Source: Phycisphaerales bacterium
GTDB lineage: Bacteria > Planctomycetota > Phycisphaerae > Phycisphaerales > UBA1924
Length of the DNA: 64,000 nucleotides
NCBI GenBank assembly: GCA_029260345.1
Contig: JAJDDK010000006.1
Span: forward strand, 620,001 to 684,000
Direction: 5' to 3'
Part shown: positions 1 to 64,000 of the stretch, piece after piece
Position numbering within the stretch: the stretch's first letter is position 1
Layout of the letters: every line of letters begins with the position of its first letter
Translations under genes and position numbers: made by a program
Notes under the pieces: generated by a model
The model's database searches: none
The model's input: the letters and a program-made list of their open reading frames with translations, nothing else
Told to the model about the DNA's origin: nothing

Positions 1-589
1 CGGTGCGAACGGACGGAGAGACAATCGCGCCTTCGGTTTCGAACATTTCGATCGCATCTGGTGACAGATTGCAGGTTGAATCCGGCGCTGCGATGGTGAT
101 GACGCCGGTGGGTTGTGGCGACACTCCATCACGAAAGCGCCGGCCTGCGGTCAGCAGGCATGCTGAGCCACCTCGGCTATGTCCCATCAAGATGATCGGT
201 ACATCGGCGGCGCTTCCCGGCGCCTCGCCGGTGGCGACGGCGCGAAGCATGGCGCTGAGATCGAAGACCTGTTTGTTCCACGTGTCTTTCTCGAAGAGAT
301 CAGGCCGAGCGAATGTTGAGACATCATCAGTCATGCCCGAGTGAGAAAAATTGAATCGGTGCACCACAATGGGCAGCGCATTGGCGAGCTGCGCCGACAG
401 CACCGGGATGAATCCGTAGTCCTTGTATCCTTTAAAACCGTGCGCGAAGATAACATTCGCGCGAATGCCGCCATCGTCGGTGGCGCAGTCAGACGACACC
501 AGGATCGTTTCACCCTCGGCGCCGTTAAGTGTCCAGTTGTGGGTCTTCACTGACTTGCTCGCAGAACAAGTCGCCATCACGTTGAGCAT
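1..589 (-). CDS. Alpha/beta hydrolase, 3' end cut by window edge
   Basis: The frame reads from an ATG at 589 to the window edge with no stop, so the C-terminus is missing. About 196 residues are visible. An oxyanion-hole-type HGFKG motif lies near residue 50 and a nucleophile elbow GHSRGG puts the candidate catalytic serine at about residue 138. Both are typical of serine hydrolases of the dienelactone-hydrolase / acyl-peptidase-like alpha/beta fold. The acid and histidine of the triad would lie outside the window. No signal peptide is visible, so it is probably cytoplasmic. A second in-frame ATG at 577 is possible, but neither start has a strong Shine-Dalgarno. It starts about 30 bases after the dehydrogenase stop and may be the last gene of that run. 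Substrate unknown. Confidence 0.75.
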   Translation of the reverse strand, partial: MLNVMATCSASKSVKTHNWTLNGAEGETILVSSDCATDDGGIRANVIFAHGFKGYKDYGFIPVLSAQLANALPIVVHRFNFSHSGMTDDVSTFARPDLFEKDTWNKQVFDLSAMLRAVATGEAPGSAADVPIILMGHSRGGSACLLTAGRRFRDGVSPQPTGVITIAAPDSTCNLSPDAIEMFETEGAIVSPSVRT

Positions 590-619
590 CGAGGCTTCGT
601 CGCGGGGCGAAAGCGTATG

Positions 620-1645
620 TCAGAGCCGCTCAATCACTGCATCAGTAAACGCGCGGGTGCCGAGATCGCCACCGAGATCGCGCGTTTTCTGGCCATCTTC
701 AAGCGCGGAATTGTAAGCGCCCTTGATGCGCTTGGCGGACTTCCGGGCATTTTCGTCGTTCCGGGACTCGGAGATATGATTCAGCATCATCGCGGCGGAC
801 ATCACGATGGCCAGCGGATTGGCGACATCCTGACCGGCGATGTCCGGCGCTGATCCGTGGACCGCCTCAAAGACGGCGTCCGTGTCACCGATGTTGGCGC
901 CCGGTGTGACGCCAAGCCCCCCCACCAGCCCGGCGCACAGGTCCGACATGATGTCGCCGTACAGGTTCTCGCAAAGAATGATGTCGAACTGCGACGGATC
1001 CTGAACGATCCGCATGGATCCGGCGTCAATGATGACTTCTTCATACCGGATATTGCGATAATCGCGTTCGTGAACCAACCTGGATTGCTCGATGAAGAGG
1101 CCGTCAGACAGCTTCATGATGTTGGCCTTGTGGAACGAAGTGACTTTTTCGCGTCCTCTATCCGTGGCATACCGGAACGCCCACTGGGCGATGCGTAAGC
1201 ATGCTTCGCGCGTCGCCACCTTCATTGAAACGATCACATCTTCCGTGATGCGATTCTCGATGCCGCTGTAAAGGCCTTCCGTATTTTCACGGACGACAAT
1301 CAAATCAACATTTTCAAAACGTGTCTTTACGCCGGGCAAACTACGCACCGGTCGCACGGCGGCATAAAGATTTAGTTTCTTTCGCAGCGCGACATTGACG
1401 GAGCTGAATCCGCCGCCGACAGGGGTCGTGCAAGGGCCCTTGAGGGCAACACCATGCTCGCGGACCGCCTCGATCGTGTCCTGCGGAAGGACGTGATCGG
1501 CGCCGCGCTCGAGCGCGGCGACACCGGCGTGCCGCTCAACAAATGTGACCGGGGCTTCTGCGGCCTCGAGAATGCGTCGTGCGGATGCGGTCACTTCAGG
1601 ACCGATGCCGTCACCGGGAATCATCACCACCGTATGCGTCGTCAT
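620..1645 (-). CDS. Isocitrate/isopropylmalate dehydrogenase family protein, probably NAD-dependent isocitrate dehydrogenase
   Basis: This 341-residue protein is a metal-dependent beta-decarboxylating dehydrogenase. It opens with the family signature IPGDGIGPEV. The substrate-loop segment SSVNVALRKKLNLYA has the serine and arginine pattern of isocitrate dehydrogenases rather than the leucine-rich loop of isopropylmalate dehydrogenase. ENTEGLYSG, the D-rich NLYGDIMSD and the coenzyme-loop HGSAPDIAG follow in the expected order. The coenzyme loop carries D-I after HGSAP, which fits NAD use. The length fits the short NAD-dependent class. The start at 1645 gives MTTHTVVMIPGDG, with the motif right at the N-terminus as in homologues. 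It begins 10 bases after the epimerase stop, so the two are probably cotranscribed. 3-Isopropylmalate or homoisocitrate dehydrogenase remains possible. Confidence 0.8.
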   Translation of the reverse strand: MTTHTVVMIPGDGIGPEVTASARRILEAAEAPVTFVERHAGVAALERGADHVLPQDTIEAVREHGVALKGPCTTPVGGGFSSVNVALRKKLNLYAAVRPVRSLPGVKTRFENVDLIVVRENTEGLYSGIENRITEDVIVSMKVATREACLRIAQWAFRYATDRGREKVTSFHKANIMKLSDGLFIEQSRLVHERDYRNIRYEEVIIDAGSMRIVQDPSQFDIILCENLYGDIMSDLCAGLVGGLGVTPGANIGDTDAVFEAVHGSAPDIAGQDVANPLAIVMSAAMMLNHISESRNDENARKSAKRIKGAYNSALEDGQKTRDLGGDLGTRAFTDAVIERL

Positions 1646-1655
1646 GGGAGCGAGT

Positions 1656-2675
1656 TTATCGACTCCGCGCCGTGGCGAGGTAAGCGCTGTAATCCGCAAT
1701 TGCTTTCTTTGGCTCAAACCGCGGCGACCAGCCCAGTGCATTCGTCGCCTCCGACAAATCGGCACAGGTGAAATCCTGATAAAACGCGCGAATCTCAGGT
1801 GGCATTTCGAAATATTCGGTCGCCGAATCCTTCGCCGTGGCGCCAAGACCGGCCCGCACGGCGTCCGCAATGTCGTTGAAGGATGTCGGCGTTCCGTAGC
1901 CGCAGTTGTACACGCCGGGTGTCGCTTCGGGTGACGCCGCCGCGAGCGTGCATTCCACGACGTCCATCACGAACACCTGATCCCGAGCTTGCTCACCGTC
2001 CGTGAAGAGCCGCGGTCGACCGCCGTCGAGGATCTGCTGCGTCAGTTTGAACGCCAGCGACGCCATCGGGCCTTTTCGTGATTCGCCGGGACCGAAAACG
2101 TTAAAGTAGCGCAAGCCCACCACGTGCGGCTCGGAGACGCCCGCCTCAAGACAATCCTCCGCAACGCTTCGGTGCGCGTTCTCCATGAGCCACTTGCTGA
2201 AGCCGTACACGTTGTTGGGCTGGCCGGCGGCCGTTTCCGGAAAAGGCTCTCGGTCGTCGCCTTCGCGTGGCGATCCGTAGGTTCCGGCGGATGACGCGTA
2301 CACCAGCGGCGTTTCAGTCTCGACGCACGCGACCAGAATCGGTCGGAACCCTTCGACGTTGGATTCAATCATGGCCCGCTCGTCGGCGACGGTCGTGTCG
2401 GTGATCGCCGCGAGATGAAAGACCGCGTCCGGCTTGAGGTCTTCTAGGAGTGTGGGCCAGTCCAATGTTCCGGTGTCGGCGGCAAGAAAATCACCGTTGT
2501 ACGAAGCATGCGTCAGGCGATCACACGCTTCAACCAGATTAGCGAACGAGCCCGATCGAAAATCATCAATCGCGATGATCCGCGACTCCGGAAAGCGGCG
2601 CAAGAGTTCGCCGACGAGATTGGAGCCAATGAATCCGGCGGCGCCGGTCACGACAAAACAAGGCGCATCAGGCAT
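1656..2675 (-). CDS. hldD: ADP-L-glycero-D-manno-heptose-6-epimerase-like SDR (HldD family)
   Basis: A 339-residue extended short-chain dehydrogenase. The N-terminal NAD(P) motif is TGAAGFIGSN, the catalytic pair is YGFSK (YxxxK), and YASSAGTYG supplies the active-site serine strand. The segments RYFNVFGPGESRKGPMAS, ARDQVFVMDVV and the C-terminal YQDFTCADLSEA match HldD/RfaD better than UDP-galactose epimerases. HldD epimerises C6 of ADP-heptose for the LPS inner core, which implies a Gram-negative envelope. The ATG at 2675 shares its A with the TGA of the upstream LysM gene (TGATG), which argues for translational coupling. A GTG at 2678 in the same frame is the alternative start. Substrate assignment is by motif only. 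Confidence 0.75.
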   Translation of the reverse strand: MPDAPCFVVTGAAGFIGSNLVGELLRRFPESRIIAIDDFRSGSFANLVEACDRLTHASYNGDFLAADTGTLDWPTLLEDLKPDAVFHLAAITDTTVADERAMIESNVEGFRPILVACVETETPLVYASSAGTYGSPREGDDREPFPETAAGQPNNVYGFSKWLMENAHRSVAEDCLEAGVSEPHVVGLRYFNVFGPGESRKGPMASLAFKLTQQILDGGRPRLFTDGEQARDQVFVMDVVECTLAAASPEATPGVYNCGYGTPTSFNDIADAVRAGLGATAKDSATEYFEMPPEIRAFYQDFTCADLSEATNALGWSPRFEPKKAIADYSAYLATARSR

Positions 2676-3361
2676 CACGTTCCTTCATCACCAGGAGGCG
2701 GAGGTGGAATCAAGAGTTTGGCGCCGACGCGCACGTCGCCATCGGCGCCGACGACGCTGGGGTTCGCATCGCGAATGCGCGTCCAGAGGCGCGTCGTTCC
2801 ATAAAACTGCATGGAAATGCCGCCGAGCGTGTCGCCTTGCTCGACGGTGTATTCGGTGATCTCGGGCTTTGGCGCGGGCGGCTTGGCGCCGACCGGCGTT
2901 CCCTGAATGTTGCGCGGGTCTTTCGGAATCAGAAGCCGCATCCCGGCGCGCAGCGCTTTGGGGTCCACAGTCGGATTGGCGCGAGCGATGACGCTGCCGA
3001 GATTCGCGTTGTTCCATCGCGCCTCAGCGATCGACCAAATGGTTTCGTTCTCGGCGACGATGTGTTCGTCAAACTCTGGCGGCGTAACGACGGGAAATTC
3101 GGGCGTCGGCGCCGGCGGAAGAGTCGAGCCGATCGTGTTCGTCGAGGTCGAAAGTTTGGGCTCGGGCTCTGACGTCGGTGCGGCTTCGACCGGCAGCACT
3201 TCGTCTTCGACGGGCGCTTCCTCAAACAACTCTGTGGTCTCGTCGAATGTGATCGCGGGTGCGTGGTCCTTTTCAGGCCACAGCCAGTACGTGACGATCC
3301 AGACACCGACCAGACCGGCGGCGGCGAGGATGAGTTTGGCGGACCCGTCACGCATGCGCAC
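2675..3361 (-). CDS. Membrane-anchored protein with two LysM domains
   Basis: A 228-residue protein with one N-terminal transmembrane segment (about residues 9-26), then an acidic, proline-rich linker to about residue 95. Two LysM modules follow: the first around 98-147 (IVAENETIWSIAEARW) and the second around 170-222 (YTVEQGDTLGGISMQFYG). LysM binds N-acetylglucosamine-containing glycan, so the protein is likely anchored in the inner membrane and reaches into the peptidoglycan. It has no recognisable hydrolase domain. It lies 12 bases after secDF and overlaps hldD, giving an envelope-themed run. Function beyond cell-wall binding is unknown. Confidence 0.8.
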   Translation of the reverse strand: MRMRDGSAKLILAAAGLVGVWIVTYWLWPEKDHAPAITFDETTELFEEAPVEDEVLPVEAAPTSEPEPKLSTSTNTIGSTLPPAPTPEFPVVTPPEFDEHIVAENETIWSIAEARWNNANLGSVIARANPTVDPKALRAGMRLLIPKDPRNIQGTPVGAKPPAPKPEITEYTVEQGDTLGGISMQFYGTTRLWTRIRDANPSVVGADGDVRVGAKLLIPPPPPGDEGT

Positions 3362-3373
3362 GCGCCTCCGTGA

Positions 3374-6300
3374 TCAGGACGTGGTCATCGCCTCGCGCGC
3401 GGCGGCGGCTTCGTTGCTTTCGCCCACGCGATGGTGATGTTTCGTCGGAACTTTCTTGGTGTACACCAGTGGTGCCGCGATGGCGACGGTGGAGTACGTA
3501 CCGACGATCACGCCGCAGAGCAGAGCGTAGGTGAAGTCGCGAATGCCGGAACCACCGAAGACGTACATGATCAACACGGCGATCAACGTGGTGCCGGACG
3601 TGATGATCGTGCGGCTGAACGTCTGATTGATCGACTTGTTCACGACCTCAGCGCTGGCGTAGGCCAGCTTGCCACGATTCTCGCGAATGCGGTCAAGGAT
3701 GACGATCGTGTCGTTGAGCGAATACCCGATGATTGTGAGCAGCGCCGCGATCAGACCAAGGTTGATTTTGAACGGCTCGATCAACAGGGCGCCGGCGAAT
3801 GCGGGCGCCGCGTTGTAGAGGATCTCGGCAACGGCGATGAGACCGACCACCGTGATGACGTCGTGCATAAGCGCGAGCACGGCCGCGAGTGAGTATCGCA
3901 CCGAGCCGAATCGCACCCAGATATAGAGCATGATGCCGAGGAAGCTGAGCGTGACGGCGACGATCGCTTTGGCCTTAAAGGTTTGGGCGATCGCGGCGCT
4001 AAAGCTCTGGACACCGGCGAGGGTGGTGGTTTCGGTGATGGCGGCGCGGGTGAGCAGCCATTCCTGTTCGGCCACTTCCGTTCGCCAGCGACCGGCGTCT
4101 TCGAACACGCTGACCTGCGGATCGAGCACCACCAGCACCGCGGACTCGACCGCCTCGGGCGTGCCTTTGGTCACAATGAGTTCATGCGGCCGGCCAAGCA
4201 GGTCCGCGAAGTCCGCCTGCGATCGCATTTGATCGAGGCGGCGTTCAATGTTTTCTTTGCGCGGGCGCGGATCGAGGTTCTCCAGCACGATCGCGACGCC
4301 GCCGACGTAGGGCGAAACATCGTTGCGAATCCCGGGCTGATTGAAGTTTTCACCGAGCCGCGCATCCACGAGCCGGTACACCGGCGCTCCGTCGAGCGTT
4401 TCGATGTCCATCCCGACAAATTGCAGCGGCGGACGAGTATCAATCAGATCCGAAAGAGTGCGGACGATTGAATCGACAATTTCGTCCTGTTCGGTCGCCG
4501 TCGTCTTGATGACGAACTGATCGCTCGTGACGCCGTCGCCCTGCGGATTCATGGGAACGATTTCCGCGTTGCGCAACGCGATGAGCGGGGAATCCGGAGG
4601 CGCTTCTTCGCCGATCTGGTGAATGCGATCTTCGATTTCCTGCCGCGTTTGCGTGAGCTGCACGCCTTCGTCCGCCTTGAGCTGGACGGTGACGGCGGTG
4701 CCGCCGCGGAACTCGGTGTCGAGCATCTCGCCGCGCTGGGTGTAGATCATGACCACACCGAGACCGACGTAGAGCGTCGAGATCACAATGAAGACCGGAC
4801 GTAGCCGCAACCAGTTGATGTTTGGCGTAATGAGGCGCTGAAGCCCCGGGATCATCATCGGGAGTTGACGCAGGCTGCGGATCTTCACTTTGTCAATCAG
4901 AATGGCGAAGATCACACGCGTGATAAACAAGGTGCTGAACAGCGTCGCCACGATGCCGATGGCCAGCGTGATCGCGAAGCCCTTGATTTCCTGCGTGGCG
5001 GTGTAATAGAGCACGCCGCACACGATGAGGTTGGTGATATTGGCGTCGAGAATGGTCGAGACGACCTTCTGATAGCCAAGTCGAACAGCGGTGCGAAGGT
5101 CGGCCCCTGCATCGAGTTCTTCACGGATGCGTTCGTAGATCAGCACGTTGGCGTCCACCGCCATACCGAACGTCAGCACGACACCGGCAATGCCGGGAAG
5201 AGTGAACGCCGCCCGCGCGAGACTCATGACGCCGAGAATGATGATGGCGTTGGAGAGCAGCGCGATCACCGCCACAAGGCCGGCGCCGAAGTAATACATC
5301 ACCATGAAGATCGCGACAGCGACCAGCGCGATGACGGATGCGGTGAAGCCTTGACGAACGTTGTCGGCGCCGAGTTGCGGCCCAATGATGTTCTGGCTCA
5401 AGGGCTTCGAGCTCAATTTCGCCTGCAACGAACCGGCGGACAACGTACGGGTGAGGTACGTGATGTCCTGCTGAGTGAAATCGCCCTGAATAATGCCGTT
5501 GCTGGAAATGCGCGAATTGAGATTGGGCGCGCTGTAGACCTTGTCATCGAGCAGAATCGCCATTGATTCGCCGGTGTGTGCCTCGGTCAAATTGCCGAGG
5601 ATTCTGGCGCCGAGGGCGTCCATCTGGAAACCGACGGCGGGACGGCCAAGATCATCAACCGTGGCGAACGCGTTGGTCAGACTCCAATTCCCCTCAGCGC
5701 GGGTCATGCGCAGGTTCGGGGAGTCGTACAGCAACACGTAATACAGGCCGTCGCGCTCGGCGCCGATCATCCGCTGATTGCGGAAGAAACCAACGGGATC
5801 GCGCTCAAGATTCTCCTGCTGGCCGACGGAGTTGTACCACGTCGAAATGTCATCGATTTCGAACCAGCGTGCATTGGTTCCGGTCGCGGCGCGGGGGCCT
5901 TTTTCGACCAGGTCCAGGCGAATCTGCTGCTCGTTTGGGATGTCGCCCGGCTTGGGAGTGATGCGGAACGTCAGGACGCCGGCGCCCTGCAAGAGACGGA
6001 TCAGGTCGGCAGGATCGTCGAGGCCGCGACTCTCGGCGCGGTAGGCGTTGTACGCCTCGATGACGCGATTGATTTGCTCAACGGCGCCGGGGTGCGACTC
6101 ACGCAGTCTATTCAGCGCTTTTTCGCGCGGGCTTTCGGTTCGCACCACATCGTCGCCGGCCGTGATGGTGCGTCCCTGATCTGGGAGCTCCATCGCGAAT
6201 TGCACATCGCCGGGGGAAACCGTTGCATCGAGAACGGCGTCGCGCGCTTCGTCGGCGAGCGTCACCGCAGCGCCGGCGTCGGTGATGAGTGCGTTGAGCA

Positions 6301-6835
6301 CTTCCTGATCAGCGCCGGACTCCATCGCTTCGGCGTAGGCGGCGCGGGCCTGTTGCGATTCATCAAATGCAAAGGCGGCAGCCTGGAGCAATTCGAGGCG
6401 TGTTTGATTGCCGTCCGCCAGACGGGCCAATTGAGCCGTGCGTTCTTCCGAGGGAAGCCGCAGCGCGCGATCAAGTTCGTTGGCGTCAATGGCCTGGTCG
6501 GAAAGATGAATGAGCGCGTCTTCGTAAGCGGCCCGCAGCTCGCGCACGCGGTCCGTCGGAAGCGGCATCGTGACTTCGATGCGATCCTGACCCTGACGCA
6601 CGAAACTGATTTCGTACAGACCCTGCGGATCGACGCGGCGTTTGAGCACATCGATCGTGCTGTCGATGACGCGTCCGGAGTCCTCGCCCGGCTCGACATC
6701 GACGGAGTACGTCAGGCTGACGCCGCCGACCAGATCGCGACCCTTGCGCAGGTTCTTAGAGGGCGGAAAAATCGACACGCCGCAAAGCGTGAGGACCAGA
6801 ATGATGAAGAGCGTGTTGCGAACCAGATGCTGCAT
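3374..6835 (-). CDS. secDF: Fused protein translocase subunit SecD-SecF
   Basis: A single 1,153-residue chain carrying both Sec accessory subunits, which use the proton gradient to pull preproteins out of SecYEG. The SecD half has an N-terminal membrane segment, the LVGGVSLTYSV beta motif, a periplasmic P1 region and a six-helix membrane block that includes FGMAVDANVLIYERIREEL with the conserved membrane aspartate. The SecF half begins near residue 680 (TEFRGGTAVTVQL) and ends with ALMHDVITVVG and GYSLNDTIVILDRIREN. Between residues about 105 and 240 there is an alanine-, glutamate- and glutamine-rich, probably helical insertion not found in compact SecD proteins. yajC lies 50 bases upstream and completes the module. 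Fused SecDF is known from planctomycetes and some Firmicutes. Confidence 0.95.
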   Translation of the reverse strand: MQHLVRNTLFIILVLTLCGVSIFPPSKNLRKGRDLVGGVSLTYSVDVEPGEDSGRVIDSTIDVLKRRVDPQGLYEISFVRQGQDRIEVTMPLPTDRVRELRAAYEDALIHLSDQAIDANELDRALRLPSEERTAQLARLADGNQTRLELLQAAAFAFDESQQARAAYAEAMESGADQEVLNALITDAGAAVTLADEARDAVLDATVSPGDVQFAMELPDQGRTITAGDDVVRTESPREKALNRLRESHPGAVEQINRVIEAYNAYRAESRGLDDPADLIRLLQGAGVLTFRITPKPGDIPNEQQIRLDLVEKGPRAATGTNARWFEIDDISTWYNSVGQQENLERDPVGFFRNQRMIGAERDGLYYVLLYDSPNLRMTRAEGNWSLTNAFATVDDLGRPAVGFQMDALGARILGNLTEAHTGESMAILLDDKVYSAPNLNSRISSNGIIQGDFTQQDITYLTRTLSAGSLQAKLSSKPLSQNIIGPQLGADNVRQGFTASVIALVAVAIFMVMYYFGAGLVAVIALLSNAIIILGVMSLARAAFTLPGIAGVVLTFGMAVDANVLIYERIREELDAGADLRTAVRLGYQKVVSTILDANITNLIVCGVLYYTATQEIKGFAITLAIGIVATLFSTLFITRVIFAILIDKVKIRSLRQLPMMIPGLQRLITPNINWLRLRPVFIVISTLYVGLGVVMIYTQRGEMLDTEFRGGTAVTVQLKADEGVQLTQTRQEIEDRIHQIGEEAPPDSPLIALRNAEIVPMNPQGDGVTSDQFVIKTTATEQDEIVDSIVRTLSDLIDTRPPLQFVGMDIETLDGAPVYRLVDARLGENFNQPGIRNDVSPYVGGVAIVLENLDPRPRKENIERRLDQMRSQADFADLLGRPHELIVTKGTPEAVESAVLVVLDPQVSVFEDAGRWRTEVAEQEWLLTRAAITETTTLAGVQSFSAAIAQTFKAKAIVAVTLSFLGIMLYIWVRFGSVRYSLAAVLALMHDVITVVGLIAVAEILYNAAPAFAGALLIEPFKINLGLIAALLTIIGYSLNDTIVILDRIRENRGKLAYASAEVVNKSINQTFSRTIITSGTTLIAVLIMYVFGGSGIRDFTYALLCGVIVGTYSTVAIAAPLVYTKKVPTKHHHRVGESNEAAAAREAMTTS

Positions 6836-6885
6836 GGTTGTTATTCATCTCACCGGCGCGGCGTGCGCCGTACGTTGTATTTGGA

Positions 6886-7380
6886 TCAGGAAGCGATTTT
6901 TTCCGGAGTCGGGATGGACTCGGTTGGTTCGGCTTCGCCCGACTTCTTCAACACCTGCTGAATGGCTGAGCGAATAACACGAACTTTGGTGTTCGTTGAT
7001 TCATCGACCTTGACGACGATTTCATCGCCTTTGACTTCAGCGACCGTGCCGATGATGCCGCCGACGGTTTGCACACGATCATGCCGCGCGATGCCGCCGA
7101 GCATTTCAGAGCGCCGTTTCTTTTCCTTGCGCCCGGAAAAGACCTGCATCACAATCATCACAAGGAACAATCCGAGGAAGAGCCAGATGATGTTGCCGAA
7201 AGGTGATGGCTGCGCCTGGCCTTGCGGCGCTTGACCGCCCAAACCATTGCCGGGAGCGCCTTGCGTTGGAATGCCATCTGAGCCATCGCCGCCGGGGCCA
7301 GCAATGGGCGGCGCCTGTGTGGGCGCATCTTGCGCAAGTGTGAAGGCGTGTGGCGAGAGGGTGAATAGCGAATCGGTCAT
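6886..7380 (-). CDS. yajC: Preprotein translocase subunit YajC
   Basis: A 164-residue inner-membrane partner of SecDF. A glycine-, proline- and glutamine-rich N-terminal stretch leads into one membrane helix (NIIWLFLGLFLVMIVMQVF, about residues 75-95). The cytoplasmic YajC domain follows with RKEKKRRSEML and the HDRVQTVGGIIGTV signature. The start at 7380 has AGGAAG about six bases upstream. In-frame upstream starts exist but would lengthen the variable tail. The N-terminal extension before the helix is longer than in E. coli YajC (110 residues). Order yajC-secDF is the common arrangement, and tgt just upstream (tgt-yajC-secDF) is also the classic order. Confidence 0.92.
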   Translation of the reverse strand: MTDSLFTLSPHAFTLAQDAPTQAPPIAGPGGDGSDGIPTQGAPGNGLGGQAPQGQAQPSPFGNIIWLFLGLFLVMIVMQVFSGRKEKKRRSEMLGGIARHDRVQTVGGIIGTVAEVKGDEIVVKVDESTNTKVRVIRSAIQQVLKKSGEAEPTESIPTPEKIAS

Positions 7381-7455
7381 CGGGCTTCCTACAGCGTGGT
7401 TGCGAGCGGTTGCGTCCACCATTCCATGAACCCTGTGTTCAGGCGACGCCTGGAA

Positions 7456-8703
7456 TCACTCGCCGCCGCCGCCTTCGGGCGCGCTCCGATCCGCATCGGG
7501 ACGAACCACCGGCCATCGGCTGGCAAGGTCAGACCAAGCATCTTCGCGGATGCAGGCCCGGATGTCCAACATGAGCTGCTGAAAGTGCCTGACGTTGTGG
7601 AGACTGACGAGAATCGGCCCCAGCATTTCCCCTGCCTGAAAGAGGTGCCGGAGATACGCCCGACTGAAGGGTTTTGGCTCCGCCCCCCACCCGGCGCAGG
7701 CCGGGCAGTCACAGGTGGGATCGATCGGACGCTCATCAGCGGCGTGCTGGGCGTTTCGAAGCCTCAACTGACCGGTTGGCGTGAACGCATTGGCGTTGCG
7801 ACCGTTTCTCGTGGGCAGCACACAATCGAACATATCGCACCCGGCCCGCACTGCGGCGACCAGATCACGCTCGTACCCGACTCCCATGAGGTAGCGGGGC
7901 CGGTCAGGAGGCAGGAGCGGCGCCGTGTGCTCAACCACCGAAACGATTTCGGCGAACCCCTCACCGACGGCGACTCCGCCGATGGCGTAGCCGGGAAGAT
8001 CAACCGCGCACACATGCTCGGCGGACCATGTGCGTTTCTCGAGGTCAGTCCCACCTTGCACGATTCCGAACAGAGCCTGGCGGTCAGACCTCCCGGAAGC
8101 GGCGTGGAACTCGGCGCATCGGTTCAGCCAGCGGATGGTGCGCTCGTTGGCGAGGTCCAGCCGCTGGTTGTGGTCGTACTCGGCTGACCTCTTGGAGCGT
8201 TTGGCGCTCAATCGGCGGTGAGTCTCGTTCGATGTGCGCGGATCCACGCTGGGCGGGCAATCATCGAACGCCATAATGATGTCGGCGCCGAGCTGGTGCT
8301 GAATATCCATCGAACGTTCCGGCGTCAGTTCAATGCGCGAGCCATCAACGATGGATTTAAAGATGACACCGTCATCCGTCACGGTGTTCGTATCGCCGAG
8401 CGAATAGACCTGATAGCCCCCCGAATCGGTGAGGATCGGTCCGGGCCAATTCATGAATCCGTGAAGCCCGCCCAATTGGGCCACGAGTTCCGGCCCCGGC
8501 CTGAGCAGCAGGTGATATGTGTTGCCGAGAATGATCTGGCTGCCGGTCGCCGCGACATCGCTTGGCAGGAGCCCCTTGAGAGCGCCGCGCGTCCCGACCG
8601 GCATGAACGCCGGTGTATCAAACGCGCCATGCGGCGTCGTGACTCGACCGGCACGTGCTGAACACGCCGCGGACTTCCCCAGAATTTCGAACGAAATCGC
8701 CAT
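7456..8703 (-). CDS. tgt: Queuine tRNA-ribosyltransferase (tRNA-guanine transglycosylase)
   Basis: A 415-residue enzyme that swaps guanine 34 of GUN-anticodon tRNAs for preQ1 in queuosine synthesis. The catalytic aspartates sit in TDSGGYQV (D93) and in DMFDCVLPTRNGR (around residue 290). The C-terminal zinc site is CDCPAC (C331, C333, C336) with the histidine of LRHLF (H353). Substrate-binding GIVQGG and GGVAVGE are present. The start at 8703 gives MAISFEILG, matching the usual short N-terminus; the frame stays open upstream to 8751. It sits between the rhomboid gene (48-base gap) and yajC (75-base gap) and is probably cotranscribed with the Sec genes. Confidence 0.96.
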   Translation of the reverse strand: MAISFEILGKSAACSARAGRVTTPHGAFDTPAFMPVGTRGALKGLLPSDVAATGSQIILGNTYHLLLRPGPELVAQLGGLHGFMNWPGPILTDSGGYQVYSLGDTNTVTDDGVIFKSIVDGSRIELTPERSMDIQHQLGADIIMAFDDCPPSVDPRTSNETHRRLSAKRSKRSAEYDHNQRLDLANERTIRWLNRCAEFHAASGRSDRQALFGIVQGGTDLEKRTWSAEHVCAVDLPGYAIGGVAVGEGFAEIVSVVEHTAPLLPPDRPRYLMGVGYERDLVAAVRAGCDMFDCVLPTRNGRNANAFTPTGQLRLRNAQHAADERPIDPTCDCPACAGWGAEPKPFSRAYLRHLFQAGEMLGPILVSLHNVRHFQQLMLDIRACIREDAWSDLASRWPVVRPDADRSAPEGGGGE

Positions 8704-8751
8704 GAGCGAGCAATGTAGGGCGGTGAAGCCGAAACAGCCTGCCGGCCGCAC

Positions 8752-9846
8752 TCAGTTCTTTCGGGACTCCGTCGCCTGGCGCAGTTTTCGTTTTTCGGCA
8801 GCGGACAGACTGTGCAGGCCTTCGGTCGCGATCTTGGAGAGGATGCGATCAATCTCTGAGTCGTCCGGCGTGCGCCGACCGTTAAAGGGCGCTCCTTTGG
8901 CTTGCTTCTTTGGACGGCTCCGGCTGTTCTTCCGCGGCGCGAAGAAATCAAAGAAATCACGCAGAAGATGCGTGTGCCGGATGAAATACCAGCCGGCCAG
9001 AGCACCGCCGATATGCGCGGCGTCGCCCCCTGCATTCACACCCGTCATCAGGAGATTAATGACGGCCAGAATGACAAAGCCGTACGCCAACTGCCACAGC
9101 TTCATCGGAATGATAAACATGAACAGAACGACGGCGTTGGGTGCGACAAACGCAGCGGCCATCAAGACACCAAAGACACCGGCGCTGGCGCCTATTAATG
9201 GCGTGTAGATGTCATTGATGAGCAGGCCGGGCACCTGCATCTGGATGGGCACAATGTTCCCAAGCAGATTCAGGAGGAGGTAACACAATCCGCCGAACAC
9301 GCCGCAGGCAAGGTAAAACGCGAGATAGCGTTTCCCTCCCAGATAGTTTTCGACCAGCCCTCCGAAGAAATAGAGCCCGAGCATGTTGAAGAAAATGTGC
9401 ATGAGGTTTCCGTGGAGGAACTGGAAACCCACGAGCCGCCAGACTTCGAGGCCAAAGAACCCTTTCCCGGTCGAAAAGTGGAACATGGCCTGGAGTGGCG
9501 CCATGCGGTCGTAGCGTCGCTTCCCGACGACCTCGCCAGTCCGCGGATTGACGAGTTCCACTTGAAGTGACCCGGGGTACTGCCCGGTACGCCGCACGAT
9601 TTCGCGTCCTTGACCGTCAACCCTGGGGACGGCCTCGCGAAGCACTTCATGGGACACATTCTGGAGGGGGGCGTCGCCCATATTGACGTTGATGTAGACG
9701 CCGCTGGACGCGAGCATCGCGTCAATCACGAAGACCGCGACATTGATCACGATGATCCAGGTGTTGACGGACCACATCCGCATGGCGCCAAAGCCGCTGG
9801 CCGATCGCGGCCCGCCCCGAATGTATTCGCGGTCATAGATGCCCAT
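8752..9846 (-). CDS. Rhomboid family intramembrane serine protease
   Basis: A 364-residue polytopic membrane protein. The catalytic serine is in GASAGVFG (S221) and the histidine in AAHIGGALAGW (H278). HGNLMHIFFNM is the conserved loop-helix of bacterial rhomboids. Between the first and second membrane helices lies a soluble stretch of about 70 residues (about 50-125), larger than in GlpG. The cytoplasmic tail (about 330-364) ends in ILSKIATEGLHSLSAAEKRK, which is closely related to the tail of the neighbouring M50 protease. The start at 9846 gives MGIYDREY; an earlier in-frame start reaches 9885. Rhomboids cut membrane helices near the outer face; the substrate here is unknown. Confidence 0.92.
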   Translation of the reverse strand: MGIYDREYIRGGPRSASGFGAMRMWSVNTWIIVINVAVFVIDAMLASSGVYINVNMGDAPLQNVSHEVLREAVPRVDGQGREIVRRTGQYPGSLQVELVNPRTGEVVGKRRYDRMAPLQAMFHFSTGKGFFGLEVWRLVGFQFLHGNLMHIFFNMLGLYFFGGLVENYLGGKRYLAFYLACGVFGGLCYLLLNLLGNIVPIQMQVPGLLINDIYTPLIGASAGVFGVLMAAAFVAPNAVVLFMFIIPMKLWQLAYGFVILAVINLLMTGVNAGGDAAHIGGALAGWYFIRHTHLLRDFFDFFAPRKNSRSRPKKQAKGAPFNGRRTPDDSEIDRILSKIATEGLHSLSAAEKRKLRQATESRKN

Positions 9847-9924
9847 GAAGATTCCAAGTCGGCTGCGAACGGGTCTGAGGGCCAAACATGGCGAGTTTCG
9901 CGGCTGCTGGCAAGGCGATGGCCG

Positions 9925-10965
9925 TCAGCCGTCTTGCCGCTTCTTGCTTGTTGCCCGTCGGAGCGTTCGCTTTTCACGCCCGGTCAGGCTGTCCATGCCT
10001 GAATTGGCGATCTTGGCGAGCACCCGATCCAGTTCCTGCTGCTCCTCGGCGTCGCGTTTGTGACGGCGAGCCGATTGCCGGGCCTCACGTTCGCGGGTCT
10101 GGTCGTCCATGTCCTCATCGAAAAGGTCAAAGTCACTGCCGAGGACTTCCGGCGCCCGCATCCGCTGTCGCTCCGACCAGCACACCAGCGCACAGAAGAG
10201 CGCCACACCGAGCACGAGGACGGTGTCCGCGACGAGCGCAAACACCGCCAGCACCCCGGCGGCGATGAGACCGACGAAGGTCGAGGTCTCCATGGATTGG
10301 CGCCGCCCGACGGATCGCCAGAGCAGCGCCTGCATGATGCGCCCGCCGTCTAGCGGAAAAATCGGCAAAAGAACATTGAATGCAAGGATGAGCAGATTGA
10401 CCGCATGAAGCAGCCAGAGCGTGACCAGCCACCAGGAGTTCAGTTCGTAAAAAACGCCGAGGTTGAACGGATTGAACAGGATCGTTTGGGGTCGTCCTGC
10501 GGCCCACAGCGCAAGCGACGTGATCGGCAAAATGGCCACATTGACCGCGGGCCCGCCCACGGTCGTGACCAGGTGCGCACGCCAGTTGTTCGGTGGATGA
10601 CAAGAGGCAAGACCGCCAAGCGGCCACATCAGAATTTCATCCGCGTCCCCCCCCACCATGCGGCACGCCAGGCAATGGCCGAACTCGTGCAGCAGCACAA
10701 TGGTGAAGAGCACGGCCATCGCAATGGCGGTGTACCCCGGACCGAAAAAGTCCTTGTTGATCGACCACAACATCTGCGCGACGGCGTACACCATGAACAG
10801 GATGTGAATGCGTATTCGAATCCCGGCGATCGATCCGGCGGGAATCGACCACGACAGCGGGTGTTCCGCATCGCCGAAGATGCGAGCCATCATCGCGCGG
10901 AAGCCGCGCCCGCGATCCGCTGAGTCGCTGTCCGGAAATTCGGGATGAGAGCGTGTCGGCGTCAT
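9925..10965 (-). CDS. Site-2-protease (M50) family intramembrane metalloprotease
   Basis: A 346-residue membrane metalloprotease. The zinc motif HEFGH is at residues 93-97 in a membrane helix, and the third ligand lies in FPLDGGR near residue 200. This order of motifs is that of the SpoIVFB-like group of M50 enzymes. There is no PDZ domain and no CBS pair. After the last membrane helix a charged tail (about 260-346) contains RVLAKIANSGMDSLTGREKR, matching the tail of the rhomboid located 78 bases downstream. Such enzymes often release membrane-held transcription factors or anti-sigma factors. No sigma or anti-sigma gene is nearby. Confidence 0.9.
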   Translation of the reverse strand: MTPTRSHPEFPDSDSADRGRGFRAMMARIFGDAEHPLSWSIPAGSIAGIRIRIHILFMVYAVAQMLWSINKDFFGPGYTAIAMAVLFTIVLLHEFGHCLACRMVGGDADEILMWPLGGLASCHPPNNWRAHLVTTVGGPAVNVAILPITSLALWAAGRPQTILFNPFNLGVFYELNSWWLVTLWLLHAVNLLILAFNVLLPIFPLDGGRIMQALLWRSVGRRQSMETSTFVGLIAAGVLAVFALVADTVLVLGVALFCALVCWSERQRMRAPEVLGSDFDLFDEDMDDQTREREARQSARRHKRDAEEQQELDRVLAKIANSGMDSLTGREKRTLRRATSKKRQDG

Positions 10966-10971
10966 ACGAAA

Positions 10972-11514
10972 TCAGGCCGGATTGATCGAGAGCATTCCCT
11001 TGCGAACGGCGAGCAGAATCGCCAGCACGGATTTGGCGTCAATCAGTTCGCCGGAATCGATCATCCGCATCACTTGGTTTACCGGTGTTAGATGCACTTC
11101 GATTCGTTCGTCCAGATCAAGATGTTGAGATGATGCCTTGAGTTCCGTCGCAAGATACGCGTGCATTCGCTCATCGGTCATCCCCGGAGTCGTGAAGAAT
11201 TCGCCGATCGGCGAGACACGTCCGGGGCGGAAGCCTGCTTCCTCCTCCAGTTCACGTGCGGCGCACTTAATGGGCGGCTCCGGCGGCTCCATCGTTCCAG
11301 CGGGCAATTCCCAGATCCACTCCTCAAGGGCGACTCGGAAATTGCGAATCAGCGTGATGTGGGCATCGTCGGTCACACCAAGAACGACGATGGCGCCCGG
11401 GTGGCGGACCACTTCCCGCGTGGTCTCCGACCCGTCGGGAAGGACTTGCGTCACAAGCTCGAAATCGAAGCGTCGGCCGCGATGCAGAACGGTGCGCTGG
11501 CTCGAAGTGGTCAT
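10972..11514 (-). CDS. Nudix hydrolase, ADP-ribose pyrophosphatase-like
   Basis: A 180-residue Nudix enzyme. The Nudix box runs from the G of ELPAGTMEPPEPP through AARELEEEAGF, matching GX5EX7REUXEEXGU. The region before it (IVVLGVTDDAHITLIRNFR) and WELPAG match the ADP-sugar pyrophosphatase (NudF) subfamily, which hydrolyses ADP-ribose to AMP and ribose 5-phosphate. A proline about 15 residues after the box is used by that subfamily, and TTPGMTDE fits this. The start at 11514 gives MTTSSQRTV; reading further upstream would run into the opposite-strand xseA. It stops 6 bases before the M50 gene and is probably cotranscribed with it. Confidence 0.85.
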   Translation of the reverse strand: MTTSSQRTVLHRGRRFDFELVTQVLPDGSETTREVVRHPGAIVVLGVTDDAHITLIRNFRVALEEWIWELPAGTMEPPEPPIKCAARELEEEAGFRPGRVSPIGEFFTTPGMTDERMHAYLATELKASSQHLDLDERIEVHLTPVNQVMRMIDSGELIDAKSVLAILLAVRKGMLSINPA

Positions 11515-11586
11515 CGCGTGGATGATAGGAACGTGAGCGGCAAACGACGAAAGAGCGGCGGGCGAAAGCCATTCAACCCCAAGCAG

Positions 11587-13065
11587 ATGCGCGTGGCGGA
11601 ATCGCTCTTCGATGCGAAATCGGATGACACTCCGAGTGAACCAGCGGCGCCGGAAAAGCAAGCCGCGGCTTCGTCTCCAGAGCGCTACACCGTTTCGCAG
11701 CTCGCCGCGCTCATTGACCACGCCTTGAAGACATCTCTTCCCGCGCGGGTGACCGTCGTCGGCGAAGTCAGCGGCCTCAAGGACCAGACGCATTGGTACT
11801 TCCGACTGAAGGACGCCGAAGCGGTGGTTGATTGCGTGATGTTCGCGTCGTCGGTTCGAAAGCAGAAGTTCACGCCGCGCGATGGCGAGGAGGTCGCAGC
11901 TCGAGGACGAATCGAGCACTTCGCCCGACAGGGGCGCACGCAGCTCTACGCTGATCGAATCGAACCGATCGGCGCCGGGGCGCTCGAACTGAAGTTTCGC
12001 GAACTGTGCGACGAGCTGCGCGAGCGTGGTTGGTTTGCGATTAAGCGGAAGCGGCCGCTGCCGCGTTTTCCGCGGCGTGTGGCGATTGTCACCTCGAAGA
12101 CCAGCGCTGCCGTGCAGGATGTGCTGGACACATTTCGGCGGCGGTCGCCGTTTATCCCACTGCTCGTCGCTGACGTACGTGTGCAGGGCGAGCGGGCGGC
12201 GCCGGAGATCGCGGCCATGTTGCGGCGGCTAAGCAGCGAGCGTGAAGCGCTCGGGCTGGACGCGGTCATACTCACGCGCGGCGGCGGCTCGATGGAAGAC
12301 CTGTGGGCCTTCAATGAACGAGTGGTCGCGGAAGCGATTGTTGAGTGTTCAATACCAGTCGTCGCGGCGATCGGTCACGAAACGGATACGACGATTGCAG
12401 AGCTTGTCGCCGATGAGCGAGCCGCGACGCCGACGCAGGCCGCCATGCGATTGTCACCTGATCGGGAAGCGCTGCTCGAACAGGTTGAACAGTTGCGGGG
12501 TCGATCCCAAGTTTCGCTGGCGCGGATGTTGGCGCACGAACAGCAGCGACTCCGGGCCGTGGTGCGCCACGCGATCCTCTCCGATCCAGGCGCTGTTGTG
12601 CGCGAGTCACGATCAAAGCTGGAAGCGACGAACAATGCACTGGGAAATGCGGTGACTTCGCGACTTCATCAATCGCGATTATCACTGGCGAACACCACAA
12701 GCGCTTTTGTGCGCACGCGACCCGAGGCCGTGCTGGCGGACCGAGCCGCACGCGTGCGCGAGGCTCACCGGCGGCTCTCCGGATCGCTGGGCGCCCTCCT
12801 TGAACGACGCCGAGCGGAACTTCGTGAACGGGAGCGCACACTTGAAGCCACCGGACCGGTGAATGTCCTGCGCCGCGGGTATTCCGTCACGGTGCGATCC
12901 GACGGCCGCGTGGTGCAATCTCATACCGATGTGGCGCCCGGTGAACTCATCGAGACGCGCCTTGCCGATGGTCAAATCGTGTCCACCGTCGGGGATTACG
13001 CTGCATCAGCGCCGGACCAGCATCCCGTTCAGGATGACGACGCTGACCTTTTCGAGAATTCGTGA
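11587..13065 (+). CDS. xseA: Exodeoxyribonuclease VII large subunit
   Basis: A 492-residue catalytic and DNA-binding subunit of ExoVII, which degrades single-stranded DNA from both ends. The OB-fold N-domain begins at YTVSQLAALIDHALK and includes VVGEVSGLKDQTHWYFRLKD. The catalytic core has RVAIVTSKTSAAVQD, ILTRGGGSMEDLWAFNE and AAIGHETDTTIAELVAD. The long coiled-coil and the final GYSVTVRSDGRVV strand are also present. The start is uncertain: ATG 11587 is used here, while GTG 11533, preceded closely by AGGA, would add an 18-residue basic N-terminus. It is divergent from the Nudix gene with at most 72 bases between. xseB follows after 45 bases. Confidence 0.95.
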   Translation: MRVAESLFDAKSDDTPSEPAAPEKQAAASSPERYTVSQLAALIDHALKTSLPARVTVVGEVSGLKDQTHWYFRLKDAEAVVDCVMFASSVRKQKFTPRDGEEVAARGRIEHFARQGRTQLYADRIEPIGAGALELKFRELCDELRERGWFAIKRKRPLPRFPRRVAIVTSKTSAAVQDVLDTFRRRSPFIPLLVADVRVQGERAAPEIAAMLRRLSSEREALGLDAVILTRGGGSMEDLWAFNERVVAEAIVECSIPVVAAIGHETDTTIAELVADERAATPTQAAMRLSPDREALLEQVEQLRGRSQVSLARMLAHEQQRLRAVVRHAILSDPGAVVRESRSKLEATNNALGNAVTSRLHQSRLSLANTTSAFVRTRPEAVLADRAARVREAHRRLSGSLGALLERRRAELRERERTLEATGPVNVLRRGYSVTVRSDGRVVQSHTDVAPGELIETRLADGQIVSTVGDYAASAPDQHPVQDDDADLFENS

Positions 13066-13110
13066 GCGATCACGCGATGTAGACGCCTTCGCGCGCCTCC
13101 GGTAGCTTTC

Positions 13111-13365
13111 ATGCCCGTGACCACCAAGAAAACACCGAAAGACAGCGACGACCTCGCGAAAATGACCTTCGAAGAGGCGATCGGTCACCTTGAAGAAATC
13201 ATCGAACGCGTCGAACAGGGCAAGGTCGGCATTGAACGAGCCCTGACCGAATACGAACGAGGCGTAAAGCTCGTGGGTCGTTGCAAGGACATCCTGAACA
13301 CCGTCGAGCAGCGCATCGAAGAGCTTGGCGCGGCGAATGCCTCCAAACCGGGCGCACCCGAGTGA
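13111..13365 (+). CDS. xseB: Exodeoxyribonuclease VII small subunit
   Basis: An 84-residue helical protein that coats the coiled coils of XseA. The family core is complete: MTFEEAIGHLEEIIERVEQG, then ERALTEYERGVKLVGRCKDIL and EQRIEEL. The length is normal (E. coli 80). The position directly after xseA supports the call. Its TGA at 13363-13365 overlaps the GTG start of the prepilin peptidase gene, so translation of the next gene may be coupled. Confidence 0.95.
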   Translation: MPVTTKKTPKDSDDLAKMTFEEAIGHLEEIIERVEQGKVGIERALTEYERGVKLVGRCKDILNTVEQRIEELGAANASKPGAPE

Positions 13366-14840
13366 GCGGCCCTCCCCCGTGGCTGATGTGGGCGCCGAGT
13401 TTTCTTGGTGTCGCCTTTTTCTTTGCTTTTGGCGCCACAGTTGGATCGTTCCTCAATGTCGTTGCGTATCGACTCCCCAAGGGCATGGACATTGTCCGCC
13501 CTTCATCAGCCTGCCCGGCGTGTGGCACCAAACTCTCCTGGCGCGAAAACCTTCCAATCATTGGTTGGATTCTGCTCCGCGGGCGGTGCCGCTTTTGCAA
13601 ATCGCCGATTTCGCCGGAGTATCCGATCGTTGAGTTCGTTGTCGCCGTTCTGTTCGGCGGGCTTTTCACGCTGTGGTATCTCGACGCCGGATTGGTGCGG
13701 TCGCTGGGGATTCCGCTGACGGAGATACGCCCCGAATGGACGATGGGCGGCTTCAGCGAAACGTGGCCGATGTTTGTGCTCGTCCTCCTGCTCATCGGTG
13801 CGCTCGTCGCGATGACGTTGATCGACGCCAAGACGTATCTGATCCCGCTGAGCATTCCCTGGCTGGTTGTTGGGGTCGCCGTGGTGGCGCACCCGGTGAT
13901 GGCGCTCTGGACGCAGTCGCGTTTCAGCAATGTGTTGCACGGTCAATTCGATTGGACGATCTGGACATTCAATGACTGGTCTGTCACCGGAATGGTCGTC
14001 GGGGGTGTGCTGGGCATTGGCGCTTCGCTCTTCCTGCTGCGCGCCGGTCTCTTGCCGAGAAGCTTTGCGGACTTCGAAGAATGGGAGCGCGAAGCGGAAG
14101 CGAAAGCCGCGACGCACCACGAAGAGAATGCGGCGCCAACCTCTGCGGAATCTCTCGGCCCTGTCCTGGTGCGCACACTCTTGCTCACCGGGCCGGCGAT
14201 CGCGCTCATGGCCGTCGGCTTCTCGATTGGTCTGCAATTCAACATCCCTATTCGCGGCATGCTTGCCGGCATGGCGATCGGGCTCGTCGTGGGATTGGTG
14301 CTGCGACGATTTGGTCCGTCTGACGCTGAAGACTCCGGCGACCCAATCTGGGTGCAGTACCCGCATGCGCGCCGTGAGATGCTGTGGGAGATTCTTTTCC
14401 TGGCGCCGGCGCTGCTGCTTGGCGCCGTGGGCTACGTCATTGCCGCAAAGTTTGGGAGCGAGCCGCCACTGTGGATCAAGGCACTGACCGGTTCGCTCGC
14501 CGGACTTTTCGCGGGCGGCGGCGTCATCTGGGCGATTCGCATTCTCGGTTCGCTTGCATTCGGCAAAGAAGCGATGGGTCTTGGCGATGTTCACCTGATG
14601 GCGGCGGTCGGCGCCGTGCTCGGCTGGGTTGACCCGATCATCGCGTTCTTTCTCGCACCGTTTTTCGGAATTGCCTGGACGCTTAGCGCTGCGGCGGCAA
14701 GCCGTTTCAAGAACGGCGGCGGGACAGCGCTGCCATATGGCCCGCACCTCGCGGCGGCGACACTCGTGGTGATTTACGCAAAGCCACAAGTTGCCTGGGC
14801 ACTGAGTTTGATCTTCGGACAAACCATCTCGCTCCCCTAA
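13362..14840 (+). CDS. pilD: Prepilin peptidase (A24 family) with a large central insertion
   Basis: A 492-residue polytopic membrane aspartic protease that cleaves and methylates type IV prepilins and pseudopilins. The N-terminal zinc-binding cytoplasmic loop has C51, C54, C76 and C79. The catalytic aspartates are D155 (TLIDAKTYLIP) and D409 (GLGDVHLM). GSFLNVVAYRLP is the classical N-terminal signature. In typical enzymes of about 270 residues the two aspartates are some 65 residues apart; here they are 254 apart because of an insertion (about 230-380) with a charged linker and two or three extra membrane helices. The GTG start at 13362 overlaps the xseB stop (GTGA); ATG 13386 is an alternative. 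It probably serves the pseudopilin operon at 31661-49622. Confidence 0.9.
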   Translation: MSGPPPWLMWAPSFLGVAFFFAFGATVGSFLNVVAYRLPKGMDIVRPSSACPACGTKLSWRENLPIIGWILLRGRCRFCKSPISPEYPIVEFVVAVLFGGLFTLWYLDAGLVRSLGIPLTEIRPEWTMGGFSETWPMFVLVLLLIGALVAMTLIDAKTYLIPLSIPWLVVGVAVVAHPVMALWTQSRFSNVLHGQFDWTIWTFNDWSVTGMVVGGVLGIGASLFLLRAGLLPRSFADFEEWEREAEAKAATHHEENAAPTSAESLGPVLVRTLLLTGPAIALMAVGFSIGLQFNIPIRGMLAGMAIGLVVGLVLRRFGPSDAEDSGDPIWVQYPHARREMLWEILFLAPALLLGAVGYVIAAKFGSEPPLWIKALTGSLAGLFAGGGVIWAIRILGSLAFGKEAMGLGDVHLMAAVGAVLGWVDPIIAFFLAPFFGIAWTLSAAAASRFKNGGGTALPYGPHLAAATLVVIYAKPQVAWALSLIFGQTISLP

Positions 14841-14845
14841 AACCG

Positions 14846-14871
14846 AACCGCGCCCGTAAGGAAGCGGTTTT
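14846..14871 (+). terminator. Possible weak terminator after the prepilin peptidase gene
   Basis: Six bases after the stop, AACCGC (14846-14851) pairs with GCGGTT (14864-14869) around a 12-base loop and runs into four T residues. The stem is short and the T-run is brief, so this is a weak candidate. Confidence 0.3.
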
Positions 14872-15023
14872 CCACTGACGCCCCGAATATTTTGAACGCG
14901 GAGGAAAACAGAGGAAGTCAGAGAGTTCAAATCAGAAGTAAATCAGACAACTGAAATAGACGTTCGCTTTTTCTGATCCAATGATTTCTCCCCTCTCCTG
15001 CTCCCCTCCGTCTACCACCGCGT

Positions 15024-17096
15024 TCAATCCCCCGATTCCCGAAATGCTTTGCTCAATCGGCGCGACAGCAGCGCCTCTTCGGGTTTATCAAGCTTGGGTG
15101 ATCGCTGAAGCCAATCCTTGGCGTCACGCCGCGCAAGCGCGAGCAGTTTCACATCGCGCAGCAGGTCCGCCACGCGCATCGGCGGCGCGCCGGATTGGCG
15201 CACGCCGGCGAGGTCGCCGGGGCCGCGGATCATCAGGTCTTTCTCGGCAAGTTCGAATCCGTCCGTGGTGGACGCAATCGCTTCAATCCGCGCGGCGCCG
15301 TCCGGCGTCACTGGTTCAGCGACAAGGATACACAGCGCATCGTTGGCGCCGCGACCGACGCGCCCGCGCAACTGGTGAAGCTGCGCCAGTCCGAAACGAT
15401 CTGCATGTTCGATGACCATCAGCGATGCATTCGGCACATCGACGCCAACTTCGATCACAGTGGTCGCGACCAGAGCATCGATTTTGCCGAGTCGAAACTG
15501 TTCCATGATTTTGCGGCGAGTGTCACGCTTCAGCCTTCCATGCACCGCGGCGAGGCGACGCCCCGCAAGTGGCCCCGTTTCGAGACGCTCAAGCGTTGAG
15601 CGCACATCGCGCAGCCGATCGCCGGATTCAATCGCCGGCAGCACGATGTACGCCTGCTCGCCCTTGGCGATGCGCTCGGCAAGCGCCGCGTCGATCTCGG
15701 CGCGGTCGGCCGGTGTGCGCACTTGTGTTTCGATCACGCCTCGACCCGGCGGCAAGCCGCGAATGGTGGAGATGTCAAGATCACCGAAGATCGTTTGCGT
15801 CAGCGACCGCGGGATCGGTGTCGCCGTCATCACCAAGACGTGCGGCGACGAGCCTTCCGCTTTGCCGCGCAGGCCAATGCGCTGATGCACGCCGAAGCGA
15901 TGCTGCTCATCAATGATCGCGACGGCGAGATCGTCAAACTTCACACTTTCCGTGAGCAGGGCATGCGTTCCGATCACAATGCCGACGTCGCCGGATGTGA
16001 TGTCACTCTCAATGCGCTCGCGATCCGCCGGAGGAAGACTTGCGGTGAGCAGCTCGACGCGCACCTTGCTGCCCTCAAGCAATCGGCTGATCGAATCGAA
16101 GTGCTGTTCGGCAAGAAGCTCTGTCGGCGCCATCATCGCGGCTTGCTTGCCCCCCGCCACGGCCATGAGCATGGCGTACAGCGCGACAACTGTCTTGCCT
16201 GAGCCGACATCGCCTTGCACGAGCCGATTCGCAGGATGTTCAAGCTGCAAATCCTTTGCGATATCCGCGACAGCCTCATTCTGGCCGGAAGTCAGTTCAA
16301 ACGGAATGCGTGCGCGGATGCGTTCATCAATTTGTTTCGTCCACGGCAGCGCCGGCGCGGCAAGTTCACTGCGTTCGACGCGCTGTTTGAGAATGGCAAG
16401 TTGAAGAAACAACAGTTCGTCATACGCAAGACGCCGGCGCGCGCGTGAAACTTCGCGCTCATCCTCCGGCCGGTGCATCATGCGATACGCCTCAGCGAGC
16501 GACGGCAGATCGCGCTCGGTGCGGAACGCCTCCGGCAAGTGATCTTCAATCTGCGGCAGCGCATCATCGAGCACGGCTTCGATTGCCCGTGCGATCTCAG
16601 CGCTGGGCATCTGCTCGCTGGCGTGATAAACGGGGCGCATGCGGGCGTCACGGCGCGACGGCTCGCTCAAGTCTTCGTCGAGCGCTTTCCATTCCGCGTT
16701 GGCGATTTGGATGTACGGCCCGCGCCGGCGCGCTTCGCCTTGCACGAGCAGCCGCATACCGGGGTGAATTTTCTTGTGGAGGTACGCCTGATTGAACCAG
16801 ACGAGATCGAGTCGCCCGGTTTCATCCATCAGGACGGCTTCGAATCGCCCCTTCCGCCCGCGGCCCGCAACGCGCGTCGCCGTGATCTCCCCCCGCGCGG
16901 CGACATTCTGACCCGGAACAATTTTCTGAATCGTTTCTTCGGCCTCTTCCCGCTCATGCCGGAACGGCAAATAGTGAACGAGATGCGCCACCGACGGCGC
17001 CCCAAGCGCACGCAATACTTTCCCCTTCTGCGGCCCGACGCCGGGGACGCTTTCGATTGGGGAGGTCAGCGAGAGTTTTGTCGACGCTGTGTTCAC
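15024..17096 (-). CDS. recG: ATP-dependent DNA helicase RecG
   Basis: A 690-residue branch-migration helicase that remodels stalled replication forks and Holliday junctions. The N-terminal wedge/OB domain covers about residues 40-170 and is preceded by SVPGVGPQKGKVLRALG. The helicase core has QGDVGSGKT (Walker A), APTELLAEQH, IIDEQHRFGVHQR (DEQH box), MTATPIPRSL and QLRGRVGRG (motif VI). The C-terminal IRGPGDLAGVRQSG is RecG-specific. The GTG at 17096 is chosen as start; a TTG at 17147 would overlap the upstream gene by 14 bases. The 183 bases downstream separate it from the convergent prepilin peptidase gene. They hold a weak hairpin and a long imperfect inverted repeat. Confidence 0.95.
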   Translation of the reverse strand: MNTASTKLSLTSPIESVPGVGPQKGKVLRALGAPSVAHLVHYLPFRHEREEAEETIQKIVPGQNVAARGEITATRVAGRGRKGRFEAVLMDETGRLDLVWFNQAYLHKKIHPGMRLLVQGEARRRGPYIQIANAEWKALDEDLSEPSRRDARMRPVYHASEQMPSAEIARAIEAVLDDALPQIEDHLPEAFRTERDLPSLAEAYRMMHRPEDEREVSRARRRLAYDELLFLQLAILKQRVERSELAAPALPWTKQIDERIRARIPFELTSGQNEAVADIAKDLQLEHPANRLVQGDVGSGKTVVALYAMLMAVAGGKQAAMMAPTELLAEQHFDSISRLLEGSKVRVELLTASLPPADRERIESDITSGDVGIVIGTHALLTESVKFDDLAVAIIDEQHRFGVHQRIGLRGKAEGSSPHVLVMTATPIPRSLTQTIFGDLDISTIRGLPPGRGVIETQVRTPADRAEIDAALAERIAKGEQAYIVLPAIESGDRLRDVRSTLERLETGPLAGRRLAAVHGRLKRDTRRKIMEQFRLGKIDALVATTVIEVGVDVPNASLMVIEHADRFGLAQLHQLRGRVGRGANDALCILVAEPVTPDGAARIEAIASTTDGFELAEKDLMIRGPGDLAGVRQSGAPPMRVADLLRDVKLLALARRDAKDWLQRSPKLDKPEEALLSRRLSKAFRESGD

Positions 17097-17133
17097 TGCT
17101 AAAGGATATCGAGATGAGTTTGATGGTTGACAT

Positions 17134-18183
17134 TTAGCCCGGAGCAATTCGCCACGCTGCAGAACAAAAAGGGCACACGGTGAGGCCGTCGGTCAAATCC
17201 GGCTTCTGATTTCGCAAATCTTCACTGCACGACGGGCAGAAGCGGTGATAGAGCATCGTTTCGCGCGCCTCAAGGCCGACAAACATTGGCGAGCGCCAGA
17301 CGTGGCGGATCATGAGGAAAAGCCAAATGATGATCCAAGTATAAAAGGCAACAGTTGCAAGTTCGAGAATTTGAAAGCTCCCGTTTCGCAGAGCATTCAG
17401 GATCACCGACGTATTAAACGCAGCTCCAAGGAGTATGCCAAGCCAAACAAACCCGATCACACCGCATACGACGAGACGCAAAATGGCGCTGCGAGAGCGC
17501 ACATCCGCATCCACAGCGCGGCAGAGCAGGCGGTCTTCACTCGAAAGCTCAGGCATCCGTTCCGCCACATATTCCGGGATCGTGCGATTGAGGAGTCGCC
17601 GTTCGGCGCCTCGGTCATCTTGAATCATGCGCGTCGTTTGGGGATGTCCTTCCAGCGGAAGCAAATATCGAAGGACGGAGCGAGCTTCACTTTCAGGGCG
17701 CTCGATGATTCCTTTTCGCACGATCAGCCGACCAGCACTCCATGCAGCGCCACATTCCGGACAGTCAATGATTGCTTCGGCGTCATTACTTGTCGCAACC
17801 CCTGAAAGGTCGTACGCGCATCCGGGGCATACCGAAACGCACAACGCAGCGTCCAAAATGGCGTCGCGATTCTTCGCCAAGTGCTTCGCCATAATCGACC
17901 GGCCCGAAAGCGAGAGGCTCGCAATAAGAACAATGCAAAGCGCCGCAATCGGAATTGAGAACTGAAGCGGAAGCGCAACGATGACGACTCCCACGACAAG
18001 CATAAAGATCATGCTGACCCAAAGCACTGAGCGTGGCGCCACGAGCATGGTGACTTGCGAAAGCGCCCTTCGAGCGCGCGGATCGCGCCATGCAGAAGTC
18101 GTGTGATACGAATTCACCTGCAATTCACACGGTTGGTCGGCATCGTCGAGGATGGCGATCTGCTTCCGCTTGGCGAAAATCAT
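17134..18183 (-). CDS. Membrane protein with two zinc-ribbon-like CxxC pairs, function unknown
   Basis: A 349-residue protein of unknown function. Two hydrophobic helices lie near residues 48-95. A zinc-ribbon-like segment follows: CPGCAYDLSG then CPECGAAW, about 20 residues apart. After a soluble stretch come two more helices (about 235-295). A second ribbon, CPSCSEDLRN then CPFCSAAW, closes the protein. The CxxCxYDLsG form recurs in the gene at 61384 and, from general knowledge, in many planctomycete membrane proteins. The cysteines suggest metal or redox binding on one membrane face. It lies just upstream of recG with a gap of 37 bases. Confidence 0.7.
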   Translation of the reverse strand: MIFAKRKQIAILDDADQPCELQVNSYHTTSAWRDPRARRALSQVTMLVAPRSVLWVSMIFMLVVGVVIVALPLQFSIPIAALCIVLIASLSLSGRSIMAKHLAKNRDAILDAALCVSVCPGCAYDLSGVATSNDAEAIIDCPECGAAWSAGRLIVRKGIIERPESEARSVLRYLLPLEGHPQTTRMIQDDRGAERRLLNRTIPEYVAERMPELSSEDRLLCRAVDADVRSRSAILRLVVCGVIGFVWLGILLGAAFNTSVILNALRNGSFQILELATVAFYTWIIIWLFLMIRHVWRSPMFVGLEARETMLYHRFCPSCSEDLRNQKPDLTDGLTVCPFCSAAWRIAPG

Positions 18184-18230
18184 ATGTTCATTTTACGTAG
18201 CGTCCGCGCCCGTGCGATGAGCATTTACGC

Positions 18231-19730
18231 TCACCGCTTCTTCGGCTTCCGCTTCTTGTACCCCGCCTTCGGGCTCACCGTCTTCGTCCCGACTTTGGGC
18301 TTGAACATGCCGCCGCCGGCGCCCGCAGTCATCTGCTGCGCCTGACCCTGCATCTGTCGGAGCGCCTTCATCTTGCCCATAGCGCCGAGGCCGGCCATTT
18401 GCTGGGCCATCTTGGAGACCGTCTCGAACTGCTTCACCAGACGGCCGACTTCATTAATGCTCGCGGCGGAGCCCTTGGAAATGCGACGGCGGCGCGAATT
18501 ATTCAGCAGCGAAACATCCTTGCGCTCGCGCTCCGTCATCGAATTGATCATGCCCTCGACGCGGTTGAGCTGTTTGTCATCGATGTCCGCATCTTTGAGC
18601 GCGGAGCCGACGCCGGGCAGCATGCCGAGTAGCTGCTTCATCGGACCCATGCGACGGATCGCGCGAAGCTGCTTCAGAAAGTCGTCCATCGTCATCTCGC
18701 CGCGAGCGAGTTTTTCCTGAAGCTCTTCGGCCTCCTCCTCGGAGACTTCCTGTTGTGCCTTTTCAACGAGCGATACCACATCACCCATGCCGAGAATGCG
18801 GCTCGCGATGCGCTCCGGATGAAACTCTTCGATCGCATCGATCTTTTCGCCGGTGCCGATAAATCGGATCGGCGCGCCAGTGACTTCTTTGATGGAGATC
18901 GCCGCGCCACCGCGCGTGTCGCTGTCGAACTTGGTCAGGATCACACCGTCAACGTGCAGGCGCTCGTGGAACTCCTTTGCGGAGTTCACCGCGTCCTGCC
19001 CTGTCATCGCATCCACAACCAGAAATACCTGATGCGGCGTCAGCATCTTGTGGACGCTCTGCAATTCCTTCATCAGGTCGTCGTTGACGTGCAGGCGACC
19101 GGCGGTGTCGAGGATGACCGTGTCCACCTTGTCGCGCATCGCCTGCTTGACGGCGCGCTGGCACACCCCCACCGCGACGCCGACGGCTTCGCCGTACGCC
19201 GCGACTTTGTCAGGCTCGGCATAGAACTCGACGCGGGCGCCGCCGGGAGCTTCTTTCTGAACCTGCTGGGCGACGATCTGGAGCTGATCCACGGCAGCGG
19301 GTCGTTGAAGATCGGCCGCGACGAGCATGCATGAGCGGCCGCGCTTCTTGAGGTACGCCGCGAGCTTGCCGCATGACGTGGTTTTCCCCGAGCCCTGCAA
19401 GCCGCACATCATGATGATGGTCGGCGGCGGCGCGACGTGAATCACACCGGGCTTCGAGTCATCAGGCGGGCTGAGGAACTCAACCAGCCGCTTCTGGACG
19501 ACGCCAATGAATTCCTGACCGGGCTTCAGGCTTTTCGTGACCTCGGCGCCCAGAGCATCAGCGATGACCTGCTCGCAGAAGCGATTGACGACGTCGTAAT
19601 TGACATCCGCCTCGAGCAGCGCCGTGCGGACTTCGTCGGCGGCTTCGCGGATGTTGGATTCGGAGATTGTGCCTTTACCGGAAAGCTTGCGAAATGCTCC
19701 GGAAAAGGCGTCCTGAAGTCGTTCAAACAT
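18231..19730 (-). CDS. ffh: Signal recognition particle GTPase Ffh (SRP54)
   Basis: A 499-residue cytoplasmic GTPase that binds signal sequences and 4.5S RNA and hands nascent membrane proteins to FtsY. The N-domain starts at MFERLQDAFSGAFRKLSGKG. The G-domain has GLQGSGKTTSCGKLA (G1), VAADLQRPAA, DTAGRLHVND (G3), TKFDSDTRGGAA (G4) and GTGEKIDAIEEFHPERIASR (G5). The M-domain has RRMGPMKQLLGMLPG and the RNA-binding SRRRRISKGSA. The tail ends in a lysine-rich segment after a glycine-rich stretch. The start at 19730 matches the standard N-terminus. The SRP RNA gene was not seen in the window. Confidence 0.97.
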   Translation of the reverse strand: MFERLQDAFSGAFRKLSGKGTISESNIREAADEVRTALLEADVNYDVVNRFCEQVIADALGAEVTKSLKPGQEFIGVVQKRLVEFLSPPDDSKPGVIHVAPPPTIIMMCGLQGSGKTTSCGKLAAYLKKRGRSCMLVAADLQRPAAVDQLQIVAQQVQKEAPGGARVEFYAEPDKVAAYGEAVGVAVGVCQRAVKQAMRDKVDTVILDTAGRLHVNDDLMKELQSVHKMLTPHQVFLVVDAMTGQDAVNSAKEFHERLHVDGVILTKFDSDTRGGAAISIKEVTGAPIRFIGTGEKIDAIEEFHPERIASRILGMGDVVSLVEKAQQEVSEEEAEELQEKLARGEMTMDDFLKQLRAIRRMGPMKQLLGMLPGVGSALKDADIDDKQLNRVEGMINSMTERERKDVSLLNNSRRRRISKGSAASINEVGRLVKQFETVSKMAQQMAGLGAMGKMKALRQMQGQAQQMTAGAGGGMFKPKVGTKTVSPKAGYKKRKPKKR

Positions 19731-19775
19731 GGCGGGAAATCCTAGCGTCGCGTGCGGCCGGCGGAGTCGCGGACG

Positions 19776-19806
19776 AAAAAAGCCCAGGGAACGGCGTCCC
19801 TGGGCT
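19776..19806 (-). terminator. Rho-independent terminator of the OmpA-like lipoprotein gene
   Basis: A perfect 10-bp stem (AGCCCAGGGA 19781-19790 with TCCCTGGGCT 19797-19806) closes a 6-base loop. On the minus strand it is followed by a run of six T residues (A-run at 19776-19781). It lies 35 bases after the stop of the gene at 19842-20516 and separates it from ffh. Confidence 0.85.
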
Positions 19807-19841
19807 GGTGAAATCAATCAAGGTTGTCGTCGCTGAGCGAT

Positions 19842-20516
19842 TCAGCTTGCGGGGAGGTTCAGCACGACGATCTCGACGCGTCGGCTGTCCTTCTTCGATC
19901 CCTTCGGCTGGGCTGGGCCAAACGCCGCGGCATACATGCGATTCTCGTTCACGCCGCGCTGTGCGAGGTAGGCCTCGACGGCAAGGGCGCGTTCCGCGCT
20001 GAGGCGCTCATTGGTGCCCCACTTGCTCTTGCGGATCGGGTCGGAGTCTGTGTGGCCCGCGATGCGGATCATGCGGCCGCCGTAGCGGTTGTTTAGCACA
20101 CTCGCGATGTCGTCGAGCGTCTTCTTGGCCGTGGACTTCAAATCGACCTTGCCCGAATCGAAGAGCACATCGCCCGCGACTGCGACGACGACTTCGCCGG
20201 CGGCGTTGGTCGATGTGGAGACGCCGGCCATGCCTTCGAATCCGGTGTTGGCGTTGGCATAGGCAGGGCCCATGCGTGAGGCTTCAAGTTCGAGACGGGC
20301 CTTCTCGGCCTGTGCCGCACGAAGCTCCTGGTCAAGCAGATTGCGGGCCTGCTCGGTCTGGTTCAGCGAGGCTCGGAGTTGCTGATTCTGTGAACGAAGT
20401 TCGAAATTCTCATCTTCCAGCAACGCCGCCCGGTCCTTGGCGCCATGCGAGCAGCCGCCGAGGGCAACCGCCAGCAGCGTCAGCGCCACACTCCATCGAA
20501 TCTTCGCCACCGACAT
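19842..20516 (-). CDS. OmpA-family (Pal-like) outer-membrane lipoprotein
   Basis: A 224-residue lipoprotein. The signal peptide ends in a lipobox with the acylated cysteine at residue 22 (AVALGGC). A coiled-coil segment (about 30-85, ENFELRSQNQQLRASLNQTE) precedes a peptidoglycan-binding OmpA-C domain (about 110-222) with VLFDSGKVDLKSTAKKTLDD, IAGHTDSDPI and the final RRVEIVVL. It should tether the outer membrane to peptidoglycan. The start at 20516 is set by a perfect AGGAGG six bases upstream; an in-frame TTG at 20522 would put the Shine-Dalgarno out of range. It is a single-gene unit with its own terminator. Confidence 0.9.
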   Translation of the reverse strand: MSVAKIRWSVALTLLAVALGGCSHGAKDRAALLEDENFELRSQNQQLRASLNQTEQARNLLDQELRAAQAEKARLELEASRMGPAYANANTGFEGMAGVSTSTNAAGEVVVAVAGDVLFDSGKVDLKSTAKKTLDDIASVLNNRYGGRMIRIAGHTDSDPIRKSKWGTNERLSAERALAVEAYLAQRGVNENRMYAAAFGPAQPKGSKKDSRRVEIVVLNLPAS

Positions 20517-20522
20517 GCACAA

Positions 20523-20528
20523 CCTCCT
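20523..20528 (-). promoter_or_regulatory. Strong ribosome binding site for the OmpA-like lipoprotein
   Basis: The minus strand reads AGGAGG six bases before the ATG at 20516. It is one of very few consensus Shine-Dalgarno sites in the window and fixes the start. Confidence 0.8.
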
Positions 20529-20702
20529 GTCATCCTACGGTTTGGATTAACCGGCCCGCCTCCGGCGGATCGGCGGCGCTCAATTCGAGGGCGCCCGCTC
20601 ATTACAGATGCCACAGCGCAGAGACTGCGCTGTCAAGACCATCGGCAATTGTCGCCAAGGTTGTGCAAAAACTGGCGCTGTCGAATCAAGGCGGGATCCG
20701 AT

Positions 20703-21893
20703 TCAGTCGCGATTGCCGCGTCTCCCGATCGGAAGCGGGTCGTCCGCCCGTCCCTCGAGCCAGTCTTGCACACGCGGCCAGATGACATCGGTGATCACGA
20801 TCTTCAGGCAGGCCGTCAGCGGAATCGCGATGAGGGCGCCGTACACGCCGGCAATGGACGCACAGGCAATGACGGCAGCGACGATCGTCGCGGCGTCGAG
20901 GTTTGTGGACTTGCCATGTATCAGCGGCTGGAGGACGTAACCCTCGAGAAGCTGCGCGATGACATAGACAATCGTCGGCCCGAGGATGATCAACCAGATG
21001 CTCATTGGCTCGTCGGCGCCGCGTTGATCAAACCACAGCAGTCCAATCGAGATGGGAAGCGTGATCCCGATGACATACGGCACGAGCGACAAAATGCCCG
21101 CGACGATGCCCAGCAGGATCGCGGCCGGCACGCCAACAATCAGCCAGCCAATGGCGTGAAACGTTCCGAGGATGGCGGCGATCACCACCTGCCCGCGAAT
21201 AAACGCGGACACAATGGCGTCCATGCGTTTGATCAAGCCAATCGTGCGATCGCGATGCGCCGAAGGAATGAGATGACGACCGAACTCCAGCACATTCGCA
21301 TAGGACGTCGAGAAGAAAAAGAAGAAGAACGGCACGAGAAACATCAGCAAACCAAGCGAAATCGTCGAGCCGATCAAGCCAAAAACGTATTCGGCAATTC
21401 CTACGCCTTTGGTCGCGGCGCCCTGTGCGATCCAGCCAAGATTATTTTCAACCCACGTGGTGACACTTGCGATCACGTTGTCGGCTTGGGTTTGGTCAAT
21501 GCCAAGCAAAGGGACAATGGTGTCCGCCGCGCTTTGCAGCAATCGCGGAAGTTCGCCGATGAATTGGATGCCCTGCACGATCGCAAAGACGAGCGCCACA
21601 ATCAGCGGAATCACAATCAGAATGGCAGTGGCGATGATGAGGGTGACGGCTGCGGCGGCTCGCGAAAACTTAAATCGCGTCACCATCCGGTGCACGATCG
21701 GCTCAAGCAAATACGCCAGCAACAGCGCCAAGAGGAGAGGCACCGTCACCACGCTGAGCGCATGGCCGAGGTAGACCAACCCGATTCCGATGGCGATCAC
21801 ACCGAGATCGCGGATCGGCTGGATCTCCCACAAGTGGCGATCAGGCCAGCGGCGTGTCGAAGACGTGTCCGGGCGCGGGGCGTTGTCGCTCAT
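20703..21893 (-). CDS. AI-2E family transporter (PF01594-type permease)
   Basis: A 396-residue polytopic membrane protein. Hydrophobic helices lie at about 30-50 and 55-75, around 88-115, and in a C-terminal block (about 195-370). The family signatures are VPLLLALLLAYLLEPIV near the N-terminus and GVPAAILLGIVAGILSLVPYVG-like sequence in the middle. The C-terminal GVYGALIAIPLTACLKI is also characteristic. Members include TqsA and sodium/proton antiporters, so the family name does not establish the cargo. A phenylalanine run (FLVPFFFFFFS) is notable. No cotranscribed partner is evident; 180 bases without recognisable signals separate it from the lipoprotein gene. Confidence 0.85.
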   Translation of the reverse strand: MSDNAPRPDTSSTRRWPDRHLWEIQPIRDLGVIAIGIGLVYLGHALSVVTVPLLLALLLAYLLEPIVHRMVTRFKFSRAAAAVTLIIATAILIVIPLIVALVFAIVQGIQFIGELPRLLQSAADTIVPLLGIDQTQADNVIASVTTWVENNLGWIAQGAATKGVGIAEYVFGLIGSTISLGLLMFLVPFFFFFFSTSYANVLEFGRHLIPSAHRDRTIGLIKRMDAIVSAFIRGQVVIAAILGTFHAIGWLIVGVPAAILLGIVAGILSLVPYVIGITLPISIGLLWFDQRGADEPMSIWLIILGPTIVYVIAQLLEGYVLQPLIHGKSTNLDAATIVAAVIACASIAGVYGALIAIPLTACLKIVITDVIWPRVQDWLEGRADDPLPIGRRGNRD

Positions 21894-21953
21894 GCGGGGG
21901 ACAGGCTACCGGTGGATTGAGTTGTGTGCTTGCCGCTGGGTTCCAACGCGGCG

Positions 21954-22367
21954 TCACGCCGAGTCAACTGGCTCAGTGTGCTCGAAGCCGCTGAACGCCT
22001 CTTCGAATGAGTACACACCGGTGAAGTCGCGCAGCGAATCATCGTCCGACTTGCGCAGCAGGCCGGCGTCCACCATCGCGAAGACGATCTTGCCGAAGTC
22101 TTCGGTGGTGCGCACCCGCCAGTGGCAAAGCACATCGCGCGCCAAGAGGCCGAACTGCTTACGTGCGTACTGGCGAAGGCCTTCGCACAACTCCTGCCCG
22201 GAGACATGGCGATCGCCGCCGGCGACGTCGTCAGATGGCTTTCGATTCTCCACCGTGTGACGCAGGCCTTCCTGAACGAAGGCGTAGGCGTCGGGCGGAT
22301 ACGGTCCGGCGGCGTCTCGGATGCGCTTCCAGTCGTGTAGCAATTGGTCGTCCACGACACTCTCCAC
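21954..22367 (-). CDS. Minf_1886 family protein, function unknown
   Basis: A 137-residue soluble protein of the conserved Minf_1886 family, known mainly from planctomycetes, verrucomicrobia and related bacteria, with no established function. Diagnostic stretches are YPPDAYAFVQEGLRHTVE, HVSGQELCEGLRQYARKQFG and VLCHWRVRTTEDFGKIVFAM. The acidic LLRKSDDDSLRDF near the end is also typical. Length is normal. The start is a GTG at 22367, with a 7-bp hairpin ending only a few bases before it and no Shine-Dalgarno. It follows the glycosylase gene by 61 bases and precedes the AI-2E-family gene. Confidence 0.8.
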   Translation of the reverse strand: MESVVDDQLLHDWKRIRDAAGPYPPDAYAFVQEGLRHTVENRKPSDDVAGGDRHVSGQELCEGLRQYARKQFGLLARDVLCHWRVRTTEDFGKIVFAMVDAGLLRKSDDDSLRDFTGVYSFEEAFSGFEHTEPVDSA

Positions 22368-22371
22368 AAAT

Positions 22372-22391
22372 CGCGGCGGAACCTCGCCGCG
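22372..22391 (-). other. GC-rich hairpin abutting a start codon
   Basis: CGCGGCG (22372-22378) pairs perfectly with CGCCGCG (22385-22391) around a 6-base loop. On the minus strand it sits 37 bases after the glycosylase stop and 4 bases before the GTG start of the Minf_1886-family gene. There is no proper T-run on that strand. It may be a weak terminator or a translational control element. Confidence 0.35.
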
Positions 22392-22428
22392 TGCTTTTAT
22401 CCTATTCGGCCCAACCTCGAATCACCAA

Positions 22429-23073
22429 TCACTTTCGGCTGACATGAGGAGAATTCGCCAGATGAAAACGGAGCGGCCGCTCCGCCCAATCGCCCGCATA
22501 CGCGACTCCGATGCGCGCTGACCGCCGAATTTCTTTCGCGGCGACGTGTCCCGAAGAAGATGGTTCGATAAAGAGGCGGTTGTTCTTCACAAGATCGACA
22601 CCATTCAGCGACCGGTCGATTTGCATCGCCTGGCATAATTTTGCTGGTCCCGAGCAAAGATCTGTCAGCCGTAACTCTGTGCGGCGGCGAGGAGATCGGC
22701 GATTTTCATGCATCACGGAGACGCCATCAATCGGGGCGATCGCTCGAAGAAGAACCGCCACCGGTTCGCCTTCTGAACCACACACGACATTCACGCAGTG
22801 ATGCATGCCGTACGTGAAATAGATGTACGCCATTCCCGGCGGGCCGTACATCACTTCGTTGCGCGCCGTGCGCCGACCGCCGAACGAATGGGCGGCTTTG
22901 TCTTCGGCGCCGAGATAGGCTTCGGTTTCGACGATGACGCCACTGAGGCGGTCACCGGAATCAAGAATGCGCACAAGCGTCGCGCCCAGCAGCGCCTTCG
23001 CCATGGTGACCGGATCATGCGCGAACTGATCTCGTCCGAGACGTATGCCGTTCTCAGTCTTGTTGACACTCAT
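22429..23073 (-). CDS. mpg: 3-methyladenine DNA glycosylase (AAG/MPG family)
   Basis: A 214-residue base-excision repair enzyme of the AAG fold, which removes alkylated and deaminated purines. Visible signatures are AKALLGATLVRI, IVETEAYLGAEDKAAHSF, the active-site region ARNEVMYGPPGMAYIYFTYG and HHCVNVVCGSEGEPVAVLLR. LCSGPAKLCQAM and the C-terminal RIGVAYAGDWAERPLRFHL complete the family pattern. The start at 23073 overlaps the ccsA stop as ATGA, indicating translational coupling to cytochrome biogenesis genes. That pairing is functionally odd. The frame extends upstream to 23328, but that part lies inside ccsA. Confidence 0.93.
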   Translation of the reverse strand: MSVNKTENGIRLGRDQFAHDPVTMAKALLGATLVRILDSGDRLSGVIVETEAYLGAEDKAAHSFGGRRTARNEVMYGPPGMAYIYFTYGMHHCVNVVCGSEGEPVAVLLRAIAPIDGVSVMHENRRSPRRRTELRLTDLCSGPAKLCQAMQIDRSLNGVDLVKNNRLFIEPSSSGHVAAKEIRRSARIGVAYAGDWAERPLRFHLANSPHVSRK

Positions 23074-24845
23074 GCGTAGGCATGAAGCCCGGGCAGCAAG
23101 AGATTCACGCCGAAGTACGTCCAGAGCATGACCACGAAGCCAACGACGGACAGCCACGCGGTGATGAGTCCGCGATTGCCGCCACTGACGAGGCGCACGT
23201 GGATGACGATGAGGTACACGATCCACGTCAGTAGCGCCCACGTTTCCTTCGGGTCGAATGCCCACCAGCGACCCCAAGAATGATCCGCCCACCACGCGCC
23301 GAGCAGAATGCCCACAGCAAGCGTCCAAAAGGCGAGCTGCAAGACCGTCATCTGCGCCCGATCGAGGTCACTGAGCAAGCGATTGCGCCCTGACTGCTGG
23401 TTTTCGTCCAGATTCAAGCCACTGGCCGTAAACGCGGCGACATCATCGGAACTCGATCGCCCGCGACCACCGAAATAGTGCAGCGCGAGGTAGAACGAAC
23501 TCATGACGGCGGCCAGTGTGATTAATCCGTAGCTGATGAGCACCGTCGAAACGTGATACTTGAGCAGCCACGACGTGTTCAGAATCGCAGCTTCGCGGCC
23601 GATCGTCGCGCCGGGCACGCCGGTTTGCGTCGCGGCGAGCAGTATGAGAAACCCGACCGCGGCGCTCGCAGCGCCGAAAAGCCACTGCCGCTTCACAATC
23701 ATGATGGTCAGGCCGACCAGCGCCCCACCAAGGGCCAGGCCCGTCATGGATTCAAACTGGTTCTGAATTGGCAGGCGCTCTGCAATAAACCACCGCGCCC
23801 CGAACCCGAGCGCGTGCGCGAGAACTGCGCCGGCCAAAGCCGCAAGACCGATCGCATACGCCGCGCGCCACTCGGTGCCAAAGGCAAGCAGCAGCGCGAT
23901 GAAAGAAACGAGGTAAAGCCAGGCGCCAAATTCGAAGGGATTGATGGCGTTGTAGAGCGATTCAATGCGCCGCCGCGATGAACTGGTCGCGCCGTCATTC
24001 AGAGATTCCAATTCGTCAGCGATCGTGACGGCACGCGCGTTGACGGTCGCTGCGTCGCCGGCCCGCCACGCGTCGCCGAATTCAATGAGCGCGAGTCGCA
24101 CGGGCGCGTCCGCCGGCAATTCAGAAATATGCCGCCAACGATCGGTCCCAGGCGCGGGTGCGACGAGAAGCAGATTGTTGTGCCCAAATCGAAGCAGATC
24201 GGCAATCTGATTGAGCTTTCCGAGGGACGCCGCAACTTCGGCATCTGTCCCGTAGGTTTCTGCAACCGGGCGAAATCCCGCATTGATCATGGCCGGGCTG
24301 AGGCGTGTGAGCTTCATCCATCGCTCGGCGATGGTGGGATCATCAACCGTTGCGTTGATCATCGCCTGGCGCGCGGGGAGATACGCCACATGCACCAGCG
24401 GCTTATCGAAGTAGTACGTCGGTGAGGCTGTGAGATCGACAAGCGTGAAGAGCGGGTTGTAATGCAGTTTGGTCACGCCGCTCACGGCGCCGTCACGGTC
24501 GTATTCGGGAACGACATCAATGTAATCAGGCCGGCCGGTGATCGTGCGGACCGTTTCTTGCGCAAGCGTTTCAAGAATTTTGACGCGGCCATTGTGGTAC
24601 ACGGCGATGGTCCGCAGCGGCGACAGATCGACCGCATCAGCAAACTCGTGCTTCTCGGCCGGCGACATGGTGCTTGGCTCCGTCGCCAGGCCGAGCGGGT
24701 TGCCCCACGCGCGTTCGTCAACTTCCGGCGGCGCTGGATGCGCGTTTCCTGCCGGGCCGGATTGCGCAATGCAATAGTTCGCCATACCACCAACGATGGT
24801 GGCGATCAGGAAGAACCATCGAAGTGTCAATCGCTGGTGGCTCAT
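23070..24845 (-). CDS. ccsA: Cytochrome c biogenesis protein CcsA/ResC with N-terminal extension
   Basis: A 591-residue membrane protein of System II cytochrome c maturation, which delivers haem to apocytochromes outside the membrane. The haem-handling WWD motif is in SWGRWWAFDPKETWALLTW near residue 530. The last eight or so helices start near residue 308. A signal-peptide-like N-terminus (to about residue 28) and a soluble domain of about 280 residues come first and are absent from plain CcsA. That part contains SPLRTIAVYHNGRVKILETL, compatible with an extracytoplasmic domain. It overlaps resB by ATGA and mpg by ATGA, so the three are translationally linked. Confidence 0.92.
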   Translation of the reverse strand: MSHQRLTLRWFFLIATIVGGMANYCIAQSGPAGNAHPAPPEVDERAWGNPLGLATEPSTMSPAEKHEFADAVDLSPLRTIAVYHNGRVKILETLAQETVRTITGRPDYIDVVPEYDRDGAVSGVTKLHYNPLFTLVDLTASPTYYFDKPLVHVAYLPARQAMINATVDDPTIAERWMKLTRLSPAMINAGFRPVAETYGTDAEVAASLGKLNQIADLLRFGHNNLLLVAPAPGTDRWRHISELPADAPVRLALIEFGDAWRAGDAATVNARAVTIADELESLNDGATSSSRRRIESLYNAINPFEFGAWLYLVSFIALLLAFGTEWRAAYAIGLAALAGAVLAHALGFGARWFIAERLPIQNQFESMTGLALGGALVGLTIMIVKRQWLFGAASAAVGFLILLAATQTGVPGATIGREAAILNTSWLLKYHVSTVLISYGLITLAAVMSSFYLALHYFGGRGRSSSDDVAAFTASGLNLDENQQSGRNRLLSDLDRAQMTVLQLAFWTLAVGILLGAWWADHSWGRWWAFDPKETWALLTWIVYLIVIHVRLVSGGNRGLITAWLSVVGFVVMLWTYFGVNLLLPGLHAYA

Positions 24846-27286
24846 GACGATGTCCTTACAAGTTCCGGAGTATCGATGGCGACAGCGGACGCAGACGAAG
24901 CAACGGTTTCAAGGCGGGCGGCGTGTTCGCTCTTAAGGCGATCACGTTTGCGTCGCAGAAGCCACGGCTTGACGTAAAAAGCCCACGGAGTCCCGAGGCA
25001 CACCAGCACGCCGCCCAGCGCAATGATGTGAATGCCCGGATTATTTCCAACGCCAAGAATCGTGAATGAAGCGCGCGGGCGATCCTGCTGGCCCGCCGCT
25101 GCAAGCGCTGCGGTCTCGCGCCAGCCCTCTGCATCCCATCCGGCCTGGCTGAACTTGTACCGATTCGGCGCGATCACATTGACGATTGTCGCCAGAAGAT
25201 TGGCGACGGCTGGCCGCTCATCATCCCAACGATACGGCACGCGATGAATCAGCGGTCGATTCAGGCGCGTGACCTGTGTGTATGAATCCTGGCGCACACC
25301 ATCATGAACGCGCACTTTCGACATGTAATCGCGCGGGATGTCGCTGTGCGGGTAAGGAACCATTTCAAAGTCGACGAGCTGCATCGTCATGCCCGGCAGC
25401 GGGCGCGGCGCCCGGCTGAATGCAAGCTGCAACGATCGGCCATCGGGCAGCTCAATTGTGCGATCCGTGCCCATCGCGACATTCATAAAGCGGCTGAACG
25501 GGAGCCACACCGTCTCGCGCCAGCCGGACGAGTCTGAGAGCTCAATCTGCACCGCCGCACGATCGTGCGTTCCAACAAAATCTTTTTGTCGATCGACCGC
25601 CGGGACGACAATCGGACGCTCCACACGCTCCGCATGCGCCCACGTTTCCGCCATTCGCAACGACACCATCGGCGCCAGCGGCACGGTCGCGCCTGGTTCA
25701 AGTTTCTTGAATCGCTCCACGGAGCCGCCCGGCAGACGCACCAGCGCCTCTCCCGGGCGCACAAAGACCTGCATCATGTTCGCGTCGATCAGCCCGATCT
25801 GAAGCGATGGATCCGCTGGCGTGCGATTGGGCCGACCATCATCTCGCGTTCCGTGAATGTCCTGGTTGAGTTCGGGGTAGCGATGAAACACCCACCGTTC
25901 GAACGTTTCACCATCCGAACCGGTCACATCGAGAATGGCGACGGAACTGGTGGCGCCTTCATACCCCGGCGTAATGATCGGAAACGGCGGCGTTGGATGG
26001 ATTGAACGAACTCTGATGGAATAGTCGCCGCTCTGGACGACGGCGCCGGGCGCAACCGGTGTCGCGGAAAAGCCTCCGTTTCCATCGGGTGTCGCCAGCG
26101 CAAATAATGTCTCCTCTGGCAATTCAACATCGAGCCATGCCCACCGACGATCATCTTGCGGCACATGCTCAACATTCAGCGCGCCGCCGATGTCGATCGC
26201 GCGATCCACAGGGCTTGAGGACGGCAAATGCAATTCCGCCACCACGCGTGGCTCGGAAACGCCATCATCATCCGGAATGGAACTGATGATTTCAAGATCA
26301 ACCAGCGGCGCAGCGCGAACATTATCGGGAGCCGTCAATTGCGGCGTCCATCCATCGTGCATCTCGACATAACTGCCGAACCCGATGATTCGAAGATCAA
26401 GCGGATCATCGCCATTGACCGGCGGAATATCTGGTAAATCAAGGTCAAAGGCTCGGGCGCCAATGTCCGCGCCGTACTCGTTGTAGCGCGGCAGCCCTTG
26501 AATCGGCATCGCTGACCAGCCGCGATCATCGAGCTTGGCCCACAGCGCGGGCTTCGTGCGATCCATGAACTGCGCCACCGCCGGGCCGGGCGTGTTCGGC
26601 GTCGATGACGCAAGAAGTAGGACGTCCCCTTCTTCCTTCAGGTTTTGATAATGAATTGAACCGAGTGTGAGAATGATGATGCCGGTGTGAACCGTCAGCA
26701 CGCCAAGATTGACAAATTTAAACTCAATGCGGCGCACCGTCGCTGTGATCATGTTGGCCACGAACAGGAAAAGCACGAGGCGCAGCGGCCACCACGCGTA
26801 GAACTCCCCTTCCGTCATCTCGAATGCCGGCAACCGTCGCAACGTCGTTGCCTTGTACGATTCGACAAATGCTGGGAAGAGCTGAATGCCGCGCCCGGAG
26901 ATCGGATCGTGTCGCAATGCAGGCCAAATGAATTCAAGCCATAACGCGATGGCGCCGGCCCCGACGACAAGAATCACACCAAACGTTGCGGCAAATCGAA
27001 CCGATCGGCGAGAGCCGAGAAGCCCGCGCCGCACGAGCAACAGCGCCACACCGAGAAACGCGGCCTTGGTCGCCAAAAGTGTCCCGACGATGATGAGCCA
27101 CGTTGGAATCTGCGCAAGTAGTCCTATGGGAATGCTCGCCAGCACCCCGTACAGAAGAACAAATGAAAGCAGCACGACCGCAAGTGAGATTGAACTGAAC
27201 GCGCGCAACAATGCCTTTGCGGGCCATGCCCATGGCGGGAAGAACTCGTCATCCCACCGCTTGCTGCGTTGCCACTTGGCGCTCAT
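24842..27286 (-). CDS. resB: Cytochrome c biogenesis protein ResB/Ccs1-like
   Basis: An 814-residue partner of CcsA. Three or four membrane helices lie in the first 190 residues (SISLAVVLLSFVLLYGVLAS is the usual first ResB helix), followed by a large extracytoplasmic domain (about 220-755). A last helix near 765-785 (GIHIIALGGVLVCLGTPWAF) leads to a short basic tail (KPWLLRRKRDRLKSE). The FVNLGVLTVHTGIIILTLGS segment with its histidine is conserved in ResB. It is longer than Bacillus ResB (about 540), the difference being in the extracytoplasmic part. The start at 27286 gives MSAKWQRSKRW. It overlaps ccsA by four bases. Confidence 0.88.
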   Translation of the reverse strand: MSAKWQRSKRWDDEFFPPWAWPAKALLRAFSSISLAVVLLSFVLLYGVLASIPIGLLAQIPTWLIIVGTLLATKAAFLGVALLLVRRGLLGSRRSVRFAATFGVILVVGAGAIALWLEFIWPALRHDPISGRGIQLFPAFVESYKATTLRRLPAFEMTEGEFYAWWPLRLVLFLFVANMITATVRRIEFKFVNLGVLTVHTGIIILTLGSIHYQNLKEEGDVLLLASSTPNTPGPAVAQFMDRTKPALWAKLDDRGWSAMPIQGLPRYNEYGADIGARAFDLDLPDIPPVNGDDPLDLRIIGFGSYVEMHDGWTPQLTAPDNVRAAPLVDLEIISSIPDDDGVSEPRVVAELHLPSSSPVDRAIDIGGALNVEHVPQDDRRWAWLDVELPEETLFALATPDGNGGFSATPVAPGAVVQSGDYSIRVRSIHPTPPFPIITPGYEGATSSVAILDVTGSDGETFERWVFHRYPELNQDIHGTRDDGRPNRTPADPSLQIGLIDANMMQVFVRPGEALVRLPGGSVERFKKLEPGATVPLAPMVSLRMAETWAHAERVERPIVVPAVDRQKDFVGTHDRAAVQIELSDSSGWRETVWLPFSRFMNVAMGTDRTIELPDGRSLQLAFSRAPRPLPGMTMQLVDFEMVPYPHSDIPRDYMSKVRVHDGVRQDSYTQVTRLNRPLIHRVPYRWDDERPAVANLLATIVNVIAPNRYKFSQAGWDAEGWRETAALAAAGQQDRPRASFTILGVGNNPGIHIIALGGVLVCLGTPWAFYVKPWLLRRKRDRLKSEHAARLETVASSASAVAIDTPELVRTSS

Positions 27287-27329
27287 GAGTGCTGGGGCTG
27301 TCCGGTCGAGAAAGTGCGTCGGCCCGACG

Positions 27330-28646
27330 TCAATGACGGCCTTGCGTTGCTGTCAGACGAGAGCCGCTCTCGTCTCTCAAGAGTTTAGGTGCTTCATCGC
27401 TCTCAAGCGCGGCTTCCAGGGGATCGCTGTCCCATTTTTCCGCCATGGGAATCGCCACCAATCCCGCCGTCGCCCCGAGCGACAATCGAAAGTCGTCCGG
27501 CGGAAGCCCCAGCGCTGCGGCGCCGTTGGTCGTGGCCATGCCCAAGAGCATCGTGGGGTCAGCGCCATCGCGCCGCCACAGGAATCGCATTTCATCAAGC
27601 ACGCTCAGGCGATCAGATTCGGCGGGCGGCAGGCCCACGACCGAATCAGTCCCAAGTGCGACTGGGATGCCGCTTGCAACCATGTCGCGATACCGATGAG
27701 GACCAAAATCCCGCTCGTGACCGAAATAGGCGCTGGCGCGCGGGCAATACGCCAAGGACGCGCCGGTCGCTCGAAGCCGCTGCAAATCGTCATCTGAACA
27801 GTCATTCACATGCGCGACCAGCCACGGCGCGCCTTGAAGGATCCGCTCGCAATGCGCGACTGACGTCGGCGCCTGCCCGAAGTCACCGGCCGCCTCATTG
27901 GTCCAAAGTCCCAGCGATTCAAGAAATGAACGGATTGGGCCTTCACGGCGCACGATCAAATCAGATTCCGCGATGGACTCCCCCAGATGTGTGCAAAGCG
28001 CCAGCCCTTGTTCGCGGTTCAGTGAATTGGCCCGCTCATACAAGCGAATTCCTGCGGAATACGGCGCATGAGGCTGAACGCCAAAGCGCACGCCATTCAC
28101 ATCGAGATCGACCGACGGGAGCATGTCGTCGAGTCGTGAGACAGCTTCCGTTGCCTCACCCAGACCAAACACTTCGAAAAACGAAATACCCTTCAAGGGC
28201 GAGTTTCGAAGCTCATCGATCGGAATCACCGACCACGCGCCGGCAATGTCACCAATGGCCACCACCCCGCCTTGAAGGCTTCGCTCCACACCCAGCCGAA
28301 CGCTCTCACGAATCGCAGTTTCCGTTTGCGGCCTTCGCTGCCGAATATCAGCAAGCCAATGCGCAAATTCCGCACCCCGACCAAACGGACGTGGACCGAC
28401 CGACGTCAAATCAAGATGCGCGTGTGCGTTGACAAAGCCGGGCGTGATTAGGCAACCGGGCAATTCGCACACCGTGGCCCGATTCGCTTCGTCGTGATCG
28501 CCGACTCGTTTCGGGTCGCCTGCCGCGATGATGTCAACGCTCGGCCACGGGTCGTTCCACCGCGCGAGGATTGCGCCCGGCGCCGCGAGAACGCCGCGCT
28601 CATCTGCAATCGCATCCGCAAGAAAAAGGGTGATCGATCCATTCAT
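27330..28646 (-). CDS. Amidohydrolase-superfamily deaminase/hydrolase
   Basis: A 438-residue metal-dependent hydrolase with the TIM-barrel amidohydrolase pattern. The first metal site is NAHAHLDL (H75, H77), followed by QPHAPYSAG, LCTHLGES with a metal histidine and the catalytic glutamate region, VAHCERIL, and the conserved aspartate in ALGTDSV. The C-terminal LGMATTNGAAALGLPPDDF closes the composite beta domain. This order matches the cytosine/adenosine/SAH deaminase group, including aminodeoxyfutalosine deaminase of the alternative menaquinone route. No mqn gene is nearby, so the substrate is open. The start at 28646 gives MNGSITLFLADA. It is divergent from the OmpA-like gene. Confidence 0.8.
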   Translation of the reverse strand: MNGSITLFLADAIADERGVLAAPGAILARWNDPWPSVDIIAAGDPKRVGDHDEANRATVCELPGCLITPGFVNAHAHLDLTSVGPRPFGRGAEFAHWLADIRQRRPQTETAIRESVRLGVERSLQGGVVAIGDIAGAWSVIPIDELRNSPLKGISFFEVFGLGEATEAVSRLDDMLPSVDLDVNGVRFGVQPHAPYSAGIRLYERANSLNREQGLALCTHLGESIAESDLIVRREGPIRSFLESLGLWTNEAAGDFGQAPTSVAHCERILQGAPWLVAHVNDCSDDDLQRLRATGASLAYCPRASAYFGHERDFGPHRYRDMVASGIPVALGTDSVVGLPPAESDRLSVLDEMRFLWRRDGADPTMLLGMATTNGAAALGLPPDDFRLSLGATAGLVAIPMAEKWDSDPLEAALESDEAPKLLRDESGSRLTATQGRH

Positions 28647-28764
28647 GACAGAATCGGCGCGTGTCCGAATGAGGAGTGAGGCCCGTGCGCGCCGCCGGAC
28701 GCGGTAGGGTATGCTCTCGGCGCGCGGCGGGAGACGCCGCACTGGATACGTCGATCCAAGGATG

Positions 28765-28770
28765 AAGGAG
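28765..28770 (+). promoter_or_regulatory. Ribosome binding site for the second OmpA-like lipoprotein
   Basis: AAGGAG lies six bases before the ATG at 28777 and decides in favour of that start over the in-frame ATG at 28762, which would itself contain the site. Confidence 0.7.
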
Positions 28771-28776
28771 CATCAA

Positions 28777-29628
28777 ATGGCCGGTCGAATGATCATGCTG
28801 GCTGCGGCGACCACGATCGCTGCTGGCCTCGGCGGTTGCGTCAATCAGCAGGCGTACGACAACCTGTACCAGACGAACCGTTCACTTGAAGAACGTAATG
28901 TCATGTTGCAGCAAGAGTTAGACGCAGAGCAAACGGCCGCTGGCCTACTGCGCGACCGCGTTCTGACGGCTGACCAGGCCCTTGCTGAGGCAAAAAATCG
29001 CAACACCGACCTGCAGAGCCAGCTCCTCCGCCTTCGCGAGGGCTACCGGCAGCTCGAAGGCCGACTGAACAACATCGCGGTGACACCGCTCGATCCGGTC
29101 ACGGACGAAGCCCTCCGCAAGCTTGCCGCGGCGAATCCCGGCCTGATGCGCTATGACGCCAGCCAGGGCATGATCCAGCTCACGAGCGATCTCACCTTCG
29201 CGCTGGGCTCCGCGGATGTCACCACCGACGCTCAACAGGCGCTGTCTCGCGTTGCTCAGGTGCTCTCCAGCGATGAAGCGGCGCAATATGACGCTCGAAT
29301 CGTCGGCCACACGGACAATGTCCCGATCGGCCGTCCCGAGACGCGTCGTCAGCACCCAACGAACGTTCACCTTTCCGTGCACCGCGCCATCGCCGTTCGC
29401 GATGTGCTGGCGAATTCCGGTGTGCCCGGCGCCCGCGTGCAGGTCGCCGGCTGGGGTGAGTTCCGTCCGGTCGTGTCGAATCCGTCCAGCGGCGGCGCGG
29501 CGGCGAATCGTCGCGTTGAGATCTTCCTCGTCCGCAGCACGGCCACCGGTGACATGCTCGCTCAGCCGAATGTGGTTGATCCGGGCGTCGGTTTCCAGGA
29601 AGCCAATGCTGACGAGCCGCTGAAGTAA
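28777..29628 (+). CDS. OmpA-family lipoprotein with coiled coil
   Basis: A 283-residue lipoprotein. The signal peptide ends at AAGLGGC with the acylated cysteine at residue 21. A long coiled coil (about 30-105, with leucine and glutamate repeats) follows. The OmpA-C domain (about 145-265) has LTFALGSADVTTDAQQALSR, VGHTDNVPIG and NRRVEIFLVRS. The architecture is that of cell-wall-binding OmpA lipoproteins and also resembles the MotB periplasmic part, but no motor helix is present. It is the first gene of a tight plus-strand run; the next start is 9 bases after its stop. Confidence 0.88.
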   Translation: MAGRMIMLAAATTIAAGLGGCVNQQAYDNLYQTNRSLEERNVMLQQELDAEQTAAGLLRDRVLTADQALAEAKNRNTDLQSQLLRLREGYRQLEGRLNNIAVTPLDPVTDEALRKLAAANPGLMRYDASQGMIQLTSDLTFALGSADVTTDAQQALSRVAQVLSSDEAAQYDARIVGHTDNVPIGRPETRRQHPTNVHLSVHRAIAVRDVLANSGVPGARVQVAGWGEFRPVVSNPSSGGAAANRRVEIFLVRSTATGDMLAQPNVVDPGVGFQEANADEPLK

Positions 29629-29637
29629 GCCGCGACC

Positions 29638-30168
29638 ATGTCCGGTTCATTGCAAGGCAAGCGCATCGTGGTCTTCGTAGGCGACATCTACGAAGATCTT
29701 GAGTTGCTGTACCCACGCTACCGCTTGATCGAGGAAGGCGCCGAAGTCGTCCTCGCCGGGCTGGACACCAAAGGCACGAACTACCGTGGCAAGCACGGAT
29801 ACCCGATCAAGTCCGATGCCTGCGTGCGCGACATCGACACCGATCAGTTCGACGCGCTCGTCGTCCCCGGCGGCTTCATGCCCGACCAGTTGCGCCGCGA
29901 CGATGATGTGAAGCGAATCACTAGCGCCATGCACGCCGCGGGCAAACCAGTCGCGCACATCTGCCACGGCGGATGGATTCCGATCAGTGCCGGCATCGTG
30001 AAGGGTTTTACGGTGACCAGCACGCCCGGCATTCGGGATGACCTCGTCAACGCCGGCGCCACATGGGTCGATCAGGAAGTCGTGGTGGATCGCAACCAGA
30101 TCACGTCGCGCCGCCCGGATGACCTCCCCGCTTTCTGCCGAGCCCTCATTCAGATGATGGTCACCTGA
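29638..30168 (+). CDS. DJ-1/PfpI family protein (glutamine-amidotransferase-like fold)
   Basis: A 176-residue single-domain protein. The catalytic-type cysteine is C109 in HICHGGW, followed by H110, and the partner glutamate is E19 in DIYEDLELLYP. The ALVVPGGFMPDQLRRD segment matches the PfpI subgroup, whose members act as proteases, deglycases or glyoxalase-like enzymes. It lacks a signal peptide and should be cytoplasmic. The position 9 bases after an OmpA lipoprotein gene implies cotranscription, but no shared function is obvious. The precise activity cannot be told from sequence. Confidence 0.88.
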   Translation: MSGSLQGKRIVVFVGDIYEDLELLYPRYRLIEEGAEVVLAGLDTKGTNYRGKHGYPIKSDACVRDIDTDQFDALVVPGGFMPDQLRRDDDVKRITSAMHAAGKPVAHICHGGWIPISAGIVKGFTVTSTPGIRDDLVNAGATWVDQEVVVDRNQITSRRPDDLPAFCRALIQMMVT

Positions 30169-30213
30169 TGCGGCTCTGGCGTCGATTTGGGCGCCCGGAT
30201 ACGCTTACGCTCG

Positions 30214-30708
30214 ATGAATTCTCTTTCGCGAATCATTCCGTTGTTGGTCTTCGGCGCCGTTGCCGTTCTGCTCTCCGGCTGCATTCATGCGCGAACCGAG
30301 CAGGACACACTTGGCGGCGTCGTCACGCTCGAAGCCTTTGAGTTCATCGAGCGGGCCGAACCAGTTGGCGTTGCGACCGCCGATGTCTTCGACCGCACCG
30401 ATTGGGCCGAGATCATGATCCTCGCGCCCAATGATCAGACCACAACGCTCGCGCGATTCACGAGCAACCCGCGCCTCGCGAAGAATTCGCCGCGCCAGCG
30501 CAACGAATGGCCGCGGGCCATGAGCGCGGTCGAGCGGGATTATTCCGAAAAGGGTCTCATCTCGGAAATGCTGCTTGAGCCGTTCGTCGCCGGGCTTGAT
30601 GTGATCCTGATCCCCTTCCGCACGAAGTCGCCGCAAATCGTTCCATACCAGCGATGGCGCGATGGTGAAGGGGTGATGGCAGAGCCACTGCTCGAGGAAG
30701 AACTATGA
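30214..30708 (+). CDS. Hypothetical lipoprotein
   Basis: A 164-residue protein with a lipoprotein signal peptide: basic start, hydrophobic LLVFGAVAVLL, then LSGC with the cysteine at residue 23. The mature part has no recognised domain. It contains VVTLEAFEFIERAEPVG and a C-terminal segment ILIPFRTKSPQIVPYQRW. The start at 30214 gives the cleanest signal peptide; the frame extends upstream to 30187. Its last four bases overlap the rhodanese gene start (ATGA), so the two are probably translated together. Function unknown. Confidence 0.65.
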   Translation: MNSLSRIIPLLVFGAVAVLLSGCIHARTEQDTLGGVVTLEAFEFIERAEPVGVATADVFDRTDWAEIMILAPNDQTTTLARFTSNPRLAKNSPRQRNEWPRAMSAVERDYSEKGLISEMLLEPFVAGLDVILIPFRTKSPQIVPYQRWRDGEGVMAEPLLEEEL

Positions 30709-31109
30709 GCGGCGCCGCTGCGAACATAGAGCTTGACGATCGCGGCTTGCCCGTCGGCGGTCGCCCATTCAAACCCGAATGGGAAACGACGCCGCGCGAG
30801 GTGAAAAGCAAACTCGACGCCGGCAGTGACTCGTTCGTTTTGATCGACTGCCGCCGACCTGAAGAGCACGAGCATTGCCGCATTGAGGCGCCGCACCAGC
30901 GGCTCGTGCCCATGCACGAAACATGGTCGCGGCTCAAAGAACTCTCACCGATCAAGGACAAAGAGGTTGTGGTTTATTGCCACACCGGTCGGCGCAGCCT
31001 CTGGGTCGCGGCGTTCCTGCGCCAAGCCGGATTCAAAGACGTGAAGTCCATGGCTGGCGGCATTGATGTGTGGTCGATTGACATCGATCAATCCGTGCCC
31101 AGGTATTGA
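30705..31109 (+). CDS. Rhodanese-like domain protein
   Basis: A 134-residue single rhodanese domain. The active-site loop is CHTGRRS with the sulfur-carrying cysteine at residue 92, preceded by KEVVVY. The N-terminal motif VLIDCRRPEEHEHCRI, with the aspartate-arginine pair, and the C-terminal GFKDVKSMAGGIDVW are typical. It is a cytoplasmic sulfurtransferase or sulfur carrier. The active-site loop is uninterrupted, so it should be competent. It is the last gene of the run that starts at 28777. Confidence 0.9.
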   Translation: MSGAAANIELDDRGLPVGGRPFKPEWETTPREVKSKLDAGSDSFVLIDCRRPEEHEHCRIEAPHQRLVPMHETWSRLKELSPIKDKEVVVYCHTGRRSLWVAAFLRQAGFKDVKSMAGGIDVWSIDIDQSVPRY

Positions 31110-31124
31110 TCCGAACCGCGACAG

Positions 31125-31162
31125 CGCATCCGAGCCCCGAGTGCGAGCGAGGGGTCACGGCT
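31125..31162 (+). repeat. Dispersed GC-rich repeat, copy 1
   Basis: The core GAGCCCCGAG followed by TGCGAGCGAGGGG is near-palindromic. This copy differs from copy 2 (31306-31344) at two positions over about 38 bases. It resembles intergenic repeats that I recall from planctomycete genomes; that recollection is not a database result. Confidence 0.7.
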
Positions 31163-31284
31163 GCGTGGTTCGCGCGAATGATGCCCGACTGAGTGACAAT
31201 TCGAGCGCGGCATTCCAGCGTGACGACCTCGCCAACACTTTCGCCACCGCGACCCCTTGATGGCGCGCGGGGCTCTGAAAAAAA

Positions 31285-31307
31285 GCCGCCCCGCGCCTGG
31301 ATGGGCG
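31285..31307 (+). repeat. 23-base repeat block, copy 1
   Basis: The block beginning GCCGCCCCGCGCC and ending GGATGGGCG is identical to 31531-31553. Both copies are preceded by at least six A residues and by GGGCTCTGA a little further upstream, so the duplicated unit is longer than the exact match. Confidence 0.75.
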
Positions 31308-31344
31308 CATCCGAGCCCCGAGCGCGAGCGAGGGGTCACGGTTG
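31306..31344 (+). repeat. Dispersed GC-rich repeat, copy 2
   Basis: Same unit as 31125-31162, including flanking CGCATCC on the left and TCACGG on the right. It directly abuts the first 23-base block. Confidence 0.7.
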
Positions 31345-31490
31345 CTCAGTCGCCGCCTTGGTTGTTGTCCTGACTCGCGACGATGCATACGAAAAAGCGA
31401 CGCGGTATCGCACCTGTGATTGCTGCTCTTGCACAGATTCGCTGAATCCTGTTCAGCCGAATATCAATGTTGGGACGAGCGCATTAGCAA

Positions 31491-31513
31491 CCCCTCGCTC
31501 GCGCTCAGGGCTC
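31491..31513 (-). repeat. Dispersed GC-rich repeat, inverted copy 3
   Basis: CCCCTCGCTCGCGCTCAGGG is the reverse complement of the repeat core with one difference. Its inverted orientation relative to copies 1 and 2 would let the region fold into long hairpins. Confidence 0.65.
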
Positions 31514-31524
31514 TGATATGAAAG

Positions 31525-31565
31525 AAAAAAGCCGCCCCGCGCCTGGATGGGCGTGACGGGACGGC
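31525..31565 (-). terminator. Rho-independent terminator for the pseudopilin operon
   Basis: On the minus strand, GCCGTCCCG (from 31565) pairs with CGGGGCGGC (ending 31531), with one G-U pair and an interior stem GCC/GGC. The stem is followed at once by six T residues (A-run 31525-31530). It lies about 95 bases beyond the last stop codon of the operon. The right-hand arm is the second copy of the 23-base repeat. Confidence 0.7.
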
Positions 31566-31628
31566 CTGGGTTGGCTTGATTGTGATCGTGCGCTCGAATC
31601 GTGGAGCGAAACTCGGGACCCCCTCACC

Positions 31629-31651
31629 CCGGCCCTCTCCCGGAGGGAGAG
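31629..31651. repeat. REP-like palindrome at the end of the operon
   Basis: CCCTCTCCC and GGGAGAGGG form a 9-bp perfect stem around GGA or a shorter loop, flanked by CTCACCCCGG on the left. It ends 9 bases from the last stop codon of the pseudopilin operon. Elements of this kind are known as dispersed extragenic palindromes in many bacteria. Confidence 0.6.
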
Positions 31652-31660
31652 GGAGCAGGA

Positions 31661-34600
31661 TCAATTCATCGGCAACTCTACTTGCAGCAGCACGCGCGGC
31701 CGGTCCGACGGGCGCTGCACGTTGGAGCGATCAAAGATCACGAGTACACGCCGCTCAAATGCGGGGAGCAAGCCCGGATTTTCGTCGGACACGTTTGACA
31801 GCCCGAGCGGGTTGCCGGGATTCATGAGTGAGACGATCTCTTGTTCGTTCGTCATGCCGTTGGGAATCGTGATCGCTTCGATGTCCTTCGGGTCGTACGC
31901 ACGAATGATGAACCACGCGGTGAAGATGTCACTGCGCGTCGAGACAATGTTGCTGATGGCGCGGAAGATCGCAAGACGTTCTTCGGGATCGTCCTGCGCT
32001 TCGAAACCGTTGGTGAGTCGGCGCAGGTCGAGCGGCGCCTGATCATTGATGGCGCTATTTGCGCCCAATTCAAGGAAAATCGGACTTGCCGCATCAACTT
32101 GTCCGTTAGCGCCCCACAACCCCATTATTGCCAGCTCGCCTTTGCTCACAAAGCCCAGCGATAACGCCGGAGTCATATCAGGAGAACTAAGCCCAGGCGC
32201 TCGCAGCCCGAGCAAACCCGTGAAAATTCCCAGTCTTGAACGAATGGACGTGCTGTCGTACCCCGGTAGCGATGTATTGAACACATCATTTGGTGTTGTG
32301 TTGAGTGAAATCCCAGGAACATCCGGGTCGCGGCGACGATAACGCTCCAGCCAGTCAACGCGCGTGTCACCGGCAGTTTGCGCCGTCAGCATTGACGCTG
32401 ACGGATTCCAGCCATTGATATTGGTCAATGGGAATCCGTTGAACGGATCACGCGGATCCACAAACGGCAGCAATTCAAGCACACGGCGCGGCGCCGTATT
32501 GACGTTGATCCGTCCACGCACCACGCCATCAGGAGTCGGAAGCGCTTCAAAGGCGTCAAACACACGAGTCGCCAGCGGCACGGCGAGCGCATCCGGCAGG
32601 AGCGTTCCGACCGGCGTCAATGACGCGTCTAGATCGCCGTTCACGCCGAGAATGAAGCGAGAAGGATCGAGAACACCGAGGTACGGATTGAGAACGCCGC
32701 TCATCGGGTCATACTGATAATGAGCATCCCATCCAAGTTGCTCCGAAATAGTGATCCACTGATTCTCGTTGGATTGGTCAGGCCCATAGTTCACACCGAC
32801 CGTGTGCGCATTCGCAATGCTCGGAATGCCTTGATCGGGGTGGATGTACATATGGCTGAAAGCACAAATCTGACCGAGTTCACTGGTCGCGAACAATGGA
32901 CCATTCGGGACGAACAATTCAAAGTTCGGAAGATTCAACGAACCCTTGTCGGTGGGTTCACCTGCGAGGAGTTCGACTTCCTCCAAATCGATGATCCCTT
33001 GGTAAATCTCAGATACGAGAAGTGGAGGATCACCATTCGGACCGACAACCCATGCGTGAGAAACGGTGTCATTGAGTTGCGTTTCATGAATATTGTCAAT
33101 GGGGCGTTCGACAACATAGGCGGGGAAGCCTGTTGCCGAGTTCGCCACCGGACGGCGCAAACTGGCTTGTGTTGCGACGCGCGCCGCAATTGACGGCTGA
33201 ATCCCCGTTCCAATGCCCGGCGGAGGGAGGAGTGAGGAAAAGTCGACGTCATCGTCGAGCGACGCCGGGAAAGGATCGCCGCTCAAGGACGAGAGTCGAT
33301 CGACGAGCACTTCGATCGTGCTGGCGCCGCCAGGCACGCTGCGAACGAGAAGCACGGGAAGCGATTCACCAGCGAACGCCCGGAACATGTCCGCTTCGTT
33401 GGCCACAAGCGCCGATCCAAGCGGGGCATCGAGGTATTCTCGAACATCGATCGGAGCGCCATTTCCGTTGGCCTCAAACTGAGCGAGGATTTCTGCTTTG
33501 GTTTCATCCCATTCAGCTTGCGCGTTACCGATCGGATTGATCGGTCCGCGGAAGTGATAAAAGACGACGCGCCGACCTGCAGGAATGATTGCGCCGCCGT
33601 CAATGGTTGCGGAAAAGTCAAAGTTCAGATCGTCCGTTCCGTTGTAAAGACGAACGGAGTACCCGGCCAAATCAAGAGGCTCGGACCACGGATTTCCAAG
33701 CTCGATCGCGAAGAAGGACCCGAGTTGATGATTCGGCAGCGCCGGCTCAATGCCTTCCACTGTTTCGACGTTGGCCTGCATATTGGCGTTGTCGTTTGCG
33801 TACACCGAGATTGACATCGCATGCACAAGGAAGGGCTGTCGATCAAGCCCGATCAGCGTGACGCCGCTGTCTTCGTTGCCGACAATATCGGGAGGAAGCG
33901 CCGCAAGATCCGGTGACGGCGGGAAGCTAATGAGATCCGACGTCACATCACCCTGCGGGAATCGAACGCCAAGGGCGATCGACCTCGTGTCGGCGACGGA
34001 GTCCCTTGCCGTAGGATTGTTCGAGAAAAAGAGATCGATGTCAGACTGATTGAAGAGTCGCACCAGCGTGGGTGATTCTGCGGTCGCCGTTGAAGTGTCC
34101 GGAGGAGTCTCTCCATCAATGGCGTCAGTGACATTCAGTGCCAGTGAAGCGGCGCGAAGCAATGCATACGAAGCGCCAGATGGGTCGGGACCCATCGTAT
34201 TTAGTCCTAATCCATACAGCGGCGCCACCGCCGATGCCGGCCCATTCACACCACCGCCGTAATGCAGGTCTGCATCGCGCGCCAGTTGGGCGTACGTCAT
34301 TGGGTCGATTTGATCCAGCGGGCTCATGAGCGCCTGGTTCGTCGCCAGCGGCGCCAGCGCCCAGACAAACGCTTCGAACGCGCGCTCGAGCGGTTCGCGA
34401 ACCCGATCCGGATCGATCGTGAAATCGGGCGTGACGAAGCGATTCAGGTCCACCTTGCGGGTGAGGTAGACGCGATCAAACGCATCCGCCGGATTCAGCA
34501 CGGGGACCGGTCCGATGGAGCCTTCGCCGCTGATCGTCGTCAGCAAGTGACGGATGTCCCTGCGGAGGCGCTCCAATTTGAGCTGGTTCGTATACAGCCC

Positions 34601-36451
34601 GGCCGCCGGCAGCAGCGCGAACTGATTGCCGAAGGTGCGGACGGATTCTGAAATCAGATCCCATTCCTTGGCGCGCATGGCGCCGAGTCCGGGGCCGTTC
34701 ACAAAGTCCGTGTACAGCGGGCCCGTGCCGGGAAGGAACCCGAAGTTGCCCGCTCCCGCGCCGCCGTCGATGCGCTGCTCAAGCCGCGACACGTACGACA
34801 GCATGTTGTAACCGTTGTACGCGCGCAGATCGATGTCATCGCGCAGTGGATAGGAAAGCCCGGTCGAGGCGAACGGGTTGTTCGGATTCGAACCGAAGTA
34901 GCGCCACACGTGCGCGCGTTCTGAGGCTTTCAAATCCAGCGGCTGAATCAACTCCGGATTCGGAGCATCGGGGTCGCCATACAGCGTGCCGCCGGGCCAG
35001 ACGTTGAGGAAGTCGTTCGGGGCGCCGAGCGTGAGGTGACCGTTGTCGCTGAACGTGTCGAGCTGCTCGAGAATGTTGGGCACGCGCAGGCCGCGATTCA
35101 GGTGCAACTGCCAGGAGCGCTCCAGCGCGCTGTCGACCTGTCCCGACTGGTTGTAGTTGAAGAGCGTCGTCGAGCGAACGTCCGGATGTGCTGAGAAATC
35201 AACAGCGCCCGTTGCGGGATTGAGCCCGCGCGCATCGTACACCTGCGAAGCCAGTAAACGGAAGAAGTCAACGTCTGCCGGTGTGCGCCCATCGCCGTAT
35301 TGTTCATCCGCCGGGATGCCGTTCGTGCCTTGCGGGTAACCGAATGTCAGGTGACTGTTCACATTGACGAGGCCCGAGTTATCAATGATGCGAGCCGCAA
35401 CGACCCAGCGCAGTCCGTACGCATTGCCAAGCAGATCAAGTTCCTGCCAGCGGGAATCGGGGCGCCCGTCGCCATCGGCGTCCGCCCAAAAGCGTTCGTC
35501 AGCAGGGTCGAGTTGGCGCAGTCCGGCTTGCGGCGCCGGTCCCCCACTCCCCGGCCAGTAGAACACATCCTGCAGATCCGCCATTTGCAGATCGAAGATG
35601 CGCTGATTCACGCCGAGGTTTGGGCCATTGCTTTGGTTGTTGCTCGTCGGGTCAGTCCAAGGACCGGTTTGAAAACTGTTCAGCGAAAGATTCGCGCCGG
35701 GATATCCGGGCCGGTCGCCCGACGTGAAGTTTGGCGGGTCTTGAAGAAGAAACTGGCCGAGATCGACATAGCGACCATGATCGCGCGTCCAGATCGGCGT
35801 TCCGTTTTGTTGGGAAAGCCTGTTGTGGTAGCGATACATGCTGCGCAGATTGGTGATCTGCGTCCAGGTGTCCCATTCCGGTCCGTCCGAGGCGCCGCCG
35901 ATCGTGCCCGTGTCAATCGGTTCAATCGGCGCGAGCCACGCATCGTCACCGAACGCGCGCTCGCCGAGCAAAGGCCGCAACCATGAGTTTGACGAAGGAT
36001 CACTATTCGGGCCAGAAAAGTCCCACGTGTACGCGGCGCCAGTCAACGTTGATCCCTGTGTAAAGGACGACCCAAAATTCTGCGCGACGTCCGTCCACGG
36101 CATGTCCATGAACTCGCCGTCTTCAAACGCCTTCGGCCAATTCGGCTGATCGGACTGGTTCTGATACTGCCGAGGCGTCGCCGAATTGACATTGCGATTG
36201 CCATACAAATCCGCTGCGATCAATGACTGCAAGTACGCCGTGACGACGCCTACCTGCTGTTGCAGGTTTTCCTGCTCCTGATACGCATCGGTGCTGCGTC
36301 GATCCACGCGCACGACAGTGACATAGGACACCGCCAGCGCCGCGAGCACGGCGAGAATGGCGACGACGAGGACAAGAATGCTGCCGCGCTTGGTGCGGCG
36401 AGCCGGGGAGGCGCCTGCATTGCGAGTTCGTTTGTGATTCATGTGGAACAT
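31661..36451 (-). CDS. Giant GspK-like minor pseudopilin
   Basis: A 1,596-residue membrane-anchored protein. After a basic N-terminus, RGSILVLVVAILAVLAALAV is a pseudopilin-type hydrophobic helix of the GspK kind, lacking the invariant glutamate at position 5. The C-terminal half has RGRINVNTAPRRVLELLPFV, the helix-hairpin-helix hallmark of GspK. An earlier LVNVNSHLTFG, near residue 400, looks like a second partial version. GspK usually has about 330 residues, so this is nearly five times larger, with aspartate-, asparagine- and proline-rich stretches between. The ATG at 36451 has GGAGG eight to nine bases upstream. It is the last gene of the operon, before the terminator at 31525. Confidence 0.8.
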   Translation of the reverse strand: MFHMNHKRTRNAGASPARRTKRGSILVLVVAILAVLAALAVSYVTVVRVDRRSTDAYQEQENLQQQVGVVTAYLQSLIAADLYGNRNVNSATPRQYQNQSDQPNWPKAFEDGEFMDMPWTDVAQNFGSSFTQGSTLTGAAYTWDFSGPNSDPSSNSWLRPLLGERAFGDDAWLAPIEPIDTGTIGGASDGPEWDTWTQITNLRSMYRYHNRLSQQNGTPIWTRDHGRYVDLGQFLLQDPPNFTSGDRPGYPGANLSLNSFQTGPWTDPTSNNQSNGPNLGVNQRIFDLQMADLQDVFYWPGSGGPAPQAGLRQLDPADERFWADADGDGRPDSRWQELDLLGNAYGLRWVVAARIIDNSGLVNVNSHLTFGYPQGTNGIPADEQYGDGRTPADVDFFRLLASQVYDARGLNPATGAVDFSAHPDVRSTTLFNYNQSGQVDSALERSWQLHLNRGLRVPNILEQLDTFSDNGHLTLGAPNDFLNVWPGGTLYGDPDAPNPELIQPLDLKASERAHVWRYFGSNPNNPFASTGLSYPLRDDIDLRAYNGYNMLSYVSRLEQRIDGGAGAGNFGFLPGTGPLYTDFVNGPGLGAMRAKEWDLISESVRTFGNQFALLPAAGLYTNQLKLERLRRDIRHLLTTISGEGSIGPVPVLNPADAFDRVYLTRKVDLNRFVTPDFTIDPDRVREPLERAFEAFVWALAPLATNQALMSPLDQIDPMTYAQLARDADLHYGGGVNGPASAVAPLYGLGLNTMGPDPSGASYALLRAASLALNVTDAIDGETPPDTSTATAESPTLVRLFNQSDIDLFFSNNPTARDSVADTRSIALGVRFPQGDVTSDLISFPPSPDLAALPPDIVGNEDSGVTLIGLDRQPFLVHAMSISVYANDNANMQANVETVEGIEPALPNHQLGSFFAIELGNPWSEPLDLAGYSVRLYNGTDDLNFDFSATIDGGAIIPAGRRVVFYHFRGPINPIGNAQAEWDETKAEILAQFEANGNGAPIDVREYLDAPLGSALVANEADMFRAFAGESLPVLLVRSVPGGASTIEVLVDRLSSLSGDPFPASLDDDVDFSSLLPPPGIGTGIQPSIAARVATQASLRRPVANSATGFPAYVVERPIDNIHETQLNDTVSHAWVVGPNGDPPLLVSEIYQGIIDLEEVELLAGEPTDKGSLNLPNFELFVPNGPLFATSELGQICAFSHMYIHPDQGIPSIANAHTVGVNYGPDQSNENQWITISEQLGWDAHYQYDPMSGVLNPYLGVLDPSRFILGVNGDLDASLTPVGTLLPDALAVPLATRVFDAFEALPTPDGVVRGRINVNTAPRRVLELLPFVDPRDPFNGFPLTNINGWNPSASMLTAQTAGDTRVDWLERYRRRDPDVPGISLNTTPNDVFNTSLPGYDSTSIRSRLGIFTGLLGLRAPGLSSPDMTPALSLGFVSKGELAIMGLWGANGQVDAASPIFLELGANSAINDQAPLDLRRLTNGFEAQDDPEERLAIFRAISNIVSTRSDIFTAWFIIRAYDPKDIEAITIPNGMTNEQEIVSLMNPGNPLGLSNVSDENPGLLPAFERRVLVIFDRSNVQRPSDRPRVLLQVELPMN

Positions 36452-36506
36452 TGCGTCACACCTCCGTGCAGCGCCACCCATGCGGCGCCGCGATCCTCTC
36501 CTGCGA

Positions 36507-38705
36507 TTACTGCTGGGGCGACACGTCGAACACAAATTCGAACGTGCGCCCACCCTTGATGCGGTTCTGTGAATCATGAAGCGTCAGGCGCACGCGGATT
36601 TGCAGTTTCTTCGGGAACGCTTCGTCCGTGAAACCGCCGGAGAGGCTCGGCGTGCGGAACGGCCAGATGGCCAGGTATTCGGAGACGCCTTCCGGGGCGC
36701 CGCCGGTGATGTCCGGGTTGTACACAGCCGGGAAACCGTTCCCGCTGTTGAGATTTCCAAAGTTTGAATGCACCGTCGTCGCGCCGCTGGCGACGGGGCC
36801 GCCGTTGTTTGGCGTAAAGAATCGATCAAAGGGCTGAACCGTCGGAGCGCGGAAGTGCGCGTAGCCAACCTCTGGCTGCTGGGCACTTTCAGCGCCGATG
36901 AACGGCGAATTGGTGAACGCATTCGTCGGCGTCGCGCCAAACGAAGGGGCGCGACCGATGTCAAACCCGCGCATGGGGTTGTAGTTCAGCCAATTCTGCA
37001 GCGTCGATCGCGAATTCGGATTCGTCGGATCAAGGAACGAAATATCAAACCAGATGCGATCGCCAATGCGAAACTCAGGCGTCCCGTCATTGTCGATATC
37101 GATGTCCTCGTTGGCCACAGGCCAGTCCGGATCGGCGTAGCGCCAGGCGATTTCGAAATTGCTGCAATGCTCCGCGAGGATGGTGTGCGCATCCATGTAC
37201 ACATCTTCGGGGTCGCTCGGCGGCTCAAAATTCATTGGATTCGGGTACGTGACTGTGGAAAAATCACGAATGCGATCAAAGTGCGCCGGCTCGTCATCTG
37301 CGAGCAGTCGCGTAAAGGCGCCTGCGATGGCGCCGCGCACGCCGCGTCGCGTCAGATAGAAGCCTTCATTGTTCGATAGCGTCGGATCAGGCTGCTGCCA
37401 CAGAAGCCCGCGCACCGTTGGCGTGAATGTCGTGTTCGACAAATTACCGAAAGCCGCTTCGCTAATGCCGGACGACGGCGACGCGTTCAGATAGGCATCC
37501 TGATAGACGCCGATGCCGAATCGCCCGTCGCTGAACGCGTAGGACTCTTGCTCGCCAAGCGGAGCGACATTGCTGCCGCCGATGGGCCACGGTTCGCCTT
37601 CGAGCCAGCGCTGCACGTCTTCGAGATCCTGCGCGATCATGTCCGTGCGGCCGTGATGAATAAGCCGCATGCCCGGCGGTTCGAAAATGCCTGCGGTCTG
37701 GTTGACGGCGCCGCTGCGCGGTCCCTGGTGGTCTAAGCCGTAGCCGTAAACACCCGGGCCGGCTCCTGAGCTTTGCCAGAAACGATCAATGGATTCGAGG
37801 TCACGTATGAACGGCGCATATTCGCGCTCGTTTTGAAACAGGCTCGGGCCGTAGGGGCTGTCGCCATTGCCCGCCGCGTTGCCACCCACCAAGAGGAGCG
37901 CTTGCCGGCTGAGCATCCAACTTGAAGCGTGTTCGTTGCGGCCGGTCGCATCACCAAAGTCCGCATCCGTCGCGGCGTCATACTCGCTCATGAATACGGT
38001 AAAGAACCGATTCTCTTCCTCAGACATCATCGCGTCAGGATCAGGAATGCCCTCGGCAAAATCGCCATCGGGAATGAAGATGCGTTGTGGGACGCGCGGC
38101 GCATCGCTCTCCGTTGAGGGCCAATTGGGATCGCGCGGCGGACGCAGTGAATGCCCGTAATAAATTCGCGCCACCGGCGCCGTCGCCGTCATGTTGCCGT
38201 AGCGACTTTGTTCGAAAGAGGTGTACGTGCCGCCGACCGGCGCCACCGCAAGGAACATGATCTCGTCGAGGCGCACCGTGACGGCGCGGCTGCCATCGTT
38301 GTACGAATCGTCGAAAACTCCATCGGAGATGTCACGGATGTCGGCGTTCCGGTCGTCCTCATTCAGGTAGACCGCCTTCTCGTCGCCATCCCGTTCGTCG
38401 TTCCGATTCAGATCGCCAATCTCGCGCATGCGAATCGCGATGAAGGTGTCTTCCGAGCGCATGGCCGACAGGGCGGCAAAGTCATCGCGAAGCTGCCGCT
38501 CGATCGCGCGGGCCATCTGTTCGACTTCGGCGACGGCGGTGCCGACGCTCACCAAACCGCCGACGCTGCGGAAGATCTGCCCGATCCCGACGATCAGGAA
38601 CGAGATCACACCAATCGCGACGAGCAGTTCGACCAGCGTAAACGCGCGACGATTGGCGCGGCGTCGCCGGCGGTAGGAATTCAGCATGAATCGGTAACGG
38701 ATCAT
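36507..38705 (-). CDS. Pseudopilin-like protein, GspJ-like, unusually long
   Basis: A 732-residue protein. The N-terminus is an arginine-rich leader followed by the prepilin cleavage and helix signature RRAFTLVELLVAIGVISFLI. The residue before F is alanine, where glycine is usual. The helix continues into VGGLVSVGTAVAEVEQMARAIERQLR, the GspJ/PilW-like amphipathic segment. GspJ is normally about 200 residues. The rest is an extracytoplasmic domain of unknown fold with many aromatic and asparagine residues. It lies between the GspI-like and GspK-like genes, which is the usual order for a pseudopilus tip complex. Confidence 0.75.
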   Translation of the reverse strand: MIRYRFMLNSYRRRRRANRRAFTLVELLVAIGVISFLIVGIGQIFRSVGGLVSVGTAVAEVEQMARAIERQLRDDFAALSAMRSEDTFIAIRMREIGDLNRNDERDGDEKAVYLNEDDRNADIRDISDGVFDDSYNDGSRAVTVRLDEIMFLAVAPVGGTYTSFEQSRYGNMTATAPVARIYYGHSLRPPRDPNWPSTESDAPRVPQRIFIPDGDFAEGIPDPDAMMSEEENRFFTVFMSEYDAATDADFGDATGRNEHASSWMLSRQALLLVGGNAAGNGDSPYGPSLFQNEREYAPFIRDLESIDRFWQSSGAGPGVYGYGLDHQGPRSGAVNQTAGIFEPPGMRLIHHGRTDMIAQDLEDVQRWLEGEPWPIGGSNVAPLGEQESYAFSDGRFGIGVYQDAYLNASPSSGISEAAFGNLSNTTFTPTVRGLLWQQPDPTLSNNEGFYLTRRGVRGAIAGAFTRLLADDEPAHFDRIRDFSTVTYPNPMNFEPPSDPEDVYMDAHTILAEHCSNFEIAWRYADPDWPVANEDIDIDNDGTPEFRIGDRIWFDISFLDPTNPNSRSTLQNWLNYNPMRGFDIGRAPSFGATPTNAFTNSPFIGAESAQQPEVGYAHFRAPTVQPFDRFFTPNNGGPVASGATTVHSNFGNLNSGNGFPAVYNPDITGGAPEGVSEYLAIWPFRTPSLSGGFTDEAFPKKLQIRVRLTLHDSQNRIKGGRTFEFVFDVSPQQ

Positions 38706-38723
38706 GTGGAGCTTTCGTGAACC

Positions 38724-40232
38724 TCAGCGGAGGATGATCGGAATGAGCCGCGCATCGACGGGGCGCACTTTCCAAAGTGTGTCGTCGTTCTGATCCGCGT
38801 TGCGAAATTCGGGATAGAGCGCGTAGAACGTCACCGTTTCATTGACGTTGTTGCGCTGGGGCACGACGGCGGTCAGATTCACGCGCGGCACATCGTCGAG
38901 ATAGCCGCGCACAAACATGGGGTTGAGGTCGTCCGGGAGTTGGCTGATGACCTTGACGACGTTGTCGGCGCCGCGCTCGGGGAACGACGAGCAGCTCGGG
39001 CATTCCTTCATCAGGAGGAGCTGGCCCGGCGTTGCGAGCCACGCCTCGTCAGACCCCATCTCGACATAGACGTAGTACTGCTGGCGCGCGTTGTCCCAGC
39101 GAATCTGAGCGTCCGCTTCGCGCACCATGCTTCCGTCGCTGTTGCTCGTCGGGTCACCGAATTCGGGCGTGATCACCGGGAACTGGTCATCGTCCAGTTG
39201 AGGACGCGACTGCGGCAGCAGCGCATAGGTCATCACCATCGCTTCGCTGATCTCATCCAGCTTTCGAAAGAAGAGGACGAATCCGTTTTCGGGGCGCGAA
39301 CCCGCGGGCGGGAAGCGATCATCGACGACGTAGAGCAGGCGTTCGTTGAGGGAGAGGAGTTTGTGGTTCTTCCATTCGTAAGGAAGAGCCGTGATGCTTT
39401 GGATATACAGATTCGGATCACCACCAAAAAGCGGAGTCAAATCAAAACTATCGATGTAGACGCCGCCGCCTCCGTTGGGGTTGAAGACAACGCGAATCAT
39501 CCCACCGCCACCCTGAAAGTCGTACGTCGCATTCTGCCCAATATCATCCTCGTCTGGAGGAGTTGAGACGGGCGTCAGCACGACAGGCGGGGCTGTTCCT
39601 GAACCGCCAATGGCGCTTTCGACGGTCACCGAAAATGCAAGGGAGCCGGGGATAATGAGGTTGTGAGGAAGCGAAGGAATTTCGTCGAATGGAGGTGAAT
39701 TCGAACCGTTGGTATAGGTCCCTTGGCCTGCCGCAGAAAAGAGATCCGCGCTCTGGTTTTCGAAGAGGTTGACACCCGGAGCTTCGACGCGAAAAAACGG
39801 ACGCTGGCTGCTTTGATTTGAACCATCAATAATCGTTCGCACATCAAGAGTGGGACTCGGATTCGCATTCATGATGTCCTGGTCAAAGAAGCGCAGCCAA
39901 CGCCATTGACGATCCGGTAGATCCCCTGGATTCAAGCCGACAATGCTGCCAAGCTTGCGATTCAACGACGCCTTTGCGTTCAAACCGATGGCGACGGAAC
40001 GCTGAATCTCGGACGACGTCTGCTGCTGTTTCGCGGCGCCCGCAAAGACGGCGCTGATGCCGAGGATGCCGAGGCCGAGAATGACGACGGCGAGCATCAC
40101 TTCGAGCAGACTGAAGCCGCGCACACTCAGCGGGCGGGGCGCCGGCGCAGCCTCCCCAGGGCGCCAGGCGCTGATCCGCGCCGCTGAGTTTTGACTGTGA
40201 TGGGTCACGAATTGATTGCGAAGCTGGATCAT
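38724..40232 (-). CDS. Pseudopilin-like protein, GspI/PilV-like
   Basis: A 502-residue protein with a 38-residue leader and then RGFSLLEVMLAVVILGLGIL, a canonical type IV prepilin N-terminus with G-F cleavage and glutamate at +5. The LLEVMLAVVILGLGILGI form is typical of GspI and PilV. The remaining 450 or so residues are an extracytoplasmic domain with no recognised fold; it includes a CPSC pair near residue 425. Typical GspI has about 120 residues. The ATG overlaps the stop of the GspH-like gene (ATGA). The leader is long for a prepilin, so a shorter start inside it is possible. Confidence 0.75.
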   Translation of the reverse strand: MIQLRNQFVTHHSQNSAARISAWRPGEAAPAPRPLSVRGFSLLEVMLAVVILGLGILGISAVFAGAAKQQQTSSEIQRSVAIGLNAKASLNRKLGSIVGLNPGDLPDRQWRWLRFFDQDIMNANPSPTLDVRTIIDGSNQSSQRPFFRVEAPGVNLFENQSADLFSAAGQGTYTNGSNSPPFDEIPSLPHNLIIPGSLAFSVTVESAIGGSGTAPPVVLTPVSTPPDEDDIGQNATYDFQGGGGMIRVVFNPNGGGGVYIDSFDLTPLFGGDPNLYIQSITALPYEWKNHKLLSLNERLLYVVDDRFPPAGSRPENGFVLFFRKLDEISEAMVMTYALLPQSRPQLDDDQFPVITPEFGDPTSNSDGSMVREADAQIRWDNARQQYYVYVEMGSDEAWLATPGQLLLMKECPSCSSFPERGADNVVKVISQLPDDLNPMFVRGYLDDVPRVNLTAVVPQRNNVNETVTFYALYPEFRNADQNDDTLWKVRPVDARLIPIILR

Positions 40233-41455
40233 CGTTTCACCGTTGCTCCCGTGTACCGATTGAATCCGATGATCTGCGCGTTCTGATCAATCCATTCGCT
40301 CATCGCGAGAATGAATGCATCGTCGATGAAACGCAGTTTCGGATCTGACGAACTTGAAGGCTTGGGAGGCAGTGAAGAATCTGGCCGGGCAAGCCAGGGA
40401 CTGTTGATCTTGGCGCCCGCCTGCAAGGCGCGGAGATCGACGACCGCGAGCAAACTCGCCGTTCGCAGCCGCACTTCCGGATTCGGGCGTGTGAACTCGT
40501 CATTTGTCGGGTGCAGGCAGGCTGGATCGAAGCGGTCCGCATGGTCGTACGGGCGCACGACGGCGCCGGAATCATCCAGCGGCTCGTTCGGCCATTCGAT
40601 GTAAGCATCCTGCACGCCGGCGCCGTACCCGGAGCCGAAGTTGGCGCTGATGGAGCCGTCCGGACGGAAGGCGATCGCAAACGTCATGGCATGACGCACG
40701 GCGGCGCGGGCTTCGTCCAATTCACCATTGGTGTCTTCACCGTTCATCACGCGCCACGGGTTGTCGCCGTTGTTGATGAAGAGGCGCGGATCATTTCGCG
40801 GGAAGATCCACGGGATGACATTGTTGCTCAGATCTCCATCACCATCCATGATGATTTCGCCGGCGTACCAGCGTTGTAGATCAAACTCGACGCCGCTGTT
40901 TGACTCGGCAATCGCATCGACCTTGTTGTCGGTGTTTTGATCCAGAATCGGCGGGGTCGAGCCGTCAAGATCGATCTCCGGAATCTGATGCGACAAACCG
41001 AACACCGCCGTTCCCGGAGGCAACTCGATCGGCGCGCTGAAACGAAGCGGGTGATAGGCAACGGCGCTGGTCCCTACACCGGTTGGGCGAAGATCTTCAC
41101 TGCAATCCGGCTCGTTGCTCAGGTTCCCTTGCGGCGGTCCCATTTCGATCGTTGCGGATTCACCACTGGGCGCCAGCTCGAGCACCTGCATGGTGTACAC
41201 CTTGCTCTCGATGTCGAACATGAATGCCACTGCGGTCGGCCGGCCGGACTCCATCGCGGCGGCGCGAGCGCGCCCGAGCGTCGCGGTCACGGCATTCACG
41301 GCCGAGGCGTAGTTCGTGCTCTGCATGATGCGCGCCACGGAGGGCACCACCGCGCCCAGCACGATGACAATGAGAGCGACGACCACCAGCAGCTCCACCA
41401 AGGTGAAGCCGCCGCGTTTGCGCGGTTCAATCATGATGTGCTGTGGTGTATTCAT
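40229..41455 (-). CDS. Pseudopilin-like protein, GspH/FimT-like
   Basis: A 408-residue protein with a short leader MNTPQHIMIEPRKRGG and the prepilin motif GFTLVELLVVVALIVIVLGA, giving cleavage at G-F and glutamate at +5. The following ASAVNAVTATLGRARAAAMESGRPTAVAF matches the GspH/FimT helix-turn region closely (R-A-x-A-x-x-x-g-x-x-v). GspH normally has about 170 residues; here an additional C-terminal part of more than 200 residues is present. It overlaps its neighbours on both sides by four bases. Confidence 0.78.
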   Translation of the reverse strand: MNTPQHIMIEPRKRGGFTLVELLVVVALIVIVLGAVVPSVARIMQSTNYASAVNAVTATLGRARAAAMESGRPTAVAFMFDIESKVYTMQVLELAPSGESATIEMGPPQGNLSNEPDCSEDLRPTGVGTSAVAYHPLRFSAPIELPPGTAVFGLSHQIPEIDLDGSTPPILDQNTDNKVDAIAESNSGVEFDLQRWYAGEIIMDGDGDLSNNVIPWIFPRNDPRLFINNGDNPWRVMNGEDTNGELDEARAAVRHAMTFAIAFRPDGSISANFGSGYGAGVQDAYIEWPNEPLDDSGAVVRPYDHADRFDPACLHPTNDEFTRPNPEVRLRTASLLAVVDLRALQAGAKINSPWLARPDSSLPPKPSSSSDPKLRFIDDAFILAMSEWIDQNAQIIGFNRYTGATVKR

Positions 41456-42366
41456 GGCTGCGGAAATTCGCTGATGACGTCAATCGAAACACGAAAATCG
41501 ATGTCGACCGGTGCGGAATACAGGTTGTCAAGCCGCGCCTGGCGCAACACACGATTGAAGTAGTCCACCGGTGATTCGCCGTCACGCGCCGTCATGTCGT
41601 AGTGCGTTTCGATCTCGGAAATTTCCGAGGGGTGCCCATAGAAACCGTCAGGGCCGGCGGACAGGAAATACGGGCGACCATTGACGCAGGCGCCGTACAG
41701 CTCCTGAGCGTCGGGGAATTCGTTCGGCGAGCCGGTGCGATCGCGCCGGTTGTTGGGATGCACGTAATAGATGAGCGATTGTTCGCGGATCGGCCACGCC
41801 ACCATCATGCCGGCCATGGTCGTGTCGCCGCGCATGTCGCGCCATTCAGGATCAGACCAGGCGTCAATCACGGACGGCGCCGTGTTCAGCATGTTTTGCC
41901 GGAGCACGAGCGGCGCCGCCGGCGCCGCGGAGGGCGGGGCGGTGGTCAGAATCAGGAATCGTTCGGGAATCTGGTTCAGGATTGAATCAACATCACCGAT
42001 GCCGCGGGCCTGACGGATGAACACGGACGCGTCAGGGCGTTGCGGCATCTGCGGTTCGGAACTGGCATGGCTGGCGAGGTACGCGTTTGGTCCTGCGGGA
42101 TCAGCATTGGGCCCGTCGTAACCGGGAACCCCGGCATACAACGTCGCGTCGAAGCGCGGCAGGTTGTTGCTGTTGGCGATCATGTATTCATCGAGCGCAC
42201 GATTGAGCGCTTCAAGCACGCCGCGCGTCTGGCTGGCCTTCTGGTTGCGGGTCACGTTCACACCCACGCCAATAAACAAGCCAAGCAGGAGCAGAAGGAT
42301 GCTGATCACCACGAGCAATTCGAGGAGCGTCAGCGCGCGTCGTGTTGTGCGGAAGGCACGGGTCAT
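41452..42366 (-). CDS. Pseudopilin-like protein, GspG-like (type II secretion)
   Basis: A 304-residue protein. The leader ends TRRA and the helix is LTLLELLVVISILLLLLGLF, with alanine-leucine at the cleavage site in place of the usual glycine-phenylalanine and glutamate at +5. The segment TRGVLEALNRALDEYMIANSNNLPRF resembles the GspG alpha-helix that precedes the calcium loop. Processing at a non-glycine site is unusual for prepilin peptidase, so cleavage is uncertain. Overlaps of four bases occur at both ends. Confidence 0.72.
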   Translation of the reverse strand: MTRAFRTTRRALTLLELLVVISILLLLLGLFIGVGVNVTRNQKASQTRGVLEALNRALDEYMIANSNNLPRFDATLYAGVPGYDGPNADPAGPNAYLASHASSEPQMPQRPDASVFIRQARGIGDVDSILNQIPERFLILTTAPPSAAPAAPLVLRQNMLNTAPSVIDAWSDPEWRDMRGDTTMAGMMVAWPIREQSLIYYVHPNNRRDRTGSPNEFPDAQELYGACVNGRPYFLSAGPDGFYGHPSEISEIETHYDMTARDGESPVDYFNRVLRQARLDNLYSAPVDIDFRVSIDVISEFPQP

Positions 42367-43445
42367 GGCAGCGTCCTGATGTTGTCTTTGATGGGCGCGA
42401 TCTTCTTGAGTTCGGCGGGATCGGTGACGCCGCCGGGGGTGAAGAAGGTGTCCTCGTCAATACGGCCGACATTGACCATGTCGGTGTTCGATTCGTCTTG
42501 GTCGCCGAACATCGAATCTCTTCCCGCCGAGAGCAGGCCATACGGCGCGCGAAGCACATCGGGGTCCAGCAGCGGGTCACCGCCACGACTCCCTGAGAGC
42601 GGTGAGGTGAGATGCTGGAGCACGCTGTCGTAGCTTCGCAATTCGACGGGAATGCGATTGGGTGATTGTTGAAAATCCGGACCGATCTGAGCGCGCGTCG
42701 GCCAACCTTTGTAGTAACGAATCGGGTTGTCCCACGGATCAACGATCACGTAGAGATCGCCTTCGGCCTTGAATGCAGTCGTGGCGCCATCCACCATGGC
42801 GTACTCGTAAGGAAAGAACTCTGGAATCGCTGTCGGGAACGCGGACGTCATAGGAACGGTGGGCGAGAGAAGGAACGGAAAATCTGAGAGTCGGGCCCGC
42901 CGCACGACGTCCGTGCCGTCGCCGATATCGATGTAAGGCCCATAGGTGCGACCGGTCGTGGTGGCCTTGTGATCATCACGTTCGCGAGCGCCGCCCCACG
43001 AAAGATCATCGCCGGGGTGGCGAATGCCAGGGCCCTCAGCGCCGTCATGCCGATCCGGCGCTTCGCCGACTGCATACTCATCCGGGTTGGGCGCGAGATC
43101 TCCGATGCCGAGCAAATACACCGAAAGTGAATACGCGCTTGAGTAACGGTGGAGCTTGAGTTCTTCAGCGCGTTCGGTTGGGTCGGGGATTGAATCGAGC
43201 GAATGCTTGTGACCGTCGATCAGCGGCGGCGGGCTATTGAAGTCCTGCTCGAATTGCTGCAAGCCGGTCATAACGTTGCGCATCAGGCTCTCCGTGGCGG
43301 AGTTTTTGCCTGCGCTCAAGGCGCCGCTGAACGCCACCACCAAGAGACCAATCAGCAGTGCGAGGATCGCGATGGTCACCAGCAGCTCAATCAGCGTGAA
43401 GGCGCGGCGTGCGATGAACGAGTTGGATTGCATGCGGCTTTTCAT
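42363..43445 (-). CDS. Pseudopilin-like protein, GspG-like
   Basis: A 360-residue protein with leader MKSRMQSNSFIARRA and helix FTLIELLVTIAILALLIGLL, glutamate at +5 and alanine at -1. The helix is followed by SAGKNSATESLMRNVMTGLQQFEQDFNSPPP, comparable with the GspG region where the protein turns towards the C-terminal domain. The C-terminal part contains YVIVDPWDNPIRYYKGWP, close to the major-pseudopilin pattern (DPWGNPYxY). That match makes this the best candidate for the major pseudopilin. It shares one base with the gspF stop (TAATG). Confidence 0.78.
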   Translation of the reverse strand: MKSRMQSNSFIARRAFTLIELLVTIAILALLIGLLVVAFSGALSAGKNSATESLMRNVMTGLQQFEQDFNSPPPLIDGHKHSLDSIPDPTERAEELKLHRYSSAYSLSVYLLGIGDLAPNPDEYAVGEAPDRHDGAEGPGIRHPGDDLSWGGARERDDHKATTTGRTYGPYIDIGDGTDVVRRARLSDFPFLLSPTVPMTSAFPTAIPEFFPYEYAMVDGATTAFKAEGDLYVIVDPWDNPIRYYKGWPTRAQIGPDFQQSPNRIPVELRSYDSVLQHLTSPLSGSRGGDPLLDPDVLRAPYGLLSAGRDSMFGDQDESNTDMVNVGRIDEDTFFTPGGVTDPAELKKIAPIKDNIRTLP

Positions 43446-44725
43446 TACTGGTTCAGGGAGTTGATCATCGCGACCATGGGAAGGAACATCGCGACGACGA
43501 TGGTGCCGACCATGCCGCCGAGCAGAATGACCATGAAGGGTTCAATGAGTTTGACGAGTGAGCCGATCGCGACGTCGACTTCTTCGTCGTAGTTGTCCGC
43601 GATCTTGGACAGCATGGAGTCCATGTCGCCGGTCTCTTCGCCGACGTCGATCATGTTGACGACCAGCGCATCGCACACTTTGGTTTCGCGGAGCGGACCG
43701 GCGAATGATTCGCCTTCGCGGATGGAGTCGTGGACTTTATTGAGGGCGCGTTCGTAGACCCAGTTGCCGCAGGTGTCGCGGGTGATCTGGATCGCTTCCA
43801 GGATGGGAACGCCGGCGCTGATGAGCGTTCCAAGCGTGCGCGTGAACCGAGCGATGACGGTCTTGCGAATCAGGCCGCCAAAGACCGGGAACTTCAGGAA
43901 GGTCCAGTCAAACGCAGCGCGGCCGGGTTTGGTTTTTCGAATCAACTTGAAGAGCACGAACGCAACGATCGGCGACGCCAGCAGAATGATGGCGCCGGGG
44001 AACGCCTGGTCCGGCTCATTGCCAGCGACCCAGCGGCTGAACACGATCAACCCCATCGTGAGTTTCGGAAGCTCAATGCCGAAGTCGAGGAAGATTTCCT
44101 CAAACTGCGGAATGATGAAGTACATGATGCCCGTCACGATCAGCACGGCGACCGAGAGCACCGCGACGGGATAAATCATGGCGCCGACGACTTTGCTCTT
44201 GAGCCGTTGCGATTTTTCCATGAAATCCGCAAGTCGCTGCAGGATGACGTCAAGCACGCCGCCCGCCTCGCCGGCGAGCACCATCTTGGTGTACAGACGG
44301 TCGTAAGTGCGCGGGTGCTTGCTGAACGCTTCGGACAACGACATGCCGCCTTCGACATCGTCCGCGACGGATTGAAGCACCGTCTTCAATTTCGACGGTT
44401 TGAGCTGGGCCTCCAGAATCTGAATGGAGCGCAAGAGCGGAAGGCCGGCGTCCTGCAGCGTGGAGAGCTGTCGTGTGAAGAGCGTGAGCTGCTTCTTGCT
44501 GACGCCGCCAAGCGAGATACCGCCGCCGCCCTTCTTCTTTTTCTTTTTGGATGACGCGGCCGCGCCGGACGTCGCGGACTTCTTCACTTTCTGTTCGCGC
44601 ACCGCCGTTGGGAAATGCCCCTGCATGCGAATGCGCTGCAGCGCTTCTTCGTTGGAGGCAGCTTCAATCGTGCCTTTTTCCGGTTTCCCGGATGCATTCA
44701 ACGCTTCGTATTGAAAAGTCGGCAT
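43445..44725 (-). CDS. gspF: Type II secretion / type IV pilus inner-membrane platform protein (GspF/PilC)
   Basis: A 426-residue polytopic protein. The N-terminal PTFQYEALNASGKPEKG is the usual GspF start. Two T2SSF domains follow, at about 80-205 (LFTRQLSTLQDAGLPLLRSI) and about 285-410 (RFTRTLGTLISAGVPILEAI). A linker near residues 50-70 has a run of six lysines and four glycines (KKKKKKGGGG), unusual for the family. Three membrane helices are placed as expected. It connects the cytoplasmic ATPase to the pseudopilus and lies 34 bases after the ATPase gene. Confidence 0.95.
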   Translation of the reverse strand: MPTFQYEALNASGKPEKGTIEAASNEEALQRIRMQGHFPTAVREQKVKKSATSGAAASSKKKKKKGGGGISLGGVSKKQLTLFTRQLSTLQDAGLPLLRSIQILEAQLKPSKLKTVLQSVADDVEGGMSLSEAFSKHPRTYDRLYTKMVLAGEAGGVLDVILQRLADFMEKSQRLKSKVVGAMIYPVAVLSVAVLIVTGIMYFIIPQFEEIFLDFGIELPKLTMGLIVFSRWVAGNEPDQAFPGAIILLASPIVAFVLFKLIRKTKPGRAAFDWTFLKFPVFGGLIRKTVIARFTRTLGTLISAGVPILEAIQITRDTCGNWVYERALNKVHDSIREGESFAGPLRETKVCDALVVNMIDVGEETGDMDSMLSKIADNYDEEVDVAIGSLVKLIEPFMVILLGGMVGTIVVAMFLPMVAMINSLNQ

Positions 44726-44759
44726 AGTGGCGCTCCGGCTGAGCGAGCCTTGGGGAGGC

Positions 44760-46508
44760 TCATTCCTCTTCGATCGTCTCGCGAACGACTTCGTCGATGG
44801 TGGTTTGTCCGTTGTAAATGGCTTCCAGTCCGCATTCGCGAAGCGTGCGCATGCCGCGCTTCTTCGCTTCCGCCTTAAAGACGGACATGCTGGTTTCGTT
44901 CATGATCATGTCGCGCAGGCCGTCATCGAGCACCAGAATCTCGAAGATGCCCATGCGGCCCTTGTAGCCCGAGCCGTGGCAATGATCGCAGCCGCGCCCG
45001 CGATACAGCTGGCGACCGGCGACATGTTCCGGCGTGAGGCTGAGCTCCATGAGCTGCTGCTCGGTTGGCTCGTATGCTTCCTTGCACTTCGGGCAAATCA
45101 TTCGCACGAGACGCTGCGCCACGATGCCTTCGATGGTGGCGGTCAGAAGGAAGGTCTCAAGGCCAAGATCTATCAGTCGAACAATGGAGCTTGGCGCATC
45201 GTTGGTGTGCAACGTGCTGAACACAAGGTGACCTGTGAGCGACGCCTGCACGGCGATCTGCGCAGTTTCAAGGTCGCGAATCTCACCGACGAGAATGATG
45301 TCGGGGTCCTGACGAAGGAAGCTGCGCAAGCATTTTGCATAGGTCAGGCCGACATCCGTGTTGATCTGGCACTGGCACAGACCATCGATATCGTATTCGA
45401 CCGGATCCTCGGCCGTCAGGATTTTGGTGTCAACGGTGTTGAGCGATGCAAGTGCGGCGTACAGCGTCGTCGTCTTGCCGGAGCCGGTCGGCCCGGTCAC
45501 GATGACAATGCCGTTGGGCTTGTGCATCAGCGTTTCGACAGTGGCGAGGTCTTTCTCACCGAAACCGACGCGGTCAATGGCGAGTTCGACGTTTGAACGG
45601 TCGAGCACACGCATGACCACGGATTCCCCGTGCATGGTTGGAAGCACGCTGACGCGCAAGTCAATTGGATTGCCGGCGACGACGAGTTCGATGCGACCGT
45701 CCTGCGGCATGCGCCGTTCGGCGATGTCGAGACTCGCCATGACTTTGACGCGGCTCACAATCGCGGGCGCGAGATACCGAGGCGGCGGGACCATTTCATA
45801 AAGCACGCCGTCGATGCGGTACCGCATCTTGAATTCGTCTTCGAAGGGTTCGAAGTGGATGTCCGAGGCTTTGTCTTTGATAGCCTGAAGCAGAACGAGG
45901 TTCAGGAGTTTGATGACCTTGTTGTCTTCGGCCGCGTCCATGACGGCGTCGAGGTCGATGGAGTCGCCGCGCCCTTCGAGGGACATGAACTTTTCGTCGG
46001 ACGCGATGTCGCTGACGAGGTCCGTGACGGACTCGGCTTTGGCGTAGAACTTCTTGACGAGAGCGTCGACTTTGGTCGCGTCGGCGACGAAGGCTTCGAC
46101 TTTGAACCCCATCAAGAGGCGGAGGTCGTCGACGGCGCGGAAGTTGTCCGGGCTCTTCAGGGCGACCTTGAGCCGTTTGGTTGCGGCGTCGTATTCGAAA
46201 GGAATGACTTGGTACGCCTGAGCGGTCTCCGCCGGGATCGAGTGGGCGGTTTCATCCTCAATCTCAATTTCGTCGAGATCGATGAAGCCCATGCCTGCCT
46301 GGCCTGCAAGGGCCTCCTGGACGTCGCGTTCAGAGATATAGCCAAGCTCGACAAGCAATTGGCCAATCGGCGCCTTGCGGGTCTTTTGGATGCCCAGCGC
46401 CTCATGGACCTGTTCGCGCGTGACCTTGCCCATCTTGGTGAGGACACGGCCGAGCTTGCGGCCCTTCAGTTCATTCAGGTTCATCTTATTGATTGCCTGT
46501 GTGGCCAT
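44760..46508 (-). CDS. pilB: Type II secretion / type IV pilus assembly ATPase (GspE/PilB)
   Basis: A 582-residue hexameric ATPase. The N-terminal domain (about 10-150) is of the MshEN type with paired LGxxLxxxG repeats (KLGRVLTKMGKV and IGQLLVELGYI). The core has Walker A GPTGSGKTTTLYAAL, the Asp box ILTAEDPVEYD, Walker B ILVGEIRDLETAQIA and the His box LVFSTLHTNDAPSS. The zinc-binding tetracysteine is CPKC plus CDHCHGSG. MshEN domains can bind cyclic di-GMP, although the first repeat has lysine where the binding motif has arginine. The 192-base gap upstream carries an 8-bp inverted repeat. Confidence 0.95.
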   Translation of the reverse strand: MATQAINKMNLNELKGRKLGRVLTKMGKVTREQVHEALGIQKTRKAPIGQLLVELGYISERDVQEALAGQAGMGFIDLDEIEIEDETAHSIPAETAQAYQVIPFEYDAATKRLKVALKSPDNFRAVDDLRLLMGFKVEAFVADATKVDALVKKFYAKAESVTDLVSDIASDEKFMSLEGRGDSIDLDAVMDAAEDNKVIKLLNLVLLQAIKDKASDIHFEPFEDEFKMRYRIDGVLYEMVPPPRYLAPAIVSRVKVMASLDIAERRMPQDGRIELVVAGNPIDLRVSVLPTMHGESVVMRVLDRSNVELAIDRVGFGEKDLATVETLMHKPNGIVIVTGPTGSGKTTTLYAALASLNTVDTKILTAEDPVEYDIDGLCQCQINTDVGLTYAKCLRSFLRQDPDIILVGEIRDLETAQIAVQASLTGHLVFSTLHTNDAPSSIVRLIDLGLETFLLTATIEGIVAQRLVRMICPKCKEAYEPTEQQLMELSLTPEHVAGRQLYRGRGCDHCHGSGYKGRMGIFEILVLDDGLRDMIMNETSMSVFKAEAKKRGMRTLRECGLEAIYNGQTTIDEVVRETIEEE

Positions 46509-46616
46509 GGCTACCTCGGGAGGCTGCCGCCCCCCTGACCGAGAACCTGTCCCCGGACCGTCCGGTGCAACAATCTTCGCGGCTGAGGGCCGACCTGTTC
46601 ACATGGAAAAGCGATA

Positions 46617-46643
46617 TTTGTCGCTTCAATTAGATGCGACAAA
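46617..46643 (-). promoter_or_regulatory. Inverted repeat in the gap before the pilB gene
   Basis: TTTGTCGC (46617-46624) and GCGACAAA (46636-46643) are perfect inverted repeats 11 bases apart. They lie in the only AT-rich stretch of the 192-base gap between pilT and the downstream ATPase gene. It could be an operator or RNA hairpin. No promoter elements close to consensus could be fixed. Confidence 0.35.
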
Positions 46644-46700
46644 TGGATTTTTATGCTATATGGAGGCCGCACTGGTGGGCTGTAAGACCCAATCACGTGC

Positions 46701-47831
46701 TCACTCCTCCTTAGTCGCGGCTTCTGGTTCGGCCTCATCGAGCTCAGTTCGGCCAATCCGTCCGCCCGCCTTATGGACCTTATCGGTGAGTGCTTGTGGG
46801 TTCTTCGACTTGTCTACCATCTCCTCGGCGGAGATCATGCCGCGGGAGTAGAGGCTCCAAAGATGGTCGTCGAGGAGCTGCATTCCGAACTTCTTCCCGG
46901 TCTGAATCGAGGAGTCGATTCGGAAGGTCTTGTTGTCTCGGATGAGGTTGGAGATGGCGGGCGTGATGAGGAGGAACTCGTACGCCGCGACCATGCCCTT
47001 GGTGTCCATACGCGGCAGCAGGGCCTGGCTGAGGATCGCCAAAAGCACCGTCGAGAGCTGCACTCGCACCTGATTCTGCTGAGTGACCGGGAAGGCGTCA
47101 ATCACACGGTCGATCGTCTTGGCGGCGCCGGTGGTGTGGAGAGTCCCGAACACCAAGTGGCCCGTCTCAGCCGCTCGAATGGCGGATTCGATCGTTTCAA
47201 GATCTCGCATTTCACCAACGAGGATGACGTCAGGGTCCTGACGGAGAGCACGCCGCAGGCCCTCAGCGAAGTCAGGCACGTCCGTCCCGATCTCGCGCTG
47301 ATTGACCACTGATTTCTTGTGCTCGTGGTAGTACTCGATGGGGTCTTCCATCGTGATGATGTGCCGGTCGTACGTCAGATTGATGAAGTTGATCATGCTC
47401 GCCAACGTGGTGGTCTTGCCTGACCCGGTCGGGCCGGTGACAAGGAACAGACCTCGCGGACGACGAACGAGCTCAGAGACAGCGCCGGGAAGGCCGATCT
47501 GCTCGAAGGTGAGCAGTTTGTTCGGAATCTGGCGGCAGACAATCGCGAGATTGCCCTTCTGCCGGAAGACCGACACGCGGAATCGAGCCGCCGATCCGTA
47601 GGCGAAACCGAAGTCGCACCCACCCACTTCCTGAAGTTCCTGTTGCGAGCGCTCTGGCGTGATCGCTTTCATCAGCGTGACCAGGTCGTCAGGGTCCAGC
47701 ACCTTGGTTTGAAGGTTGCGCATCTCCCCGTGCAATCGAAGCGTCGGTGGACGCCCGACGGTGAGGTGCAAGTCGCTCGCGCCCGTCTTGATCACGGTGT
47801 CGAGCAGTCGGTCAATTTGAATCGTGGACAT
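46701..47831 (-). CDS. pilT: PilT-like twitching/retraction ATPase
   Basis: A 376-residue ATPase of the PilT family. Visible signatures are the N-terminal ASDLHLTVGRPPTLRLHG, the PilT form of Walker A (VTGPTGSGKTTTLASMINF), the Asp box MEDPIEYYH, Walker B VILVGEMRDLETIESAI and HLVFGTLHTTGAAKTIDRV. The C-terminal LLITPAISNLIRDNKTFRIDS is typical, whereas the AIRNLIRE form occurs in E. coli relatives. It lacks the GspE-type zinc cysteines. A retraction ATPase points to a dynamic pilus rather than a pure type II secretion system. It follows the first ATPase gene by 54 bases. Confidence 0.94.
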   Translation of the reverse strand: MSTIQIDRLLDTVIKTGASDLHLTVGRPPTLRLHGEMRNLQTKVLDPDDLVTLMKAITPERSQQELQEVGGCDFGFAYGSAARFRVSVFRQKGNLAIVCRQIPNKLLTFEQIGLPGAVSELVRRPRGLFLVTGPTGSGKTTTLASMINFINLTYDRHIITMEDPIEYYHEHKKSVVNQREIGTDVPDFAEGLRRALRQDPDVILVGEMRDLETIESAIRAAETGHLVFGTLHTTGAAKTIDRVIDAFPVTQQNQVRVQLSTVLLAILSQALLPRMDTKGMVAAYEFLLITPAISNLIRDNKTFRIDSSIQTGKKFGMQLLDDHLWSLYSRGMISAEEMVDKSKNPQALTDKVHKAGGRIGRTELDEAEPEAATKEE

Positions 47832-47885
47832 CGGGCGGCTCCCCTATCGCGTCGATGGAAGAAATCTCAGTGAATGCGGCAGACC

Positions 47886-49622
47886 TCAAACGGCGTCTGC
47901 GGTTTCCTTTTCATCAGCCAGCGCCGTCAAGCCTTCGACCTGAACGATGCGGGCGATTTCAGCAGGCGAGGTCGTGCCCTTCAGGATCTTCACCTTGCCG
48001 TCGTAGAGCAGCGGTTTCATGCCTGAAGCAATCGCGGCGGCACGAAGCTCGTTCACCGGCCGCTGATCAAACGCCAACTCACGAATCTTCTGATTCATGA
48101 TCATCATTTCGAAGATTGCTTTTCGCCCGCGATAACCGGAGCCATTGCACGCGTCACAGCCGACCGGCTTCATAATCGTGTGGTTTTTTACATCTTCTGC
48201 GGTGATGCCAGTGAGCCGCAGGAACTTTTGATCTGGCGAGTCATCCGGCGCCTTGCACTTCGGACAAAGCACACGAATAAGACGCTGTGCCATGACCGCC
48301 TGAATGGATGAAGCAACCAGGAATGGCTTCATGCCCATGTCCACCAGTCGCGTAATCGCACTGGGCGCATCGTTGGTGTGAAGCGTGCTGAACACAAGGT
48401 GGCCCGTCAGCGCGGCCTGAATCGCGACTTCCGCGACTTCCTTGTCTCGAATTTCACCAACCAGAATGATGTTCGGCGCCTGACGCAGCATGGCGCGAAG
48501 AATCAACGGGAATGAAAGGCCGATGTCCTCGCGCACCTGGCACTGATTGATGCCGGCAAACGCGTATTCAATCGGATCTTCAGCGGTAATGATCTTCTTG
48601 TCCGGGCGATTCAACACGTCGAGCGCCGAATACAACGTGGTCGTCTTACCCGAACCGGTCGGGCCGGTCACCAAAAAGATGCCGTTGGGACGGCGAATGA
48701 TCTTGTTGAAGGCTTCAAGGTTCTCCGGCTCAAACCCGAGATTCTCGAGGCCGATGCGCACGGAGTCCGGCCGCAGAATACGCAGCACCACGGATTCGCC
48801 GTGGTACGCCGGGCAAGATGACACACGAAAGTCAATCGTGTCCTGATCGACGGGCATCTTGATGCGGCCGTCCTGTGGAATACGGCGCTCGGAGATATTG
48901 ATGCCGGCCATCAGCTTCATACGCGCGAGAATGGCATTCTGCATGCGCTTGGGAAGGTTATCGCGTTCAATACAGACACCGTCAATGCGGTAGCGCAAAC
49001 GCACGCGATCATTCATCGGCTCAAGGTGAATATCCGAAGCGCGCATCTTCACCGCTTCGATGATCATGCGGTTCACGAGCTTGACGATCGGCGCATCAGT
49101 GGCTGTTCGGTCAATCGAAGCATCAACGGATTTATCCACCGACCGGTCGATTGACTCCGTCACCAGCGACTCGTCCGCCTCCACCATGCGCGGCTGGCCG
49201 AGCTTCGTATCCAGAAACTGCTTGATGCGTCCTTTGGACGCAATGCGCGGCTCAACCTCAGCGTTAAGGCGGAATCGCAGCATGTCGAGCAATTCGAGAT
49301 TCAGCGGATCGTGAACGACCAGTTGCAGCCGGCCATTGGTCTTTGAAAGCGGCAGAATCAGGTGCTTGCGGATGAGATCTTCAGGGATCAGCTTCGCATC
49401 AACCTCCTCGGCAACGTCGTTCGGGTCCACGAATGGCAGCCCAAACTGCTTGGCGAGGGCTTTGGCGACGTCCTCTTCTTTGCAAAGCTCCGCTTCGACC
49501 ATCGCCTCGCCGATGCGCTTTCCTGATCCTTTGGCGAGCTTGAGGCCCTTTTCGACGGCGTCCGGCGTTGCGGCGCCCATCTCCACCAGGATTTCACCGA
49601 TCTTCTTGCGACTTCGTGCCAT
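47886..49622 (-). CDS. Second GspE/PilB-type assembly ATPase, first gene of the operon
   Basis: A 578-residue ATPase parallel to the one at 44760. The N-terminal MshEN-like domain has KKIGEILVEMG and RIGEAMVEAELCKEEDVAKAL. The core has GPTGSGKTTTLYSAL, TAEDPIEYAFAG, ILVGEIRDKEVAEVA, LVFSTLHTNDAPSA, and zinc cysteines CPKC and CDACNGSGYRGR. A linker with repeated short serine/aspartate motifs (SIDRSVDKSVDASIDR, about residue 140-160) separates the N-domain from the core and is not present in the other ATPase. The start at 49622 gives MARSRKKIGE; an in-frame ATG lies 30 bases upstream. The 199-base gap to the divergent coaB should hold the operon promoter, but none could be fixed. Confidence 0.93.
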   Translation of the reverse strand: MARSRKKIGEILVEMGAATPDAVEKGLKLAKGSGKRIGEAMVEAELCKEEDVAKALAKQFGLPFVDPNDVAEEVDAKLIPEDLIRKHLILPLSKTNGRLQLVVHDPLNLELLDMLRFRLNAEVEPRIASKGRIKQFLDTKLGQPRMVEADESLVTESIDRSVDKSVDASIDRTATDAPIVKLVNRMIIEAVKMRASDIHLEPMNDRVRLRYRIDGVCIERDNLPKRMQNAILARMKLMAGINISERRIPQDGRIKMPVDQDTIDFRVSSCPAYHGESVVLRILRPDSVRIGLENLGFEPENLEAFNKIIRRPNGIFLVTGPTGSGKTTTLYSALDVLNRPDKKIITAEDPIEYAFAGINQCQVREDIGLSFPLILRAMLRQAPNIILVGEIRDKEVAEVAIQAALTGHLVFSTLHTNDAPSAITRLVDMGMKPFLVASSIQAVMAQRLIRVLCPKCKAPDDSPDQKFLRLTGITAEDVKNHTIMKPVGCDACNGSGYRGRKAIFEMMIMNQKIRELAFDQRPVNELRAAAIASGMKPLLYDGKVKILKGTTSPAEIARIVQVEGLTALADEKETADAV

Positions 49623-49821
49623 GCGGCGACCATCCCGTGCTGTTTGATCCATGTCCGCCGCGGGCCACCCGCACCGGCGAAATCCACCCAATCCCAGGCG
49701 CCATCCGACGCTGGAAAACCTGCACATCACCCAGAGGCCGAACGCCTCGGGCATTATGCTGACGACCGGAGACCCCGGCAATCCTCGATAAAGAACGAAT
49801 GGCGAGCGCCGCAGAAATGGT

Positions 49822-50508
49822 ATGACAGAACACCATCCACTACGACGAGTTGTGATCACAGCGGGCCCGACTCACGAGCCGATCGACGCCGTGCGTTATC
49901 TCGCCAACCGCTCCTCAGGACGGCTGGGCATCGCTCTGGCGGCGGAAGCGGAACGTCGTGCATGGGACGTGACACTCCTCCTCGGACCGGTCGAGCTCAG
50001 CCCGAACTATACGCAGGTTCGTATCAAGCGGTTTACAACGGCTGCTGATCTTCAAGCGCTCTTGATGACCGAGGCAAAGACCTGCGATGTCCTCATCATG
50101 GCTGCGGCCGTCGCTGACTTTCGCCCCCCATCGACTTCGCAGGGCACAAAAATCCGCCGTTCTGACGGGACGATCAACCTAGTGCTGGAGTCAACACCCG
50201 ATCTTCTCGCCGAATTTGCGGCTTCTCGTCGCCCGGGACAACTCATCATCGGTTTTGCTCTTGAGTCCCGGGATCTGCTTGAGGTCTCCGCTCGTGAGAA
50301 GCTGGCTCGAAAAGGCGTCGACGGCATCGTGGCCAACCCACTCGAAACCATGGGCGCCGACACGATTGAGGCCAGCCTGATCTGGCGTGACGCTCCGGCT
50401 GAGCAAACACCGGGCCCAATCTCAAAGGACGCTTTCGCCAGTTGGCTCTTGGACCTCGTCGAGAAACGACAAGATTCCAAAGAGGCGCATCTTCCATCTA
50501 CTGGATAG
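49822..50508 (+). CDS. coaB: Stand-alone phosphopantothenate-cysteine ligase (CoaB)
   Basis: A 228-residue enzyme that couples cysteine to 4'-phosphopantothenate in coenzyme A synthesis. Signatures are VVITAGPTHEPIDAVRYLAN, RSSGRLGIALAAEAERRAWD, MAAAVADFRP and KIRRSDG. IGFALES and AREKLARKGVDGIVANP follow. In most bacteria CoaB is fused behind the decarboxylase CoaC; here it is separate, as in some Gram-positives and eukaryotes, and CoaC is not in this window. It precedes top6B by 10 bases, so CoA synthesis and topoisomerase VI probably share a transcript. Confidence 0.9.
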   Translation: MTEHHPLRRVVITAGPTHEPIDAVRYLANRSSGRLGIALAAEAERRAWDVTLLLGPVELSPNYTQVRIKRFTTAADLQALLMTEAKTCDVLIMAAAVADFRPPSTSQGTKIRRSDGTINLVLESTPDLLAEFAASRRPGQLIIGFALESRDLLEVSAREKLARKGVDGIVANPLETMGADTIEASLIWRDAPAEQTPGPISKDAFASWLLDLVEKRQDSKEAHLPSTG

Positions 50509-50518
50509 TCTTTTTCCC

Positions 50519-52549
50519 ATGGCCAACGCACGGAAGCGAACCGCCGCCGCATCAAGCGGTGGCGCCAAGAAGAAGTCAGCGAAGCAGACTGGGGCGAAGA
50601 CCGAGGATCGATCCGCCGAGTCGCTCGCTGGCAAGCAGCGCGAAATCTCCGTTTCTGAGTTCTTTGCGAAGAACCGGCACTTGCTCGGTTTTGATAACCC
50701 GCGCAAGGCGCTGCTCACCACGGTGAAAGAAGCGGTGGACAATGCGCTGGACGCATGCGAAGAAACCGGCGCCTTGCCGGAGATCCTCGTCCGAATTGAG
50801 CATCTCACCGACATCGACGAGAACCGTTTTCGCATCACGGTGCAAGACAATGGTCCCGGTGTTGTGCGCAAACAGATCGACAACATCTTTGGAAAGCTGC
50901 TGTACGGCTCCAAGTTTCATCGCATGAAGATGTCGAGAGGCCAGCAGGGAATCGGTATTTCCGCCGCCGGCATGTACGGCCTGATGACGACTGGCAAGCC
51001 GATGGTCATCGTGACGCGCTCGCGAAAAAACAAACCAGCGCATCACGTTGAACTCGCGATGGACACGACCAAGAACCGTCCGGAAGTCACGGTTGATGTC
51101 GAAACTGAGGACTTTCCGAAACACACTGGAACACGCGTCACGATCGAACTGGAAGGTCGTTACACCAAAGGCCGCACCAGCGTTGATGAGTATTTGGAAC
51201 AAACGGCGATCGCGAATCCGCATGCGCGATTCATCTACATCCCGCCGAGCAAGAGCGGTCCAGACGATGAACAGTCCACGCTTGAAGAATCCGAGGATCT
51301 GACGCCGAGCCCGTCCATTCATGTGCCAGGTGTTGATGAGTCCGAGCTCGCCACCCTTGAGGCAACTACGCAAATCGGCGATGCGATCGTGTTTCCGCGG
51401 ACTGTGGACGAATTGCCGCCGGAGCCGCAAGAGATCAAACCGCATCCGCGCGGCGTTGAAATCGGCACGCTCATGCGGATGCTCAAGCAAACGGAAGAAA
51501 AGAACATCGGACCGTTCTTGCAGAACGAGTTCTGTCGCGTGGGACCGGGGAAATCGAAAGAGATCTGCGACAAGGCAGGGATAACGACGCGCACGTGGGT
51601 CAAGAATGTTGGCCACGCCGAAGCCGAAGCGATTTACAAAGCAATTCAGAAAGTTTCGATCATTGCGCCGCCGCTGGATTGCCTCGCCCCCATTGGCGCC
51701 AAGCAGATTTTGGCCGGACTGCTCAAGGGCGTGCGCGCGGAATTTTACACCGCGTCCACGCGCCCGCCTTCCGTTTATCGCGGAAATCCTTTTCAGATTG
51801 AAGTTGGTGTCGCGTTCGGCGGCGACCTTTCGTCCGATCAGTCCGCGCGGGTCATCCGCTTCGCCAACCGAGTCCCCCTGCTCTACCAGCAGTCTGCATG
51901 CAGTTCATTCAAGGCCGTCGTTGAGACGAGCTGGAAGAACTACGGGTTGAGCCAAGGTCGTAATTCGGCGCCGGAAGGTCCGCTCGTGGTCATGATTCAC
52001 ATGGCGAGCGTCTGGGTGCCATTCACCAGCGAAAGCAAAGAAGCCATCGCCGACTATGACGAGATCCGCAAGGAAATGCGGCTCGCCTTGCAGGAGTGCG
52101 GCCGCAAACTCGGCGCATACTTGCGCCGACGCCAACGCGCCAAGCGCGAAGGCGAACGGCGCAATGTTTACGAGCGCTATATTGGCGAGATTGCCAAAGC
52201 AGTGCATGCGATTGATCCGGACATCAGTGCTGAGAATGTGCGCGACCATCTCATGCAAACGGCCGAGCGACTCACTGCGTTTGCAGATCAGGAGTTCGAC
52301 GAAGAGGGCAAACCCATCAAGAAGCCTCGCTCGCGCGGCGACGACGATGGCTTTGGCGAAGACACCATCGTGATCGATCGTGATCCGAATGGCCCGACCG
52401 GGGCTGGCGAATCCGCAGAAACCGATGCGAAACCGTCGTCGGCACAGCAAATGAGCAAGCCGCGCGGCGGCGGCAAGAAACGACCACGAAAGAAATCACG
52501 AGGCGCCTCGCGCTCGCGGCGCGCCACGGCGTCGGAATCATTGTTTTGA
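50519..52549 (+). CDS. top6B: DNA topoisomerase VI subunit B (GHKL ATPase)
   Basis: A 676-residue ATPase subunit of the type IIB topoisomerase that relaxes and decatenates DNA. A lysine-rich, alanine-rich tail (1-40) comes first. The Bergerat ATPase fold follows: KEAVDNALDACEE (E71, D74), VQDNGPGV (110-115) and GQQGIGISAAGMYGL (141-155). The H2TH region is near FCRVGPGKSKEICDKAG. The transducer has LLKGVRAEFYTASTRPPSVY and ETSWKNYGLSQGR, the switch-loop region. A charged C-terminal extension (about 605-676) ends in basic RGGGKKRPRKKSRG. The start at 50519 follows coaB; the frame is open upstream inside coaB. Partner: the next gene. Confidence 0.94.
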   Translation: MANARKRTAAASSGGAKKKSAKQTGAKTEDRSAESLAGKQREISVSEFFAKNRHLLGFDNPRKALLTTVKEAVDNALDACEETGALPEILVRIEHLTDIDENRFRITVQDNGPGVVRKQIDNIFGKLLYGSKFHRMKMSRGQQGIGISAAGMYGLMTTGKPMVIVTRSRKNKPAHHVELAMDTTKNRPEVTVDVETEDFPKHTGTRVTIELEGRYTKGRTSVDEYLEQTAIANPHARFIYIPPSKSGPDDEQSTLEESEDLTPSPSIHVPGVDESELATLEATTQIGDAIVFPRTVDELPPEPQEIKPHPRGVEIGTLMRMLKQTEEKNIGPFLQNEFCRVGPGKSKEICDKAGITTRTWVKNVGHAEAEAIYKAIQKVSIIAPPLDCLAPIGAKQILAGLLKGVRAEFYTASTRPPSVYRGNPFQIEVGVAFGGDLSSDQSARVIRFANRVPLLYQQSACSSFKAVVETSWKNYGLSQGRNSAPEGPLVVMIHMASVWVPFTSESKEAIADYDEIRKEMRLALQECGRKLGAYLRRRQRAKREGERRNVYERYIGEIAKAVHAIDPDISAENVRDHLMQTAERLTAFADQEFDEEGKPIKKPRSRGDDDGFGEDTIVIDRDPNGPTGAGESAETDAKPSSAQQMSKPRGGGKKRPRKKSRGASRSRRATASESLF

Positions 52550-52614
52550 CGGTTGGAATTGACTCGTCAGACCAGCGAGATCCCAGGCCGACTGCATTCA
52601 AGAAGTAGGACAGA

Positions 52615-53820
52615 ATGGCGAAGAAGAAAGTCTTGCGCAAGAAGAAAGTGAAGCGGAAAACGGACGCCAAGCCGAGCGGCGCGTCATCGCCTGCGCCCAA
52701 GAAGCGAACCAAGCGGAAGAAGTCGTCGGCGTCAGGCCCGGCCCACGCCGCGTCGCAGATTGACGCCTTCGCTTCCAAAGTGGCAGCCGCGGCTCTCAAG
52801 GGAGAGGACCCCTCGCTTGATATTCCTACGCGGGCGCTTTCAAACGTCGCGTTTAACGCGCGGAGCCGCATCATCGAAATGGGCGATGCGACGCAGACGC
52901 GCAGTTTCTTCAATCTCGGGCAAGCCAAGAAATTCATGCAGACCACACTGGTCGGCGCCGGTTGCCGCGAATTGCTCCGCCAGGAAAAAACGACGTCGAT
53001 TCGTGACTTGTTCTATCACTGCAAACACACCATTGAGGGCACTCGAGAGAACACGTTTGACGAGCAGACCGAATCCGACGTCGTGATTGAAGACCTTGAA
53101 GTCGCGCTGGAATCGTTGCGCGAAGAGCTTGGTCTGTTTGCCGAGCCAAAAGGCGCTCTCGTCGGGCCGATGGTGATTGAAGACAAGGGCGACACGATCG
53201 ATCTCACGCGCATGGGTTCCGGCGGGTACGCCGTCCCTTCCATCGTGGAAGAGGACGTGATCCGCATCAAGAAATGCACGGCGGACTTTGTCGTCTTGAT
53301 CGAGAAGGGCGCTGTCTGGAGACGCTTCAACGAAGACCGTTTCTGGAAGCGGCACAATTGCGTGATTGTTCACGGCGGAGGTCAGCCGCCCCGCGGCGTG
53401 CGCCGTCTCCTCTGGAGGCTCCACCACGAGCATGGCCTCCCCGTATTTGTCCTCGTGGATAACGACCCATGGGGCTACTACATCTATTCCGTGGTCAAAC
53501 AGGGGTCGATCAGCCTCGCCTTCGAGAGCCAGCGCATGGCGGTCCCGGACGCAAAGTTCATCGGTATGTCCAGCTTCGATGCGGAGAAGTTTGACATCCC
53601 TGACGCCGTCACCATTCGAGTCAACGAGCGCGATGTCCGCCGGGCCAAAGAGATTCGTGGGTACCCGTGGTTTCAGAAAAAAGAATGGCAGAAAGAGATT
53701 GATCGGATGCTGAAACTCGGCGTCAAACTGGAACTCGAAGCGCTCTCCAGCAAGGATTTCAGCTTTATCACGGAGACGTACCTGCCGCGCAAGCTGCGCG
53801 ACGAAGACTGGCTCGATTAG
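52615..53820 (+). CDS. top6A: DNA topoisomerase VI subunit A (Spo11-like cleavage subunit)
   Basis: A 401-residue DNA-cleaving subunit, homologous to Spo11. The first 40 residues are very basic (MAKKKVLRKKKVKRK, KKRTKRKK). The winged-helix domain holds the catalytic tyrosine Y134 in SIRDLFYHCKH, matching Spo11's RDIFYSN. The Toprim domain has the metal glutamate E230 in FVVLIEKGAVWRRF and the acidic pair D282 and D284 in VDNDPWGYYIYS. GAVWRRFNED and SFDAEKFDIP are family features. Length is near that of archaeal subunits once the tail is removed. It starts 65 bases after top6B, and both subunits have intact catalytic residues. Confidence 0.94.
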   Translation: MAKKKVLRKKKVKRKTDAKPSGASSPAPKKRTKRKKSSASGPAHAASQIDAFASKVAAAALKGEDPSLDIPTRALSNVAFNARSRIIEMGDATQTRSFFNLGQAKKFMQTTLVGAGCRELLRQEKTTSIRDLFYHCKHTIEGTRENTFDEQTESDVVIEDLEVALESLREELGLFAEPKGALVGPMVIEDKGDTIDLTRMGSGGYAVPSIVEEDVIRIKKCTADFVVLIEKGAVWRRFNEDRFWKRHNCVIVHGGGQPPRGVRRLLWRLHHEHGLPVFVLVDNDPWGYYIYSVVKQGSISLAFESQRMAVPDAKFIGMSSFDAEKFDIPDAVTIRVNERDVRRAKEIRGYPWFQKKEWQKEIDRMLKLGVKLELEALSSKDFSFITETYLPRKLRDEDWLD

Positions 53821-53891
53821 GTAGTATTCCCGCAGGTATGTCGCCCCGGTCGCGCCATTTGAAATCGATTCGGTGTTATGATGTGATACAC

Positions 53892-53999
53892 CCATTGCGG
53901 GACGGTCCGCACTGGTGTATACGCTCCGTTGGTTGGGCCTGCATTTGAGCCCATCGAGCTGTGCTCGCACCCGCCTGGACGCGGGACCACGCGTCTGGG
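53892..53999 (+). other. Two hairpins with six-base loops upstream of the ANTAR gene
   Basis: Hairpin 1: CCATTGCGG (53892-53900) pairs with CCGCACTGG (53907-53915) with one mismatch around the loop GACGGT. Hairpin 2: CCTGGACGCG (53974-53983) pairs with CGCGTCTGGG (53990-53999), with two wobble pairs, around the loop GGACCA. ANTAR proteins bind tandem hairpins with hexaloops, but the usual A at loop position 1 and G at position 4 are not both present here, and the spacing is long. Confidence 0.3.
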
Positions 54000-54058
54000 T
54001 TCGTGCATTGCCTGTACTCGATCGGTCGCCCTTGTGGTTGCTGTGGAGGCCCCGTTTC

Positions 54059-54724
54059 ATGAGTTCTGCAACGACGAGAGTTGGTATGAGCCCGGCTGAG
54101 ATAGGGCTCACCAGCAAAGAGCTTCGACGGTTGGATCGATTCCGAACGCTTGTTGCATTCGCGGCTGACAGTCAGCCTTCGGGCACCTTGTTGCCACAAA
54201 TGCAAGAGCTCGGTTTTGACATCATCGGACCGGCGCCCATCGGAGAAGGCGCGTTCGAATTATTGCGCGTCGAAAAGCCCGACGCCGTGGCGCTTCGGAT
54301 TGACGATTCGGACGCCGCTGGGCTTTCAATCATCCAGAAGATCTGGCACGATTTTCGAGTGCCTGTCGTAGTGATGACCGACGCCAGCGAAGGCGCCTTT
54401 TTCCACGATGCGACGGTCGCCGGCGCCTTTGGGGTGTTGCACGTCGATAGTGACACGCTTGATGTCGATGCGGCGTTCACCGCAGCCGTGCACCGCGGTT
54501 CCGCTTTGGCGCAGGCGATTCATCGGGTGGATCAACTCGAGCGCAATCTCGCGAATCGGCGCGTCGTTGAACAAGCCAAGTGGAAGCTCGTACAGGAAAA
54601 GGGAATCGACGAACCGGAAGCGCATCACTACCTCCAAAGCGTGGCCCGCAACACTCGGGCGCCGCTGGTGGATGTCGCTCAGTCCGTCATTGATGGCAAA
54701 CCGCTGCCGAAGCTCCCGTCCTAG
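54059..54724 (+). CDS. ANTAR-domain RNA-binding regulator with degenerate receiver
   Basis: A 221-residue response-regulator-like protein. The N-terminal receiver-like domain (about 28-145) lacks key residues: the phosphorylated aspartate is replaced by R80 (PDAVALRIDD) and the lysine before the last helix by V129 (GAFGVLHVDS), although T107 remains. The C-terminal ANTAR domain (about 150-212) has RRVVEQAKWKLVQEKGIDEPEAHHYLQ-type sequence with the conserved alanines and arginine. ANTAR proteins act as antiterminators on RNA. The ATG at 54059 has GGAGG nine bases upstream; the frame extends upstream to 53915 without conserved sequence. No sensor gene is nearby. Confidence 0.85.
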   Translation: MSSATTRVGMSPAEIGLTSKELRRLDRFRTLVAFAADSQPSGTLLPQMQELGFDIIGPAPIGEGAFELLRVEKPDAVALRIDDSDAAGLSIIQKIWHDFRVPVVVMTDASEGAFFHDATVAGAFGVLHVDSDTLDVDAAFTAAVHRGSALAQAIHRVDQLERNLANRRVVEQAKWKLVQEKGIDEPEAHHYLQSVARNTRAPLVDVAQSVIDGKPLPKLPS

Positions 54725-55055
54725 AACGAATCAGGCGTCCCTGAGCCACATCGCAATTTGCCTATCTTCACATTGCTCGCGCATCGCATCGTGAATGGGC
54801 GCACAAAGTTGTGCGAATTCTGGGAAAACCGGTTTGCGCTTCGCGCAACTTTGGTAGCTTTACGCTTCGCTCCTTGTGTGAGCCCCACCAAATCAATATG
54901 ACCCGCTCGTCCGCTGTTTTTCCGCCGACGAGCGCGTCTGCACCAGGTCGATCGTTCGATGCAGATTGTCGGCGAGTGGAGGAGACTCCGACAATCAGCT
55001 CCGGTCGACCTGGTTCTCTTTTTGGCGCGTCTGGTATCTTCGCTTTCGGCGAACG
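54725..55055 (+). other. 331-base hairpin-rich leader before the BtpA-family gene
   Basis: No gene was found here. Inverted repeats follow one another: GCACAA/TTGTGC (54801-54814), the palindrome AAACCGGTTT (54826-54835) and TTGCGC/GCGCAA (54834-54848). A long-range pairing of AAAGTTGTGCGAA (54805-54817) with TTCGCGCAACTTT (54840-54852) would exclude the first and last of these. Then comes CGCTCGTC/GACGAGCG (54904-54911 with 54927-54934), and finally a nested double stem with a T-run, listed separately. Confidence 0.45.
54942..55023 (+). ncRNA. Candidate structured RNA or attenuator: nested stems followed by T-run
   Basis: An outer 10-bp perfect stem joins ACCAGGTCGA (54942-54951) to TCGACCTGGT (55005-55014). 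Inside it a 9-bp perfect stem joins GATTGTCGG (54964-54972) to CCGACAATC (54988-54996), extended by AGT/ACT, leaving the purine loop GGAGGAG. TTCTCTTTTT follows the outer stem. This looks like a terminator-like structure 33 bases before the next start codon. It could be a transcription attenuator, or the 3' end of a small RNA. Not a family I can name. Confidence 0.45.
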
Positions 55056-55871
55056 ATGACCACAACGATGCAAACCATATTTGGCCGCCCGAAAGCGCTC
55101 ATCGGCATGATTCATGTGCGTGCGCTCCCCGGCGTCCCTCAATCAAACCAAACGCTTGAAGAGATCTCCGCGATCGCAGCGCACGAGGCCGCGCTCCTCG
55201 CCAGCGCAGGCTTCGATGGCGCCATCATCGAAAACATGCACGACCGGCCCTACGTGATGAACGTCGGACCGGAAACGGTGGCGGCCATGACACGCATTGG
55301 TCTCGCCGTCAAAGACGCAGCGCCTCAACTCACACTCGGTGTTCAAGTGCTGAGTCTCTCCGGCAAACAAACGCTTGCGATCGCAACCAGCATCAACGCT
55401 CAGTTTGTGCGCATCGAAAATTTTGCAATGGCGCATGTCGCCGATGAAGGCCTCATGGCGACCGCCGAGGCGGGCGAATTACTTCGCTATCGCCGCGCAA
55501 TCAACGCCGAGTCAGTGGCGATCTTCGCTGATATCAAAAAGAAACATGCAAGCCATGCGATCACGGCGGACATTTCGCTCACTGAAGCGGCGAAGACTTC
55601 AGAGTTTTTCCTCGCCGATGGCTTGGTCGTCTCCGGCGCCTCAACCGGCGCCCCAGTCGCTGAGCGCGATCTCCTCGAAGTGCGAAACGCGACCCATCTC
55701 CCCGTGCTGGTCGGATCAGGCGCCACGCCCGAACAGTTGCCTGCCCTGCTTGAGCACGCCGATGGGGTGATCGTCGGTTCATCGCTCAAGCAAAACGGGG
55801 TTTGGAGTGGAGACCTTGATTCGGCCCGTTGTCATGCAATTGCCTCCGCCTTCAAAGAGGCGATTCGCTGA
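55056..55871 (+). CDS. BtpA/SgcQ family TIM-barrel protein
   Basis: A 271-residue protein of the BtpA family (PF03437). The N-terminal ALIGMIHVRALPGVP and the following DGAIIENMHDRPYV are the family signatures. GVQVLSLSGKQTLAIA, QFVRIENF and IFADIKKKHASHAI continue in order. DGLVVSGASTGAPV and VGSGATPEQLPALLEHADGVIVGSSLK form the C-terminal phosphate-binding strands. BtpA in cyanobacteria affects photosystem I, and SgcQ is a putative nucleosidase-like E. coli protein, so the role here is open. ATG 55056 is used; ATG 55068 gives the more conserved N-terminus. Neither has a Shine-Dalgarno. The leader is highly structured. Confidence 0.85.
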   Translation: MTTTMQTIFGRPKALIGMIHVRALPGVPQSNQTLEEISAIAAHEAALLASAGFDGAIIENMHDRPYVMNVGPETVAAMTRIGLAVKDAAPQLTLGVQVLSLSGKQTLAIATSINAQFVRIENFAMAHVADEGLMATAEAGELLRYRRAINAESVAIFADIKKKHASHAITADISLTEAAKTSEFFLADGLVVSGASTGAPVAERDLLEVRNATHLPVLVGSGATPEQLPALLEHADGVIVGSSLKQNGVWSGDLDSARCHAIASAFKEAIR

Positions 55872-55966
55872 TTGCCACTTTCGGGCGGCGCTTCGGTACA
55901 GTGCGCTGTTCCAACGTATTTTCCCGCCCCTCCCGCCGATCACCCTTGAATCACGAGGTGGATCTC

Positions 55967-57316
55967 ATGCGTCCGCGAATGAAAAAAATTAGTTCCTCCT
56001 GCTTTGTTTTCGCTGCGATCGCCGTGGTCTGCTCATGGGCCGCATCAACAGCGCGAGCCTTGGACCCGGCCCAGGCGCCCGTCGCCGTACGCTGGTGGGG
56101 ACAGGGATTCGTCACCATCGAAACATGGTGGGGTCTCACCGTCGCCATTGATCCCTTCAGCCCCGAGCAGACCGGATACACCAATCCTGATGTGAGCGCG
56201 GACCTTGTGCTGGTGACGCACGGTCATTTCGACCATGACAACCCCAGCATTGTGGAAGGCGGCCCATTCGTCGTGCGTGGCTTGACCGACGACGGCGACT
56301 TCCGACCGCTGAATCTCACGCTCGATCGGTTGCCCAACGAGTCCGCCGTCAAACTCGCAAAGACCAGCGAACGTGGCAAGGTCGGGCCGCATCCGATTCG
56401 TATCGAATCGATCAAGTCATGGCACGATGCGGTGGGCGGCGCCGAACGTGGCGCCAACGCAATGTTCCTGATCGAAGTGGACGGCGTTCGCATATTGCAC
56501 TGTGGCGATCTCGGGCAAACCGAATTGACATCGGAGCAAGTCGCCGCCATCGGTCAGCTTGATGTGCTGCTCCTTCCGGTCGGCGGAACATACACCGTGG
56601 ATGGCGCCGCAGCGGCGCAGATCGCGGCTCAGTTGGCCCCACGAAATGTGATCCCGATTCACTACAAAACGCCTGCGCTCAAATTTGATCTTGCCACGGT
56701 TGATCCATTCCTCGCAGCGCTTGGCGATGATTGGACCGAGCGCATCGAAGTTGGAAACACGTTTGCTGTCGCCGCCGCTGTCGAAGGTGAAACGACCGTT
56801 CCAACCGTCGCCGTGCTCCAATACACCCCTTGGGAAGCGCCTGAGTACATCAAAGATGGCCTCGCCAAGATGCGCGAATCTCGATCCGCACTTGCCGCCA
56901 CCATCGAATCTCTGAGCACCAACCAACTGGATCACAAGCCGTCTGACGGCACGCACACCGTGCGATGGAACGGCGAACACACCGCCGGCGCTGAGATCTT
57001 CTTTATGTCGATGGTGTTCAAGGACTCGGATGAATCCGTGCCGCTGATCCGGGTGACGCCGGCCCAGCAACCCGCGGATTATTCCCCCGGCAATCCGGAC
57101 TGGACTGCATCCGAAGAAGCGAATCATCTTCGCCGCACCGGCGATTTCACAGAGCGGTTTGCGTATTTACTCGTCGATGTTGATCCCACCGAAGAGCGCT
57201 ACCCCGCATTCTTCAAGTCGCTTGATGGTTTGTATTCATTGATGGAGACGCACTACGGCAAGCACCATACGAGCGTGAAGAAGAAATTCGAGCTCGCCGA
57301 TTGGCCCAAGGACTGA
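55967..57316 (+). CDS. Exported metallo-beta-lactamase-fold protein fused to a DinB-like domain
   Basis: A 449-residue protein with a Sec-type signal peptide (basic MRPRMKK, then a hydrophobic stretch, cleavage near ARA). The N-terminal domain (about 38-285) is a UlaG/RomA-like metallo-hydrolase with HGHFDHDN (85-92), an HCGDLGQ metal aspartate near 182 and IPIHYKTPALKFD with H233. The C-terminal part (about 297-449) resembles DinB four-helix metalloproteins: RESRSALAATIESLSTNQLD, a histidine in GEHTAGAEIFF and HYGKHHTSV near the end. The fusion is unusual. GAGGTGG about six bases upstream supports the start at 55967; the frame extends further upstream. Confidence 0.8.
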   Translation: MRPRMKKISSSCFVFAAIAVVCSWAASTARALDPAQAPVAVRWWGQGFVTIETWWGLTVAIDPFSPEQTGYTNPDVSADLVLVTHGHFDHDNPSIVEGGPFVVRGLTDDGDFRPLNLTLDRLPNESAVKLAKTSERGKVGPHPIRIESIKSWHDAVGGAERGANAMFLIEVDGVRILHCGDLGQTELTSEQVAAIGQLDVLLLPVGGTYTVDGAAAAQIAAQLAPRNVIPIHYKTPALKFDLATVDPFLAALGDDWTERIEVGNTFAVAAAVEGETTVPTVAVLQYTPWEAPEYIKDGLAKMRESRSALAATIESLSTNQLDHKPSDGTHTVRWNGEHTAGAEIFFMSMVFKDSDESVPLIRVTPAQQPADYSPGNPDWTASEEANHLRRTGDFTERFAYLLVDVDPTEERYPAFFKSLDGLYSLMETHYGKHHTSVKKKFELADWPKD

Positions 57317-57319
57317 CGC

Positions 57320-59149
57320 TCACTCGCGAACGACGGTGACCACCGTTCCAGTGTCATCGACCGCAGCCGGCGCGCCCCCGCCGCGCGGGTCCGCCGCGGG
57401 AACATATCCATCGGGGCTTCGAAGGATGAGTTCCACAACTCCCACGGTGGGGATTTCACCGACCAGATGGCCTCGGCGCTGAAGCCCTGCGGAAAGCGCT
57501 TTGAGATCGGTGACGCTCTGAAAGAGTTTCATGAGCGCTTCTGGGTCGGCTTCGACCTCAGTGTCGGAATTGAGAATGAATGGCGGCTCCATTGCGAGGA
57601 ATGGCGGCGACCACTGGTGATGGAATCGCGGCGCCGCAACGGCGTCCGTGGCGCTCATTCCAAAAACGAGCGCGTTGAGGATGGTCTGAATGGTCGCCGT
57701 GATAATGCGCGGCCCGCCTCGGGCGCCGGTGATGAGCTCCACGTCGCCGCGATCATTCACGATGATGGTCGGCGACATGCTGGAAAGCGGCCGCATCCCC
57801 GGACGTGGCAAATTGCGCTCTGATTGTCGAAGTCCGAACGCATTGACAGCGCCTGGCGCCGTGGTGAAATCATCCATCTCGTTGTTCAAACAGAAGCCGT
57901 ACTCATCGACGGCAATACGTGAACCAAAGGTGAGATTGATTGTCTCCGTGCACGCGACGGCCATGCCGGACGCGTCAATCACAGAAATATGACTGGTGCC
58001 CGCATCATCCGGTATCGCCGCCGTGGCGCCCTGCAAACCATACGTATTCCCTTTGAGCACGCGCTCTCGATCAATGCGCTGCGCGATGGATTGAATTGAA
58101 GCCGGGCTGAGTAATTGATCCACCGGCACTTCAACAAAAGCGGTGTCTGCAAGGAACGCCGCACGATCAGCAAAGACGTGCTTCATGATCTCTGCGACAA
58201 CATGGATGTACTCAGCCTGATTGTGCGCGAGTTCACCCAGAGACAGATCGTGCAATAGTGAAAACTGCTCAAGAGCGCCAAGCGCCTGAATGGTGGCGAT
58301 CCCGCCGGATGATGGAGGTGGCATGGTGAACACTTCGCGACCGAAGAACGCACCGGTGAGTGGCGTTTCGCGTCGAGGTTCATAGGACTCCAGATCATTC
58401 TGCGTGATCACCCCTCCAAGCTTCTCAGAAGCCTTCACAATCGCTTTTGCGACAGGCCCTTCGTAGAAGCCCTCCGGACCATGCTCAGCGATCAAACGCA
58501 ACGCTTTGCCTTGCTCAGGATTGGTGATCACGTCGCCAACTTCGACCATTCCTTCACGCAGAAAGCGATGCCATACAAATGGGTGCGTCTTTTCCCGGGC
58601 CGGATCAGCGGCGTACCACGCCATGATCTCCTTCGCGGAGGCGATGTAGTCATCGTTTGCAGGAAAACCGTGCTCGGCGGCTTCAATGGCAGGCTGTAGG
58701 AGATCGCGCCACGGCAGCGATCCATACGCTTGATGCGCCGCCCACAGCCCCGCGACTGTTCCGGGAACTCCCACGGCAGCGCCGGAGGTGCGGCTTGCAT
58801 CGGGATCATTTCGCGTGCTGAAAAACTCCGGCCCGACGGCGAGCGGCGCCGTTTCCCGATAATTGAACGCTTGAGCCTGCTCACCCTCAGGGGCATTCGG
58901 ATCATAAATCAACATGAATCCCCCGCCGCCTATGCCGCACGACATTGGGCGTACAACCGACAACGCAAAGCTCGTGGCGATCGCTGCGTCCACGGCATTG
59001 CCGCCCTTGGCAAGCATCGCGGCGCCGGCGGTCGATGCGAGTTCATGATCCGCCGCGACCACGCCACCTGAAAAAGCGGTCGGCTGCGCAAGACCAACGT
59101 GGGCGCCGATGGCAAGTGCAACAGTGAGGCCGATCAAACGAATTCGCAT
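57320..59149 (-). CDS. ggt: Gamma-glutamyltransferase (Ntn hydrolase)
   Basis: A 609-residue periplasmic enzyme that cleaves glutathione and other gamma-glutamyl compounds. The signal peptide is MRIRLIGLTVALAIGAHVGL and ends near AQP. The self-processing nucleophile is T385 in AGTSHISVID. Other signatures are GGNAVDAAIATSFAL, GIGGGGFMLIY, NYRETAP, PPPSSGGI, FGSRIAVDEYGF and SSMSPTI. Length and order are normal for the 60-kDa proenzyme. The start at 59149 has AAGGA nine bases upstream; the frame extends to 59203. Convergent with the previous gene with three bases between. Confidence 0.95.
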   Translation of the reverse strand: MRIRLIGLTVALAIGAHVGLAQPTAFSGGVVAADHELASTAGAAMLAKGGNAVDAAIATSFALSVVRPMSCGIGGGGFMLIYDPNAPEGEQAQAFNYRETAPLAVGPEFFSTRNDPDASRTSGAAVGVPGTVAGLWAAHQAYGSLPWRDLLQPAIEAAEHGFPANDDYIASAKEIMAWYAADPAREKTHPFVWHRFLREGMVEVGDVITNPEQGKALRLIAEHGPEGFYEGPVAKAIVKASEKLGGVITQNDLESYEPRRETPLTGAFFGREVFTMPPPSSGGIATIQALGALEQFSLLHDLSLGELAHNQAEYIHVVAEIMKHVFADRAAFLADTAFVEVPVDQLLSPASIQSIAQRIDRERVLKGNTYGLQGATAAIPDDAGTSHISVIDASGMAVACTETINLTFGSRIAVDEYGFCLNNEMDDFTTAPGAVNAFGLRQSERNLPRPGMRPLSSMSPTIIVNDRGDVELITGARGGPRIITATIQTILNALVFGMSATDAVAAPRFHHQWSPPFLAMEPPFILNSDTEVEADPEALMKLFQSVTDLKALSAGLQRRGHLVGEIPTVGVVELILRSPDGYVPAADPRGGGAPAAVDDTGTVVTVVRE

Positions 59150-59282
59150 GAGAGGATCCTTTTGAAGCAACAGACATTCAAGGAGCGGTTGCGCCAATTG
59201 CACAACGCTCCGGTGACGGAGTCAATTCAAGCCAAGTGTATGCAGGTTGACCGTTTGGCGAAGTGCCGACACGGGCTGTCGC

Positions 59283-60002
59283 TCAGGACGGTTCGGAATT
59301 TGCCCGCTTGGCATGGCGCATGATCTTGCCGGAGCGGACGTACAAAATGTCCTCGCAGATGTTCGCACACAGATCGCCGATGCGTTCGAGATCGCGGCTG
59401 GCGCGATAGGCGAGCAGCCCGGCTCGGCGCGTAAGCGCCCCATTGCCGATCGCTTCTTCGACCTCTTCGACCACTTGGCGTGTGAGGCGGTCAATCATGG
59501 CGTCACCGTCAATGATTCGGTTCGCCGTCGCTTCATCGCGCTGACCCAGCGCTCGAACGGTGTCATGGCACAGCGGGATAATGCGCTCGGCCAATTCGAT
59601 GAGCGAGGTCGGCCACGTCGGGGCGCTTTCGTCACCGAGATAGCTGACCGCTTTGGCGACACCGGAGGCGTGGTCAGCGATGCGTTCGATGTCGCCATTG
59701 GCCTTGATGACAATCATGAGCGCGCGGAGATCACGAGCGACCGGTTGATGCAGCGCAATCAGGCGAATGCACTCTTCTTCGATCTGGACCTCTTCCTGAT
59801 CGACCTCGGTGTCGCGACGGCGCACTTCGGATGCGGCCTCATGGTCGCAATTCCGGAGGGCGTGGATCGACTGCTCCACCAGCTCGACGGCAAGCACCGC
59901 TTCGCTTTGGAGGCGGCGGCTCAGGCGGTCAATTTCTTCGTTGAGGGCGCTGGGATGCCCCGGTTTGGGTGCGTTTGCTTTGTTGTACGCGCTCGTGGAC
60001 AT
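59283..60002 (-). CDS. phoU: PhoU-like phosphate signalling protein
   Basis: A 239-residue soluble helical protein with the two PhoU repeats. The first is at about 20-115 (RRDTEVDQEEVQIEEECIRL and RDLRALMIVIKANGDIERI) and the second at about 120-220 (ALGQRDEATANRIIDGDAMIDRL and YRASRDLERIGDLCANICE). The D/E-rich metal-binding patterns are intact. PhoU links the Pst phosphate transporter to the PhoR kinase, but neither is in the window. GGAG lies about eight bases before the ATG. An N-terminal extension of about 20 residues precedes the first helix. Confidence 0.92.
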   Translation of the reverse strand: MSTSAYNKANAPKPGHPSALNEEIDRLSRRLQSEAVLAVELVEQSIHALRNCDHEAASEVRRRDTEVDQEEVQIEEECIRLIALHQPVARDLRALMIVIKANGDIERIADHASGVAKAVSYLGDESAPTWPTSLIELAERIIPLCHDTVRALGQRDEATANRIIDGDAMIDRLTRQVVEEVEEAIGNGALTRRAGLLAYRASRDLERIGDLCANICEDILYVRSGKIMRHAKRANSEPS

Positions 60003-60067
60003 GTCGGAACTCCGGAATCCGCCCGCGGATGTCGCTGCAGGGAGGGTGAATCCGGAAATGCTATCGG

Positions 60068-61363
60068 CTAGGTCCGCCCAATGGTGACAGTGGAGGTTTT
60101 CTCCACGTCTCCTGACGCGATCTTCTCGAAACCTGAACCAAGTTCACCGATCGGGTCCGGCGGAACGATCTCGACCCGCTTCTCGCCCAGTTTGGCTTTG
60201 CCGCCTAAAACACGGCTCTGGAAGTCGCGGCATTCCTTCAGAAGGCGATCCAGAATCTCCTCCTCGGTGACGTTGGCGACTCGTTCACCCTGGACGTAGA
60301 TGATGCCGCGCCGGTCGCCGGCAAAAACGGCGACATCGGCCCCCTCAGCCTCCCCAGGACCGTTCACGACGCAGCCCATCACCGCCACCTTCATCGGGAC
60401 AGTGATCTCGTCACACAGCTTTTCACGCACGTTCTGGACGAGCGTGAAGAGATCGACCTGAATGCGGCCGCAGGTTGGACATGCGATGAGATCAATGCCC
60501 TTGCGCTCGCGCAGGTCGAGGCTGTAGAGGAGTTCCAGGCCATCTTCCACTTCGAAGATCGGATCATTGGCATAACTGATGCGAAGCGTGTCGCCAATGC
60601 CTTCAGCGAGCAGCGCCGAAAGCGCCGCGATCGACCGGATGGCGCCCGTCTCGCGCGGCCCGGCATGCGTGACGCCGAGATGAAGCGGATAGTCGAATCG
60701 CTCACTGATTTCGCGATACACCTCAATCACGCTGGCGGCGTCCATCAACTTGGCGCTGATCACCACGTCAAAGAACTCGCGCTCGTGAAAAATGTCGAGG
60801 TATTCCTCGAGCTTGACGACCATCAGCGCCAGCAGATGCCCTTGCTTGCGCTCCGAGAAAAATTTGCCAAGTTCCGTCATCCGGCGCTGTTTGTCTTTGC
60901 GCTCAATGATTGAGCCTTCATTCACGCCGATGCGAATGGGCAGGCCACGCTCTTTGCAGGCGTCGATAACGGAATTCACCTGATCACGATCATTGATGTT
61001 GCCGGGATTCAGTCGAATCTTGTGAACGCCCGCTTCGATCGCTTCCAGCGCCCGCTGAAAGTGAAAGTGCACATCCGCAACGATGGGCACGCGCGTCTGA
61101 TTCAGAATCTCTTTCAGCGCTTCAGTGTCTTTTCGCTGCGGCACCGCGACGCGAACAATGTCGGCGCCGCCGGCGGCAAGTTTGTTGATTTCGGCGACGC
61201 AACGATCAACGTCGTACGTGTATCCGGCCGTCATCGTCTGAACGGCGACCGGAGCGGGCGTCGTCGGCGTCCCGTCGATCGCGGGTTTGCCGCCACCAAT
61301 AAGCACAACTCCTGTGCGCTCATCCCCCACCCGGACCTGTCGTGTTGATCGTCTTGGCGTCAT
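60068..61363 (-). CDS. ispG: 4-hydroxy-3-methylbut-2-enyl diphosphate synthase (IspG)
   Basis: A 431-residue iron-sulfur enzyme of the methylerythritol phosphate route to isoprenoids. The TIM-barrel part has PVAVQTMTAGYTYDV (usual form PVxVQSMT), VRVAVPQRKD, VADVHFHFQRAL, KIRLNPGN and RIGVNEGS. The C-terminal [4Fe-4S] domain carries the cysteines in ACPTCGRIQVD and MGCVVNGPGEAEGAD. It is of bacterial short type without the plant insertion. A C-terminal extension of about 40 residues contains KLGEKRVEIVPPDP. The gap to the upstream zinc-ribbon gene is 20 bases. Confidence 0.96.
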   Translation of the reverse strand: MTPRRSTRQVRVGDERTGVVLIGGGKPAIDGTPTTPAPVAVQTMTAGYTYDVDRCVAEINKLAAGGADIVRVAVPQRKDTEALKEILNQTRVPIVADVHFHFQRALEAIEAGVHKIRLNPGNINDRDQVNSVIDACKERGLPIRIGVNEGSIIERKDKQRRMTELGKFFSERKQGHLLALMVVKLEEYLDIFHEREFFDVVISAKLMDAASVIEVYREISERFDYPLHLGVTHAGPRETGAIRSIAALSALLAEGIGDTLRISYANDPIFEVEDGLELLYSLDLRERKGIDLIACPTCGRIQVDLFTLVQNVREKLCDEITVPMKVAVMGCVVNGPGEAEGADVAVFAGDRRGIIYVQGERVANVTEEEILDRLLKECRDFQSRVLGGKAKLGEKRVEIVPPDPIGELGSGFEKIASGDVEKTSTVTIGRT

Positions 61364-61383
61364 AACTCGGATGGTACGCGGGG

Positions 61384-62094
61384 TCAGGAGGTCGAGCCAG
61401 CAGTCAACGCGGGCTCAGCGGCGATCTCGACCGGTGGATTGGCAAATCGCAATCGACGCAACCCGAAGAAAGTCAACACTTCGAACGCCAGCAAACCCAC
61501 TACAAACGCAGTCGCGGCGCCAACGCCCAGGGCCGGGAGCCGCGTCCAGAATGCGTCCGTCCAAATCAGCACCATGGTCGTGATCGTTCCCACGACGGCG
61601 CCGATTCCCCAGCCCGCCGCGGCATGCCCCACAATCACAAACGCGACGCCCTTCGAAATGCGCAGCTTCCGAAATTTCCCGATCGTGCGAACCCCGAGCG
61701 ATTCAACAAACGAGAGCACGAGCAGCAACACGAACCACACAAATGAGGTCAATATCGCCGGCCCAATGGCCGCAACATGGTGCATGGCGGACCCGACAAA
61801 GGCGACGCCGGGAAATATCAATGCTGCACAGGCGCAATGCGCCCAGAGAGCGCCGGACCCTGATGGCAGGTCAATTGCGACGTATTCCCACGAAGAACGC
61901 GGATGACGAAGCGCCGATCCGATGCCGCAAAAGATCGCCAAGATCCCCGGCCTCCGCTGCCAGCGAGAGCCTGTGCGATGATCCGGATGAGAATCGGGAA
62001 TCGGCCGCCCGCATTCCGGACACGCGCCTTCGCGCGGCAGTCCGGAAATGACGTACCCACATCGTTCGCAAAGAAGGTCGATTGAGCTGCTCAT
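61384..62094 (-). CDS. Zinc-ribbon membrane protein, function unknown
   Basis: A 236-residue protein. The N-terminus is a short zinc ribbon: CERCGYVISGLPREG then CPECGRPI (cysteines at about 9, 12, 25 and 28). After a basic stretch come about four hydrophobic helices between residues 80 and 215 (for instance AAILTSFVWFVLLLVLSFVE-like and VGAATAFVVGLLAFEVLTF). The layout CxxCGY-CPECG plus membrane helices is shared with the protein at 17134, though here the ribbon occurs once. It probably shares a transcript with ispG downstream. No function can be assigned. Confidence 0.7.
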   Translation of the reverse strand: MSSSIDLLCERCGYVISGLPREGACPECGRPIPDSHPDHRTGSRWQRRPGILAIFCGIGSALRHPRSSWEYVAIDLPSGSGALWAHCACAALIFPGVAFVGSAMHHVAAIGPAILTSFVWFVLLLVLSFVESLGVRTIGKFRKLRISKGVAFVIVGHAAAGWGIGAVVGTITTMVLIWTDAFWTRLPALGVGAATAFVVGLLAFEVLTFFGLRRLRFANPPVEIAAEPALTAGSTS

Positions 62095-62200
62095 GGCGTC
62101 CGCCCCAGAATAAAGGATTTTTCATCCGCCGCTGGTCTTACGACGTTGGCCTCGCAATACTTCCAACGGGACACGTCACGAGCGAGAGGATCAGAATCGA

Positions 62201-62650
62201 ATGTGCGAGACGAGGACACTTTTTGCCAGACATGGGCTGCGATGCACCCGACAGCGTGTTCTGCTTTTTGATTCGCTCGCTGAATCCCACGAACACCCCA
62301 CCGCAGAAGAACTTTTCGGCGTCGTTCGCGCCAAGATCGATGGGTTGAGCCTCGCGACGGTCTACAACACGCTCGAGGCTTTCTGCAACGTTGGTCTATG
62401 CCGCAAGCTCCCCTCCTGCGGCGGCGCTCGATACGACGCTGACCTTCGCGAGCACATGCACATCACCACGACGGATGGTGGCGTGCGAGATGTTCCCGAG
62501 GAATTGGGCGTTCAGCTCCTGAACAGTCTGCCTCGGTCCATCTTGAACGAAGTCGAGCGTCGCACCGGAGTCCGGATTCGGCGCGTTTCAATTGATTTAT
62601 TGGGTGAGCCGGTGACGTCCGAAAACGGGCAGTCAATTTCTGCGCACTGA
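62201..62650 (+). CDS. Fur/PerR-family transcriptional regulator lacking zinc-site cysteines
   Basis: A 149-residue winged-helix repressor. The DNA-binding half has GLRCTRQRVLLFDSLAES, HPTAEELFGVVR and the recognition helix LSLATVYNTLEAFCNVGLC. The dimerisation half has ARYDADLREHMHI, giving the H85-x-H87 metal site. The structural zinc site CxxC that normally follows (HHHLICRKCG) is replaced by TTTD, and the second CxxC near the C-terminus is absent. Metal sensing must therefore differ from E. coli Fur or PerR. The ATG at 62201 has AGAGGA about ten bases upstream. Divergent from the zinc-ribbon gene with 106 bases between. Confidence 0.85.
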   Translation: MCETRTLFARHGLRCTRQRVLLFDSLAESHEHPTAEELFGVVRAKIDGLSLATVYNTLEAFCNVGLCRKLPSCGGARYDADLREHMHITTTDGGVRDVPEELGVQLLNSLPRSILNEVERRTGVRIRRVSIDLLGEPVTSENGQSISAH

Positions 62651-62758
62651 ATCATTCACCGCTTGAGTGAGTCTCTTTTTCGGTCGATCGGTTCTGGGAC
62701 GGCGTTGGTGGTCCGGAAGGATCGCACGCCGCCGGGGACATCGATTTGGAGATGAGCC

Positions 62759-63148
62759 ATGACGACGGCGATGGATCGCAGACGTTTTGACCGGTTCGAG
62801 CTTCCCGCGATGTACACACGGATCGCGATTCGAGCGCTCGATCACAACGAATTCGAATGGGACGGCCACGCCTATGACATCAGTCGGGGCGGCGTTCGCT
62901 TTGAAGCGGACAAAAGCTTTGAGCCCGGCTCACAGGTCGTGATGCGGATTGATCTGCCGCGCTCGCCAATCGAACGGAGCACCGAAGCTCGCAGCGTCTT
63001 CGTCTTTGGCATCATTGTGTGGCTCGAAGACGACGATCAGCCCGGCCCGTACAAGATGGCCGCCGTCTTTTCCCGGTTTGAACAACCAGAAGACGAAGAA
63101 TTGCTGCTCCGCCGCATCGCCAGCGGCCGTTACGCGATCGCTGCTTAA
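62759..63148 (+). CDS. PilZ domain protein
   Basis: A 129-residue single PilZ domain. The cyclic di-GMP motif is present: MDRRRFDRFELP provides the RxxxR part and YDISRGGVRFEAD the D/NxSxxG part. GSQVVMRIDLP, FGIIVWLEDD and YKMAAVFSRFE form the remaining strands. GGAGATG lies just before the ATG. It could link cyclic di-GMP to motility or the pseudopilus machine, but that is speculation. It overlaps the convergent shikimate kinase gene by four bases. Confidence 0.88.
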   Translation: MTTAMDRRRFDRFELPAMYTRIAIRALDHNEFEWDGHAYDISRGGVRFEADKSFEPGSQVVMRIDLPRSPIERSTEARSVFVFGIIVWLEDDDQPGPYKMAAVFSRFEQPEDEELLLRRIASGRYAIAA

Positions 63149-63753
63149 TCAGAACCGCCGATCCGGGCGCCGCCGGCGCGCAAACGTTCGATGATTGATT
63201 CAATCAAGAGATCGAGCGGCTCGGTCATATCGAGCGTCATGTCCGCCAGGTCGCGATACAGCGGATCGCGATCACCAAACACGTCGTCGACTTCATCAAT
63301 GGTCCCCGCGCCGGTGAGGCTTGGGCGATTGGCGTCATTCGACACCGCGCTCAAACGCTCGCGCAACTGCGTCGGCGTGCCGCGCAAATACACCACCAAC
63401 AAATCTTCACGCTCCTGATGCGTTCGAATGAGTTCAGCGGCTCCCGGAGCGGTCGGTGTGCCGCCGCCCGCCGCGATGACCCGCTCCGGATTATCGAGCG
63501 CGGCCGTCATGCCCTCCACCTCTGCGGCGCGGAATCGGGGCACGCCGTATTCACTCCATGCTTCCGTCACCGTTCCACAGCGCAATCGCCAAAGCGTCAC
63601 GACGTCCAAGTCAATGAACTGATGTTTCAGCGTTTCCGCGAGCATCGGGCCGATGGTCGACTTCCCGGAGCCGCGCAGACCGATCAACAAGACGTTCGGC
63701 GCCACGTCGTCCGCGATCGGTGGTTCGTTCTTTCGTACGGCTCGTGTCGCCAT
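63145..63753 (-). CDS. aroK: Shikimate kinase
   Basis: A 202-residue kinase that phosphorylates shikimate in aromatic amino-acid synthesis. Walker A is LIGLRGSGKSTIG near residue 25. The shikimate-binding aspartate is in FIDLDVV, followed by GVPRFRAAEVEGM (E-rich helix) and ERVIAAGGGTP, the family GGG motif. The lid and adenine region has NRPSLTG. The start at 63753 gives MATRAVRKN, a short tail before the P-loop; the frame is open upstream to 63816. It follows the AsmA-like gene by 7 bases. Confidence 0.92.
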   Translation of the reverse strand: MATRAVRKNEPPIADDVAPNVLLIGLRGSGKSTIGPMLAETLKHQFIDLDVVTLWRLRCGTVTEAWSEYGVPRFRAAEVEGMTAALDNPERVIAAGGGTPTAPGAAELIRTHQEREDLLVVYLRGTPTQLRERLSAVSNDANRPSLTGAGTIDEVDDVFGDRDPLYRDLADMTLDMTEPLDLLIESIIERLRAGGARIGGSD

Positions 63754-63760
63754 GGGCGTA

Positions 63761-64000
63761 TTATGCGCCGATTCCCAGCGGACGTGTCGAGATGGTTGGT
63801 TTCTCGATCGTGCCACGAACCCGGTATTTGATCACCTGTCCGGTGATGGCCCCGACGATGTTGCCGACTTGGCCGAGCATTCCCGTGATCTTCTTGAGCG
63901 GGCCCGCCGACGCCGTCAGATCGAGTGAGCCGTCATAGCCGACCAGTCCGGTGGCGTCCGCTGCGGCCACGGCGTTTGTAAACAGCAATTTGTCAAACAA
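63761..64000 (-). CDS. C-terminal end of an AsmA-like protein, cut by window edge
   Basis: Only about 79 residues are visible, reading in from beyond 64000; the start lies outside. GSLDLTASAGPLKKITGM and QVIKYRVRGTIEKPTISTRP resemble the end of AsmA/TamB-like inner-membrane proteins (strand, glycine-rich link, then YxVxGTxxxP). Such proteins take part in lipid transport to the outer membrane. With so little visible the call is tentative. Confidence 0.55.
   Translation of the reverse strand: MFDKLLFTNAVAAADATGLVGYDGSLDLTASAGPLKKITGMLGQVGNIVGAITGQVIKYRVRGTIEKPTISTRPLGIGA

Follow-up and report, generated by a model that had tools for sequence, protein, structure and literature searches.

Topoisomerase VI beside gyrase in Phycisphaerales, a probable stand-in for topoisomerase IV

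Both subunits of topoisomerase VI are encoded intact

The window analyzed here (the whole stretch of DNA, 64,000 nucleotides) carries genes for both subunits of a DNA topoisomerase VI (topo VI), an enzyme familiar chiefly from archaea and plants, preceded by a coaB-type gene. The features are as follows.

49822 to 50508, + strand: coaB-type gene, CoaB domain only, 228 amino acids (PF04127, 179 bits); a neighbor outside the system
50519 to 52549, + strand: top6B, topo VI subunit B, 676 amino acids (frame, profile, structure, and alignment matches)
50729 to 50740, + strand: E71 and D74, GHKL ATPase site of B (invariant in an alignment of 33 B sequences)
50846 to 50860, + strand: DNGPG motif of the same ATPase, residues 110 to 114 (invariant in the same 33)
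50939 to 50956, + strand: GQQGIG motif of the same ATPase, residues 141 to 146 (invariant in the same 33)
51668 to 52156, + strand: transducer domain of B (PF09239), an uninterrupted match without a Pirellula-type insertion
52214 to 52546, + strand: C-terminal extension of B, residues 566 to 676, a helix and then a low-confidence tail (AlphaFold pLDDT)
52532 to 52546, + strand: SESLF, the C terminus of B and the window's copy of the tail LF motif, a candidate clamp-binding peptide
52615 to 53820, + strand: top6A, topo VI subunit A (type 1), 401 amino acids (frame, profile, structure, and alignment)
52615 to 52752, + strand: Lys/Arg-rich N-terminal tail of A, residues 1 to 46 (18 K+R, 1 D+E)
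53014 to 53016, + strand: catalytic tyrosine Y134 of A (invariant in an alignment of 19 A sequences)
53302 to 53304, + strand: Toprim glutamate E230 of A (invariant in the same 19)
53458 to 53466, + strand: Toprim DxD of A, D282 and D284 (invariant in the same 19)

The two topo VI genes, separated by 65 bases, are complete reading frames, as an earlier note on this DNA had claimed, and every catalytic residue that it named in either subunit was found. Judging from the intact genes and these conserved residues, its view that the enzyme is active also appears sound. B scored 656 bits against NCBIfam NF003218 (cut-off, 274) and 199 bits against Topo-VIb_trans (PF09239; cut-off, 24), with residues 384 to 546 covering profile positions 1 to 158 of 159. 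A scored 566 bits against NCBIfam NF003333 (cut-off, 465) and 197 bits against TOP6A-Spo11_Toprim (cut-off, 24.1); its residues 1 to 41 have pLDDT values below 50. The H2TH region of B gave no domain match of its own; the stretch from GHKL to transducer aligns to the B subunit of Methanosarcina mazei. Scans for promoters and terminators found matches at chance level only, and Rfam returned nothing at curated thresholds.

Among solved structures compared by sequence, B was nearest to M. mazei topo VI-B (E 6e-147; PDB 2Q2E, 9O0G; 41 to 44% identity over 535 to 547 aligned columns), and A was best matched by Saccharolobus shibatae topo VI-A (E 3e-79; PDB 2ZBK; 270 bits, 39%). The other halves of these enzymes lie farther away: M. 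mazei A is 31% identical to the window's A, and S. shibatae B gave 292 bits, compared to 494 for M. mazei. For the transducer, residues 287 to 570 aligned to M. mazei B by sequence, and Foldseek gave E 1.4e-49. A pair of this kind might in principle be a Spo11-like or defense-type relative rather than a topoisomerase, and A does also fit the Spo11 fold (Foldseek E 1.5e-10). It is far nearer to topo VI-A (E 3.5e-27), however, and B has both GHKL and transducer matches, with a core that aligns to topo VI-B. The domain content contradicts such an identity, which we consider very improbable.

Topo VI is a normal inherited gene in this group

A topo VI-B gene was present in 53 of 61 genomes (the window's own and its relatives) and in 191 of the 392 genomes of the phylum Planctomycetota. 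The earlier note had described the enzyme as known only from scattered bacteria, a description that understates its spread in this phylum, and the topo VI of PVC bacteria has already been published (PMC11302465). That the locus could be a recent import, a contaminant, or a misassembly draws a little support from two archaeal metagenome-assembled genomes (MAGs) whose A subunits are 60 to 62% identical to the window's. Against this stand the spread of the B gene, the fact that both subunits are nearest to those of other Phycisphaerales (64 to 77% identity), and a GC content of 0.57 to 0.59 across the locus, similar to the 0.57 to 0.63 across the window. These observations contradict all three readings, to which we give next to no credence, and agree with the earlier placement of the locus in ordinary chromosome with neighbor-like base composition. 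An old rather than recent acquisition, as previously suggested, also fits the single clade formed by bacterial B subunits (see below). We conclude that topo VI in this bacterial group is a normal inherited gene. Phage records contained no topo VI match, and plasmid records contained matches in three haloarchaeal records only. One topo VI locus was seen among viral contigs.

The coaB-type gene, which ends 10 bases before the start of top6B, matched TIGR00521 over positions 187 to 390 only and under its cut-off. Its position had been read as a sign of age, a reading that did not hold up: just 1 of 118 other fetched topo VI regions had a coaB match, on the opposite strand. We therefore dropped this linkage as a functional clue, the adjacency not being conserved; the CoaB neighbor is incidental to topo VI.

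Subunits A and B have different histories

The earlier note had also proposed a phylogeny of both subunits, which we ran with a limited set of archaeal sequences and none from plants. The trees used only 29 of the 80 named loci; B matches with fewer than 440 aligned residues in one set or 400 in another, and A matches with fewer than 320, were dropped. Before the final trees, 18 loci were thinned out, and rows missing one or the other subunit were removed. Within this limited archaeal sampling, 54 bacterial B rows and one archaeal-labeled MAG formed one clade separate from the other archaeal B subunits (SH-aLRT, 99), and the A subunits that accompany this single bacterial B clade are of two widely divergent types. 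The sequences thus indicate that A and B have different histories, an outcome that the note had not foreseen, and suggest that long-distance mixing of the enzyme's two halves is possible.

Further exchange of A inside Phycisphaerales is likely, although less firm. In a set with 48 of 95 rows from the order, the exchange was not significant (AU p 0.078), a result that stands as a caution; in a second set, with 12 of 81 rows from the order and more outgroups, it was significant (p 2e-4). Because the S. shibatae branch was flagged as long in the IQ-TREE trees, we make no claim of a "crenarchaeal" affinity for type-1 A. Nanobdellota (DPANN) carried topo VI-B in all 60 genomes of each of two overlapping draws. 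Among 20 regions read, the A subunit was of type 2 in 12 and 42 to 45% like the window's in 8; the B subunits of this group fell outside the bacterial B clade.

Topo VI tends not to co-occur with a second type IIA enzyme

A search for gyrase and topo IV genes in the same genome, another proposal of the earlier note, found a single PF00521 gene above the gyrase A cut-offs (1025 bits versus 902; 1002 versus 877), with the GyrA boxes QGRGGRG and QSRGGKG, and a single PF00204 (GyrB-type) gene. No second type IIA pair, and hence no topo IV, was found in this genome, which is 96% complete.

Across the 392 genomes of the phylum, those with topo VI-B had one PF00521 copy in 167 cases, two or more in 19, and none in 5, versus 92, 106, and 3 for those without it; a Fisher p-value for these counts overstates their independence, as the genomes are kin. 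Among genomes at least 95% complete, the numbers with one and with two or more copies were 50 and 1 when topo VI-B was present versus 18 and 43 when it was absent. In Phycisphaerales, four families (f1, f2, f4, and f5) had topo VI in 23 of 24 genomes and one PF00521 copy in all 24, and in family f6 all 7 genomes lacked topo VI and had two copies. Topo VI-positive, one-copy genomes compared to negative, two-copy genomes numbered 18 versus 3 within family f38, 7 versus 1 within f73, and 3 versus 2 within f21. Exactly one PF00521 place was seen in 20 of the 25 named genomes that carry type-1 topo VI.

In all 12 topo VI-negative, two-copy genomes read, one copy had a GyrA box with Gln and the other lacked it. 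Two PF00204 genes were present in each of the 14 negative two-copy genomes checked, compared to one in 16 others, and topo VI-A was absent from all 14. Four of five second copies scanned (two from f6, one each from f73 and f38) fell under the gyrase A and two named parC cut-offs, reaching only the general type IIA model, and a degenerate TxRGGxG near the end was kept in 10 of 12 second copies read; "topo IV" is therefore a likely but uncertified name for this enzyme. The fifth, from a 79% complete f54 genome in 1,320 contigs, belonged to a different topo IV family, and we left the f54 contrast out of the count because that gene may be contamination.

Across the phylum, then, topo VI and a second type IIA enzyme other than gyrase tend toward mutual exclusion. 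The exclusion is clean in four contrasts of related groups, but many genomes hold neither enzyme and some hold both, which rules out strict reciprocity. Of 16 families containing both states, the copy difference was as expected in 8, nil in 6, and opposite in 2 (f44 and f64).

Topo VI most likely performs the unlinking role of topo IV

We propose that the window's pair is a working type IIB topo VI that acts beside gyrase and most likely takes the place of topo IV in unlinking replicated sister chromosomes, a reading to which we assign a probability of about 0.75. We favor this role because the genome yielded no topo IV; the proposal further rests on the intact genes, the conserved catalytic residues, the wide conservation, the one gyrase, and the exclusion tendency in the phylum. 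By analogy with known topo VI enzymes, the subunits would assemble as A2B2. Two A subunits, using the tyrosine and the Toprim metal site, would cleave the two strands of a first DNA segment with 2-nt overhangs. Two B subunits, upon binding ATP, would close around another segment and force it through this gap. Gyrase would set supercoiling, and topo VI, working next to it, would decatenate the replicated sisters.

Topo VI could instead be an accessory enzyme that relieves positive supercoils, acts on repair or recombination breaks, or serves a special segregation step, with gyrase doing the bulk of decatenation as it must in planctomycetes that have neither topo IV nor topo VI. Gyrase can evidently be enough by itself, since 92 of the 392 genomes, foremost in families f50, f30, and f40, combine a single PF00521 copy with the absence of topo VI-B. 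G229, a well-assembled genome of the window's own family, has gyrase only. An accessory role also suits the 19 genomes (7 from f64) that have topo VI together with at least two PF00521 matches. What speaks against it is that topo VI and the second type IIA pair replace one another between related groups and that most named type-1 genomes have a single PF00521 place, as described above. We regard the accessory role as unlikely, and the assignment to decatenation as the better account.

The idea has precedent. PMC11302465 already proposes topo VI as a topo IV replacement in PVC bacteria, describing these relatives (Pirellula staleyi and others) as a lineage without topo IV, and mentions unpublished work in which M. 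mazei topo VI complemented an Escherichia coli parE mutant. M. mazei also has gyrase (PMC9348778). To the published picture we add the exclusion pattern in the phylum, the separate histories of A and B, and a B tail that is conserved in the order. In most of this order, topo VI and gyrase seem to be the enzymes that separate the chromosomes; a related family that lacks topo VI holds a second type IIA pair. Why some bacteria carry an archaeal topoisomerase becomes, in this light, a testable question. Planctomycetes would also offer bacterial models of topo VI as a drug target.

A conserved tail may link topo VI to the replication machinery

B extends 105 amino acids beyond the transducer+60 mark. 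This C-terminal region has no Pfam match, and pLDDT is below 50 at residues 594 to 598, 601 to 608, 623 to 654, and 659 to 676. The B subunit of M. mazei, by contrast, has a C-terminal Ig-like domain (PMC9348778 and PMC11302465); the window's B has a low-confidence tail ending in LF, and no folded domain like that of archaeal gyrase-associated topo VI was found there (no Pfam match; most of residues 594 to 676 below pLDDT 50). It also differs from the Pirellulales variant, which has a helical bundle at the transducer, in its uninterrupted transducer and its Phycisphaerales tail.

LF was present in 59 of 60 B tails of the order (one of 61, shorter than 60 amino acids, was left out), compared to a mean of 3.3 and a maximum of 9 in shuffles, and it ranked first among 400 dipeptides; sequences without a detected transducer landmark are missing from the tail counts. 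One possibility, to which we give somewhat less than even odds, is that this motif binds the beta sliding clamp and would tether topo VI behind the replication fork. In these 59 tails, L and F would occupy clamp-peptide positions 4 and 5; the window's tail, of low model confidence, is taken as flexible. PMC3919608 gives the clamp motif as QL[SD]LF, with positions 1, 4, and 5 mattering most, and notes that DnaE3 keeps only 4 and 5. Strict motifs (Qxx[LM]F or QLxLxL) occurred in 19 of 113 tails of type-1 bacterial groups versus approximately 0.3 expected (4 named loci were excluded, their matching genomes being already counted), including QMPLF, QMALF, QQDLF, and QQEMF in four Nitrospirota B tails and QLALPL in a Syntrophobacter MAG. 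In addition, PCNA and both topo VI subunits copurified in a Pyrococcus abyssi NucS pull-down (PMC4929162).

Several observations weigh the other way. Only 9 of the order's 61 tails have the key Gln, and with it the strict motif; the window's tail carries Ser at that position. Both LF and the strict motif were absent from 46 planctomycete B subunits of other groups, and the strict motif was missing from 15 of 20 tails of other phyla. LF alone is unspecific, as the genome's own GyrB has one approximately 30 residues from its end, and no clamp-binder motifs of DnaE, MutS, or PolA were found for comparison in the DNA examined. SSB has an acidic C-terminal tip, which is resembled by the 21 of 59 tails in which LF is the very C terminus, often following acidic residues; a reading of the tail as SSB-like fits those cases only.

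That the flexible B tail with its LF motif helps to hold the enzyme close to the replication clamp is conjecture. A broader scenario, which we hold more tentatively still than the tether itself, is the domestication of an archaeal-type decatenase by the replication machinery of bacteria: type-1 B would have gained a flexible clamp-docking tail, so that the enzyme would act on newly replicated sisters and could stand in for topo IV, and A would have been exchanged between lineages independently of B. The conserved docking-like tail offers a concrete handle on how a foreign topoisomerase might become wired into bacterial replication.

Topoisomerase VI genes in the window

The two topoisomerase VI genes and the features around them lie as follows.

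44760-49859 (-), three consecutive type II/IV secretion ATPases, an MshEN domain being present in two
49822-50508, CoaB alone, without the CoaC half
50519-52549 (+), top6B, topoisomerase VI subunit B, 676 amino acids
52615-53820 (+), top6A, topoisomerase VI subunit A, 401 amino acids
55829-57316, a single protein fusing a metallo-beta-lactamase-fold domain and a DinB_2 domain

Both topoisomerase genes are whole and run in the same direction, at the positions the earlier note had given, and its residue numbering was also right for the catalytic residues of B (E71, D74, DNGPG, GQQGIG) and A (Y134, E230, D282, D284). Pfam and NCBIfam models identified the products as topoisomerase VI B and A, both well over the curated cut-offs. 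When compared with the sequences of solved structures, B aligned best with topoisomerase VI-B of M. mazei (494 bits) and A with topoisomerase VI-A of S. shibatae (270 bits). The named catalytic residues were invariant in alignments of 33 B and 19 A sequences, and AlphaFold models built on these alignments had mean pLDDT values of 76 (B) and 74 (A). The best PDB matches of the models were a topoisomerase VI B chain (E = 1.4e-49) and A chain (E = 3.5e-27), respectively; the whole A model superposes loosely on topoisomerase VI A (TM about 0.5). The N-terminus of window A is a Lys/Arg-rich tail (18 K/R in 46 residues) of a kind common within Phycisphaerales. With start codons guessed, the median N-terminal net charge was +11 in that order (41 genes), compared to +3 in 11 other genes for type 1, our name for one of two kinds of A subunit.

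Distribution of topoisomerase VI

Because the closest named A subunits are those of Phycisphaerales MAGs (75 to 77% identity), the source genome (3.40 Mb, 96% complete) is placed in the Planctomycetota, order Phycisphaerales. Topoisomerase VI is a regular gene in this group, as B turned up in 53 of 61 genomes (the source genome and its relatives) and in 191 of 392 Planctomycetota genomes. Four genomes of the window's own family were B-negative. G014 and G025 nevertheless carry A, in G014 at the extreme start of a contig, so the missing B may be an assembly effect. Neither subunit was found in two genomes of this family, G008 and G229; the G229 assembly is 98% complete, has one PF00521 (GyrA-type) and one PF00204 (GyrB-type) gene, and belongs to the same genus as three topoisomerase VI-bearing genomes.

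Topoisomerase VI had already been listed for several bacterial families, which, going by their names, we take to be planctomycete. The list is that of Allen and Maxwell 2024, which reports bacteria of the topoisomerase VI-bearing groups to be without topoisomerase IV (PMC11302465).

Gyrase and second type IIA enzymes

The source genome carries a single GyrA gene, which has two GyrA boxes and scores above the curated gyrase cut-offs, and a single GyrB-type gene; a second type IIA pair was not found in this 96% complete assembly. Across the 392 phylum genomes, those with topoisomerase VI-B had one PF00521 gene in 167 cases, two or more in 19, and none in 5, versus 92, 106, and 3 of those lacking it. 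The odds ratio for one versus two or more copies was 10, and 119 at a completeness of at least 95%. The sharpest contrasts were between related groups. Of the 24 genomes from f1, f2, f4, and f5, four families in the order of the window, 23 had topoisomerase VI and all had a single PF00521 copy, whereas all seven genomes of the related family f6 had two copies without topoisomerase VI. Within families, genomes with topoisomerase VI and one copy numbered 18 versus 3 with two copies and no topoisomerase VI in f38, 7 versus 1 in f73, and 3 versus 2 in f21. The exclusion is not a strict rule. Most genomes of f50, f30, and f40 had neither enzyme, and some of f64, f27, f33, and f72 had topoisomerase VI together with an extra type IIA copy; among 16 mixed families, the copy difference had the expected sign in 8, was nil in 6, and was opposite in 2.

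Each of the 12 two-copy genomes read had one PF00521 copy with a Gln-containing GyrA box and another without, a degenerate TxRGGxG being retained in 10 of the 12 second copies. Four of five second copies scanned reached the general type IIA model, below the gyrase A and named parC cut-offs. The fifth (locus L089 in genome G352, family f54) matched a different topoisomerase IV family, PRK12758 (992 bits), and may be contamination; the assembly is poor (79% complete, 1320 contigs). All 14 two-copy genomes checked had two GyrB/ParE-type genes and none had topoisomerase VI-A, while the 16 other genomes checked each had one GyrB-type gene. We read the second pair as a putative topoisomerase IV. Beyond these genomes, PF00521 was found in 23 of 25 named genomes with type-1 A and not in the other 2; among the 25 are 22 bacterial lineages of several phyla, an unplaced archaeal MAG, and a Nanoarchaeia MAG. 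It occurred in exactly one place in 20 of the 23, and the extra pieces in the other 3 were a contig-start fragment, two side-by-side pieces, and three pieces with two adjoining.

As gyrase was the one other type II enzyme found, the window topoisomerase VI likely serves to unlink sister chromosomes. A role as a topoisomerase IV substitute has already been proposed (PMC11302465). By homology to solved topoisomerase VI, the A subunits of an A2B2 enzyme would grip one duplex, and ATP binding would shut B around a second; A would then cut through Y134, with metal held at E230/D282/D284, allowing the second duplex to pass.

Two A types with one bacterial B

Compared with 118 other topoisomerase VI regions, window A was 51 to 77% identical to type 1 and mostly 31 to 37% identical to type 2, and window B was 45 to 71% identical to the B subunits found. 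Phycisphaerales carry type 1, and families f7 to f9 of the same class carry type 2. The tree of B subunits put every bacterial sequence in one group (99, starred), with one archaeal-labelled MAG inside, split by the type of partner A (type 2, 97, starred; type 1, 83). In the A tree, bacterial type 2 joined type-2 Nanobdellota A (97, starred) and stood apart from one type-2 Nanobdellota A (96, starred), although their nesting at closer range was unstarred. The bacterial type-1 sequences were placed elsewhere (99, starred). The simplest reading is that an archaeal type-2 A replaced A, with B kept, in an ancestor of many planctomycetes.

Tree groups were named only after the trees had been seen, and archaeal sampling was thin (one DPANN phylum, two haloarchaea, and three PDB species), with neither Methanococcales B nor plant sequences in the sets; S. 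shibatae formed a long branch. A single group of all bacterial A plus two archaeal MAGs was rejected (AU p = 2e-12), and one of type-2 bacterial B plus Nanobdellota B was weakly rejected (p = 0.03). Within Phycisphaerales, the A of the window and of its nearest relatives grouped with f5 (84, unstarred), and the A of most of the order lay nearer Pirellulales A (97, starred). A single origin of Phycisphaerales A was rejected when the order made up 12 of 81 rows (second set; p = 2e-4) but could stand when it made up 48 of 95 (first set; p = 0.078); B, for its part, rejected the matching grouping (p = 0.004).

The two genes are often apart: 28 regions had B without A, and A lay elsewhere in all 24 genomes searched. 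At L157, L158, and L161 (f4), they share a strand, 2 to 4 kb apart and not adjacent. Genome G135 carries, besides a normal A and B, a second, divergent A-like gene (L104; 301-amino-acid frame, about 33% identical to window A over 247 residues).

The B C-terminal tail

B extends beyond the transducer+60 point by a median of 113 residues in Phycisphaerales. The median was 19 in each of three further sets of planctomycete B, with 30 type-2 sequences, 10 of f7 to f9, and 6 untyped. The window tail has pLDDT under 50 over most of its length, and order tails diverge strongly (aligned identity 39%, versus 34% for shuffled partners). LF was nevertheless present in 59 of 60 Phycisphaerales tails, against a mean of 3.3 and a maximum of 9 in 1000 shuffles, and no other of the 400 dipeptides was as over-represented. 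It also occurred in 13 of 17 tails of at least 60 amino acids from further named planctomycete MAGs (shuffle mean, 0.6) and in 3 of 16 other-phylum tails (0.15).

The sliding-clamp consensus is QL[SD]LF, in which positions 1, 4, and 5 carry the most weight; DnaE3 conserves only 4 and 5 (PMC3919608). Strict sliding-clamp motifs (Qxx[LM]F or QLxLxL) were found in 9 of 61 order tails (shuffle mean, 0.20), in 3 of 11 other (0.02) and 2 of 21 named (0.04) planctomycete type-1 tails, in 5 of 20 other-phylum type-1 tails (0.03), and in 1 of 19 archaeal tails, some of them incomplete; they were absent from 46 other planctomycete tails and 2 archaeal MAGs. QTTLF occurs in the archaeal B tail L352 (Nanobdellota, G480). 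The window sequence, SESLF (52532-52546), has L and F and lacks Q, so clamp binding by this tail is put forward as a hypothesis; tethering would, by conjecture, put topoisomerase VI on newly made DNA. LF was absent from the last 80 residues of 27 of 29 GyrA and second-copy proteins, the other 2 having one LF at least 60 residues from the end. LF by itself proves nothing about clamp binding, as the source genome's own GyrB has one about 30 residues from its end.

Our search of open-access papers found no report of a topoisomerase VI clamp motif or of A-only replacement. In the rows covered of one review, topoisomerase I and topoisomerase II alpha are among PCNA partners and no topoisomerase is among bacterial clamp partners (PMC9690074). 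Clamp motifs of transposases are described as weak and C-terminal in excerpts of one further paper (PMC4549789), and an excerpt of another reports a P. abyssi NucS pull-down in which PCNA and both topoisomerase VI subunits co-purified (PMC4929162). In many Phycisphaerales B, another short recurring stretch, roughly LDEDGKxV and then DDGVIIV, precedes the variable tail.
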